Shown here: piece by piece, positions 1 through 35,510 of the stretch
How positions within the stretch are numbered: the stretch's first letter is position 1
Layout of the letters: every line of letters begins with the position of its first letter
Source: Candidatus Gastranaerophilales bacterium
Lineage (GTDB): Bacteria > Cyanobacteriota > Vampirovibrionia > Gastranaerophilales > Gastranaerophilaceae
Assembly (NCBI GenBank): GCA_944323365.1
Contig: CALUSG010000009.1
Span: 1 to 35,510, forward strand
DNA length: 35,510 nucleotides
Direction: 5' to 3'
The notes under the pieces: model-generated
Told to the model about the DNA's origin: nothing
Databases searched by the model: none
What the model saw: the letters and a program-made list of their open reading frames with translations, nothing else
Program-made: the position numbers and the translations under genes

Positions 1-384
1 TCAGGATTTTTTGACGCAATATTTAATCAAATCTGTTTAAACGGTTGGAGAGAGAATATAAATATAGATAATAACGAATATATGCAGGAAATGCTAAAAA
101 CAGGCAAGTTGTTGTTAAGGACCATGATAGATGATGGAACATATTATGCAAGTAATTATTCAACGAATAATTACATAAGAGAAATAACTGATGAAGAAGC
201 AATAGCACAAGCAGAGGCAAAATATAACACAGAAAAACAGAAAATAGAAAATAAAGAAGAAATTTTAGATTTAAAGATGAAGAATTTGGACACTGAAATT
301 TCTTCACTCACAACTGAATATGATACAATAAAATCAGTTATTTCAAAAAATATAGAAAAATCGTTTAAACGCTATGACGCATAA
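1..384 (+). CDS. C-terminal part of an MGMAA-family surface-type protein (5' end outside window)
   Basis: The reading frame is open from base 1 to the stop at 382-384, so only the last 127 residues are visible. They carry the module shared with the genes at 25058-26221 and 34407-35510: a GKLLL segment, then an acidic-alanine coiled coil (DEEAIAQAEAKYN...), then a conserved end (LDTEISSLTTEYDTIKSVI.KNIEKSFK). No catalytic motif is visible. I recognise the family as typical of Gastranaerophilales but know of no function. By analogy with flagellin- and needle-type proteins, which have conserved helical termini around a variable middle, a secreted or surface structural role is possible. That is inference. 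The first ATG in view (82) is internal. Confidence 0.8.
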   Translation, partial: SGFFDAIFNQICLNGWRENINIDNNEYMQEMLKTGKLLLRTMIDDGTYYASNYSTNNYIREITDEEAIAQAEAKYNTEKQKIENKEEILDLKMKNLDTEISSLTTEYDTIKSVISKNIEKSFKRYDA

Positions 385-414
385 TAACATTAGCAAAACA
401 GGGATTTGATTTGT

Positions 415-1239
415 TTAGACTCCTGAAACATCGGGTAAATCAATACTTTTAAGTCGTTGTTCAATCCTTCTGTACCATTTTAAATGTTGTTTAAAAAGTA
501 TTTTATAATTATTTAAATCCCCTTTTGAAATTTCAGACATTTGGTTGTTACAAACTTCTTCCATTGATTTTTCGAGGAAATGAGTATACTCTTTTCTGTC
601 TATATTTGAATCACTAAGCTCAATTCTTTTGCCGAATTCGACAAGAACTTCCGGACGATTATCCCGCAAAAAACAATATTCTATTGATATAGGAATTAAG
701 TTAACCTTTCCGTATTTTTTTACCGCATTTTGAGCAATATATGCTAATCCAGTTTGAAATTCAACCGGCCTATAATGTGGAGGTCGGATTATTCCCTGCG
801 GGAATATAAATAATACGTTTCTTAAATCTTTTAATAAATCTACTGAATATTTTAATGCTTTCATCGCTGTCTGTGGTGATTTTTTGCAAACAGAATATGC
901 TCCGCCACGTCTTAATAATGGAAATCTGTTTAATTCTTCAACCATTAGACGAATTTCTTTATGAAATATTCTATGAGAAATATTATATAATACTATTCCA
1001 TCCCACCAGTTACAGTGTGGAGCAAAAACTATTGTAGGATATTTGGAATCACGTTCAAAAAAACTTTCTGCATTTTTATATCTAAATGCATAAAATCTGT
1101 TTTGGAGCATGTTAAAGAAGAATAAGCTAGCTATTGTCAACCAAAATTTATTTGTCTTTGCAGGCTTGAATTTTTCGTCTTTATTCCTTAATTTTGTCGG
1201 TGGAATATCGCAATATAAATGTTCCTCTTTTGTTTTCAT
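415..1239 (-). CDS. PlsC-like lysophospholipid/glycerolipid acyltransferase
   Basis: This 274-residue protein has the LPLAT (PlsC) hallmarks: an HX4D catalytic motif (H75-CNWW-D80) and an FPQG motif at 146-149, a variant of the usual FPEG that binds glycerol phosphate. A hydrophobic stretch near residues 33-48 could be a membrane anchor. The family transfers acyl chains from acyl-ACP or acyl-CoA to a lysophospholipid or related hydroxyl acceptor at the inner membrane. The exact acceptor cannot be read from sequence. The gene stands alone and is divergent from the DtxR-type gene. I see no convincing ribosome-binding site, and a -10 box ends only seven bases before the ATG, so the transcript may be leaderless. 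Confidence 0.85.
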   Translation of the reverse strand: MKTKEEHLYCDIPPTKLRNKDEKFKPAKTNKFWLTIASLFFFNMLQNRFYAFRYKNAESFFERDSKYPTIVFAPHCNWWDGIVLYNISHRIFHKEIRLMVEELNRFPLLRRGGAYSVCKKSPQTAMKALKYSVDLLKDLRNVLFIFPQGIIRPPHYRPVEFQTGLAYIAQNAVKKYGKVNLIPISIEYCFLRDNRPEVLVEFGKRIELSDSNIDRKEYTHFLEKSMEEVCNNQMSEISKGDLNNYKILFKQHLKWYRRIEQRLKSIDLPDVSGV

Positions 1240-1246
1240 AATTTTT

Positions 1247-1274
1247 ATTGTACTCCGTTAACAGTTTAAAGCAA
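1247..1274 (-). promoter_or_regulatory. Predicted promoter of the PlsC-like gene
   Basis: On the minus strand TTGCTT (1274-1269), a 16-base spacer and TACAAT (1252-1247) form a plausible sigma70-type promoter. The -10 box ends seven bases before the ATG at 1239, so transcription should begin at or next to the start codon. Confidence 0.5.
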
Positions 1275-1336
1275 ACACTTAAATCATACTTTTTAAGAAA
1301 ACTTTACGTTATTATTTTACTTTTTTTTATGAAATT

Positions 1337-1365
1337 TTGCAAGACAGTAGAATTTATACTATAAT
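1337..1365 (+). promoter_or_regulatory. Predicted promoter of the DtxR-type gene; leaderless
   Basis: TTGCAA (1337-1342), a 17-base spacer and TATAAT (1360-1365) form a near-consensus promoter. The A of the ATG at 1372 lies exactly where +1 is expected, and no Shine-Dalgarno sequence precedes it. Confidence 0.65.
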
Positions 1366-1371
1366 TTTTAT

Positions 1372-1749
1372 ATGGATAAATTATCTCGCAGTCAGGAAGA
1401 TTACTTAGAAGAAATTTATGTTCAAGTGATAAAAAACGGATGTGCTAAGGTCACGGCCATATCCCAATCCTTAAACGTTAAAAAGGCCTCCGTTACTTCT
1501 GCTTTAATTAGTCTTGCCGAGAAAAAACTTATTAACTATGAACCTTATTCATCAGTTACACTTACCGAAGAAGGCCTAAAACTCTCTAAAAAAATCTATA
1601 AAAAACATATCGTCCTTAATAAATTATTTAATGAAATCCTGAAATTAGATAACGCCTCGCAAATCGCTTGTTCCGTAGAACACCTTATATCTGACGAAAA
1701 TTTGTCTAAAATTGAAAAGTTTATCTCTAATACTAATTTCGACTATTGA
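1372..1749 (+). CDS. DtxR/MntR-family metal-dependent transcriptional regulator
   Basis: This 125-residue protein has an N-terminal winged helix-turn-helix (about 5-70) and a metal-binding dimerisation domain, with no C-terminal SH3/FeoA domain, as in the short MntR type. Aligned by eye to B. subtilis MntR and corynebacterial DtxR, the metal-site positions are D10, E13, H79, C100, E103 and H104. D10 matches MntR (Asp8), whereas C100 matches DtxR (Cys102), so the site is a hybrid of the manganese-type and iron-type ligand sets. Two palindromes just downstream (1772-1809) are likely operators. The start is supported by a promoter that places +1 on the ATG. Confidence 0.88.
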   Translation: MDKLSRSQEDYLEEIYVQVIKNGCAKVTAISQSLNVKKASVTSALISLAEKKLINYEPYSSVTLTEEGLKLSKKIYKKHIVLNKLFNEILKLDNASQIACSVEHLISDENLSKIEKFISNTNFDY

Positions 1750-1771
1750 CTTTATATTTTTTTCTGATAAA

Positions 1772-1809
1772 GTTAGACATGTCTAACAAATAAGTTAGTT
1801 TAATCTAAC
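1772..1809. promoter_or_regulatory. Tandem palindromic operators, probably for the DtxR-type regulator
   Basis: GTTAGACATGTCTAAC (1772-1787) is a perfect 16-bp palindrome. GTTAGTTTAATCTAAC (1794-1809) shares both outer half-sites and has one mismatched pair. They begin 22 bp apart, about two helical turns, so both lie on roughly the same DNA face. The TTAG...CTAA outline resembles known IdeR/DtxR boxes. They end 13 bases before the ATG of the gene at 1823, which points to repression of that gene. Confidence 0.65.
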
Positions 1810-1822
1810 AAAAAGGATTGAA

Positions 1823-2818
1823 ATGAAAATCAATACACTGGCTAAATACATAGATCAGCCGCTAATAGTTAATAAATTAAATCAGCAGATGCCGAAATTA
1901 CTTATTGGCTCGGCAGCGGGTATAGCGATATATGATGGAATAAAACATAAGGATAAAAAGCATAAGTTTTTAAAGAATACAATAATAGGGGCATCAATTG
2001 TTTCAGCGACATTGTTTAGTGTTAAGAAATGGAAGTTAATAGAAACGACACCGGTAACTGAAATAATAAAAAAGCAAACGGATGAAGTTACAAAATATAT
2101 AAAGAAAAAGAATATAACGGATAACTTTTTACTGTCTATACTTAATAAGTCTAAGGCTAACCACCTTTCCTTGGACGAAATTTCGGTTTTGTTTGGAAAG
2201 TTGAAAGACGATTCAGACAGAACCGTTTTATTTAAGACATTGTTTTCAGAGAATAAAAATTTAACGTCCTCAGAGATTTTTTCAGAGATAAAAAGGTTGT
2301 CTGTTTTGGGTGCAGTTCCGGTTGTAAGTGGTGTAGCAGGCGGGATAATGGCTGACGCAGTTACAGGCACATCTTCTTTAAAAAAATCAGCGAATAAAGT
2401 GAAAGAGGGATTTTATCAGTATTTTGCAAATATATTTTTATGTAATGTAGGAGCAGGAGCAGCTTTATTCGGGGCGGAAAAGCTTGTAAAACATGGAGTT
2501 ATAAAACCCTTAACACCTGCTAAAAAGCTTGTAACTATTTTATCGGGGATTACGGCAACAGGTATTATAGGCGGCAGTTATATAGCTAATTTTTTGAGCA
2601 AAAAGATAATTAATCCATTGTTTGGTCAAAAAAAGCAAAGAGGTATATATTCTGAACGTAAGCCTGAACCTTTGGATATTGCATTGCATAGTGACGATAT
2701 AGCTACAGCCGGTGTATTATCAGGAGTTAAATGGATAGAGCCAATGCTGCCTGTAATGTATTTTATATCAGGATTTAGAGCGGGTATAGGATATCGTAAT
2801 GTTAACAAACAAAAATAA
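1823..2818 (+). CDS. Unknown multi-pass membrane protein, probably metal-regulated
   Basis: I do not recognise this 331-residue protein. It has several Gly/Ala-rich hydrophobic segments (about 25-40, 52-68, 160-182, 197-218, 233-258 and 300-322), a charged helical stretch at about 75-155, and a basic, Tyr-containing loop near 270-280. There is no signal peptide, Cys pair or nucleotide-binding motif. AAAGGA lies a few bases before the ATG. The tandem operators at 1772-1809 are immediately upstream, so expression probably follows iron or manganese status. A transport or membrane-remodelling role would fit, but nothing in the sequence proves one. No clear terminator follows; the next gene has its own promoter. 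Confidence 0.75.
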   Translation: MKINTLAKYIDQPLIVNKLNQQMPKLLIGSAAGIAIYDGIKHKDKKHKFLKNTIIGASIVSATLFSVKKWKLIETTPVTEIIKKQTDEVTKYIKKKNITDNFLLSILNKSKANHLSLDEISVLFGKLKDDSDRTVLFKTLFSENKNLTSSEIFSEIKRLSVLGAVPVVSGVAGGIMADAVTGTSSLKKSANKVKEGFYQYFANIFLCNVGAGAALFGAEKLVKHGVIKPLTPAKKLVTILSGITATGIIGGSYIANFLSKKIINPLFGQKKQRGIYSERKPEPLDIALHSDDIATAGVLSGVKWIEPMLPVMYFISGFRAGIGYRNVNKQK

Positions 2819-2822
2819 ATGT

Positions 2823-2851
2823 TTGACATGAATTTTGGATTATTTTAAAAT
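2823..2851 (+). promoter_or_regulatory. Strong predicted promoter of the unknown 2867-5579 operon
   Basis: TTGACA (2823-2828), a 17-base spacer and TAAAAT (2846-2851) give a near-perfect promoter. The expected start is near 2858, only about nine bases before the small reading frame at 2867. Confidence 0.7.
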
Positions 2852-2866
2852 TTTTTTAAAGAGGAA

Positions 2867-2962
2867 ATGAAGTGGATATCTTCAGCTGTAGCCGCAGCCG
2901 TAAAAGCCGGAACACTCAAAGAAATAACATTTCCACGTGCTGATTGGGAGTTATTTTCTTAA
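2867..2962 (+). CDS. Small 31-residue peptide, leading gene of the unknown operon
   Basis: A short open frame encodes a 31-residue peptide with an Ala/Val-rich helix (SSAVAAAVKAG) and an acidic-aromatic end (WELFS). It lies directly behind a strong promoter. GAGG (2861-2864) is only two bases from the ATG, closer than usual, and the predicted leader is only about nine bases. The stop is 27 bases before the next gene's ATG. It could be a genuine small protein, a leader peptide controlling the operon, or a chance frame. I lean towards real because of its composition and position. Confidence 0.5.
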   Translation: MKWISSAVAAAVKAGTLKEITFPRADWELFS

Positions 2963-2989
2963 GTGTCCTCTAACAAAGAGGATTTTTTA

Positions 2990-3679
2990 ATGCATTTAGC
3001 GACATTACAAAAGACAAGAGTAGGAACCTGTCCGCATGGACTTCCTTTGGGGGCATGCCCTATATGTAACGGGATGTCAGGAGGTGGCGGAGCTAAAAAA
3101 GCTGATTTTTCAGCAAAACCCGGCGAGATGAGCTGGAACGAATGTGCTGCCATAGGGGCATTTTTAAGAGCACAAAAGGCTGCACAACAAGCAAAAGAAG
3201 CTGATTTTCAGGCACATATTCAAGCTTTGGCAAAATTCCAAAATACAATGGCTAATGCTGCACAAAAAGCCGCACAATTTGCAACTCTGATACAAAGTTC
3301 TATGCCGGCAATTATAGCAAAACCGTTAGCTTTTGTTATGAATAATATTATTGCTAACGGTCTAAATATTTTAAAAAATTTACCAAATGCAGTGACAAAT
3401 TTTGTACAAAATTTGTCACAAAAATTAGCTGATATTTCAGATAAATTAACGGCAGTGTATGGTGAAATAAAAGCTGCAATCGCTAAAAAAATATCTGAAA
3501 CATTTAAAGATATTAAAAAGAAAATAAAGTCTTTGTTTGGTATTTTTGAGCCAACGGATATTGACAGCGAAGATAAAAAAGTAGACGAGGCAAAGCGTAC
3601 CTTTGAATTAAAAACATTTATACATAAACTATATAAAAAATTAAAGAATGGTGAGAAAGATGAAAGTAACTCAATTTAA
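2990..3679 (+). CDS. Unknown zinc-ribbon plus amphipathic-helix protein
   Basis: This 229-residue protein starts with a probable zinc-binding knuckle (C14-P-H16...C23-P-I-C26) followed by a Gly4 linker. The rest is Ala/Lys/Gln-rich helix (about 50-120), a hydrophobic section (about 95-135) and basic helices (about 150-229). I recall similar CPHGLP.GACPIC proteins in Gastranaerophilales genomes but know of no function. The start at 2990 is chosen because AGAGGA (2977-2982) is correctly spaced from it; an upstream in-frame GTG at 2963 has no ribosome-binding site and would abut the preceding stop. The 3' end overlaps the next gene by 20 bases. Confidence 0.75.
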   Translation: MHLATLQKTRVGTCPHGLPLGACPICNGMSGGGGAKKADFSAKPGEMSWNECAAIGAFLRAQKAAQQAKEADFQAHIQALAKFQNTMANAAQKAAQFATLIQSSMPAIIAKPLAFVMNNIIANGLNILKNLPNAVTNFVQNLSQKLADISDKLTAVYGEIKAAIAKKISETFKDIKKKIKSLFGIFEPTDIDSEDKKVDEAKRTFELKTFIHKLYKKLKNGEKDESNSI

Positions 3680-5132
3680 TGATAGTGAAACAAGGATTAG
3701 AAATAGAAATTTAACACCGCAGCAGCAAATAACAAATGCTTATACGCAAGAGGGTGTTATTGTCAACAGTTTTTACAATAACAAATGTTTGAATGATATT
3801 TATGATACATTGATAATTTCAGACAACACAAAAATGCCGCAAAAATTGACTGAAGATAAATATGATACGGATAAAAAACTTTTGCCGATAAGCGGTATAG
3901 TTTTAGGTGTAATGGGTGCGTTAACTTTGCTGACAGCATTTGTAAAACGCAATGCAAAAATAAATTTAAAAATACCTGAATATAAAAAATTGCCGGCAAC
4001 TACTAGAAACGTTGCACTTAACGAAGAAACTCATCAAGCTTTATATCAGATGATTCAATCCCCAAATCAAAAAACAATTCTCGCAGGCACGGGTGTCTTG
4101 ACTTTATCCGTTATGGCATTTATGGGCAAAACATTTTTTGACGGATTTAAAGATGTTTGGGTAAAAAAACGTGAAGCAGATATCCAAAAGAAGCTTCAAG
4201 AAAATTTAATAGAAGTGGAAACACAGTCATTTTCAGGTAAAATGCAGATTGTAAGGAGTATGCTTGCTAAATATGCTGTTGAATTTAATAAATATTTATC
4301 TCCTTACAAAAAAGCATCATTACCCGATTTTGGCAAAGTTAATTCTTTGACATTTACTTCTAAAACTCCTGATAAAAAAGAACGTAAAAATATGGCAGGA
4401 TATTTTATGCTTGGACTTGGAACAGCAGCTTCAATCGTCGGTTTAGCGTATGTTTCTATGAGAAATTTAAACAAAGGTAAATTACATATTGATAAGTATA
4501 TAAAAGATACTAAAGCAATAATAACAGATATTGTATCTAATTCTAATAAGAATACGATGGAAGAAGACAAGCTAAAACTAAGACATTTGTTAAAAGTTGT
4601 GGATGCAAAGCCTCAGGATATTGAGGAATTATTAAACGGTTTGAAATGGGAAACAAAAGAAGTAAATAAATTTATGAAAGATGTTAACCGGGAGATACAA
4701 ACCTCAACGACGAAAGTAAACGAAGCAATGGGAGGCGACGGCACTCCAAAACCTTCATTTTATTCACATGTAGATGATTATAGAGCGTTTTTCTATAACT
4801 GGTTGTTAGATACAAAAAATCCTCAGTTCAAACAGTTGTTTTTTGGCATAACCGGATTAACAGCGATAGGTTATGGAGGTAAATTATTGGGTGAAGCCGT
4901 AAAAGAAGTTCAGGTTAAAAAGGTTAATGCGGATACAGAATTAGATTTACAAAGACGGCTTGTATCGACTGAATTAAGGAATTTTAAGTCTAAAAAAGAT
5001 GCGGCAATACAACCATTAGTCGAAGAGTTTTACCGTCAGGTCGATGCGGGAAAATCAAAAAAAGAATTAAAAGTAATGGCTGAAAATATTTTATTTGAGA
5101 TTAAAAACGGAGCTCCGTTTGTTTACTCATAA
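3660..5132 (+). CDS. Unknown four-helix membrane protein with internal duplication
   Basis: This 490-residue protein is unrecognised. Hydrophobic helices lie at about 76-95, 140-157, 246-268 and 393-412, with long charged helical regions between. The segment after helix 2 (G.TGVLTL...GKTF..GFKDVWVKKREADIQKKL) resembles the segment after helix 4 (G.TGLTAI...GKLL..AVKEVQVKKVNADTELDL), so it looks like a tandem duplication of a [TM, loop, TM, coiled helix] unit. The ATG at 3660 is preferred because GGTGAG (3650-3655) precedes it; an in-frame ATG at 3648 has only a weak site. It overlaps the previous gene by 20 bases and is followed nine bases later by the next. Confidence 0.78.
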   Translation: MKVTQFNDSETRIRNRNLTPQQQITNAYTQEGVIVNSFYNNKCLNDIYDTLIISDNTKMPQKLTEDKYDTDKKLLPISGIVLGVMGALTLLTAFVKRNAKINLKIPEYKKLPATTRNVALNEETHQALYQMIQSPNQKTILAGTGVLTLSVMAFMGKTFFDGFKDVWVKKREADIQKKLQENLIEVETQSFSGKMQIVRSMLAKYAVEFNKYLSPYKKASLPDFGKVNSLTFTSKTPDKKERKNMAGYFMLGLGTAASIVGLAYVSMRNLNKGKLHIDKYIKDTKAIITDIVSNSNKNTMEEDKLKLRHLLKVVDAKPQDIEELLNGLKWETKEVNKFMKDVNREIQTSTTKVNEAMGGDGTPKPSFYSHVDDYRAFFYNWLLDTKNPQFKQLFFGITGLTAIGYGGKLLGEAVKEVQVKKVNADTELDLQRRLVSTELRNFKSKKDAAIQPLVEEFYRQVDAGKSKKELKVMAENILFEIKNGAPFVYS

Positions 5133-5141
5133 GGAGGATAA

Positions 5142-5579
5142 ATGGTTGTTCAACCTGTGGCATTTCAATTGCCGGATAAAAATAGAAATTACTGTGTAGT
5201 TGACAAAAGAAAAGTTAATTTATTTGTAAAAATGGACAAATATTCACTGCCATATATGCAACGAGTCTTAAAAACAACAGACGATGAAAAACATGTGACC
5301 GAAACACTTTATATTCTTGATCGAATGATTGACAATGGTACAAAAAATATTGATAAATTGTACCCTGTGTTATCAAAGTTTAACAATACCAAATCTCCAA
5401 ATATTCAAACATTTTTAGCCGGGATTTATAGGAAATTGCAAATTCCTGATGCCTTTGGCCCTTTAGTTAAAATGTTAATACAAAATTCCATAAATCCTCC
5501 TTCAGAAGCCTTTTTTGATCCAAATGAGGAAATCGGCGGAGCAATACTGAGTTATTTAAACGATAGATTTAGGAATTAA
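5142..5579 (+). CDS. Unknown small all-helical (HEAT-like) protein
   Basis: This 145-residue soluble protein is predicted to be mainly paired helices (about 30-110), with a pattern reminiscent of HEAT/ARM repeats (for example HVTETLYILDRMIDNG, then IDKLYPVLSKF, then NIQTFLAGIYRKL). I do not recognise it. AAGGAGG (5131-5137) directly follows the previous stop and gives a strong start, so the gene is translated as part of the 2867-5579 operon. It may be a cytosolic partner or scaffold for the membrane protein upstream; that is inference from position only. Confidence 0.72.
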   Translation: MVVQPVAFQLPDKNRNYCVVDKRKVNLFVKMDKYSLPYMQRVLKTTDDEKHVTETLYILDRMIDNGTKNIDKLYPVLSKFNNTKSPNIQTFLAGIYRKLQIPDAFGPLVKMLIQNSINPPSEAFFDPNEEIGGAILSYLNDRFRN

Positions 5580-5582
5580 ATG

Positions 5583-5596
5583 TTACGATTTCGTAA
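5583..5596. promoter_or_regulatory. TTAC-N6-GTAA operator-like palindrome (site A)
   Basis: TTACGATTTCGTAA is the core of a perfect 9-bp inverted repeat (5579-5587 / 5592-5600). Its centre is about 50 bases upstream of the predicted start for the 5681 gene and it lies just upstream of the -35 box. The same kind of site occurs at 8781, 15052 and 26301. It also overlaps the stop codon of the previous gene and could double as a weak terminator, although no run of T follows. Confidence 0.5.
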
Positions 5597-5605
5597 CATT
5601 ATTTC

Positions 5606-5633
5606 TTGAAAAATTAAAGAATAACATTAAAAT
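5606..5633 (+). promoter_or_regulatory. Predicted promoter of the 5681 surface-family gene
   Basis: TTGAAA (5606-5611), a 16-base spacer and TAAAAT (5628-5633). The expected start near 5640 leaves a leader of about 40 bases with a ribosome-binding site (AAAGGAAG). Confidence 0.55.
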
Positions 5634-5680
5634 TACCGACATGACATGTGTAAATAACTTACAGAAAGGAAGTTGGCAAG

Positions 5681-6757
5681 ATGGGAATGGCGGCGTCACA
5701 AGCTAGATTTTTAGGTCTGACGGCCAGAAAAACCAATGTTGAATACGAAGGTCAACAGATAAACCAGCAACGTACAACATTGGCAAACCAATCAGCAAAT
5801 TATTATAATGATTTGCTCGGTATGTCTGTGCCAACTCCTCCTTCTGTTGACAGTTATACAAAAACTGTTTATACATTTAATGATGGTGCTTTAACAAATA
5901 CAGTAACAGCATTGATAGCACAGGCAGATGGTAAATATACTTTAAGTTATTTATCATCATACGAAGATGATTTTTCTCCTGTGGCAGCAGGCACAAGTGT
6001 CGTTACTAAAAATGGCAATGATTACATGGTAGGATCCGTAACTTTAAGAGAGTTAGGTGTAATGCCAAGTGAAGATGTGATAGAAAATGACCCATATTTA
6101 TCAACTTTAACTGAAGAACAGATTGAAGCTTTGATAAAAGAAGAAGAGCAATATGCTCATATGTTGCATGAAAAATACGGTGGCGATGACTATAATTACC
6201 GTCCAGGTATTGGAGGAGCTGAAGGAGTACTTATAAGTTCAGGCTGGCAAGTCAGATATGTTGAAAATTCTGCAACCGGAACTTGGACACCATATTTCTA
6301 CAAATTGGAAGATTTAGAAAATGGTGTAACAAATCAAAATGGCGATATACAGTCATCAATAAATTGTTACACAATAGGTACATCTACAAAAACTACTGAA
6401 ATTAAAGGTATAAAAGATTGTCATATTGAAAAAGATTCAACAGGCAGATATATTTCAATAACAATTCCATCTGAAGACGGAGGCCCCGGAGTTACATATT
6501 CATTAACTACATCAACTGTAACTGATCAGGATGCTTATGATGATGCAATGAATCAATATGAATATGATAAATATCAATATGATCAAACAATACAAGAAAT
6601 TAACGCTAAAATTGAAATAATTCAGGCTCAAGATAAGAACCTTGAATTAAGATTGAAGCAGTTGGATACCGAGCAAGATGCTATATCCAATGAAATGGAT
6701 GCAGTACAAAAGGTTATTGAAAAAAATACAGAAAGTTCATTCAAAACCTTTGGATAA
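5681..6757 (+). CDS. MGMAA-family surface-type protein
   Basis: This 358-residue protein begins MGMAASQARFLGLTARK, followed by a Gln/Asn-rich helix (about 20-50), a variable middle (about 60-285) rich in Tyr, Thr, Asp and Gly, and a C-terminal coiled coil (about 290-358) ending KQLDTEQDA...VIEKNTESSFKTFG. Both ends match the gene at 25058-26221; the middle does not. There is no Sec signal peptide, lipobox or LPXTG, so export would need another route. The pattern of helical conserved ends and a variable centre is like flagellin/hook-associated and needle proteins, but I see no sequence homology. It is monocistronic, with a promoter and operator upstream and a clear terminator downstream. Confidence 0.82.
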   Translation: MGMAASQARFLGLTARKTNVEYEGQQINQQRTTLANQSANYYNDLLGMSVPTPPSVDSYTKTVYTFNDGALTNTVTALIAQADGKYTLSYLSSYEDDFSPVAAGTSVVTKNGNDYMVGSVTLRELGVMPSEDVIENDPYLSTLTEEQIEALIKEEEQYAHMLHEKYGGDDYNYRPGIGGAEGVLISSGWQVRYVENSATGTWTPYFYKLEDLENGVTNQNGDIQSSINCYTIGTSTKTTEIKGIKDCHIEKDSTGRYISITIPSEDGGPGVTYSLTTSTVTDQDAYDDAMNQYEYDKYQYDQTIQEINAKIEIIQAQDKNLELRLKQLDTEQDAISNEMDAVQKVIEKNTESSFKTFG

Positions 6758-6798
6758 AAAGATTTTCCTTTCCCTTTTCCTTTTTCCTATTGATTTTC

Positions 6799-6826
6799 AA
6801 CGACTTTTCCAAAGTCGTTTTTTTTT
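6799..6826 (+). terminator. Rho-independent terminator
   Basis: A 9-bp perfect stem (AACGACTTT / AAAGTCGTT) with a three-base loop is followed by seven T. It ends transcription of the 5681 gene. A 26-base pure pyrimidine run (6763-6788) precedes it. Confidence 0.9.
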
Positions 6827-6886
6827 GTAATAAATATCATTAGTCGGCTGATTTGATAAATTATCTGTTTTTGATAATATCATTGT

Positions 6887-7732
6887 ATGGATAAAAAATA
6901 TAAACAAATTTGCAATGTCATAAAAGCTGATTTAGAGAGAGTAAATAAAAATATTGTGATACAAAAAGAATTGAATGTACAGCTTGATGATGAATTGGAA
7001 GAATTTTTACATTCACCGTCAAAACGCATTCGATCAATAATAACAATATTATATATGCGTGCAGCAAAGCTCTATCTTTTGCCCGAACATTATGAGCTTT
7101 TGGCCGCTGTGGAACTTATCCATAATGCTTCTTTAATTCATGATGATGTAATTGATGAAAGTAAAATGCGTCGTCAAAGAAAAAGTTTAAATGAAAAATT
7201 TGATAATAAACTTGCCGTTATTGCAGGAGATTATTTATTGGGGTGTGCCCTTGATAAATTCGTGAAAATAAATTCTATGCAAATAATAGAAATTTTTTCA
7301 AGTACTCTAAAAAGTATGTGTAAAGGTGAGGCAAAACAGTATTTTAATCGGTTTAAAAAGATAAAAATAGAAGAATATATTGAAAAATCAGCATTAAAAA
7401 CGGCATCTTTATTTGTAAGTGCAATGAAATCAGCGATTTTTCTTGCAGGAGAAACAGATGTGGATTTGGGTGTTGAATTTGCGGAAAATTTTGGAATAGC
7501 ATTTCAAATAAAAGATGATTTAACAAATATATTGTCAGGCACAGAAGATATTGATGAAGGTATTTACAATGCCCCCGTAATATTATCGGACAATATGGAT
7601 GAGGGAATTGAAAAAACAAAGGATTTATTAAATAATTATATTAATTGTGCAAGATTATGCATTAATAATTTATCGGATAGCATATATAAAGCTGCATTAT
7701 TGGAGCTTTTGGAGTTAATTGAAGATGTTTAA
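6887..7732 (+). CDS. Polyprenyl diphosphate synthase (trans-isoprenyl chain)
   Basis: The enzyme condenses isopentenyl diphosphate onto an allylic diphosphate to build a prenyl chain for quinones or other lipids. The first Asp-rich motif is D86-D-V-I-D90 within LIHDDVIDES. The second region is KDDLTN (D210, D211), with Asn214 where many relatives have a third Asp. Basic residues R95/R96 and the GDYLL motif are present. At 281 residues it is shorter than the usual 300-350. Product length cannot be decided from sequence. A GATAAT box (6873-6878) ends eight bases before the ATG and no ribosome-binding site is visible, so it may be leaderless. It overlaps lepB by eight bases. Confidence 0.9.
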   Translation: MDKKYKQICNVIKADLERVNKNIVIQKELNVQLDDELEEFLHSPSKRIRSIITILYMRAAKLYLLPEHYELLAAVELIHNASLIHDDVIDESKMRRQRKSLNEKFDNKLAVIAGDYLLGCALDKFVKINSMQIIEIFSSTLKSMCKGEAKQYFNRFKKIKIEEYIEKSALKTASLFVSAMKSAIFLAGETDVDLGVEFAENFGIAFQIKDDLTNILSGTEDIDEGIYNAPVILSDNMDEGIEKTKDLLNNYINCARLCINNLSDSIYKAALLELLELIEDV

Positions 7733-8357
7733 AGACCGAATGATAACCTGGTACGAAAAAAATAAACCTGCAATCAAAGAAACAATTGATACGGTTGTTT
7801 TTGTTGTAGTAATGGTAATTATAATAAGATTTTTCTTAGGTGAAATACGCTGGATACCATCAGGGTCAATGAAACCAACCTTGGTAGAAGGGGATAGAAT
7901 TTTCGTTGAAAGATTTTCGAGATTTTATAAAACTCCTGAACGGGGTGATATAATGGTATTTTATCCGCCATCTACAGAGTTAAGAAATACACCGTGGAAA
8001 TTATTTTCCAGATTAACCGGATTTTTCTGTAGTGATGTGGCATATATAAAACGTGTAATAGGTATGCCCGGAGATAAATTCGAAGTTAAAATCGATAAAG
8101 AAGGCAAAGGAACAGTATATATAAATGATAAACCATTAGATGAACCGTACGTAAGAAGTGTGTACGATTATTCTATCTGTACAGAAGCAATGTATTGCGG
8201 ACCTTTTACAATACCCGAAGGTGAATACTTTATGATGGGTGATAATCGTGGCAATTCACAAGACAGCAGATATTGGGGTACTTTGCCAAAAGATAGATTT
8301 GTCGGTAAAGCAGTATTTTTATTTTGGCCGTTTACAAGAGTTAAAGTATTACATTAG
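7725..8357 (+). CDS. lepB: Signal peptidase I
   Basis: This S26 membrane protease removes signal peptides from exported proteins. The 210-residue protein has one N-terminal transmembrane helix (about 22-38), then the catalytic Ser48 in IPSGSMKPTL, the general-base Lys109 in YIKRVIGMPGD, and the C-terminal box MGDNRGNSQDSRYWG. The ATG at 7725 is taken as the start. An in-frame TTG at 7719 would sit only four bases after GGAG (7711-7714), so the two remain hard to separate. The start overlaps the 3' end of the prenyl synthase gene, giving translational coupling. Its last nine bases overlap, tail to tail, the gene on the other strand. Confidence 0.95.
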   Translation: MFKDRMITWYEKNKPAIKETIDTVVFVVVMVIIIRFFLGEIRWIPSGSMKPTLVEGDRIFVERFSRFYKTPERGDIMVFYPPSTELRNTPWKLFSRLTGFFCSDVAYIKRVIGMPGDKFEVKIDKEGKGTVYINDKPLDEPYVRSVYDYSICTEAMYCGPFTIPEGEYFMMGDNRGNSQDSRYWGTLPKDRFVGKAVFLFWPFTRVKVLH

Positions 8358-8717
8358 CATATGATAATATTTCATATAGTCAGCCATAATAGTTGAACTG
8401 GTACCGTTTGCAACAGTTGCTTTCAGTGCCTGTTCATTATCGGTTTCAGTATTTTTTCTGGGTTGTTCATCTTGAGTTTGCTGCTGCTTTTGTGTTTCTT
8501 GAATTTTATTTTCTTCAATATATTGAGTAATTTGACGTTCTATTTCAGCATGCAATGCTTTGTCTGTTGAATAAGAACCGGTTGATTTTACACCTGCTTC
8601 TTCCAAATCAGATAAAATTTGGCTCCATTCATTGTAATTAGGTATAGTTGTGCCTTGTGAAGCCGCTGCAGCTTTCATTTGCTCTAAATCTTCTATGCTG
8701 TTTATTCTATCTGCCAT
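8349..8717 (-). CDS. Unknown small Gln/Glu-rich protein
   Basis: I do not recognise this 122-residue soluble protein. The N-terminal part (about 1-75) looks helical (SIEDLEQMKAAAASQG, YNEWSQILSDLEEAGV). The middle (about 76-100) is a low-complexity run rich in Gln, Glu, Thr and Asn. The end (TSSTIMADYMKYYHMLM) is rich in Met and Tyr. The start at 8717 is chosen because GGGAG lies at the right distance upstream; a longer in-frame version from 8765 lacks one. It converges with lepB, overlapping by nine bases, and is divergent from the pseudopilin gene, with operator site D between. Confidence 0.68.
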   Translation of the reverse strand: MADRINSIEDLEQMKAAAASQGTTIPNYNEWSQILSDLEEAGVKSTGSYSTDKALHAEIERQITQYIEENKIQETQKQQQTQDEQPRKNTETDNEQALKATVANGTSSTIMADYMKYYHMLM

Positions 8718-8780
8718 ATTATACTCCCTATATACTTTAAGTATTTTATTCCCGTACTTTTTCATAATTTTTCAAAATCT

Positions 8781-8793
8781 TAACATTTTGTAA
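8781..8793. promoter_or_regulatory. TTAC/GTAA-type operator-like site (site D)
   Basis: TAACATTTTGTAA lies between two divergent genes. Its centre is about 53 bases upstream of the predicted start for the pseudopilin gene. Eleven bases (TAACATTTTGT) are identical to the minus-strand reading of the site at 26301-26314. Confidence 0.45.
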
Positions 8794-8804
8794 TGTATTT
8801 AAGC

Positions 8805-8833
8805 TTGCCAAGACAAATGAAATTTTATATACT
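8805..8833 (+). promoter_or_regulatory. Predicted promoter of the 8851 pseudopilin gene
   Basis: TTGCCA (8805-8810), a 17-base spacer and TATACT (8828-8833) form a good sigma70-type promoter. The start is expected near 8840, and GGAGG (8841-8845) precedes the ATG. Confidence 0.65.
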
Positions 8834-8850
8834 TTAAATTGGAGGTATAT

Positions 8851-9549
8851 ATGAAGAGAGTTTTAGGTTTTACTTTAGCAGAAGTTTTAATAACATTAGG
8901 AATAATTGGTATAGTCGCAGCAATTGTAATGCCAACATTGATATTCGACAACCAAAAAAATATTATAGAAGCACGTGTAGGGCAAACATACTCAACATTA
9001 GCCCAAGCTGCTGAAATGTCAGAAATTGATAACAGTAAAATTGAATATTGGGACACTTCATTGAATTCACAACCATTTTTTGAAAAATATATTTTGCCTT
9101 ATCTAAAAGGTGCATCTTATTGTGGATCAGGTAATAATGCATCTAATACGGAAAAATGCGGGTATGGGGTTAGTCTTTATGGTGTATCATATGCTTTAAG
9201 TAATGGCTCAACTGTTTCTTTCGTAAGCAGTGCACAACGTCAAGCAAGAGCCGGAGATTTAGGCTCAATTGTTATAGATGGTAATGGTGCCGAAGGCCCA
9301 AACTCTTTAGGTATGGATGCTCATTATTTTGAATTGCGTGATGACGGATTTCAGCCATTTGCAGCAGGATTAGGCATTTCAAGAGAAGATATTTTAAATG
9401 GTACGACCGTTAATATCGAAGGTAAAAATGAAACCGTTGCATGTAAATTAGATAAAGGCGATGATGATGACCTATATTATCGTCACGGTTGCACGCTGCT
9501 GTTCGTTATGGACGGTATGACTTTTAAAGATGATTATCCTTGGAAATAA
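8851..9549 (+). CDS. Type II secretion/type IV pilus pseudopilin-like protein
   Basis: The 232-residue protein begins with a short basic leader (MKRVLG) followed by the prepilin motif FTLAEVLITLGIIGIVAAIVMPTLI. Cleavage after Gly6 would expose Phe1, with the conserved Glu at +5. The globular part has six Cys (for example SYCGS, EKCGYG, VACK, HGCTLL), suggesting disulfides outside the cytoplasm. The start is fixed by GGAGG (8841-8845); an in-frame TTG at 8839 is upstream of that site. It has its own promoter and terminator, away from any pilus assembly genes, so it is probably one of several scattered minor pilins or T2SS-like pseudopilins. Confidence 0.85.
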   Translation: MKRVLGFTLAEVLITLGIIGIVAAIVMPTLIFDNQKNIIEARVGQTYSTLAQAAEMSEIDNSKIEYWDTSLNSQPFFEKYILPYLKGASYCGSGNNASNTEKCGYGVSLYGVSYALSNGSTVSFVSSAQRQARAGDLGSIVIDGNGAEGPNSLGMDAHYFELRDDGFQPFAAGLGISREDILNGTTVNIEGKNETVACKLDKGDDDDLYYRHGCTLLFVMDGMTFKDDYPWK

Positions 9550-9597
9550 ATTGTTTATCTAAACATATAATAATTAAAAATATTAAGAAAAATTTAC

Positions 9598-9632
9598 AAA
9601 AAGTCGGGAATCTAAACGATAACCGACTTTTT
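9598..9632 (+). terminator. Rho-independent terminator
   Basis: A 10-bp stem (AAAAAGTCGG / CCGACTTTTT) with a 15-base loop, 49 bases after the pseudopilin stop. The T run lies within the right arm. Confidence 0.75.
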
Positions 9633-9723
9633 GGATTAGTTAATTTTATTGTAACTGTGCCTTAATTAAAAAAACAATCACAAATATTTTAATAAAAAAT
9701 ATCATGAAAAATAAGTGTATGAC

Positions 9724-9751
9724 TTGCAATCAAATATTTTGCAAATATAAT
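9724..9751 (+). promoter_or_regulatory. Predicted promoter of the infA ribosomal block
   Basis: TTGCAA (9724-9729), a 16-base spacer and TATAAT (9746-9751). The expected start near 9758 gives a leader of about 35 bases. Confidence 0.65.
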
Positions 9752-9792
9752 TTTGTATAAAGGGATTTTTGTCCCCAAAAAAAGAGGAAAAC

Positions 9793-10008
9793 ATGTCAAA
9801 AGACGTAATAGAATTAGAAGGAACAATTTTAGAAGCTATGCCGAATGCGATGTTCAGGGTCAAACTGGAAAATGACCATGAAATATTGGCACATATATCA
9901 GGTAAAATCAGAAAAAATTTCATAAGAATTTTGCCTGGTGACAAAGTTAAAGTGGAAATGACCCCTTATGACTTATCCCGTGGAAGAATTACATTCCGCT
10001 TAAAATAA
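9793..10008 (+). CDS. infA: Translation initiation factor IF-1
   Basis: IF-1 binds the A site of the 30S subunit during initiation. The 71-residue protein is a single S1/OB fold ([63 protein letters not shown]) and matches the family over its full length. The ATG at 9793 follows GAGG (9784-9787); an in-frame TTG at 9769 is not used. It is the first gene of the infA-rpmJ-rpsM-rpsK-rpsD-rpoA-rplQ cluster, the conserved end of the spc/alpha region. The rest of the spc operon is not upstream, and a promoter is present instead. Confidence 0.98.
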
Positions 10009-10045
10009 AATCTCACGAATATAAAATAAATATAAGGAAAGCACA

Positions 10046-10159
10046 ATGAAAGTAAGATCATCAGTAAAAAAGATTTGCGATAAATGCAAATGTATTAAAA
10101 GAAAAGGCAGAATTGCCGTAATTTGTGAAAACCCAAAACACAAACAAAGACAAGGTTAG
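10046..10159 (+). CDS. rpmJ: Large-subunit ribosomal protein bL36
   Basis: A 37-residue protein with the standard L36 sequence ([37 protein letters not shown]). It keeps the zinc-binding C-x2-C...C-x4-H ligands, so it is the zinc-containing C+ form. AAGGAA precedes the ATG. It lies 37 bases after infA and is followed by a structured 200-base leader in front of rpsM. Confidence 0.98.
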
Positions 10160-10361
10160 TACGGATTTGGCAAGTTTACGGATAACGTAAGTAAAAAAAT
10201 CCGTTATTACCTACACCGAACCTGCGGGTATCAGCAGGTGGAGAGGAAGTATTTAAGCCTCTTACCCAAAAAAATCTAACAACAGGGTGTATGGCAAACT
10301 ATTCCAAGAGGAATAAGCAGAATTCGAGCCTCACCAAAAGCCAAGAAAAGGAGAAAAATAA
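10160..10361 (+). ncRNA. Structured leader between rpmJ and rpsM, candidate r-protein autoregulatory RNA
   Basis: This 202-base stretch has no gene but several complementary arms. ACGGAT (10178-10183) pairs with ATCCGT (10199-10204); a second ACGGAT at 10161-10166 could compete. TTACG/CGTAA (10176-10180/10186-10190) is a mutually exclusive hairpin. ACCTGC/GCAGGT (10220-10225/10234-10239) and AGAGG/CCTCT (10242-10246/10258-10262) are local stems, enclosed by a long-range TACACC/GGTGTA (10212-10217/10286-10291). GAGG (10308-10311) can pair with CCTC (10329-10332) near the start region. The position matches the S4-binding alpha-operon leader of Gammaproteobacteria, but I see no sequence match to it. 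Confidence 0.55.
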
Positions 10362-10727
10362 ATGGCAAGACTAGCAGGGGTAGATTTACCTCGTAACAAA
10401 AGAATGATAGTAGCACTAACCTATATATACGGTATAGGACCAACAAGAAGTGCAAAAATTTTAGAAGCTACAAAAATATCACCTGATTTAAGAACAGATG
10501 ATTTAACAGAAGAAGATATTAAAAATCTTCGTAATGAATTAGCAAACTACCATATAGAAGGTGACTTAAGACGTGAAGTAACAATGCACATTAAACGTCT
10601 TCAAGAAATCGGATCATATAGAGGTTTGCGTCATAAACGTAATCTTCCAGCAAGAGGACAAAGAACAAAAACAAATGCAAGAACTCGCCGTGGAAAGAAA
10701 AACGGTGCAGTTGCTAAAAAGAAATAG
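10362..10727 (+). CDS. rpsM: Small-subunit ribosomal protein uS13
   Basis: The 121-residue protein matches uS13 over its full length: [14 protein letters not shown], a helix-two-turn-helix core ([14 protein letters not shown]) and the basic tail ([27 protein letters not shown]). It sits in the head of the 30S subunit and contacts tRNA and the 50S B1 bridges. AAAAGGAG precedes the start. It heads the rpsM-rpsK-rpsD-rpoA-rplQ alpha operon and follows a structured leader that may regulate it. Confidence 0.98.
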
Positions 10728-10778
10728 CGTTATAACTTAGTAACCTAATAGAAAGATAAAAAGTAAAGGATAACTAAA

Positions 10779-11165
10779 ATGGCAAGACCAGTAAAAACAA
10801 AGAAAAAAGAAAAGAAAAACGTATTGCAAGGTGTTGTACACATACAATCAACCTTTAACAATACAATTGTAACTTCTACTGATACCCAAGGGAATGCTAT
10901 TGCCTGGGCAACTGCTGGAGCTACAGGATTTAAAGGTGCAAGGAAAGGTACTCCTTTTGCAGCACAATCAGCAGCCGAATTAGTTGCAAAAAAATCAATA
11001 GATCAAGGCATGAAAAAAGTTGAAGTTTACATTAAAGGGCCTGGTTCAGGTCGTGAAACAGCTATAAGAGCAATTCAAGCAGCAGGATTAGAAATTACAT
11101 TAATTAAGGATGTAACTCCAATTCCGCACAATGGTTGCAGACCACCTAAGAAAAGACGTGTATAA
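10779..11165 (+). CDS. rpsK: Small-subunit ribosomal protein uS11
   Basis: The 128-residue uS11 binds 16S rRNA at the platform near the mRNA exit. The sequence is standard: a basic N-terminus ([10 protein letters not shown]), the core [23 protein letters not shown], and the end [26 protein letters not shown] precedes the ATG. The 51-base gap from rpsM holds nothing notable. The gene is second in the alpha operon. Confidence 0.98.
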
Positions 11166-11184
11166 TACGTTAAAATTGTAGTAA

Positions 11185-11229
11185 ACGGGGGCTTGCTTAA
11201 AGCCAACAAGCAAACCATAGACGCCCCGT
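11185..11229 (+). promoter_or_regulatory. GC-rich two-part hairpin in the rpsD leader
   Basis: An outer stem ACGGGG (11185-11190) / CCCCGT (11224-11229) encloses an inner stem TTGCTT (11193-11198) / AAGCAA (11208-11213). There is no T run, so it is not a simple terminator. It ends about ten bases before the rpsD ribosome-binding site. S4 autoregulates its own synthesis in several bacteria, so this is a candidate S4 target. Confidence 0.6.
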
Positions 11230-11247
11230 AAAAGTAAAGGAGAAAAA

Positions 11248-11850
11248 ATGGCAAGATATACTGGACCTACAAATAAATTATTCCGTAACTACGGTGTAAA
11301 AGATTTGTCTAATAGAAAATTAACTTCATCTATGAGACAAAGTGCTTCAGGTCAGCACGGTGCAGTCAGAAAAAAACTTTCTGAATACGCAATTCACTTA
11401 AATGAAAAACAAAAAATAAGACTTACATATTTGGTAAGTGAAAAACAATTTGCAAAATATTACGCAGAAGCTGCAAGAAGAAAAGGTGTAACCGGTACAA
11501 TACTTTTACAGCTTTTGGAATCAAGATTAGATAACATTTTATTCAGAGCAGGCTTTGGTATTACACGTAAACAAACAAGACAAATAGTAAACCATGGACA
11601 TGTTTTAGTAAATGGTAAAAAAGTAGATATTCCGTCTTATTTGGTAAAACCTGGCGATGTAATTACAGTAAAGGCAAGAAGTGCACAATATTTAAAAAAT
11701 GTTATTGAAATGATTGATATGGCATGTGCACCTGCCTGGATGACAATTGACAAAGACGCTCTTAAGGTAACTTTTGATAGAATTCCTGAAAGAGAAGAAT
11801 TAGATCCTGAAATCAAAGAACATCTTGTAATTGAATATTATTCAAAGTAA
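11248..11850 (+). CDS. rpsD: Small-subunit ribosomal protein uS4
   Basis: uS4 nucleates 30S assembly and often represses its own operon. The 200-residue protein begins MARYTGPTNKLFRNYG and carries an S4-type RNA-binding domain (SRLDNILFRAGFGITRKQTRQIVNHGHVLVNGKKVDIPS) at about 90-150. The N-terminal zinc-type Cys cluster of some S4 proteins is absent, so this is the zinc-free form. AAAGGAG precedes the ATG. The hairpin at 11185-11229 lies in its leader. Confidence 0.98.
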   Translation: MARYTGPTNKLFRNYGVKDLSNRKLTSSMRQSASGQHGAVRKKLSEYAIHLNEKQKIRLTYLVSEKQFAKYYAEAARRKGVTGTILLQLLESRLDNILFRAGFGITRKQTRQIVNHGHVLVNGKKVDIPSYLVKPGDVITVKARSAQYLKNVIEMIDMACAPAWMTIDKDALKVTFDRIPEREELDPEIKEHLVIEYYSK

Positions 11851-11857
11851 GGTGAGC

Positions 11858-11874
11858 AGGACTTTATGAGTCCT
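11858..11874 (+). promoter_or_regulatory. Short hairpin between rpsD and rpoA
   Basis: AGGACT / AGTCCT form a 6-bp stem around a five-base loop, eight bases after the rpsD stop. With no T run it is more likely an RNA stability or processing element than a terminator. Confidence 0.5.
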
Positions 11875-11900
11875 AAGTAATACGTAATAGGAGAAAACAA

Positions 11901-12869
11901 ATGGAATTAAAAATTAAATGTGTTAATACAACAACAAGTTCTGACGGATCACAATATGGAAAATTTGTTATAGAGCCGTTAGAAAGAGGTTTTGGTACAA
12001 CAATCGGTAATTCCTTAAGACGTGTATTGTTATCAAGTCTTGAAGGCACAGCAGTAACGTCAGCAAGAATTGAAGGTATTACTCACGAATATACAGCAAT
12101 TCCTGGTGTATTGGAAGATGTTATTGATGTAATGTTAAACCTCAAAGGTTTGGTTGTAAAGACTGATTCTAAAGATGCTCAACACTTAAGAATAGATGTA
12201 GACAGCCCTGGACCTGTTCTAGCAAGTGATATTAAATTACCTGCCGGAGTAAAGGTAGTTAATCCTGATTGGTTAATATGTACAGTTGCAGACGGCGGAT
12301 CTTTCCATGCTGATATTATTGTAGAAACAGGTAAAGGTTATGTTGCAAATGATGTTCCTAGAGATTCAAAAGGATTATCAATAGATGTATTGCCAATTGA
12401 TGCAACATTTATGCCGATTAAACGTGTAAGCTATAATGTAGAAAATACACGTGTTGGTGATATGATTGATTTTGACAAATTGACTTTAGAAATATGGTCA
12501 AATGGGTCAATTGATGTTACAGCAGCATTAAGTCAGGCTTCAAATCTATTGATTGAACACTTTATGCAAATTGCCTCAATAACAGGACAACCTGTAATTC
12601 AACCGGCAGCAGCTATTGAAGAAACAGCAGAAGAAGATTCTAATGTTCCATCAATGACTATAGAAGAATTGGAATTGTCAGTCAGAGCATATAATTGCTT
12701 GAAACGTGCAAGTATCAATTCAATGGCTGAATTATTAAAGAAATCAGAACATGATTTGTTGAATATCAAAAATTTCGGCAAAAAATCTTCTGATGAAGTT
12801 ATCGAAAGACTTCACCATTTTGGATTGGAATTAGCTCCAAGCCCTGAAATTGAAGAAGAAATTGGGTAG
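11901..12869 (+). CDS. rpoA: RNA polymerase alpha subunit
   Basis: Alpha dimerises to nucleate RNA polymerase assembly, and its C-terminal domain binds UP elements and activators. The 322-residue protein has the N-terminal domain (RGFGTTIGNSLRRVLLSSLEGTAVTS) and, after an acidic linker (AAIEETAEEDSNV, about 238-250), the helix-hairpin-helix C-terminal domain (LELSVRAYNCLKRASINSMAELL...LLNIKNFGKKSSDEVIERL). It is in the expected place between rpsD and rplQ. AGGAG precedes the ATG. Confidence 0.98.
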   Translation: MELKIKCVNTTTSSDGSQYGKFVIEPLERGFGTTIGNSLRRVLLSSLEGTAVTSARIEGITHEYTAIPGVLEDVIDVMLNLKGLVVKTDSKDAQHLRIDVDSPGPVLASDIKLPAGVKVVNPDWLICTVADGGSFHADIIVETGKGYVANDVPRDSKGLSIDVLPIDATFMPIKRVSYNVENTRVGDMIDFDKLTLEIWSNGSIDVTAALSQASNLLIEHFMQIASITGQPVIQPAAAIEETAEEDSNVPSMTIEELELSVRAYNCLKRASINSMAELLKKSEHDLLNIKNFGKKSSDEVIERLHHFGLELAPSPEIEEEIG

Positions 12870-12924
12870 GTAATAATTTTACCTCTCAAATATAGAGAAA
12901 TAAGCAATAAAAAGGAAAATAAAA

Positions 12925-13353
12925 ATGAGACACCAAACAAAAAAACATACGCTGTCAAAAGCACAAGACCAAAGAGATGCCTTGTTGCGATCATTAGCGA
13001 CTGAACTTTTTATGCATGGTGAAATCAAAACAACTATGGCAAGAGCAAAAGCTTTAAGACCATATGCAGAAGAGATTATCACATTTGCTAAAAAGGGTGA
13101 CTTAAACAGCCGTCGTCAAGCAGCTAAATATATTTTCGATAAAGAAACAGGAAAATATATGGATTTGGCAACAGGTGAAGTTTTTGATGCCCCTCAGGCT
13201 GATAAAAAATTGGCAGCAGAAACAGTTTTGAGAAAACTGTTTGTAGTAATCGGTAAAAAATATTCTAACCGTGAAGGCGGATATACAAGAATTTACCGCT
13301 TACCTCCAAGACGTGGTGATGCCTCTGAAATGGCATTAATCCAGTTGGTATAA
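12925..13353 (+). CDS. rplQ: Large-subunit ribosomal protein bL17
   Basis: bL17 lies near the peptide exit tunnel of the 50S subunit. The 142-residue protein matches at both ends (MRHQTKKHTLSKAQDQRDALLRSLA...; YTRIYRLPPRRGDASEMALIQLV). Between about 70 and 100 it has extra residues (FDKETGKYMDLATGEVFDAPQADKK), making it longer than the usual 116-125. AAAGGA precedes the ATG, and truA follows three bases after the stop. Confidence 0.97.
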   Translation: MRHQTKKHTLSKAQDQRDALLRSLATELFMHGEIKTTMARAKALRPYAEEIITFAKKGDLNSRRQAAKYIFDKETGKYMDLATGEVFDAPQADKKLAAETVLRKLFVVIGKKYSNREGGYTRIYRLPPRRGDASEMALIQLV

Positions 13354-13356
13354 CTT

Positions 13357-14106
13357 ATGCGTTATGCCTTTCAGGTTCAATATATCGGTAAAAATTATGC
13401 CGGAAGTCAGCTTCAAGCGGGAAGTAATTTACCGACAATACAAGGAGAACTTGAAAAAGCACTTAGTACATTGATATATGGTAATACCATTAACCGGCGG
13501 GTTAAAACAATCTTCTCCGGACGGACTGACAGAGGCGTGAATTCTAAGGGACAAGTTGTTCATTTTGATTATGATAAGCCTATTGTTGCTTCAAAGTTTA
13601 TCTATTCTTTAAATGAGATACTACCTTGTGATATATCTGTCAGTGACTTGAAAGAAGTCGATTCACAATTTCATGCTCAAAAATCGGCAAAGAAACGTCA
13701 TTATGTTTATGAATTCGTTAACCGTAAATGCAAAAACGCTTTTGATGGTGATTTGTTAAGAGTTAAGTATGATACAGATATAATAAGGATGCAAAAAGCA
13801 TTAGATTATATTAAGGGTGAACATGATTTTTCAAGTTTCAAAAGTTCCGGAACGCTGAACCCGAGCAAAGTTTGTTTTATATATGAAGCGAAAGTTTCAA
13901 AAGCCGGCGACAAAGTAATTATTGATATTATAGGAAACAGGTTTTTGTATAATATGGTAAGAGCTATTGTCGGTACCCTTTTAGAAATAGAAGGGCATAA
14001 TTTGCAGCCTGAACATATGAAAAATGTTCTTGAGGCAAAAGATCGCCGAAAGGCAGGTCAAAATGTTAGTCCATACGGGCTGACACTAGTAGAAGTAACA
14101 TATTAA
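13357..14106 (+). CDS. truA: tRNA pseudouridine(38-40) synthase
   Basis: TruA isomerises uridines 38-40 in the tRNA anticodon arm. The 249-residue protein has the catalytic Asp58 in SGRTDRGVNSKGQVVHF, the core KSAKKRHYVYEF...HDFSSFKSSG, and the C-terminal FLYNMVRAIVGTLLEI...GQNVSPYGLTL. It follows rplQ after three bases with no separate ribosome-binding site visible, so translation is probably coupled. It is followed by rplM-rpsI in the same direction, a common order. Confidence 0.97.
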   Translation: MRYAFQVQYIGKNYAGSQLQAGSNLPTIQGELEKALSTLIYGNTINRRVKTIFSGRTDRGVNSKGQVVHFDYDKPIVASKFIYSLNEILPCDISVSDLKEVDSQFHAQKSAKKRHYVYEFVNRKCKNAFDGDLLRVKYDTDIIRMQKALDYIKGEHDFSSFKSSGTLNPSKVCFIYEAKVSKAGDKVIIDIIGNRFLYNMVRAIVGTLLEIEGHNLQPEHMKNVLEAKDRRKAGQNVSPYGLTLVEVTY

Positions 14107-14160
14107 GACCTCACTTGAAAGTAAAATCCTTCGAAGTGTGGTAAAAAATGGAGAATAAGC

Positions 14161-14598
14161 ATGAAAACATATTCAGCAAAACCTCTAGAAGTTGAACGCA
14201 AATGGTATCTAATTGATGCTGAAGGTGAAATCCTTGGCAGATTAGCTACTAGAGTTGCAAACATTTTGAGAGGTAAAAATAAACCTGAATACACTCCTAA
14301 CGTTGATACAGGAGATTTTGTTATCGTAATCAACGCTGATAAGGTTGTTGTTTCAGGTAAGAAAGAAACTGATAAGATTTATTATCACCATACCGGTTAT
14401 CCGGGTGGGTTAAAAGCAGCTAGCGTAAAAGAAGTACGTGAAAAAGACGCTAGAAAATTAATTGAAAAAGCAGTAAAAGGTATGCTTCAACATAATACTT
14501 TGGGTGATACTCAATTTACAAAATTGAAAGTATACAACGGACCTGAACATCCGCATGCTGCACAAAAACCAATTGTACTTGAAAAGGAGGGTAAATAA
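14161..14598 (+). CDS. rplM: Large-subunit ribosomal protein uL13
   Basis: The 145-residue uL13 is an early 50S assembly protein. The sequence matches in full ([67 protein letters not shown]; later [20 protein letters not shown] and [14 protein letters not shown]). The 54-base gap from truA contains a weak possible stem (CACTT/AAGTG). The stop codon shares one base with the rpsI ATG (TAATG). Confidence 0.98.
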
Positions 14599-14993
14599 TG
14601 GCTGATAAAGAAATTATGGCTACTGGACGTAGAAAAACCTCTATCGCAGTTGTAAAATTGGTTAAAGGTAAAGGCAGAATTTTTGTTAACGGTAAAAAAT
14701 TAACGGATTATATCGGAAACAGACCTGCTGTTGAAATGTTAGTATATAGACCATTGGTTTTAACTGATAATCAGGATAAATATGATGTAAGAGTTAAAGC
14801 TGTAGGTGGCGGTGTTGTTGCACAATGTGGTGCAATAAGACACGGTATTGCTAGAGCACTGGTAAAATCTAATGAAGAATATAGAAACGTATTAAGACTT
14901 GAAGGTTTGTTAACACGTGACCCACGTGTTAAAGAACGTAAAAAATACGGTCGCAAACGTGCAAGGAAACGCTTCCAATTCTCAAAACGTTAA
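14598..14993 (+). CDS. rpsI: Small-subunit ribosomal protein uS9
   Basis: The 131-residue uS9 reaches the P-site tRNA through its C-terminal tail. The sequence is standard: ATGRRKTSIAVVKLVKGKGRIFVNGKKL...VGGGVVAQCGAIRHGIARAL...LLTRDPRVKERKKYGRKRARKRFQFSKR, with the conserved final Lys-Arg. AAGGAGG lies inside the end of rplM and the starts overlap by one base, so the pair is translationally coupled. A strong terminator follows. Confidence 0.98.
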   Translation: MADKEIMATGRRKTSIAVVKLVKGKGRIFVNGKKLTDYIGNRPAVEMLVYRPLVLTDNQDKYDVRVKAVGGGVVAQCGAIRHGIARALVKSNEEYRNVLRLEGLLTRDPRVKERKKYGRKRARKRFQFSKR

Positions 14994-14998
14994 TTTTC

Positions 14999-15024
14999 AA
15001 GCCGGTTTTATTACCGGCTTTTTT
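14999..15024 (+). terminator. Rho-independent terminator after rpsI
   Basis: An 8-bp stem (AAGCCGGT / ACCGGCTT) with a six-base loop leads into a run of T. It ends the ribosomal protein block. Confidence 0.92.
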
Positions 15025-15051
15025 AATCCTTATGTGTAGTGTAAAGAAATG

Positions 15052-15066
15052 TTACAAAAAATGTAA
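15052..15066. promoter_or_regulatory. TTAC...GTAA operator-like site (site B)
   Basis: TTACAAAAAATGTAA is an inverted repeat (TTACA/TGTAA) centred about 52 bases upstream of the predicted start for the 15139 gene, the same relative place as sites A and D. Confidence 0.48.
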
Positions 15067-15075
15067 ATGCTGAAA

Positions 15076-15104
15076 TTGGATAAAATAAAAATATTTTATA
15101 TAAG
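15076..15104 (+). promoter_or_regulatory. Predicted promoter of the 15139 gene
   Basis: TTGGAT (15076-15081), a 17-base spacer and TATAAG (15099-15104). The weak -35 box would fit a promoter helped by an activator at site B. Confidence 0.45.
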
Positions 15105-15138
15105 TAAGAGAGAGTACACGAACATAAGGAGAGCTAAT

Positions 15139-15468
15139 ATGTCATTCTTAGCGGTAGATGCACAAAAAAGTTTATTTACATTACAGAGAAATCAGCTTCA
15201 GTACGAACAGACAATTGTAATGAGTGAGGCCAATTCTGTTTCAAGACAAATGTCTGCATATGCAAATGCTATGGACGACGAAGAAGATTGGAACATGGAT
15301 GACGATCCTGATTATCAAGAAATGCAGAGAATGGAAGAATCTTTAGAAACTGAGCAGGATTCTTTAGACACACAGATACAATTGTTGGATAATGAAATTT
15401 CAAGTTTGAAGACAATGGTTAACAACAATATTAAAAACAGCTGTGGTCTTAACCTTATCGGTAGTTAA
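15139..15468 (+). CDS. Minimal MGMAA-like family member (conserved ends only)
   Basis: This 109-residue protein has the layout of the large family members but almost no middle. It has an N-terminal helix (MSFLAVDAQKSLFTLQRNQLQYEQTIVMSEANSVSRQM) that aligns by eye with the MGMAA.QAR.L.LTAR segment, a short acidic linker (DDEEDWNMDDDPDY), and a C-terminal coiled coil (LETEQDSLDTQIQLLDNEISSLKTMVNNNIKNS) matching the LDTE...IEKN ending. The start at 15139 is set by AAGGAG (15126-15131); longer in-frame starts lack one. Function unknown; it could be a capping or companion subunit of the larger proteins. It overlaps folD tail to tail by four bases. Confidence 0.75.
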   Translation: MSFLAVDAQKSLFTLQRNQLQYEQTIVMSEANSVSRQMSAYANAMDDEEDWNMDDDPDYQEMQRMEESLETEQDSLDTQIQLLDNEISSLKTMVNNNIKNSCGLNLIGS

Positions 15469-16310
15469 TGATTAGAATTCTTTAATTCAAAAAGTTCAAA
15501 GGTGTTGAGCATCAATGATGCAATGGTCATTGGTCCAACACCACCGGGTACCGGTGATATGTAAGAGGCAATTTTGGAAACATTTTCAAAGTCAACATCT
15601 CCACGTGTTTTACCTGTTGCATCTTTGAAAATTCCAACGTCTACTACAATACAGTTAGGTTTTAACATGTTTTCTTCTATAATTTTTTCCCCTACTGCAG
15701 AAATAAGGATGTCTGCAGTTTTTGTTATATCAGAAAGATTTTTTGTATGACTGTGACAAATAGTAACTGTTGCATTTCTGTTAAGAAGAAATTGGATTAA
15801 AGGTTTACCTACAATATTTGAGCGTCCGATAATTACAGCGTGTTTACCTTCAAGTTCAATATTATATTCGTCAAGTAGTAATAATATTCCTTTTGGGGTA
15901 CATGGGTAACAAAAAGGTTTTTCTCCTGAAAATAATTTGCCAATATTATACGGTGTAAATCCGTCAACGTCTTTTCTCGGATCAATAGTATTCATTATAT
16001 TTTCTTTTGAAATATGCTTAGGTAATGGTAACTGTACTAGAATAGCATTTATATTATCATCTTTATTTAGTTCATGTATTTTATCTAAAAGTTCTTTTTC
16101 GGTTATTTTTTCAGGGTATTTTATAATTATAGAATTTATACCGATTTTGTCTGCTGTTTTCTTTTTGTTTTCAACATAGATTCTGCTTGCAGGATTATTA
16201 CCTACCAAAATGACGACAAGAGTTGGTTTTTTTTCAAGTTTGTCTAATTTTGATTTTAATTCTGCAAGAATTTTATCTCTTAATTTTTTCCCATCAAGAA
16301 TTGTTGTCAT
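15465..16310 (-). CDS. folD: Bifunctional methylenetetrahydrofolate dehydrogenase/cyclohydrolase
   Basis: FolD interconverts 5,10-methylene-, methenyl- and 10-formyl-tetrahydrofolate. The 281-residue protein matches throughout: YVENKKKTADKIGI with the catalytic Lys, ILVQLPLPKHI, DPRKDVDGF, PCTPKGI, the cofactor-binding VIIGRSNIVGKP, and PVPGGVGPMTIASLMLNT. It is last in a row with the CooC-like and MetE-like genes. An extended -10 box (TGTTATACT, 16328-16320 on the minus strand) ends nine bases before the ATG, so it may also have its own nearly leaderless transcript. Confidence 0.97.
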   Translation of the reverse strand: MTTILDGKKLRDKILAELKSKLDKLEKKPTLVVILVGNNPASRIYVENKKKTADKIGINSIIIKYPEKITEKELLDKIHELNKDDNINAILVQLPLPKHISKENIMNTIDPRKDVDGFTPYNIGKLFSGEKPFCYPCTPKGILLLLDEYNIELEGKHAVIIGRSNIVGKPLIQFLLNRNATVTICHSHTKNLSDITKTADILISAVGEKIIEENMLKPNCIVVDVGIFKDATGKTRGDVDFENVSKIASYISPVPGGVGPMTIASLMLNTFELFELKNSNH

Positions 16311-16319
16311 TACATATAA

Positions 16320-16348
16320 AGTATAACATAAAAAGTCTTAAATTTTAA
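16320..16348 (-). promoter_or_regulatory. Predicted promoter in front of folD
   Basis: On the minus strand TTAAAA (16348-16343), a 17-base spacer and TATACT (16325-16320) preceded by TGT (extended -10). The -35 lies inside the end of the CooC-like gene. The predicted start is about two bases before the ATG. Confidence 0.45.
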
Positions 16349-17084
16349 TTTGGGGCAAGTTAAGTCTAAAATAAAATTGTTTTATTGCGTCTTGAACTAT
16401 ACCGGAATTTTTATCAACAGGATTAATATTATCATCAAAAGGAATAACACCGAGCACGTCTAAATCATATTTTTTTAAGAGTTCGTAAACGCTGGATAAG
16501 TTATCATTTTGAACTTTATTTATAACAACACCTAATTGTCCTCCTGCGGCATATTTAGCACTAAATTCTTCAATCCTTTTGGCAAGGTGTGCAGAGTCTT
16601 CGCTGGGATTGGCAACAATAATTGTTGTGTCAATATCAACATCTATAAGCTGATTTAGGTATTTTAAGTCGAATTCACAATCAAATATTACTATGTCATA
16701 TCGGTTTATAAGTTTTAAAACAGCATCATTAATTTGTCCTGTAATCGGGCATCTGCAATCTTTTGACCCGACTAGCCAGGATACTATTATATCAATGTTT
16801 TCATCAAGTGAAACAACGATATCTTCCATTGCCCATTCAATAAATTCTTGTTTTGACATGTTTTCAGGAATTCCGGTTTTATATTCGTGTTTTCCACTTC
16901 TTATTCCGTAAATTGTGTTTCTTATGTCTAATCCAAAACTGTGTCCAAGTTCACTTGTCAAATCATTATCAAATAAAAGTATGGATTTTTCAGGAAACAT
17001 TTCCTTTAAAATGCTTAAAAAAGCTTTAGTAATTGTTGTTTTTCCGCTCCCGCTTTTACCGGTAATTGCAAGTTTAATAGTCAT
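16338..17084 (-). CDS. CooC-like P-loop ATPase (SIMIBI/MinD-type maturation factor)
   Basis: The 248-residue protein has a deviant Walker A motif (G9-K-S-G-S-G-K-T-T17) with the signature lysine at residue 10 of MinD/CooC ATPases, and a C110-R-C112 motif at nearly the same residue numbers as the metal-binding CxC of Carboxydothermus CooC1. CooC uses ATP to help insert nickel into CO dehydrogenase. Related ATPases serve corrinoid protein reactivation or other metalloenzymes. No CO dehydrogenase is in the window. The gene overlaps the MetE-like gene by 11 bases and precedes folD, so a role in one-carbon or corrinoid chemistry is likely but inferred. Confidence 0.8.
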   Translation of the reverse strand: MTIKLAITGKSGSGKTTITKAFLSILKEMFPEKSILLFDNDLTSELGHSFGLDIRNTIYGIRSGKHEYKTGIPENMSKQEFIEWAMEDIVVSLDENIDIIVSWLVGSKDCRCPITGQINDAVLKLINRYDIVIFDCEFDLKYLNQLIDVDIDTTIIVANPSEDSAHLAKRIEEFSAKYAAGGQLGVVINKVQNDNLSSVYELLKKYDLDVLGVIPFDDNINPVDKNSGIVQDAIKQFYFRLNLPQIKI

Positions 17085-18114
17085 TGTACCCCGCTAATTC
17101 ATATGTCAACATCATTGCTTTTTCTGCTAATTCTTCAGATAACGCTCCGGCTCCGCAGGACGGCGTTATTATTGAATTATCTATAATAAGTTTCTCATTA
17201 ATTCCTTTTTTAGTCAAATAATTAACAGCTTTTTTGAATTTAATTATTAAACTTTCTATATCAGCTTTTTCCAGTGCTTTTCGATTTAATGTCGGAACTA
17301 TGCCCCAGGCAATTTTACCGTTATTTTCAAGAAATTGTTTTATATTTTTATGATAGATGCTTAAATTTTGAGCATAGTTATACGCATCTAAACTTAAAAT
17401 ATTTACATTTGCATTAATAGGAACATTCCAGTCACATTTACCGCAACAATGTATAGCCGATATACCGCCATTATTTTTTATAATATCTGATATTTCCCGA
17501 ATCATATCTATTGCATCATCTGTGGTAATAGTTATATAAGCAGATGTTCCAAGCTGTGAAAGGGAAGGCTCATCAATGAATATTATTGGAGTAGCACCGG
17601 TCTTTTTTATTTTTTTGACTTGCCATAATGCTTTTAAACTAAGTGTTTTTACTATGATTTCACGTAAAGTACTGTCATATATAGCACAGCGACCCATTTT
17701 ATCTGTTAACGATGTGGATAATGTAAAGGCTCCGATTATCTGTCCTTTTGCGTATTTACATTTATTTTGACTGATTAGCTTTAAAAAAGGCTGAAATGTT
17801 GATGAAAAATCCTCACTAATTGCATATTTTTCAAGTAGTTGTTCATTATTGTTGGCTATTATTTCTTCGTAATCTGCTAAAAAAGTTTCTAAATCTTCAA
17901 AAAATTGTTCATTTTCAGTATCAAAACAAAAAAAATCATCATCTGATATAAAAAATGAAGGCATTCCTTCCAAAAATTGAAAAGTCATGTCTTCATTTTT
18001 ACTAACTTTTGCCAATTGTGGCCAAAATGGGATTTTATGGAAATATTTTTGGACAATTTGTAAGGCCTGTTCGGGGTTGTCATACGGTAATGAGCCTATT
18101 GCCAAACATTCCAT
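17074..18114 (-). CDS. MetE-core-like (UROD/MetE superfamily) methyltransferase
   Basis: This 346-residue protein resembles only the C-terminal catalytic barrel of cobalamin-independent methionine synthase. Visible zinc-site candidates are H222-x-C224 (in HCCGKC), D243 where MetE has Glu, and C320 in ITPSCGAG; D181-E-P183 matches the MetE homocysteine-binding DEP. Known short core-MetE proteins of Chloroflexota take the methyl group from a methylcorrinoid rather than methyl-THF-triglutamate, and that could apply here. It overlaps a CooC-like ATPase and lies upstream of folD. AAGGGG precedes the ATG at 18114. rplI is 17 bases upstream, so it may be co-transcribed. Confidence 0.78.
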   Translation of the reverse strand: MECLAIGSLPYDNPEQALQIVQKYFHKIPFWPQLAKVSKNEDMTFQFLEGMPSFFISDDDFFCFDTENEQFFEDLETFLADYEEIIANNNEQLLEKYAISEDFSSTFQPFLKLISQNKCKYAKGQIIGAFTLSTSLTDKMGRCAIYDSTLREIIVKTLSLKALWQVKKIKKTGATPIIFIDEPSLSQLGTSAYITITTDDAIDMIREISDIIKNNGGISAIHCCGKCDWNVPINANVNILSLDAYNYAQNLSIYHKNIKQFLENNGKIAWGIVPTLNRKALEKADIESLIIKFKKAVNYLTKKGINEKLIIDNSIITPSCGAGALSEELAEKAMMLTYELAGYNDY

Positions 18115-18131
18115 TAATTTCCCCTTAAAGT

Positions 18132-18635
18132 TTATTCTTCAGATGTTGTTTCTTCTTCTTCTTCTTCAATAGATTCTTTTACAACTTCAGAGGCTGTAAC
18201 AATGATATCTAATTCGCATTTAACTTTAGAAGTTAATTTAATAAGCATTTTGTATTCACCTATTTTATTTATAGGTGCGTTAAGAGAAACATTTTTTCTA
18301 TCAACTTCAATACCGGCTTTTTCTTTAAGTTCTTCAGTTAATTTTTTAGTGGTAATAGTACCGAATAATTTACCTGATTCACCGGCTTTAGCAGATAATT
18401 CAAGTTTTCCAAATTTTTCAATTTGTTCAGCTTTAGCAAGTGCTTCAGCGTGTAATTTTTCTTGTTTAGCTTTAATTCTTGCTAAATTCTTTTCACGATT
18501 TTGAAGAGCTCCTTCTGTTGCGATTTCTGCAACGGCTTGCGGTAACAAGAAATTTCTTGCATATCCGTCTTTAACATTTACGATGTCGCCTGCTTCTCCG
18601 AGGTTTTGAACATCTTTTTTTAATATAACTTGCAT
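18132..18635 (-). CDS. rplI: Large-subunit ribosomal protein bL9
   Basis: bL9 sits near the L1 stalk and limits frameshifting. The 167-residue protein has the N-terminal domain (MQVILKKDVQNLGEAGDIVNVKDGYARNFLLPQ), the long connecting helix (about 40-75) and the C-terminal domain (KLFGTITTKKLTEELKEKAGIEVDRKNVSL). It ends in an extra, very acidic tail (EEEEEETTSEE), making it about 18 residues longer than usual. AAGGAG precedes the ATG, and a good promoter is upstream. Confidence 0.97.
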   Translation of the reverse strand: MQVILKKDVQNLGEAGDIVNVKDGYARNFLLPQAVAEIATEGALQNREKNLARIKAKQEKLHAEALAKAEQIEKFGKLELSAKAGESGKLFGTITTKKLTEELKEKAGIEVDRKNVSLNAPINKIGEYKMLIKLTSKVKCELDIIVTASEVVKESIEEEEEETTSEE

Positions 18636-18667
18636 AAATTCTCCTTTTTCTTTGTAAATGTATTTTT

Positions 18668-18696
18668 ATCCTATATCAAACAAAATCACTTGTCGA
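18668..18696 (-). promoter_or_regulatory. Predicted rplI promoter
   Basis: On the minus strand TCGACA (18696-18691), a 17-base spacer and TAGGAT (18673-18668). The -35 box is five of six to consensus. Confidence 0.55.
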
Positions 18697-18717
18697 GCAA
18701 TTTTTGCAGATTGTAAA

Positions 18718-19356
18718 TTATTTTATATCAGGGAATAAATATATTGAGCCATCGTCACCCCTCCAGCGGACGTAACCTGTTTTTGGTATTCTATCAAAGT
18801 CGGAAACGCTTATTAAAACCCAATTACCACGAAGTGCGTTCAATTTGATTTTTTTAGGCATATTTATTTTTGATATAAATTGTGAATCTTCTTGGGCTCC
18901 GCTTTTTAACGTTATTACGCTGTCCGGTGCATTTTTTAAAATATAAAGTCCATATTTTCTTCCGTACGTATTTAAAAAGTACATCCAATTCATAAATTTA
19001 TACGGATCGTCTTTTTTTATCCAGCCTTTTGAATTGTCGGATTTGTTATAGATTATTTCAACCCATTCATCAGTTTCATCTGTTACAAGAGCAAGGCCGT
19101 ATTCTTTTTCCGGAATAAATACCGTAAAAAGCTCGTTAAACTTTACTCCTTCAGGAAAAATATCTATACAAGACCATTTTATACTGTGTAGTATTGGTGA
19201 AGTTTCATTTGGTTCTTTGTATATTGTGATAGATTTTGGCAGCTGATATACTCCTAAAGTCCTGGTGGTAATTGTATTCGCAGGCATTATGTCTGCTGCA
19301 CAGGCAGGTATAATTGTTGATAATAAAAGTATTAATATTATAAGTATTTTTTTCAT
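18718..19356 (-). CDS. Exported SH3-like domain protein
   Basis: This 212-residue protein has a clear Sec signal peptide (MKKILIILILLLSTIIPACAA; cleavage likely around residues 20-21). Two bacterial-SH3-like segments follow: one at about 30-105 (YKEPNETSPILHSIKW...VEIIYNKSDNSKGWIKKDDP) and one at about 135-205 (VITLKSGAQEDSQFISKINMPKKIKLNALRGNWVLIS...GYVRWRG). Such domains often bind cell-wall peptides, so a periplasmic envelope role is likely, but there is no catalytic domain. The Cys in PAC has Pro at -2, which does not fit a normal lipobox. It starts three bases after the pheT stop. Confidence 0.75.
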   Translation of the reverse strand: MKKILIILILLLSTIIPACAADIMPANTITTRTLGVYQLPKSITIYKEPNETSPILHSIKWSCIDIFPEGVKFNELFTVFIPEKEYGLALVTDETDEWVEIIYNKSDNSKGWIKKDDPYKFMNWMYFLNTYGRKYGLYILKNAPDSVITLKSGAQEDSQFISKINMPKKIKLNALRGNWVLISVSDFDRIPKTGYVRWRGDDGSIYLFPDIK

Positions 19357-19359
19357 AAT

Positions 19360-21822
19360 TTATTCTCTAAATGTTATATCAGCATAGGTTTTTTGCAGTT
19401 TTTCTCTGACAGACTGCATTTGTTTTTCAATAATTTCATCTGTCAATGTAGCATTTTCGTCTTGCATTTTTATGCGGAATGCTAAACTTTTATATCCTTT
19501 ATCCACGTGTTCTCCCTGATATACGTCAAATATTTCACTGCCTTTATAAATATTTTGTTGAACAGCAGTTTTAATAACTTTTTGTATTTCATCAAAAGAA
19601 ATATTTTCATTTATTATAAATGCTAAATCTCGACGGACTTCCGGGAATTGCGGAAGTTTTTTAAAACGCGGCACTGTTTCTTTTATTGCTAAAAATAAGT
19701 TATCAAGACAAAGTTCAAACATATACGCATCCTGGTTAAGTTTTAGTTTATCACGTAAAATCGGATGAATTTGTCCAAAATATCCTATAGGTTCCGGCTT
19801 TTTGCCTAAAAGTAAAATTTCAGCAGTTCTGTAAGGGTGCATATAATCTTTTGTTTGGTCGTGAGAAATTTTTATACGTCTTTCTACACCTAATTCTTTA
19901 AATATTTGTTCAAAAATACCTTTTACGGTATAAAAATCTAAACTTCCTGCAGGCTGCCATTTTGAATTTTCTATTTCACCGGTCATCACACCTGCAAGAA
20001 TTTTTGACTCTTTTACTCCTGAGAATTTTTCATCTGCAGGTGCCACAATTTCATATGTTTTCCCTATTTCATAAGCCCAAAAATTCTTTTGGCCGTTGTC
20101 AAAATTGCTTTTCATAACATTCAAAACGCTTGCAGCAAGGGTTTGTCTGAGCATAGCATATTCTTCACTTGCAGGATTTTCGACATATACGGCTTTTTCA
20201 GGAGAAAACGGCACTAAATATTTATCAAGTAATGATTTGCCGATTAAAGAACTTGTTATTATTTCGTTTAACCCGCATGCACGCATTAAATGATTTAATT
20301 TAGCCAAAACTTTTTCTTCCAAAGTTATTTCAGGCATTTGGTTTTTATTTGGCAATGTTGGGGCAATTTTGTCATATCCGTTAATTCTTGCAATTTCTTC
20401 AATTAAATCAATTTCTCTTGTTACATCGTAGGCTCTCCAGGACGGAACTAAAAATTTGGCAGCAGCTTCGTTACTACCGAGTTTTTTAAATCCTAAGTGT
20501 TCCAAAATGGTTATACATTTTTGCGGGTCAATTGAGCAACCTAATATCCTTTTTACCTGGTTAAACCGTAAAGTTATTTCAATATTATCAAGTTTGTTTT
20601 TACCGGTTTCTACAACACCGGTTACTTTAGCGTCTGCAAGTTCTGTCATTAGCTGCATTGCACGCATTAGTGCAGGTTTTACAGCTTCAATATCAACTCC
20701 TCTTTCAAATCTTGAACATGCTTCGCTTTTGTAGCCCACACTTTTGGAATTTTTTCTATTGCTGACAGGCGGAAAATATGCAGCTTCAAGAGCTATTGCT
20801 GTTGTGTTATCGTCTATTTCTGAGTTTTCTCCGCCAAAAACTCCTGCGATACATATACCCTTTTCTTTATCTGCAATAAGCACGCTGTCTTTAGTTAAAT
20901 CCCTCTCTATACCATCAAGTGTTACTATTTTTTCACCTTCTTTTGCGTGTCTTATGCATATGTATCCGTCAAGTTTATTCAAATCAAATGCATGGAATGG
21001 AGTGCCATATTCAAGCATAACATAATTTGTTATATCAACTACATTGTTTATTGCTCTAACTCCTGACGCAACTAGTCGTTTTTGCATCCAATCAGGTGAC
21101 GGTTTTATTTTTATATCTTTTAAAATACCTAAAGAATAATATTTACAAGTGTCATTATCAATTATTTCTACTTTAAATTCATCAGTTGATAAATCTTTAG
21201 TGCATTCAATTGGGTTAAACTTTAGTGGTTTGTTGAAAATAGCACTTAACTCTCTTGCAACACCTAGAACTGACATTTCATCGCCTCTGTTTGCAGTTGG
21301 AGCAACAGATAAAACATAATCTTTTTCAAATCCTAAAACATCTTCAACATTAAGCCCAATTTGAACATCAGAAAAAATTCTGTTAAGAATTAAAATGCCG
21401 TCTTCTTCCTGATAATGGCGTTCTGCAACGCCCAGTTCATCAGCAGAACAGAGCATGCCTTGTGATTCAACACCTCTTATCACAGCAGGTGTAAGCGTGA
21501 ACATTTCGCCTGTTTTTCTGTCTAAAACTTGACTTCCAACGCTTGCATATGGAACAATTTGACCTTCTTTTATATTTTGTGCTCCGCAGACTACTGTTTT
21601 AAGCCCTGTGCCTGTATTTACTGTTACAAGATGTAACCTGTCAGAATTCGGGTGATTATCAATTTTTTCTATTTTAACTGTTTTTATATTTGTAAATTTT
21701 GGTTTAACTTCTTCTACGGCTTCGACTTCTAATCCGCTCATTGTAAGCTCGTGTGCTATTTCTTCCGGCTCTTTATCCGATAAATCAACAAATTCATTCA
21801 ACCAGTTCAGTGATACTTGCAT
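19360..21822 (-). CDS. pheT: Phenylalanyl-tRNA synthetase beta subunit
   Basis: PheT pairs with PheS to charge tRNA-Phe and carries the editing site. The 820-residue protein has the EMAP-like tRNA-binding domain (about 40-150; VVCGAQNIKEGQIVPYASVGS), the B3/B4 editing region (about 210-400; GVRAINNVVDITNYVMLEYGTPFHAFD), B5, the catalytic-like core, and the C-terminal anticodon-binding domain (FPEVRRDLAFIINENISFDEIQKVI...). The start is MQVSLNWLNEFV at 21822, behind GAGGGAAG; an upstream in-frame start at 21903 would add an unrelated 27-residue tail. pheS is not adjacent, which is less common. Confidence 0.96.
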   Translation of the reverse strand: MQVSLNWLNEFVDLSDKEPEEIAHELTMSGLEVEAVEEVKPKFTNIKTVKIEKIDNHPNSDRLHLVTVNTGTGLKTVVCGAQNIKEGQIVPYASVGSQVLDRKTGEMFTLTPAVIRGVESQGMLCSADELGVAERHYQEEDGILILNRIFSDVQIGLNVEDVLGFEKDYVLSVAPTANRGDEMSVLGVARELSAIFNKPLKFNPIECTKDLSTDEFKVEIIDNDTCKYYSLGILKDIKIKPSPDWMQKRLVASGVRAINNVVDITNYVMLEYGTPFHAFDLNKLDGYICIRHAKEGEKIVTLDGIERDLTKDSVLIADKEKGICIAGVFGGENSEIDDNTTAIALEAAYFPPVSNRKNSKSVGYKSEACSRFERGVDIEAVKPALMRAMQLMTELADAKVTGVVETGKNKLDNIEITLRFNQVKRILGCSIDPQKCITILEHLGFKKLGSNEAAAKFLVPSWRAYDVTREIDLIEEIARINGYDKIAPTLPNKNQMPEITLEEKVLAKLNHLMRACGLNEIITSSLIGKSLLDKYLVPFSPEKAVYVENPASEEYAMLRQTLAASVLNVMKSNFDNGQKNFWAYEIGKTYEIVAPADEKFSGVKESKILAGVMTGEIENSKWQPAGSLDFYTVKGIFEQIFKELGVERRIKISHDQTKDYMHPYRTAEILLLGKKPEPIGYFGQIHPILRDKLKLNQDAYMFELCLDNLFLAIKETVPRFKKLPQFPEVRRDLAFIINENISFDEIQKVIKTAVQQNIYKGSEIFDVYQGEHVDKGYKSLAFRIKMQDENATLTDEIIEKQMQSVREKLQKTYADITFRE

Positions 21823-21854
21823 TTTCTTCCCTCTTTTTACTTTTATACTCCTAA

Positions 21855-21883
21855 ATTGTATTACAAAATTTCGGGTTTGTAAA
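21855..21883 (-). promoter_or_regulatory. Predicted pheT promoter
   Basis: On the minus strand TTTACA (21883-21878), a 17-base spacer and TACAAT (21860-21855). Each box is five of six to consensus. Confidence 0.6.
21861..21882. promoter_or_regulatory. TTACAAA / TTTGTAA inverted repeat between pheT and the pilin region
   Basis: Seven-base arms (21861-21867 and 21876-21882) flank an eight-base spacer. The repeat overlaps the pheT -35 box and is centred about 51 bases upstream of the start expected from the 21888 promoter. The half-sites recall sites A-D but the spacing is eight bases longer, so the link is uncertain. Confidence 0.35.
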
Positions 21884-21887
21884 ATAA

Positions 21888-21916
21888 TTGCATAATTTGT
21901 CAAAATTTGTTATTAT
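21888..21916 (+). promoter_or_regulatory. Possible upstream promoter of the pilin region
   Basis: TTGCAT (21888-21893), a 17-base spacer and TATTAT (21911-21916). It would drive a transcript with GAAGGAG before the ATG at 21940. It is weaker than the promoter at 22007. Confidence 0.42.
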
Positions 21917-21966
21917 TTGGAAAAAGAAGGAGAAAGCACATGGGAAAAATGAAAAAAACAATAAAC

Positions 21967-21976
21967 GGGGGGGGGG
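21967..21976 (+). repeat. Homopolymeric G10 tract
   Basis: Ten G in a row in an AT-rich region, 31 bases upstream of the -35 box of the perfect promoter and inside the possible upstream extension of the pilin gene. Such tracts change length by slipped-strand mispairing. Confidence 0.95.
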
Positions 21977-22006
21977 CGACTCCTCTAAGTAGGCATAGAG
22001 CGGGAT

Positions 22007-22035
22007 TTGACAGTGCTGTAGAAATAAACTATAAT
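22007..22035 (+). promoter_or_regulatory. Perfect consensus promoter of the pilin gene; leaderless start
   Basis: TTGACA (22007-22012), exactly 17 bases, then TATAAT (22030-22035). The A of the ATG at 22042 is the seventh base after the -10 box, the expected +1. Confidence 0.8.
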
Positions 22036-22041
22036 TCAGAT

Positions 22042-22755
22042 ATGAGAAATTATGGTTCAGAAAAGGGCTTTACTTTAGCCGAGGTATTAATAACACTTGG
22101 AATAATTGGTGTCGTCGCAGCATTAACAATACCGACACTGGTAAAGAATTATCAGGAAAAGGTAATGGTATCAAAAGTTAAACAGGCACATTCTCAGTTG
22201 ATGAATGCAATACAGTTGTATGTGGTGAAAAATAATTGTCAAAATATGTTGTGTTTATTTGATACGAACAAAACTTCGGATGAAGTAGCTGCAGAATTGA
22301 CAACTGTCATAAGAGCAGCAAAAGTATGTAAAGACGGAGATACAGAAAACGCCTGTGTATTATATGCATTGAAGGATAATAAACCTTCTTATAAAGTCGA
22401 TGGCGTGTATGCATCAAGTGATGGATTTACTACTCAGGGACGAATATATTTACCAAACGGAATGCTTTTTAATATACGTCAAGTTTCACAATGTCCATAT
22501 ACATACGAATCAATAATACGCGATGAAAACGGATATGAGATTGATCGTGTTGAATCGGTTAGTCATAATTGTGCACATGTTTATGTGGATATAAACAATA
22601 CTGCAGGACCGAATCAATTTGGTGCGGACGTATACAGATATGATGTAAAAGACACAGGAAAAATAGAACCTTATGATAAGAAATTATTAAATAATGCACT
22701 TTTGTATAATAAAATAGAATATACGCCGTATAATATTGGCGATCCCGTGGAGTAA
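22042..22755 (+). CDS. Type IV/type II prepilin-like protein
   Basis: From 22042 the product is 237 residues: a nine-residue leader (MRNYGSEKG) and then the prepilin segment FTLAEVLITLGIIGVVAALTIPTLVKNY, with cleavage after Gly9 and Glu at +5. The mature part has paired Cys (NNCQNMLC, KVCKDGDTENAC, SQCPY, HNCAHVY) and a Lys/Asp/Tyr-rich end. The 22042 start is preferred because a perfect promoter puts +1 on this ATG and gives a normal leader length. A longer in-frame start at 21940, with its own ribosome-binding site, is an alternative that depends on the G10 tract. The protein is likely a surface or periplasmic minor pilin. Confidence 0.8.
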   Translation: MRNYGSEKGFTLAEVLITLGIIGVVAALTIPTLVKNYQEKVMVSKVKQAHSQLMNAIQLYVVKNNCQNMLCLFDTNKTSDEVAAELTTVIRAAKVCKDGDTENACVLYALKDNKPSYKVDGVYASSDGFTTQGRIYLPNGMLFNIRQVSQCPYTYESIIRDENGYEIDRVESVSHNCAHVYVDINNTAGPNQFGADVYRYDVKDTGKIEPYDKKLLNNALLYNKIEYTPYNIGDPVE

Positions 22756-22800
22756 TTCCCTCTTGTGTAAACAAAATTTGCGTAAGCCATACACTTGTTC

Positions 22801-22828
22801 TTGATAAAAAATATTTTTATGAGATAAT
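22801..22828 (+). promoter_or_regulatory. Predicted fusA promoter
   Basis: TTGATA (22801-22806), a 16-base spacer and GATAAT (22823-22828), about 50 bases before the fusA ATG, leaving a leader of roughly 45 bases. Confidence 0.55.
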
Positions 22829-22879
22829 TTTTATGTAGCTTAAATAGCAGAAGTACACAATAATATAAGGGAAAACAAA

Positions 22880-24964
22880 ATGGCTAGAAAAATTCCATTA
22901 GAGAAAATTAGAAACATTGGTATTGCCGCTCACATCGATGCCGGTAAAACCACTACAACAGAGCGTATTTTGTTCTATACAGGTAAAACTCACAAAATCG
23001 GTGAAGTTCACGATGGTGCAGCAGTTACAGACTTTATGGAACAAGAACGAGAAAGAGGTATTACTATTCAATCAGCTGCTGTAACAGCATCTTGGAAAGG
23101 TCATCAAATTAACGTTATTGATACTCCGGGACACGTTGACTTTACTATTGAAGTTGAACGTTCTTTACGTGTATTGGATGGTGTTGTTGCTGTATTTTGT
23201 GCAGTAGGCGGTGTTCAATCTCAATCAGAAACTGTTTGGAGACAAGCTAACAGATATGAAGTTCCTCGTATGGTTTTTGTTAACAAAATGGACAGAACCG
23301 GTGCTAACTTCTATCGTGTAGTTGATCAAATTAAAAATCGTTTAGGAGCTAATGCTCATCCTATAAGACTTCCTATCGGTGCAGAAGATCAATTCAAAGG
23401 TCTTATTGATTTGTTTGAAATGAAAGCTTATATCTATACAAATGATTTAGGTACAGATATTAAAGTTGAAGATATTCCGGCCGATATGCTTGAAAAAGCT
23501 CAACAATACAGAGATGCCCTGGTTGAAGCCATTGCGGAATGCGATGATGACGTCATGATGAAATATCTTGAAGGTGAAGAACTTTCAATTGACGAATTGA
23601 AAAAAGGCTTAAGAAAAGGCGTTTGCGATAACAAAATCGTTCCGGTAACATGCGGTACAGCTTTCAAAAACAAAGGTGTTCAATTATTATTGGATTCAAT
23701 TGTTGAATTAATGCCGTCACCGGTTGATGTTAAAGCTATTGAAGGTGAACTTGAAGACGGTACAAAAGTTGAAAGACATTCTTCTGATGATGAACCGTTC
23801 TCAGCACTTGCTTTTAAAGTTATGACAGACCCTTATGTAGGCCGCTTAACATTCTTAAGAATATATTCAGGTAAATTAACTTCAGGTTCTTATGTTCTTA
23901 ATGCTACAAACGGCAAAAAAGAACGTATTTCAAGACTTGTTCAAATGTATGCTGATCAAAGAATTGAAGAAAATGAAGTTTATGCCGGCGATATTTGTGC
24001 AGCTGTAGGTTTAAAAGATACTACAACAGGTGATACATTATGTGATGAAAAATCACCTATTATCCTTGAAAGAATGGTATTCCCTGAACCTGTAATTTCA
24101 GTTGCTATTGAGCCAAAAACAAAAGCTGATCAGGATAAAATGGGTATCGCTCTTCAAAAACTTGCAGAAGAAGATCCATCATTCAAAGTTAAATCAGATA
24201 ATGAAACAGGTCAGACAATTATTTCAGGTATGGGTGAACTTCACTTAGATATTATTGTTGACCGTTTGTTACGTGAATTTAAGGTTGATGCAAATGTTGG
24301 TAAACCGCAGGTTGCATATCGTGAAACTATCCGCGGCAACGCTGATCAGGATTCTAAATTTATCCGTCAATCAGGTGGTAAAGGTCAATACGGTCACGTT
24401 AAGATTAAAATTTCACCGGCTGATGAAAATGCAGGATTTGTATTTGAAAACAAAATTGTCGGTGGTGCTATACCTAAAGAATATATCGAACCTGCAAGAA
24501 AAGGTATGGAAGAAGCCCTTGAAGGCGGTATATTAGCCGGCTTCCCGATGATTGACGTTAAGGTTGAACTTTATGATGGTTCTTACCACGAAGTTGACTC
24601 ATCTGAAATGGCATTCAAAATCGCCGGATCTATGGCTATTAAAGAAGGCTGCCGTAAAGCGAAACCTTGTATTCTTGAACCTATGATGAAAGTTGAAATT
24701 GAAGTACCTGAAGAAAATACAGGCGATATTATAGGTGATATTTCATCTCGTCGTGGACGTGTTGAAGGTATGGAAATTATTGAAGGTACCGGAATACAAA
24801 AAATTAATGCGATTGTTCCTTTGGCTGAAATGTTCGGATATGCAACGGATATCCGTTCAAAAACTCAAGGCCGTGGTACTTTCTCAATGGAATTTAAATG
24901 CTATGAGCAAGTTCCTGCTAATATCGAAAAAGAAATTATCGAAAAATCAGGGGTAAGCAAGTAG
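22880..24964 (+). CDS. fusA: Elongation factor G
   Basis: EF-G drives GTP-dependent translocation on the ribosome. The 694-residue protein has the G1 motif AHIDAGKTT, the switch region [10 protein letters not shown]3 DTPGHVDF and G4 NKMDR, followed by domains II-V (for example [67 protein letters not shown]). AAGGGAAAA precedes the start. It stands apart from the str genes (rpsL, rpsG, tuf), with its own promoter and terminator. Its codon use is slightly more GC-rich than the surface genes, as expected for high expression. Confidence 0.98.
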
Positions 24965-24985
24965 TATTGAAAACCTTTAAAGTTG

Positions 24986-25016
24986 AAAAGCAGCAGTTGA
25001 ATTAACTGCTGCTTTT
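24986..25016. terminator. Bidirectional terminator between fusA and the 25058 gene
   Basis: A perfect 13-bp stem (AAAAGCAGCAGTT / AACTGCTGCTTTT) with a five-base loop. The A and T ends let it work on both strands for the two convergent genes. Confidence 0.9.
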
Positions 25017-25057
25017 CTCAATAAATTTTGTCTTAATATGAAAATTTAAAGGTATCT

Positions 25058-26221
25058 TTAACTAAATATATTAAAGGTTTTTTCTACGTTTTTTTCAATA
25101 ACACTTTTTACTGAATCATATTCATTTTGCAATGCATTATGTTCTGTATCTAATTTCTTTAATTCTAAATCAATTCTTTGATCTTTCTTTTCTAAAGCGG
25201 CTATATCCTGGTTGTATTGAGCTTCAACTTTTGCAATTTCTTTTTCGTCTTCAACTTCTTGTATAGCACTATCATCACTAATAGTCGTAGAAACAAAGTT
25301 TCCATCGGATGCTGAGAAATATTGCAATAATAGTTTACCTTCCTTAAGTTGTTCTTCAAACCATGTATTGTCTTTTATTGTATCATTTTCATTCGCCTCA
25401 GTATAATAACCGCATTCGGACATTTTATTGAATATGTTTTGTAAATAATCTATGTATCCTGCATCAAGATTATCCGGTGTTTGTAAACTAGTTCTTGATA
25501 AGTCTTTACGTGTGTATACCGGATCTCCTTCTTCGTTCACAGTATAATATTGGGAAGTAATAGCTAAAGCATAATCGTATAATTCACGTTGTTCACGGGT
25601 TGCACCTTCAAAATTAATTGGTTTGCTCTGTCCGTTTATTGTATAGGTAGCATAACCATTGAACATTGTATTATTTGAATTAATAAATTTAAAGCCATAT
25701 TGGACTTCAGGATTACCTTCATCATGTTCTTCGTCTTCAAATGTTATACCAATGGATGTAAAATATGCGTCCCAGGCTTCGTGAATTTTTTGTTCAGCTG
25801 CGGCTTTTGCCTCAATATCTGAACTTTGATAATTGACTGTTAAATCGGCCTGTGTATAACCTAATTCGGCTAAGAAAATATTAAAATCACCGTTTCCGGC
25901 TTCAAATGCTTTTGCATAGTCTTTAGTGACTAAAATTTCACCTTTTTGGTTTGTAACGATATACTGTTTCCCGCAGGCAACAGTTTCAAACCCTGTCATA
26001 AGCCCGTATGAAATGTCAACATAATTAGCTTGAGAACCGTTAAATGTTGTTAAAACTGTTAATTTAGTGGCACTTAAGGCAGCATTGTACGCAGCGTTGA
26101 CCTGTTCTGTTTGATCTGCCAAACGCTGTTTGGTATAAGATAGTGCTTGACCGTTTGCTTCGTTGTCACTTAATCTTGCAGTAATACTTAGCAAACGTGC
26201 TTGTCCTGCTGCCATTCCCAT
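25058..26221 (-). CDS. MGMAA-family surface-type protein
   Basis: The 387-residue protein begins MGMAAGQARLLSITARLSDNEANGQ, followed by a helical, Ala/Gln-rich stretch (to about 55), a variable middle (about 60-265) and the shared C-terminal module: YLQNIFNKMSECGYY, EGKLLLQYFS..DG, then a coiled coil (IAKVEAQYNQDIAALEKKDQRIDLELKKLDTEHNALQNEYDSVKSVIEKNVEKTF). There is no Sec signal, anchor or enzyme motif. The N-terminus matches the 5681 gene and the C-terminus also matches the genes at both ends of the window. AAAGGAA precedes the ATG. Operator site C lies about 46 bases upstream of a CATAAT box's expected start, with no good -35 box. Confidence 0.82.
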   Translation of the reverse strand: MGMAAGQARLLSITARLSDNEANGQALSYTKQRLADQTEQVNAAYNAALSATKLTVLTTFNGSQANYVDISYGLMTGFETVACGKQYIVTNQKGEILVTKDYAKAFEAGNGDFNIFLAELGYTQADLTVNYQSSDIEAKAAAEQKIHEAWDAYFTSIGITFEDEEHDEGNPEVQYGFKFINSNNTMFNGYATYTINGQSKPINFEGATREQRELYDYALAITSQYYTVNEEGDPVYTRKDLSRTSLQTPDNLDAGYIDYLQNIFNKMSECGYYTEANENDTIKDNTWFEEQLKEGKLLLQYFSASDGNFVSTTISDDSAIQEVEDEKEIAKVEAQYNQDIAALEKKDQRIDLELKKLDTEHNALQNEYDSVKSVIEKNVEKTFNIFS

Positions 26222-26294
26222 AAAACGTTCCTTTCTAAATATTTTGTATTTATATTTACGGAATTTTGATTATGGAACTTTAAAATATATAGTT

Positions 26295-26314
26295 ATTTTG
26301 TTAACAAAATGTTA
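26295..26314. promoter_or_regulatory. Overlapping palindromes upstream of the 25058-26221 gene (site C)
   Basis: ATTTTGTTAACAAAAT (26295-26310) is a perfect 16-bp palindrome. It overlaps 26301-26314, which on the minus strand reads TAACATTTTGTTAA and resembles sites A, B and D. A likely -10 box is CATAAT (26274-26269 on the minus strand). No -35 box is evident, as expected if an activator is needed. Confidence 0.48.
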
Positions 26315-26356
26315 CATAAAGTTATATATTTTGAACTGTTTTATTTGAGTAAAACT

Positions 26357-26393
26357 AAAAAGTAATCCTGTAATGTCTACAGGATTACTTTTT
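26357..26393 (-). terminator. Terminator after ileS
   Basis: A perfect 15-bp stem (AAAAAGTAATCCTGT / ACAGGATTACTTTTT) with a seven-base loop, 20 bases past the ileS stop. Its symmetry could also insulate the divergent promoter region of the 25058-26221 gene. Confidence 0.9.
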
Positions 26394-26412
26394 CAGGAAT
26401 TTTATTTGTTTA

Positions 26413-29217
26413 TTAACCTATTGCCTGACAGCATTCTTCACAGATGCCATTTGCATCAAGTTTTCTGTATTTCCAGCAGCGTTCGCATTTTTCGCCTTCT
26501 GCCTTCGTAACCCAAACAGTGTAATCGTCTTCAGTATATTCATTCAATACCTCTGACGGTTTTTCGTCCGTTACGTAGGCTTGAGATGTTATAAATATAT
26601 TTGCCAGTTCATCTTCATTGGTCATTAAAACTGTATTATCAGCTGCTTTTATATAAACAGCAACCTCTAATGAGCTGCCGACTTTTTTATCTGCTCTCAA
26701 AGGTTCAATCGCTCTTGTAACAACTTCTCGGGCTTTTAAAATTTGTGTAAATTCTTCTTCAAGTTTAGGGTTGTTCCATTTTTCGTTTACAACAGGCCAG
26801 TCTGAAAGTAAAATGCTTTCCAAGCCGCCTCTTTGTGCTTGTGGAACATTTTGCCATATATCTTCTGCTTGATGGGGCATTACCGGAACAAGAAGTCTTA
26901 CTAATGCCTGTGAAATTTCATACAAAACTGTTTGACATGCTCTTCTTGATACAGATTTTTTCCCTGCTGTATATAATCTGTCTTTTACAATATCAAGATA
27001 GAATGAGCTTAAGTCTACTGCTGCAAAATTTTGCAGGCTTTGGAAATATTTGTAAAATTCATAATGTTCAAAGGCTTCCGTAACCTGTTCTATTAATTGA
27101 TTTAATTTATAAAGTGCAAATTTATCCAGTGACTTAAGTTCGTCATACGAAACGTAATCTTTTTCAGGATCAAAATCAAATATATTACCAAGCAAAAATC
27201 TTGCAGTGTTTCTTGTTTTTTTGAAAATTTCAACAAGTTGTTTGATTATGTTGTCACCGATTTTTGTATCATTTCTGTAATCGACAGAGGCTGCCCAAAG
27301 CCTTAATATATCGGCTCCATAGGTTTTTATTATATCATCAGGTCTGATGTAATTGCCTAATGATTTTGACATTTTTCTACCGTCTTCGCCAAATACAAAA
27401 CCGTGCGTAAGAACTGATTTATAAGGAGCTTTACCTTGAGTAGCAACTGATGTTAAAAGTGATGATTGGAACCATCCTCTATGTTGGTCAGAACCTTCAA
27501 GATACATATCAACAGGAGTGTGGCCAAGTTCATCAGAACGTTTTTCTACAACAGCACGCCAGGTTATGCCTGAATCAAACCATACATCCATAATGTCATT
27601 TTCTTTTGTAAAACAATGTGTTTTTCCACACTTCGGACATTTGAATTCTGCTGGTAAAAGCTCGTCCGCACTGTATTTTACCCAGGCATCTGAACTTTCT
27701 TTTTCAAAGATTTTCGCTACATTCTCAATAGTTTCATCTGTAACAATTACTTCTCCGCATTCTTTACAATAGAATACAGGTATTGGAACGCCCCAGGCTC
27801 TTTGGCGGGAAATACACCAATCAGAACGGCTTGCAACCATATTAGAAATTCTTGCCTCTCCGCTTGCCGGTATCCATTTTACTTTTTTTATTTCATCAAG
27901 AGTTTCTTGTCTGAATTTGTCTACTTTTACAAACCATTGTGGTGTTGCTCGGTATATAACAGGATTTTTGCATCTCCAACAATGCGGATAACTGTGTTGT
28001 ATATCTTGTTGGGCAAGTAATGCACCACAATTTTGAAGTTTTTCTATTACAATAGAATTCCCTTTGGCATATGAAATACCTTCTAAATCACCTGCTTCAC
28101 TTGTCCATATGCCTTTTGAATCCAATGGTGAATAAACTTCTATGCCGTATTTTAAGCCTACTTCATAGTCCTCAAGACCATGTCCTGGGGCTGTGTGAAC
28201 AGCTCCTGTGCCGGCTTCTAAAGTTACGTGTTCACCTAAAATTATTGGTGATTTTCTGTTATATAACGGGTGCTTTGTATTTAATAATTCTAATTCTGCA
28301 CCGGTACAAGATCCGATTACGTTTATATCCTTTTCTTCCCAGCTTACGTCAGCTAAAAAGTTCGCAAGTAAACCTTGTGCCGCAACATAAATATCTTTGC
28401 CATATTCAAAAAATGTATATTCAAATTTAGGGTGCATTGATATTGCCATATTTGATGGAATTGTCCACGGTGTTGTTGTCCAAATTACAGCATATACATC
28501 TTTTCCTTTTGTATCAATTATTTTTTTGATTTTTTCCGTTGACTCATCATCAAATTTAAATCTTACATATATAGAGGTTGATGTGTGATCAGCATATTCA
28601 ACTTCTGCTTCTGCAAGAGCAGTTTCGCAAGACGCACACCAATATACAGGCTTTAAGCCTTTTTCTATATATCCTTTTTTATACATTTCTCCGAAAACTC
28701 TTACCTGTTCTGCTTCAAAATCAGGATTAATAGTTAAATATGGATGTTCCCAATCTCCCCATACTCCTAAACGTTTGAATTCAGATTCTTGGCCTTTTAA
28801 ATTTTTATGGGCAAATTCACGGCACTTTTCTCTTAACTCCAATGGTGTTAAAGCACTTCTACCGCCTTTAATGTTTTTTACCACGGCATTTTCTATTGGA
28901 AGTCCGTGTCCATCATAACCCGGTACGTATGGTGCACAATAACCGGATTGTGATTTATATTTTATTAAAATATCTTTTAAAATTTTATTCAAAGCTGTTC
29001 CGACATGAATTTTTTCAGAACTTAAATACGGCGGCCCGTCATGAAGTACAAAGCTGTTTGTTTTATCACGTTGTTCAATATTCTTTTCATAAATATTTTT
29101 TTCTTCCCAAAATTTTTGGGTTTGAAGTTCTTTTACAGTTGCGTTTGCCCTCATTTCTAAAGTAGTTTGTGGCAAATTGAGTGTGTTTTTGTAATCGGTT
29201 TTTGTCTGTTCGCTCAT
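26413..29217 (-). CDS. ileS: Isoleucyl-tRNA synthetase
   Basis: IleRS charges tRNA-Ile. The 934-residue protein has the Rossmann catalytic domain, the CP1 editing domain (WTTTPWTIPSN; TGAVHTAPGHGLEDY), the KMSKS loop (GRKMSKSLGN), an anticodon-binding domain and the C-terminal zinc knuckle (CERCWKYRKLDANGICEECC). The class I HIGH signature is altered: residues 71-74 read H-V-G-T in PYLSSEKIHVGTALNKILKD, with Thr replacing the second His. The start overlaps the symporter stop by four bases (ATGA), so the two genes form an operon. Confidence 0.97.
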   Translation of the reverse strand: MSEQTKTDYKNTLNLPQTTLEMRANATVKELQTQKFWEEKNIYEKNIEQRDKTNSFVLHDGPPYLSSEKIHVGTALNKILKDILIKYKSQSGYCAPYVPGYDGHGLPIENAVVKNIKGGRSALTPLELREKCREFAHKNLKGQESEFKRLGVWGDWEHPYLTINPDFEAEQVRVFGEMYKKGYIEKGLKPVYWCASCETALAEAEVEYADHTSTSIYVRFKFDDESTEKIKKIIDTKGKDVYAVIWTTTPWTIPSNMAISMHPKFEYTFFEYGKDIYVAAQGLLANFLADVSWEEKDINVIGSCTGAELELLNTKHPLYNRKSPIILGEHVTLEAGTGAVHTAPGHGLEDYEVGLKYGIEVYSPLDSKGIWTSEAGDLEGISYAKGNSIVIEKLQNCGALLAQQDIQHSYPHCWRCKNPVIYRATPQWFVKVDKFRQETLDEIKKVKWIPASGEARISNMVASRSDWCISRQRAWGVPIPVFYCKECGEVIVTDETIENVAKIFEKESSDAWVKYSADELLPAEFKCPKCGKTHCFTKENDIMDVWFDSGITWRAVVEKRSDELGHTPVDMYLEGSDQHRGWFQSSLLTSVATQGKAPYKSVLTHGFVFGEDGRKMSKSLGNYIRPDDIIKTYGADILRLWAASVDYRNDTKIGDNIIKQLVEIFKKTRNTARFLLGNIFDFDPEKDYVSYDELKSLDKFALYKLNQLIEQVTEAFEHYEFYKYFQSLQNFAAVDLSSFYLDIVKDRLYTAGKKSVSRRACQTVLYEISQALVRLLVPVMPHQAEDIWQNVPQAQRGGLESILLSDWPVVNEKWNNPKLEEEFTQILKAREVVTRAIEPLRADKKVGSSLEVAVYIKAADNTVLMTNEDELANIFITSQAYVTDEKPSEVLNEYTEDDYTVWVTKAEGEKCERCWKYRKLDANGICEECCQAIG

Positions 29218-30539
29218 TCTATTCCTCTATTCGTAACTTTTTCGTAAATATTTTTTATGCCTGAAAAATCCCATTCAAGCTTATCTTTATCTGATTCGTC
29301 TATAAATAATTTCATTTTGTTGTAATCAAAAGTGTTTTCCCATCTTGCAATAACAACAGTTGCAACGCAGTTTCCGATTAGGTTAACCGTAGTTCTTCCC
29401 ATATCTAATATTTGGTCAATACCTAAAAGTATTGCTACGCCTAAAATCGGAATATTAAAACTTGCTAAAGTTCCGGCAAGAACTATTAAAGAAACTCGTG
29501 GTACACCGGCAACTCCTTTACTCGTAAGCATTAATGCCAGCATTAAAATTATCTGCTGATTTAAATCAAGATGAATTCCGACAATTTGCGATGAAAATAT
29601 TACTGCCATCGCTAAATAAAGGGTACTTCCGTCAAGGTTAAATGTATATCCTGTCGGCATTACAAATCCGACAATATTTTTAGGAACTCCGAATTTTTCC
29701 ATAATTTCAATAGCCTTTGGAAAAGCTGCTTCTGAGCTTGCTGTGGTAAAGGCTAAAATTGCCGGCTCTTGAATTGCTTTTATAAGATTTCTAAAAGATA
29801 TTTTTGCATATTTGCAAGCAATAAAAAGTACTAACAAAACAAAAAATGCAAGTGCTGTATATAATGAAAATATTACTTTTGCATAATTTTTTAAGATAGC
29901 AAGGCCGTTTTCTCCAACTGTAGCTGCAATTGCTCCAAAAATTCCTAAAGGTGCAAAATACATTACATATTCTGTAAATTTAAACATTATTTGCGAAACA
30001 GAGTTTAACAGGTCCATAACAGGTTTTGCAGCTTTTCCAACAGTACATATAGCAAGTGCAAAAAATATTGAAAATACAACTATTTGTAATAAATTTCCTT
30101 CTGACATTGCCTGAACTATACTTGTAGGAAATATATTCATTATCATTTCAGAAACAGATGTATGAGTATTTGTTGCGGCCATCAAACCTGCTTGTGACAA
30201 TAATGACGGATTATTTGCTATTGAATCGGAAACAAAACCTGTTCCGGGTTTGAATATATTTGCCATGGTAAGTCCGATTATAAGAGCCAAAGTTGTTACA
30301 ACTTCGAAATAAATTATAGTTTTTAATCCTATTTTTCCAAGACTTTTTATATCACCATGCCCTGCAATTCCTACCACCAAAGTTGCAAATAGTAAAGGTG
30401 CTATAATCATTTTTACCATTCTGAGAAAAATAATGGCAAAAGGACGCATTTTTACCGCAAAATCAGGGGCAAAATGTCCAACCAAAACACCTAATATAAG
30501 TGCTATAAATATTAAGGCTGTTAATTTTGAATGTTTCAA
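29214..30539 (-). CDS. DAACS-family symporter, probably C4-dicarboxylate:cation
   Basis: This 441-residue inner-membrane transporter has the GltPh/DctA features: an N-terminal helix, the Ser-rich hairpin (FTTASSEAAFP), the NMDGT-like NLDGSTLY, the second hairpin GVAGVPRVSL, and a TM8 motif MGRTTVNLIGNCVATVVIARWE. In amino-acid carriers the latter is RT..N..GD, with the Asp binding the substrate amino group. Here it is GN, as in DctA, so a dicarboxylate without an amino group is more likely. The start is TTG (30539) behind AGAGGA; no ATG fits. It overlaps ileS by four bases, an unusual partnership. Confidence 0.9.
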   Translation of the reverse strand: MKHSKLTALIFIALILGVLVGHFAPDFAVKMRPFAIIFLRMVKMIIAPLLFATLVVGIAGHGDIKSLGKIGLKTIIYFEVVTTLALIIGLTMANIFKPGTGFVSDSIANNPSLLSQAGLMAATNTHTSVSEMIMNIFPTSIVQAMSEGNLLQIVVFSIFFALAICTVGKAAKPVMDLLNSVSQIMFKFTEYVMYFAPLGIFGAIAATVGENGLAILKNYAKVIFSLYTALAFFVLLVLFIACKYAKISFRNLIKAIQEPAILAFTTASSEAAFPKAIEIMEKFGVPKNIVGFVMPTGYTFNLDGSTLYLAMAVIFSSQIVGIHLDLNQQIILMLALMLTSKGVAGVPRVSLIVLAGTLASFNIPILGVAILLGIDQILDMGRTTVNLIGNCVATVVIARWENTFDYNKMKLFIDESDKDKLEWDFSGIKNIYEKVTNRGIE

Positions 30540-30541
30540 AG

Positions 30542-30590
30542 AAATTTCCTCTTCCTATATTATATTATAAACATGAGAAAGAGGAAATTT
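30542..30590 (-). promoter_or_regulatory. 12-bp inverted repeat around the symporter promoter and ribosome-binding site
   Basis: Arms 30542-30553 (AAATTTCCTCTT) and 30579-30590 (AAGAGGAAATTT) are exact complements around 25 AT-rich bases that include overlapping TATAAT boxes on the minus strand. The arm next to the gene contains its ribosome-binding site. In a transcript starting upstream, the hairpin would hide that site; one starting at the inner TATAAT would not contain both arms. Confidence 0.55.
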
Positions 30591-30609
30591 TAAGTTAAGA
30601 AACTTAAAA
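30588..30609. repeat. 9-bp AT-rich hairpin
   Basis: TTTTAAGTT / AACTTAAAA with a four-base loop. It overlaps the outer arm of the neighbouring inverted repeat and could be an alternative fold or a weak terminator of the methyltransferase transcript. Confidence 0.45.
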
Positions 30610-30621
30610 GATAATTTATTA

Positions 30622-30640
30622 AGGGCACATATAGTGCCCT
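30622..30640 (-). terminator. Hairpin after the methyltransferase gene
   Basis: A 7-bp GC-rich stem (AGGGCAC / GTGCCCT) with a five-base loop, about 20 bases past the stop. Only a loose T-rich stretch follows on the minus strand, so termination may be partial. Confidence 0.5.
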
Positions 30641-30659
30641 ATGGAATTATGAAAGGAGT

Positions 30660-31532
30660 TTAGTGTTTTTGAAATACCATTACATATTCGTGTTTGAATA
30701 TATAGAATCCGCCGGCAAGAGCTCTATAACGCCATAGATTAGCGGTTTTGCCTTTAGCACGTTCATTGCCCTGCATATCTTTTACGATTATTGCTTTTAG
30801 AGCAAATCCGAGTTTTTGCATTCTAGCCATGCATTCAAAGCCAAGCGGCTGCACTTCTGAATTTTTATAGCTGTCGCCTATAATCAATGCTGCGAATCTT
30901 CCCTTTTCAAGCAAATCATAACCGTTTTTTGCTACTTTTTCAAATAAGTTATAGAATTCTTTGGTTGATTCACAGTTTGATAAATCTTCTTTTTTGTCTG
31001 AAAATTTTATAATATCATCATAAGGCGGATGGAGAATTAAAAACTGTGCAAAGTCTTCGCCCATAATATCAAGTCTTGCCTTGATTTTTTCTTTGGCAAG
31101 TTCTGATGCTGAATCAGCACAAATAATATTTACATCTGTTACAAGCTGTTTTGGAGTAAATTTTTCAGAAACTTTTTCTGCTAAATCTTCTTTTAATTCG
31201 ACTCCTATGCAGCGTCTATTCATGTTAATTGCTTCTATGCCTGATGTTCCTGAACCAAAAAATAAGTCCAGTACAATATCATTTTTCTTTGTAAATCTTT
31301 CATACAATTGTTGTGCAATTTGAGGGATATAATTGCCGTGATATTCGTTTGAATGCCCGTGTTCTTTTAGTCTTGACGGAAATTCCCACAAAGTATCTGT
31401 TTTTATATGTGAATAATCTCTCCAGGCATTTAAGTTTATATCACTATATTTAGTTGTTTTTATTTCTTTTACAACCTGTAAATCTGCTTTTTTAGCCGGT
31501 TTTAGTTTTGTATTAGTTTTAGTCTTAGCCAA
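30660..31532 (-). CDS. Orphan DNA methyltransferase (amino-methyltransferase type)
   Basis: The 290-residue protein has the AdoMet-binding motif I (LDLFFGSGTSGIEAI, about 88-102) before the catalytic motif IV (LILHPPYDDII; HPPY at 168-171), where DPPY or SPPY is more usual. Upstream it has W.FP.R.KEHGHSNEYHGNYIP, seen in many N6-adenine/N4-cytosine enzymes. The N-terminus (about 1-28) is Lys-rich. No restriction enzyme or second subunit is adjacent, so it may be a solitary regulatory or anti-restriction methylase. The start is TTG (31532), preceded by GGGG at correct spacing. Target sequence and base cannot be read from here. Confidence 0.85.
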   Translation of the reverse strand: MAKTKTNTKLKPAKKADLQVVKEIKTTKYSDINLNAWRDYSHIKTDTLWEFPSRLKEHGHSNEYHGNYIPQIAQQLYERFTKKNDIVLDLFFGSGTSGIEAINMNRRCIGVELKEDLAEKVSEKFTPKQLVTDVNIICADSASELAKEKIKARLDIMGEDFAQFLILHPPYDDIIKFSDKKEDLSNCESTKEFYNLFEKVAKNGYDLLEKGRFAALIIGDSYKNSEVQPLGFECMARMQKLGFALKAIIVKDMQGNERAKGKTANLWRYRALAGGFYIFKHEYVMVFQKH

Positions 31533-31573
31533 TGATTTTCCCCAATTAAATAATTATAGGTTTATTTTATAGA

Positions 31574-31600
31574 AATGTTTCAAATTTGTAATCAAACATT
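31574..31600. promoter_or_regulatory. AATGTTT / AAACATT inverted repeat between divergent genes
   Basis: Seven-base arms (31574-31580 and 31594-31600) with a 13-base spacer, between the methyltransferase start and the PiT-like gene. It overlaps a possible minus-strand -35 box (TTGAAA) and could be an operator shared by both genes. Confidence 0.4.
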
Positions 31601-31646
31601 TAGATGAATTTGTGTTTGTAGTAAATTAAAATTGAATGGAGGAAGT

Positions 31647-32660
31647 ATGTTAGAAAACGGATTTACATTAAACACAATTTTTATGATAACAGGCTTCCTG
31701 CTTGCCATGTTTTCATGTGTATCAAATGATATTATACAGACCTTAGGAACATTTTTAACGGCAAATAAAAAAACGAATTCATTATATATATGGGCATTTA
31801 CAAGTATAATATTAATATTGACAATAGGTATCGGGTGGTTAGTAAATGACGGCGATATGTCTTTTGGACGTTTAGACAGAATTCCGGTGACGCATACTTT
31901 TACTATTATACATGTTTTACCCCCGATAATATTATTAATTTTAACACGCTATGGCATACCTGTTGCCACAGCGTTTTTAATATTAAGTATTTTTTCAATC
32001 AGTGATGTACATGTTATTGGTTTAATGCTTACAAAATCATTTATAGGCTATGCGGTGGCATTTGTTTGTTCATTAGTTATTTATAATATAATAGCAAGAC
32101 CTATTGAAAGATATTTTTATTATACGCAAAAGAAACATTCGAAGAATATTTCTAAGTGGTGGATGGTAGCAAAATGGTGTTCTACAGCATTTTTATGGTC
32201 ACAGTGGATAATGCAGGATGCTGCTAATTTATTTGTTTATTTGCCAAGGAAAGCGTCTTTGGGTGAATTAATATTTGTACTTGTTTCTTGTACGATATTT
32301 TTGGGATATATAGCATATAACCGAGGCGGAGAAATTCAGAATATAGTAAAAATGAAAACAAATGTACAGGATCCTCGTTCCGCAACAATTATAGATTTAA
32401 TATACGCATCACTATTGTTATATTTCATTCAATTAAACAATATACCGATGTCAACGACGTGGGTATTTTTAGGGTTATTGGCCGGCAGAGAAATTGCTTT
32501 GTACCACAGACTACGTTTTGAATCACCTAAAAAAATGTACAAGCATATATTTAAAGATCTTGCAAAAGTAACATTTGGTATGATTGTATCATTGTTGGTA
32601 GTAGTGATTTTGACACAGTTTCATGTAGTTAAAGACTTTTTTATAATGCATTTTATGTAG
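31647..32660 (+). CDS. PiT/SLC20-like permease, divergent
   Basis: This 337-residue membrane protein has about ten hydrophobic helices. Two short segments recall the inverted repeats of PiT phosphate transporters: SNDIIQTLGTFL near the N-terminus (PiT: GANDVANAFGT) and NNIPMSTTWVFLGLLAGRE in the C-terminal half (PiT: STTH..VG). Both are degenerate, so the substrate may be phosphate or another anion. GGAGG (31638-31642) fixes the ATG at 31647; an in-frame TTG at 31632 lies upstream of that site. mutL starts seven bases after the stop, so the pair is probably co-transcribed. Confidence 0.7.
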   Translation: MLENGFTLNTIFMITGFLLAMFSCVSNDIIQTLGTFLTANKKTNSLYIWAFTSIILILTIGIGWLVNDGDMSFGRLDRIPVTHTFTIIHVLPPIILLILTRYGIPVATAFLILSIFSISDVHVIGLMLTKSFIGYAVAFVCSLVIYNIIARPIERYFYYTQKKHSKNISKWWMVAKWCSTAFLWSQWIMQDAANLFVYLPRKASLGELIFVLVSCTIFLGYIAYNRGGEIQNIVKMKTNVQDPRSATIIDLIYASLLLYFIQLNNIPMSTTWVFLGLLAGREIALYHRLRFESPKKMYKHIFKDLAKVTFGMIVSLLVVVILTQFHVVKDFFIMHFM

Positions 32661-32667
32661 GTAGAAT

Positions 32668-34398
32668 ATGGCAAGAATACAGCAATTATCAAAACATTTA
32701 ATAAATCAAATTGCAGCGGGTGAAGTAATAGAACGTCCTGCATCAGTTGTAAAAGAATTAACAGAAAACTCAATAGATGCCGGTGCAACTAAGATAAGTG
32801 TAGAAATAACAAATGATTGTCGTAACATAAGAGTTGCTGACAATGGCTGCGGTATTCATCCGGAAGATATTATGCTGGCGTTCTCAAAGCATGCTACAAG
32901 TAAGATTAGAGATGACGAAGACTTATTTAATATTCATACGTTGGGATTTCGAGGAGAAGCATTATCCAGTATTATATCAATTTCAAAACTGACTTGTACA
33001 ACAAGGACAAATGATTTTGAAACAGGAACGAAAGTCAAATGTGAAAATTCCGAGGTTAAACAAGTTGAAACGGGTTGTGCTATCGGAACAATAATGGATA
33101 TAAAAGACTTATTTTATAATATTCCGGCGAGATTAAAGTTTTTACGTAATCCGAATACGGAATTTGCATACATCCAGGAAATCATACAATCACTTGCAAT
33201 TGTAAATACAGAAGTAGCTTTTGAATTAAAAAGAAACGGTAAAGTAGTTTTAAAGACAACGGGTCAGGGTGATTTAGCTCAAACACTTAAGGAAGTATAT
33301 TCAGATGAAGTTGTAAAAAATTTAAAACCTGTGTTGAAAACGGATGAGTTGTCAGGTTTAAAAGTTAATGGAATGGTAAGTACACCTGATTATACAAGAT
33401 CAAGTAAGAAAAATTATCATTTATACATAAACTCTCGCCCCGTAAAATGCAGTGTAATACAAAAGGCTGTTGATACAGTGTATAAAACGTTAATTGCTAA
33501 CGGAAAATATCCATTTGTCGTATTAAACTTGGAAATTCCGCCTCAAGATGTTGATGTAAATGTGCATCCGACTAAAAAAGAGGTAAGATATAAAAATCCA
33601 AATCAAATTTTTAATTTTGTAAGGACAGCTGTTGAGGGTGGTTTGGCAAATTATACCGAACGAGAATTAAAGCCGATACCAAATGTCGTAAAATTAGAAC
33701 CGCAATCTAAAGATGTCAAAATTAAGAATGATGACATGTATGTTTCTGATATATTTCTTCAAAATTTTAACGAAGATATAGCTCCGTCAAAAGAGCCTGA
33801 AAGAGTTACACAACAGGTAATTCTTGAGGAAAAAATACAAATTCCCGAAGAAAATATTATAGGACAATATAAAAATACATATATTCTTATAGAGCAAGAC
33901 GACGGATTAGAAATTGTTGATCAACATATAGCCGAAGAAAGGTATATTTATGAAAAGTTAAAATCAGAAAAGCAAATTGCTTCACAGATTTTATTTGTTT
34001 CAGATGTGATAGAAGTTTCATCAACAGACATGTCTGTTATTAAGGAAAATATTGAAAAGTTTGAAAAATTTGGATTTGGTATAGAAATTTTAAACGAAAA
34101 AGAGCTTATATTCAAAAAAGTTCCTATGATGATAGCGAAAGTTAACCCAAAAGAGATTTTAGCGGATATTTTAGAAAATATAGACGGCGATATAGACAGA
34201 ATGGAAGAAAAAATTCTTATAACCACAGCTTGTAAAGCGTCTGTTAAAGCCGGACAAAAACTTTCTTTGTGGCAAATGCAAGAGATAATTAAAAAATGGC
34301 GGACTACTAAAATGCCTTATACTTGTCCTCATGGCAGACCTATTTCACATATAATTCCGCACAAGGAAATAGCATCGTTCTTTCAACGTCAGACCTGA
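32668..34398 (+). CDS. mutL: DNA mismatch repair protein MutL (endonuclease type)
   Basis: MutL links MutS mismatch recognition to strand incision. The 576-residue protein has the GHKL ATPase domain (LINQIAAGEVIERPASVVKELTENSIDAGA; ADNGCGI; TLGFRGEALSSI) in the first 330 residues, a linker (about 335-385), and a C-terminal dimer domain with the metal-dependent nicking motif (D418-QHIAEERYIYE, Ile where Ala is usual), ACKASVKAG and TCPHGRP. It therefore nicks DNA itself, as expected where MutH is absent. It converges with the 34407 gene, with eight bases between. Confidence 0.96.
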   Translation: MARIQQLSKHLINQIAAGEVIERPASVVKELTENSIDAGATKISVEITNDCRNIRVADNGCGIHPEDIMLAFSKHATSKIRDDEDLFNIHTLGFRGEALSSIISISKLTCTTRTNDFETGTKVKCENSEVKQVETGCAIGTIMDIKDLFYNIPARLKFLRNPNTEFAYIQEIIQSLAIVNTEVAFELKRNGKVVLKTTGQGDLAQTLKEVYSDEVVKNLKPVLKTDELSGLKVNGMVSTPDYTRSSKKNYHLYINSRPVKCSVIQKAVDTVYKTLIANGKYPFVVLNLEIPPQDVDVNVHPTKKEVRYKNPNQIFNFVRTAVEGGLANYTERELKPIPNVVKLEPQSKDVKIKNDDMYVSDIFLQNFNEDIAPSKEPERVTQQVILEEKIQIPEENIIGQYKNTYILIEQDDGLEIVDQHIAEERYIYEKLKSEKQIASQILFVSDVIEVSSTDMSVIKENIEKFEKFGFGIEILNEKELIFKKVPMMIAKVNPKEILADILENIDGDIDRMEEKILITTACKASVKAGQKLSLWQMQEIIKKWRTTKMPYTCPHGRPISHIIPHKEIASFFQRQT

Positions 34399-34406
34399 TA
34401 TATAAA

Positions 34407-35510
34407 TTAAGAGAAGGCTTTAAAAGATCTTTCAACATTTTTTTCAATTACACTTTTAATAGAATCATATTCGGTTTGAAGTGCAGAGTGTTCAGTATCG
34501 AGTTTTTTAAGATCATTGTCATATTTTTTATCTTTAGCTTCTATTTCATTTAATTTTTTCGTATATTCAGCTTCAGCTCTAGCGATTGCAACTTCGTCTT
34601 CAACTTCAACAATGTCCGGACAAGAACTGTATGAAGTTGAACACCATTTTGTATTCTCAAGCCCTGTTACGTCTTCGCCTTCTTCAACATATTTTACCTG
34701 TTCAAGTGTAACTACACCGTGTTCAAGTGCAAATTGTAACCATTCGGGACTTGTAAGCAAATTATCTTCTAATTGTTTGTAGTATTTGCCTGATTTACCT
34801 TCTTCTGATTTTGTTGTACTTGCTCCATTCATTCTATGCCACAAGTTTGTATACCATTCTGTTTTTGCATTTTCAGGATCAGGAACTGTTAAATCTATAA
34901 TTTTATTCATTGAATCTATCATTGCGGAAACACTGTTATATGCAGATTGTAAAGAATTAAGCCATTCTTGTACGTCCGCTTTCCATGCATTTACTTCATT
35001 TAAATATTTATCTTCCGCAGTTTCATATGCAGGCAGTTTATTATTATAATCAGTCCATAAGTCGGCGTTTTCCTGACGTTTAGATTCCCATGTTGCAAGC
35101 TCATTTTGATAAATAGCTAAATTTATTAGATAGTTTTCATATTTGATCATGTCTTGCTCATAATCAGCCATTTCCCTTCTATAATCAGACCAAGCTTGAT
35201 CCCACGTTTGATATTCAGAGCTGGCTTCATATTCTTTCAATGCAGCTTCATAAGCCGCATTATAAGCTACTTGATCCAGTCCAACACCTGAAATTATAGA
35301 GGCATTTGGCTTATATACTGCATCTTCATAAAATAATTCTTTTATACCTTCATTTATTTTTTCAGTCAAAGCTTCTTGTTCAGCCACATTTTCATATTCT
35401 TTAACCTTTAAAGCTAAATAATATAAATCTGTTGCTTTTTCACTCCAGGTTTTAAGGGTTATATTACCGTGCTCGTCTATTTTATAGTTATTTAACAATT
35501 TTTCTTCTTC
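34407..35510 (-). CDS. MGMAA-family surface-type protein with Trp/Tyr-rich coiled centre (5' end outside window)
   Basis: The frame is open from the window edge to the stop at 34407, giving at least 367 residues; the N-terminus is missing. The middle is a long, probably coiled-coil region rich in Tyr, Trp, Ala and Glu with repeated Y/W spacing (EYQTWDQAWSDYRREMADYEQDMIKYENYLINLAIYQNELATWESKRQ). The C-terminus is the family module (VEDEVAIARAEAEYTKKLNEIEAKDKKYDNDLKKLDTEHSALQTEYDSIKSVIEKNVERSFKAFS), nearly identical in its last 35 residues to the 25058 gene. Two Cys lie in WCSTSYSSCPD. No function is known. Confidence 0.82.
   Translation of the reverse strand, partial: EEEKLLNNYKIDEHGNITLKTWSEKATDLYYLALKVKEYENVAEQEALTEKINEGIKELFYEDAVYKPNASIISGVGLDQVAYNAAYEAALKEYEASSEYQTWDQAWSDYRREMADYEQDMIKYENYLINLAIYQNELATWESKRQENADLWTDYNNKLPAYETAEDKYLNEVNAWKADVQEWLNSLQSAYNSVSAMIDSMNKIIDLTVPDPENAKTEWYTNLWHRMNGASTTKSEEGKSGKYYKQLEDNLLTSPEWLQFALEHGVVTLEQVKYVEEGEDVTGLENTKWCSTSYSSCPDIVEVEDEVAIARAEAEYTKKLNEIEAKDKKYDNDLKKLDTEHSALQTEYDSIKSVIEKNVERSFKAFS

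Follow-up and report, generated by a model that had tools for sequence, protein, structure and literature searches.

Why should a run of ten G stand just upstream of a pilin-like gene in AT-rich DNA? The question is raised by a stretch of 35,510 nucleotides (hereafter the window), which is the whole of contig C9 and part of a 1.70-Mb draft genome (G000) of a Candidatus Gastranaerophilales bacterium. A first-pass annotation, made from the letters, found the run striking and proposed that slippage within it could switch the amount or form of the pilin, either through the reading frame or through the spacing of a regulator to a promoter. The run, at 21967-21976, is indeed the sole run of at least eight G in the window, where 0.07 matches would be expected. 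The best-studied cases of frame switching by poly-G tracts are in pathogens, Neisseria and Campylobacter among them. We hold, with a probability of roughly 85%, that this tract works as a slippery frame switch within the translated leader of a gene for a type IV pilin-like protein, and that it is one of about 28 in the genome. The reading is built on the observed tract, the open frames, their phasing, the stops, the length variation between species and the conservation of a promoter.

The gene and its tract lie on the plus strand between two profile-confirmed neighbors, pheT on the minus strand (19360-21903) and fusA on the plus strand (22880-24964). A distal predicted promoter, P1 (21888-21916), was assigned by eye as TTGCAT (21888-21893), 17 bases and TATTAT (21911-21916); the same TTGCAT-N17-TATTAT is found in the syntenic copies of genomes G006 and G008. 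A Shine-Dalgarno (SD) sequence, AAGGAG (21927-21932), stands 7 bases 5' of the distal ATG, which together with the leader codons ahead of the tract (MGKMKKTIN) occupies 21940-21966. Past the tract comes TAAGTAG (21986-21992), followed by an internal promoter, P2 (22007-22035), which matches the consensus at 12/12 positions, with TTGACA at 22007-22012, 17 bases and TATAAT at 22030-22035. Its -35 begins 31 bases beyond the last G, as the first-pass annotation had it. That annotation missed an in-frame proximal ATG (22042-22044), exactly six bases past the -10 of P2, which is a probable leaderless start reading MRNYGSEKG^FTLAE. The prepilin-peptidase site GFTLAE and the start of the mature pilin are at 22066-22083. 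In its long form the gene runs from 21940 to 22755 and encodes 271 aa; the short form starts at 22042.

The product carries the [G/A]FTxxE site and the hydrophobic N-terminal helix of type IV pilins, and profile searches place it above the cut-offs of PF07963 (24.7 bits, cut-off 21.2) and TIGR02532 (24.5, cut-off 16.3). Beyond this N-terminal methylation motif, little in it is recognizable by profiles. The genome also encodes a prepilin peptidase (PF01478, one copy) and assembly-type ATPases (PF00437, four copies), all over cut-off. A second pilin-like gene in the window (8839-9549, MKRVLGFTLAE) has no tract, and about one third of the pilins in the genome are likewise without one.

The length of the run decides what can be read from the distal ATG. 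At ten G, the ATG at 21940 reads via MGKMKKTINGGGATPLSRHRAGFDSAVEINYNSDMRNYGSEK into GFTLAEVLITL, and the leader peptide of the long form is MGKMKKTINGGGATPLSR. At nine G, the translation is GGG-RLL-stop, ending at the TAA of 21986-21988, and at eleven G reading ends at the TAG of 21990-21992. The first-pass description of all three frames was thus correct. As at contingency loci, the repeat lies in the 5' part of a reading frame and its length decides between product and early stop.

Does this phasing hold beyond a single locus? The comparison covered 150 distinct tract-pilin loci, drawn from about 20 genomes, with start codons assigned by rule as an ATG with a Shine-Dalgarno sequence. In 146 of the 150, no stop interrupts the pilin frame between tract and pilin, where base shuffling gives an expectation of 13.8, and the other two frames are open in 0 and 2. 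Over the 150 spacers there are 15 stops in the pilin frame versus 822 and 552 in the other frames. Locus counts are not independent, and non-redundant sets, from which spacers more than 80% alike were removed, were therefore used as well; 86 of 90 such spacers are open in the pilin frame (7.7 expected). Leaders with an SD-led ATG precede 135 of the 150 tracts, and the distance from ATG to tract is a multiple of three in 111 of 130 G-tract loci. Within the window's genus (g1), joining the SD-led ATG to the pilin takes a tract length of 1 mod 3 (ten G) at 46 of 60 non-redundant loci, across spacers that range from 26 to 308 nt; the phase differs in other genera. Spacers overall measure 26 to 317 nt, and one, in G004, is open for 600 nt through interspersed repeats.

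In 59 of 83 non-redundant spacers, both off frames run into a stop within 10 codons (22.6 expected), and the bases that form these stops, TAAGTAG in the window, rank with the best-conserved positions past the tract. These results bear on the suspicion, raised by the first-pass annotation as a possible refutation, that the tract length reflects an error of sequencing or assembly. Homopolymers are error-prone and contig C34 ends within a G run; against this, many independent assemblies and genera show the same arrangement, and their frames and stops are fitted to the tract. The frame statistics make an artefact very unlikely, at most the exact count would be off, and we give that explanation next to no weight. 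The end of C34 (L100) lies ahead of a pilin, and the contig break could reflect mixed tract lengths in the sampled population.

The leader itself is kept open, while its amino acids are hardly conserved. Its codons have little third-position excess, which fits a discarded leader yet is weaker proof of translation and counts to that extent against a frame switch; with this signal weak, stop avoidance served as the test of translation instead. Leader length counts against the switch as well. Known type IV pilin leaders span 6-26 aa (PMC4471445), a range that includes the short P2 form of 9 aa, whereas the in-frame leaders reach 43 aa in the window's long form and more than 200 in G004. Five loci (L264 in G004, L132, L134, L149 and L173) have leaders of 90-200 codons, open in the pilin frame and made up largely of interspersed palindromic-type repeats (..ELVSASHNKKIPKLVRNDK.., ..VILNLFQDL..). 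A CTCCTC downstream of the G run is a candidate hairpin partner; changes there are mostly C/T, so that pairing with G would survive.

A frame switch implies a tract of variable length, and lengths do differ between loci and between species. Lengths across the loci are 8 (1 locus), 9 (101), 10 (32), 11 (9), 12 (3), 13 (3) and 15 (1), with a mode of 9; each is an assembly consensus, one length per locus and one genome per species, and short tracts are undercounted because, beyond the window's genome, most loci were retrieved with a pattern that demanded nine G. Six species have 10, 9, 11, 9, 9 and 8 G at the syntenic pheT-pilin-fusA locus, the difference between relatives at one locus that marks contingency loci. 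Two paralogues with flanks 99% alike (L056 and L047) have tracts of 10 and 9, as does another pair with flanks 95% alike. Between the frame lock, the stops in both off frames and this syntenic variation, the frame-switch idea of the first-pass annotation is strongly supported by sequence comparison.

As assembled, only 22 of 135 scorable loci, the window's included, are in frame. The 113 that are out of frame count against the frame switch. A rival reading is programmed frameshifting or transcriptional slippage, by which nine G would be the working form and a fixed fraction of product would regain the pilin frame with the DNA unchanged. Speaking for it is the dominance of nine G (101 of 150), a length that puts most g1 loci out of frame although their pilin frame is still open. 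However, lengths vary from 8 to 15, also at the syntenic locus, and the shift needed differs, with 9, 10 and 12 occurring where 11 is needed and some loci already in frame at 9, 10, 11, 13 or 15. Furthermore, nine is likewise the commonest length of the poly-G tracts of Neisseria, whose phase variation is accepted (PMC5953494). A fixed slippery length with a constant shift, as at a programmed site, was not found, and the varied lengths and shifts leave this explanation distinctly improbable.

The internal promoter raises the other possibility. A P2-type score of at least 11 of 12 is found at 65 of 136 loci, a count somewhat inflated by recent paralogues, and replacing codons with synonyms at local usage gives a mean of 11.6 and a maximum of 18. 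Among 17 cluster representatives, the two hexamers of P2 are three times less variable than their surroundings. If the tract acted on transcription, as the regulator-spacing half of the first-pass proposal would have it, its length would set the distance from an upstream regulator to P2. This conservation of P2 beyond codon constraint would suit such a role, and transcriptional homopolymer switches are known, e.g., the opc promoter poly-C (PMC3960869). But about half of the loci have no P2, the distance from tract to P2 differs by locus class (30, 81, 26 and other values, with a range of 26-141 nt), and the reading frame is kept in either case, the pilin frame being open at 76 of 76 loci with P2 and at 70 of 74 without. 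With no fixed distance between tract and promoter, regulator spacing is rejected as the main role and given very little credence. The proposal that pilin amount or form is switchable is supported for the frame and not for the spacing.

At 61 of 76 P2 loci an ATG in the pilin frame lies at offset 6 past the -10, so that its A falls on the expected transcription start. In 573 kb of loci from the genus (the window and L106-L175), genes that lack a Shine-Dalgarno sequence show a peak of -10-like hexamers at -12 relative to their first ATG (33 of 174, against about 6 at other offsets). A peak this sharp suggests that leaderless genes are common in Gastranaerophilales. The ATG at 22042 is thus probably a leaderless start that yields a short prepilin, and since P2 stands exactly 12 bases before the in-frame ATG, at about half of the loci, with the window's among them, an out-of-frame tract probably still leaves the short prepilin to be made.

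One could go further and hold that the pilin comes mainly from the leaderless P2 message, with the leader and tract a minor or decaying N-terminal extension. P2 is near consensus with its ATG at the -12 spacing, leaderless starts look common in the lineage, the short leader is of canonical length, and a locus with a broken tract retains its pilin. Set against these points, the upstream frame is open at every one of the 76 P2 loci, both off-frame stops are conserved, and spacers of 26-38 nt are too short for a P2. We regard this reading as unlikely. The locus with the broken tract (G000:C54:1-420, L099; GGAGGGGGG) is out of frame, while its 311-aa pilin frame is intact and its internal promoter present; it is perhaps fixed in the short form. 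This copy, and the presence of P2 at about half of the loci, do count against a frame switch.

A combination of both starts is also conceivable. With P2 and a canonical short leader of 9 residues versus 43 in the long form, the window locus probably has two starts, of which the tract would control the long one. At each locus of the window's class, a constitutive leaderless short prepilin may be joined by a tract-gated, SD-driven form with the long leader, so that slippage would alter the form or dose of dozens of pilins and not turn them off; we hold this version tentatively, at somewhat less than even odds. Where spacers measure 26-38 nt there is no room for P2, and those loci would be plain on/off switches.

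How widespread is the arrangement? The window's genome contains 30 runs of at least eight G or C, with lengths of 8, 9 or 10 only, a repertoire not seen by the first-pass annotation, which had suggested comparing other pilin loci for G tracts. When each place was read, 28 of the 30 proved to precede a pilin-like gene closely and on the matching strand; of the 45 pilin matches in the genome, most bear a tract. The two exceptions are a G8 at C50:4104 and a run in a radical-SAM gene (L044, C46), where G10 at 1461-1470 is in frame at about codons 21-23 (HLGGGALE). A G010 protein 95% identical to the latter encodes the same glycines without a homopolymer, and the run may be a newly arisen switch or chance. 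Across the family, a G9 with a pilin start 75-105 nt downstream is found in 62 of 288 genomes, representing 12 of the 41 genera sampled, while the reversed control pattern gave 0 matches in the same 288 genomes. The tract-pilin pattern was found in 0 of 94 genomes from other families of the class, and the exact tract element, shared with close relatives labelled Candidatus Gastranaerophilales or uncultured bacterium, had no copy in viral contigs.

Within a genome, the first 25 residues of the pilins are 99% and 84% identical (two sets), after which identity falls to 15-58%. The near-constant start and divergent remainder suggest that the switches select among different fibers or tips.

Several loci depart from the common arrangement. 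A second, unrelated leader family (MEKVI.KAVQQVAPP..) is found on other pilins of the same genome (L031, L033, L054 and L076, on contigs C1, C12, C80 and C62 of G000) and is in frame at C10 and out at C9; its C62 copy (L076) has lost the tract and is fixed in frame. In L039, L043 and L050 (G000:C28, C44 and C68), the tract is about 240 nt 5' of the pilin, inside a small ORF that itself begins leaderless (TTGACA-N17-TAAAAT-N6-ATG) and in one frame continues to the pilin's own SD/ATG, with an overlapping ATGA in L039; this suggests switching via translational coupling. L221 and L229 (G008:C5 and C25) share near-identical sequence from tract to pilin behind two different leaders, one in frame at nine G and the other out, and leaders may recombine at the tract.

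The proposed mechanism would run as follows. Transcripts from P1 would be translated from the SD-led ATG at 21940, and at ten G the ribosome would run through the leader into the pilin, whose leader the prepilin peptidase would then cut off on the cytoplasmic side. Replication slippage to nine or eleven G would bring a stop within five codons past the tract and no pilin from that ATG. At loci like the window's, P2 would start a leaderless mRNA and probably give the short prepilin at any tract length, and what the tract would switch there is the long form or the overall amount of pilin; where P2 is missing, it would turn the pilin fully on or off. With every pilin gene switching on its own, a population would contain many pilin combinations. 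We infer the slippage rate, the expression, the removal of the leader and the use of both starts from sequence features.

By analogy, the mechanism is that of Neisseria pilC and of the contingency loci of Campylobacter jejuni; the target, the lineage, the leader that is open and not conserved, and the internal promoter differ. The pilC1/pilC2 genes of Neisseria carry a genic poly-G/C tract of 9-20 G (PMC5953494), which like the window's is a homopolymer in the frame of a type IV pilus gene, with on/off states set by frame and similar lengths (mode 9). Neisseria switches two PilC proteins in this way, whereas here there are many separate pilin-like subunits, a long leader of weak amino-acid constraint and, at about half of the loci, an internal promoter. 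C. jejuni has 12-29 poly-G/poly-C tracts per genome (PMC4965091) and is alike in its AT-rich genome, its dozens of runs of at least seven G/C, mostly in reading frames, and its frame switches; its tracts are mostly in genes that modify surface structures, while here 28 of 30 are on one protein family, the pilins. The Neisseria opc poly-C is also a homopolymer upstream of a surface-protein gene, but it acts on transcription via the promoter (PMC3960869), and here the reading frame is what is conserved. The pilE/pilS system of Neisseria (PMC5953494) shares a pilin repertoire with a near-constant N-terminus and a variable remainder. There, silent cassettes are recombined into the expressed pilE, whereas the loci described here are each equipped with a promoter, a start and a switch of their own.

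Pilus genes were already noted in the Gastranaerophilales group (PMC5877343). Our literature search found no paper linking Gastranaerophilales to phase variation, and Vampirovibrio-type names gave only an unrelated flagellin survey. The roughly 30 G/C runs of this genome, as read from its sequence, point to surface fibers that switch at random, in a large repertoire that has apparently not been described before. For many such pilins, gene callers will overlook the leader or cut it short, and the finding also points to widespread leaderless genes in the lineage. It would mean that uncultured gut relatives of cyanobacteria practice frame switching on a scale comparable to C. jejuni, aimed almost wholly at pilins. 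If true, the Gastranaerophilales would offer a natural model of how commensals vary their surfaces randomly and in combination, against phages, host immunity or competitors.
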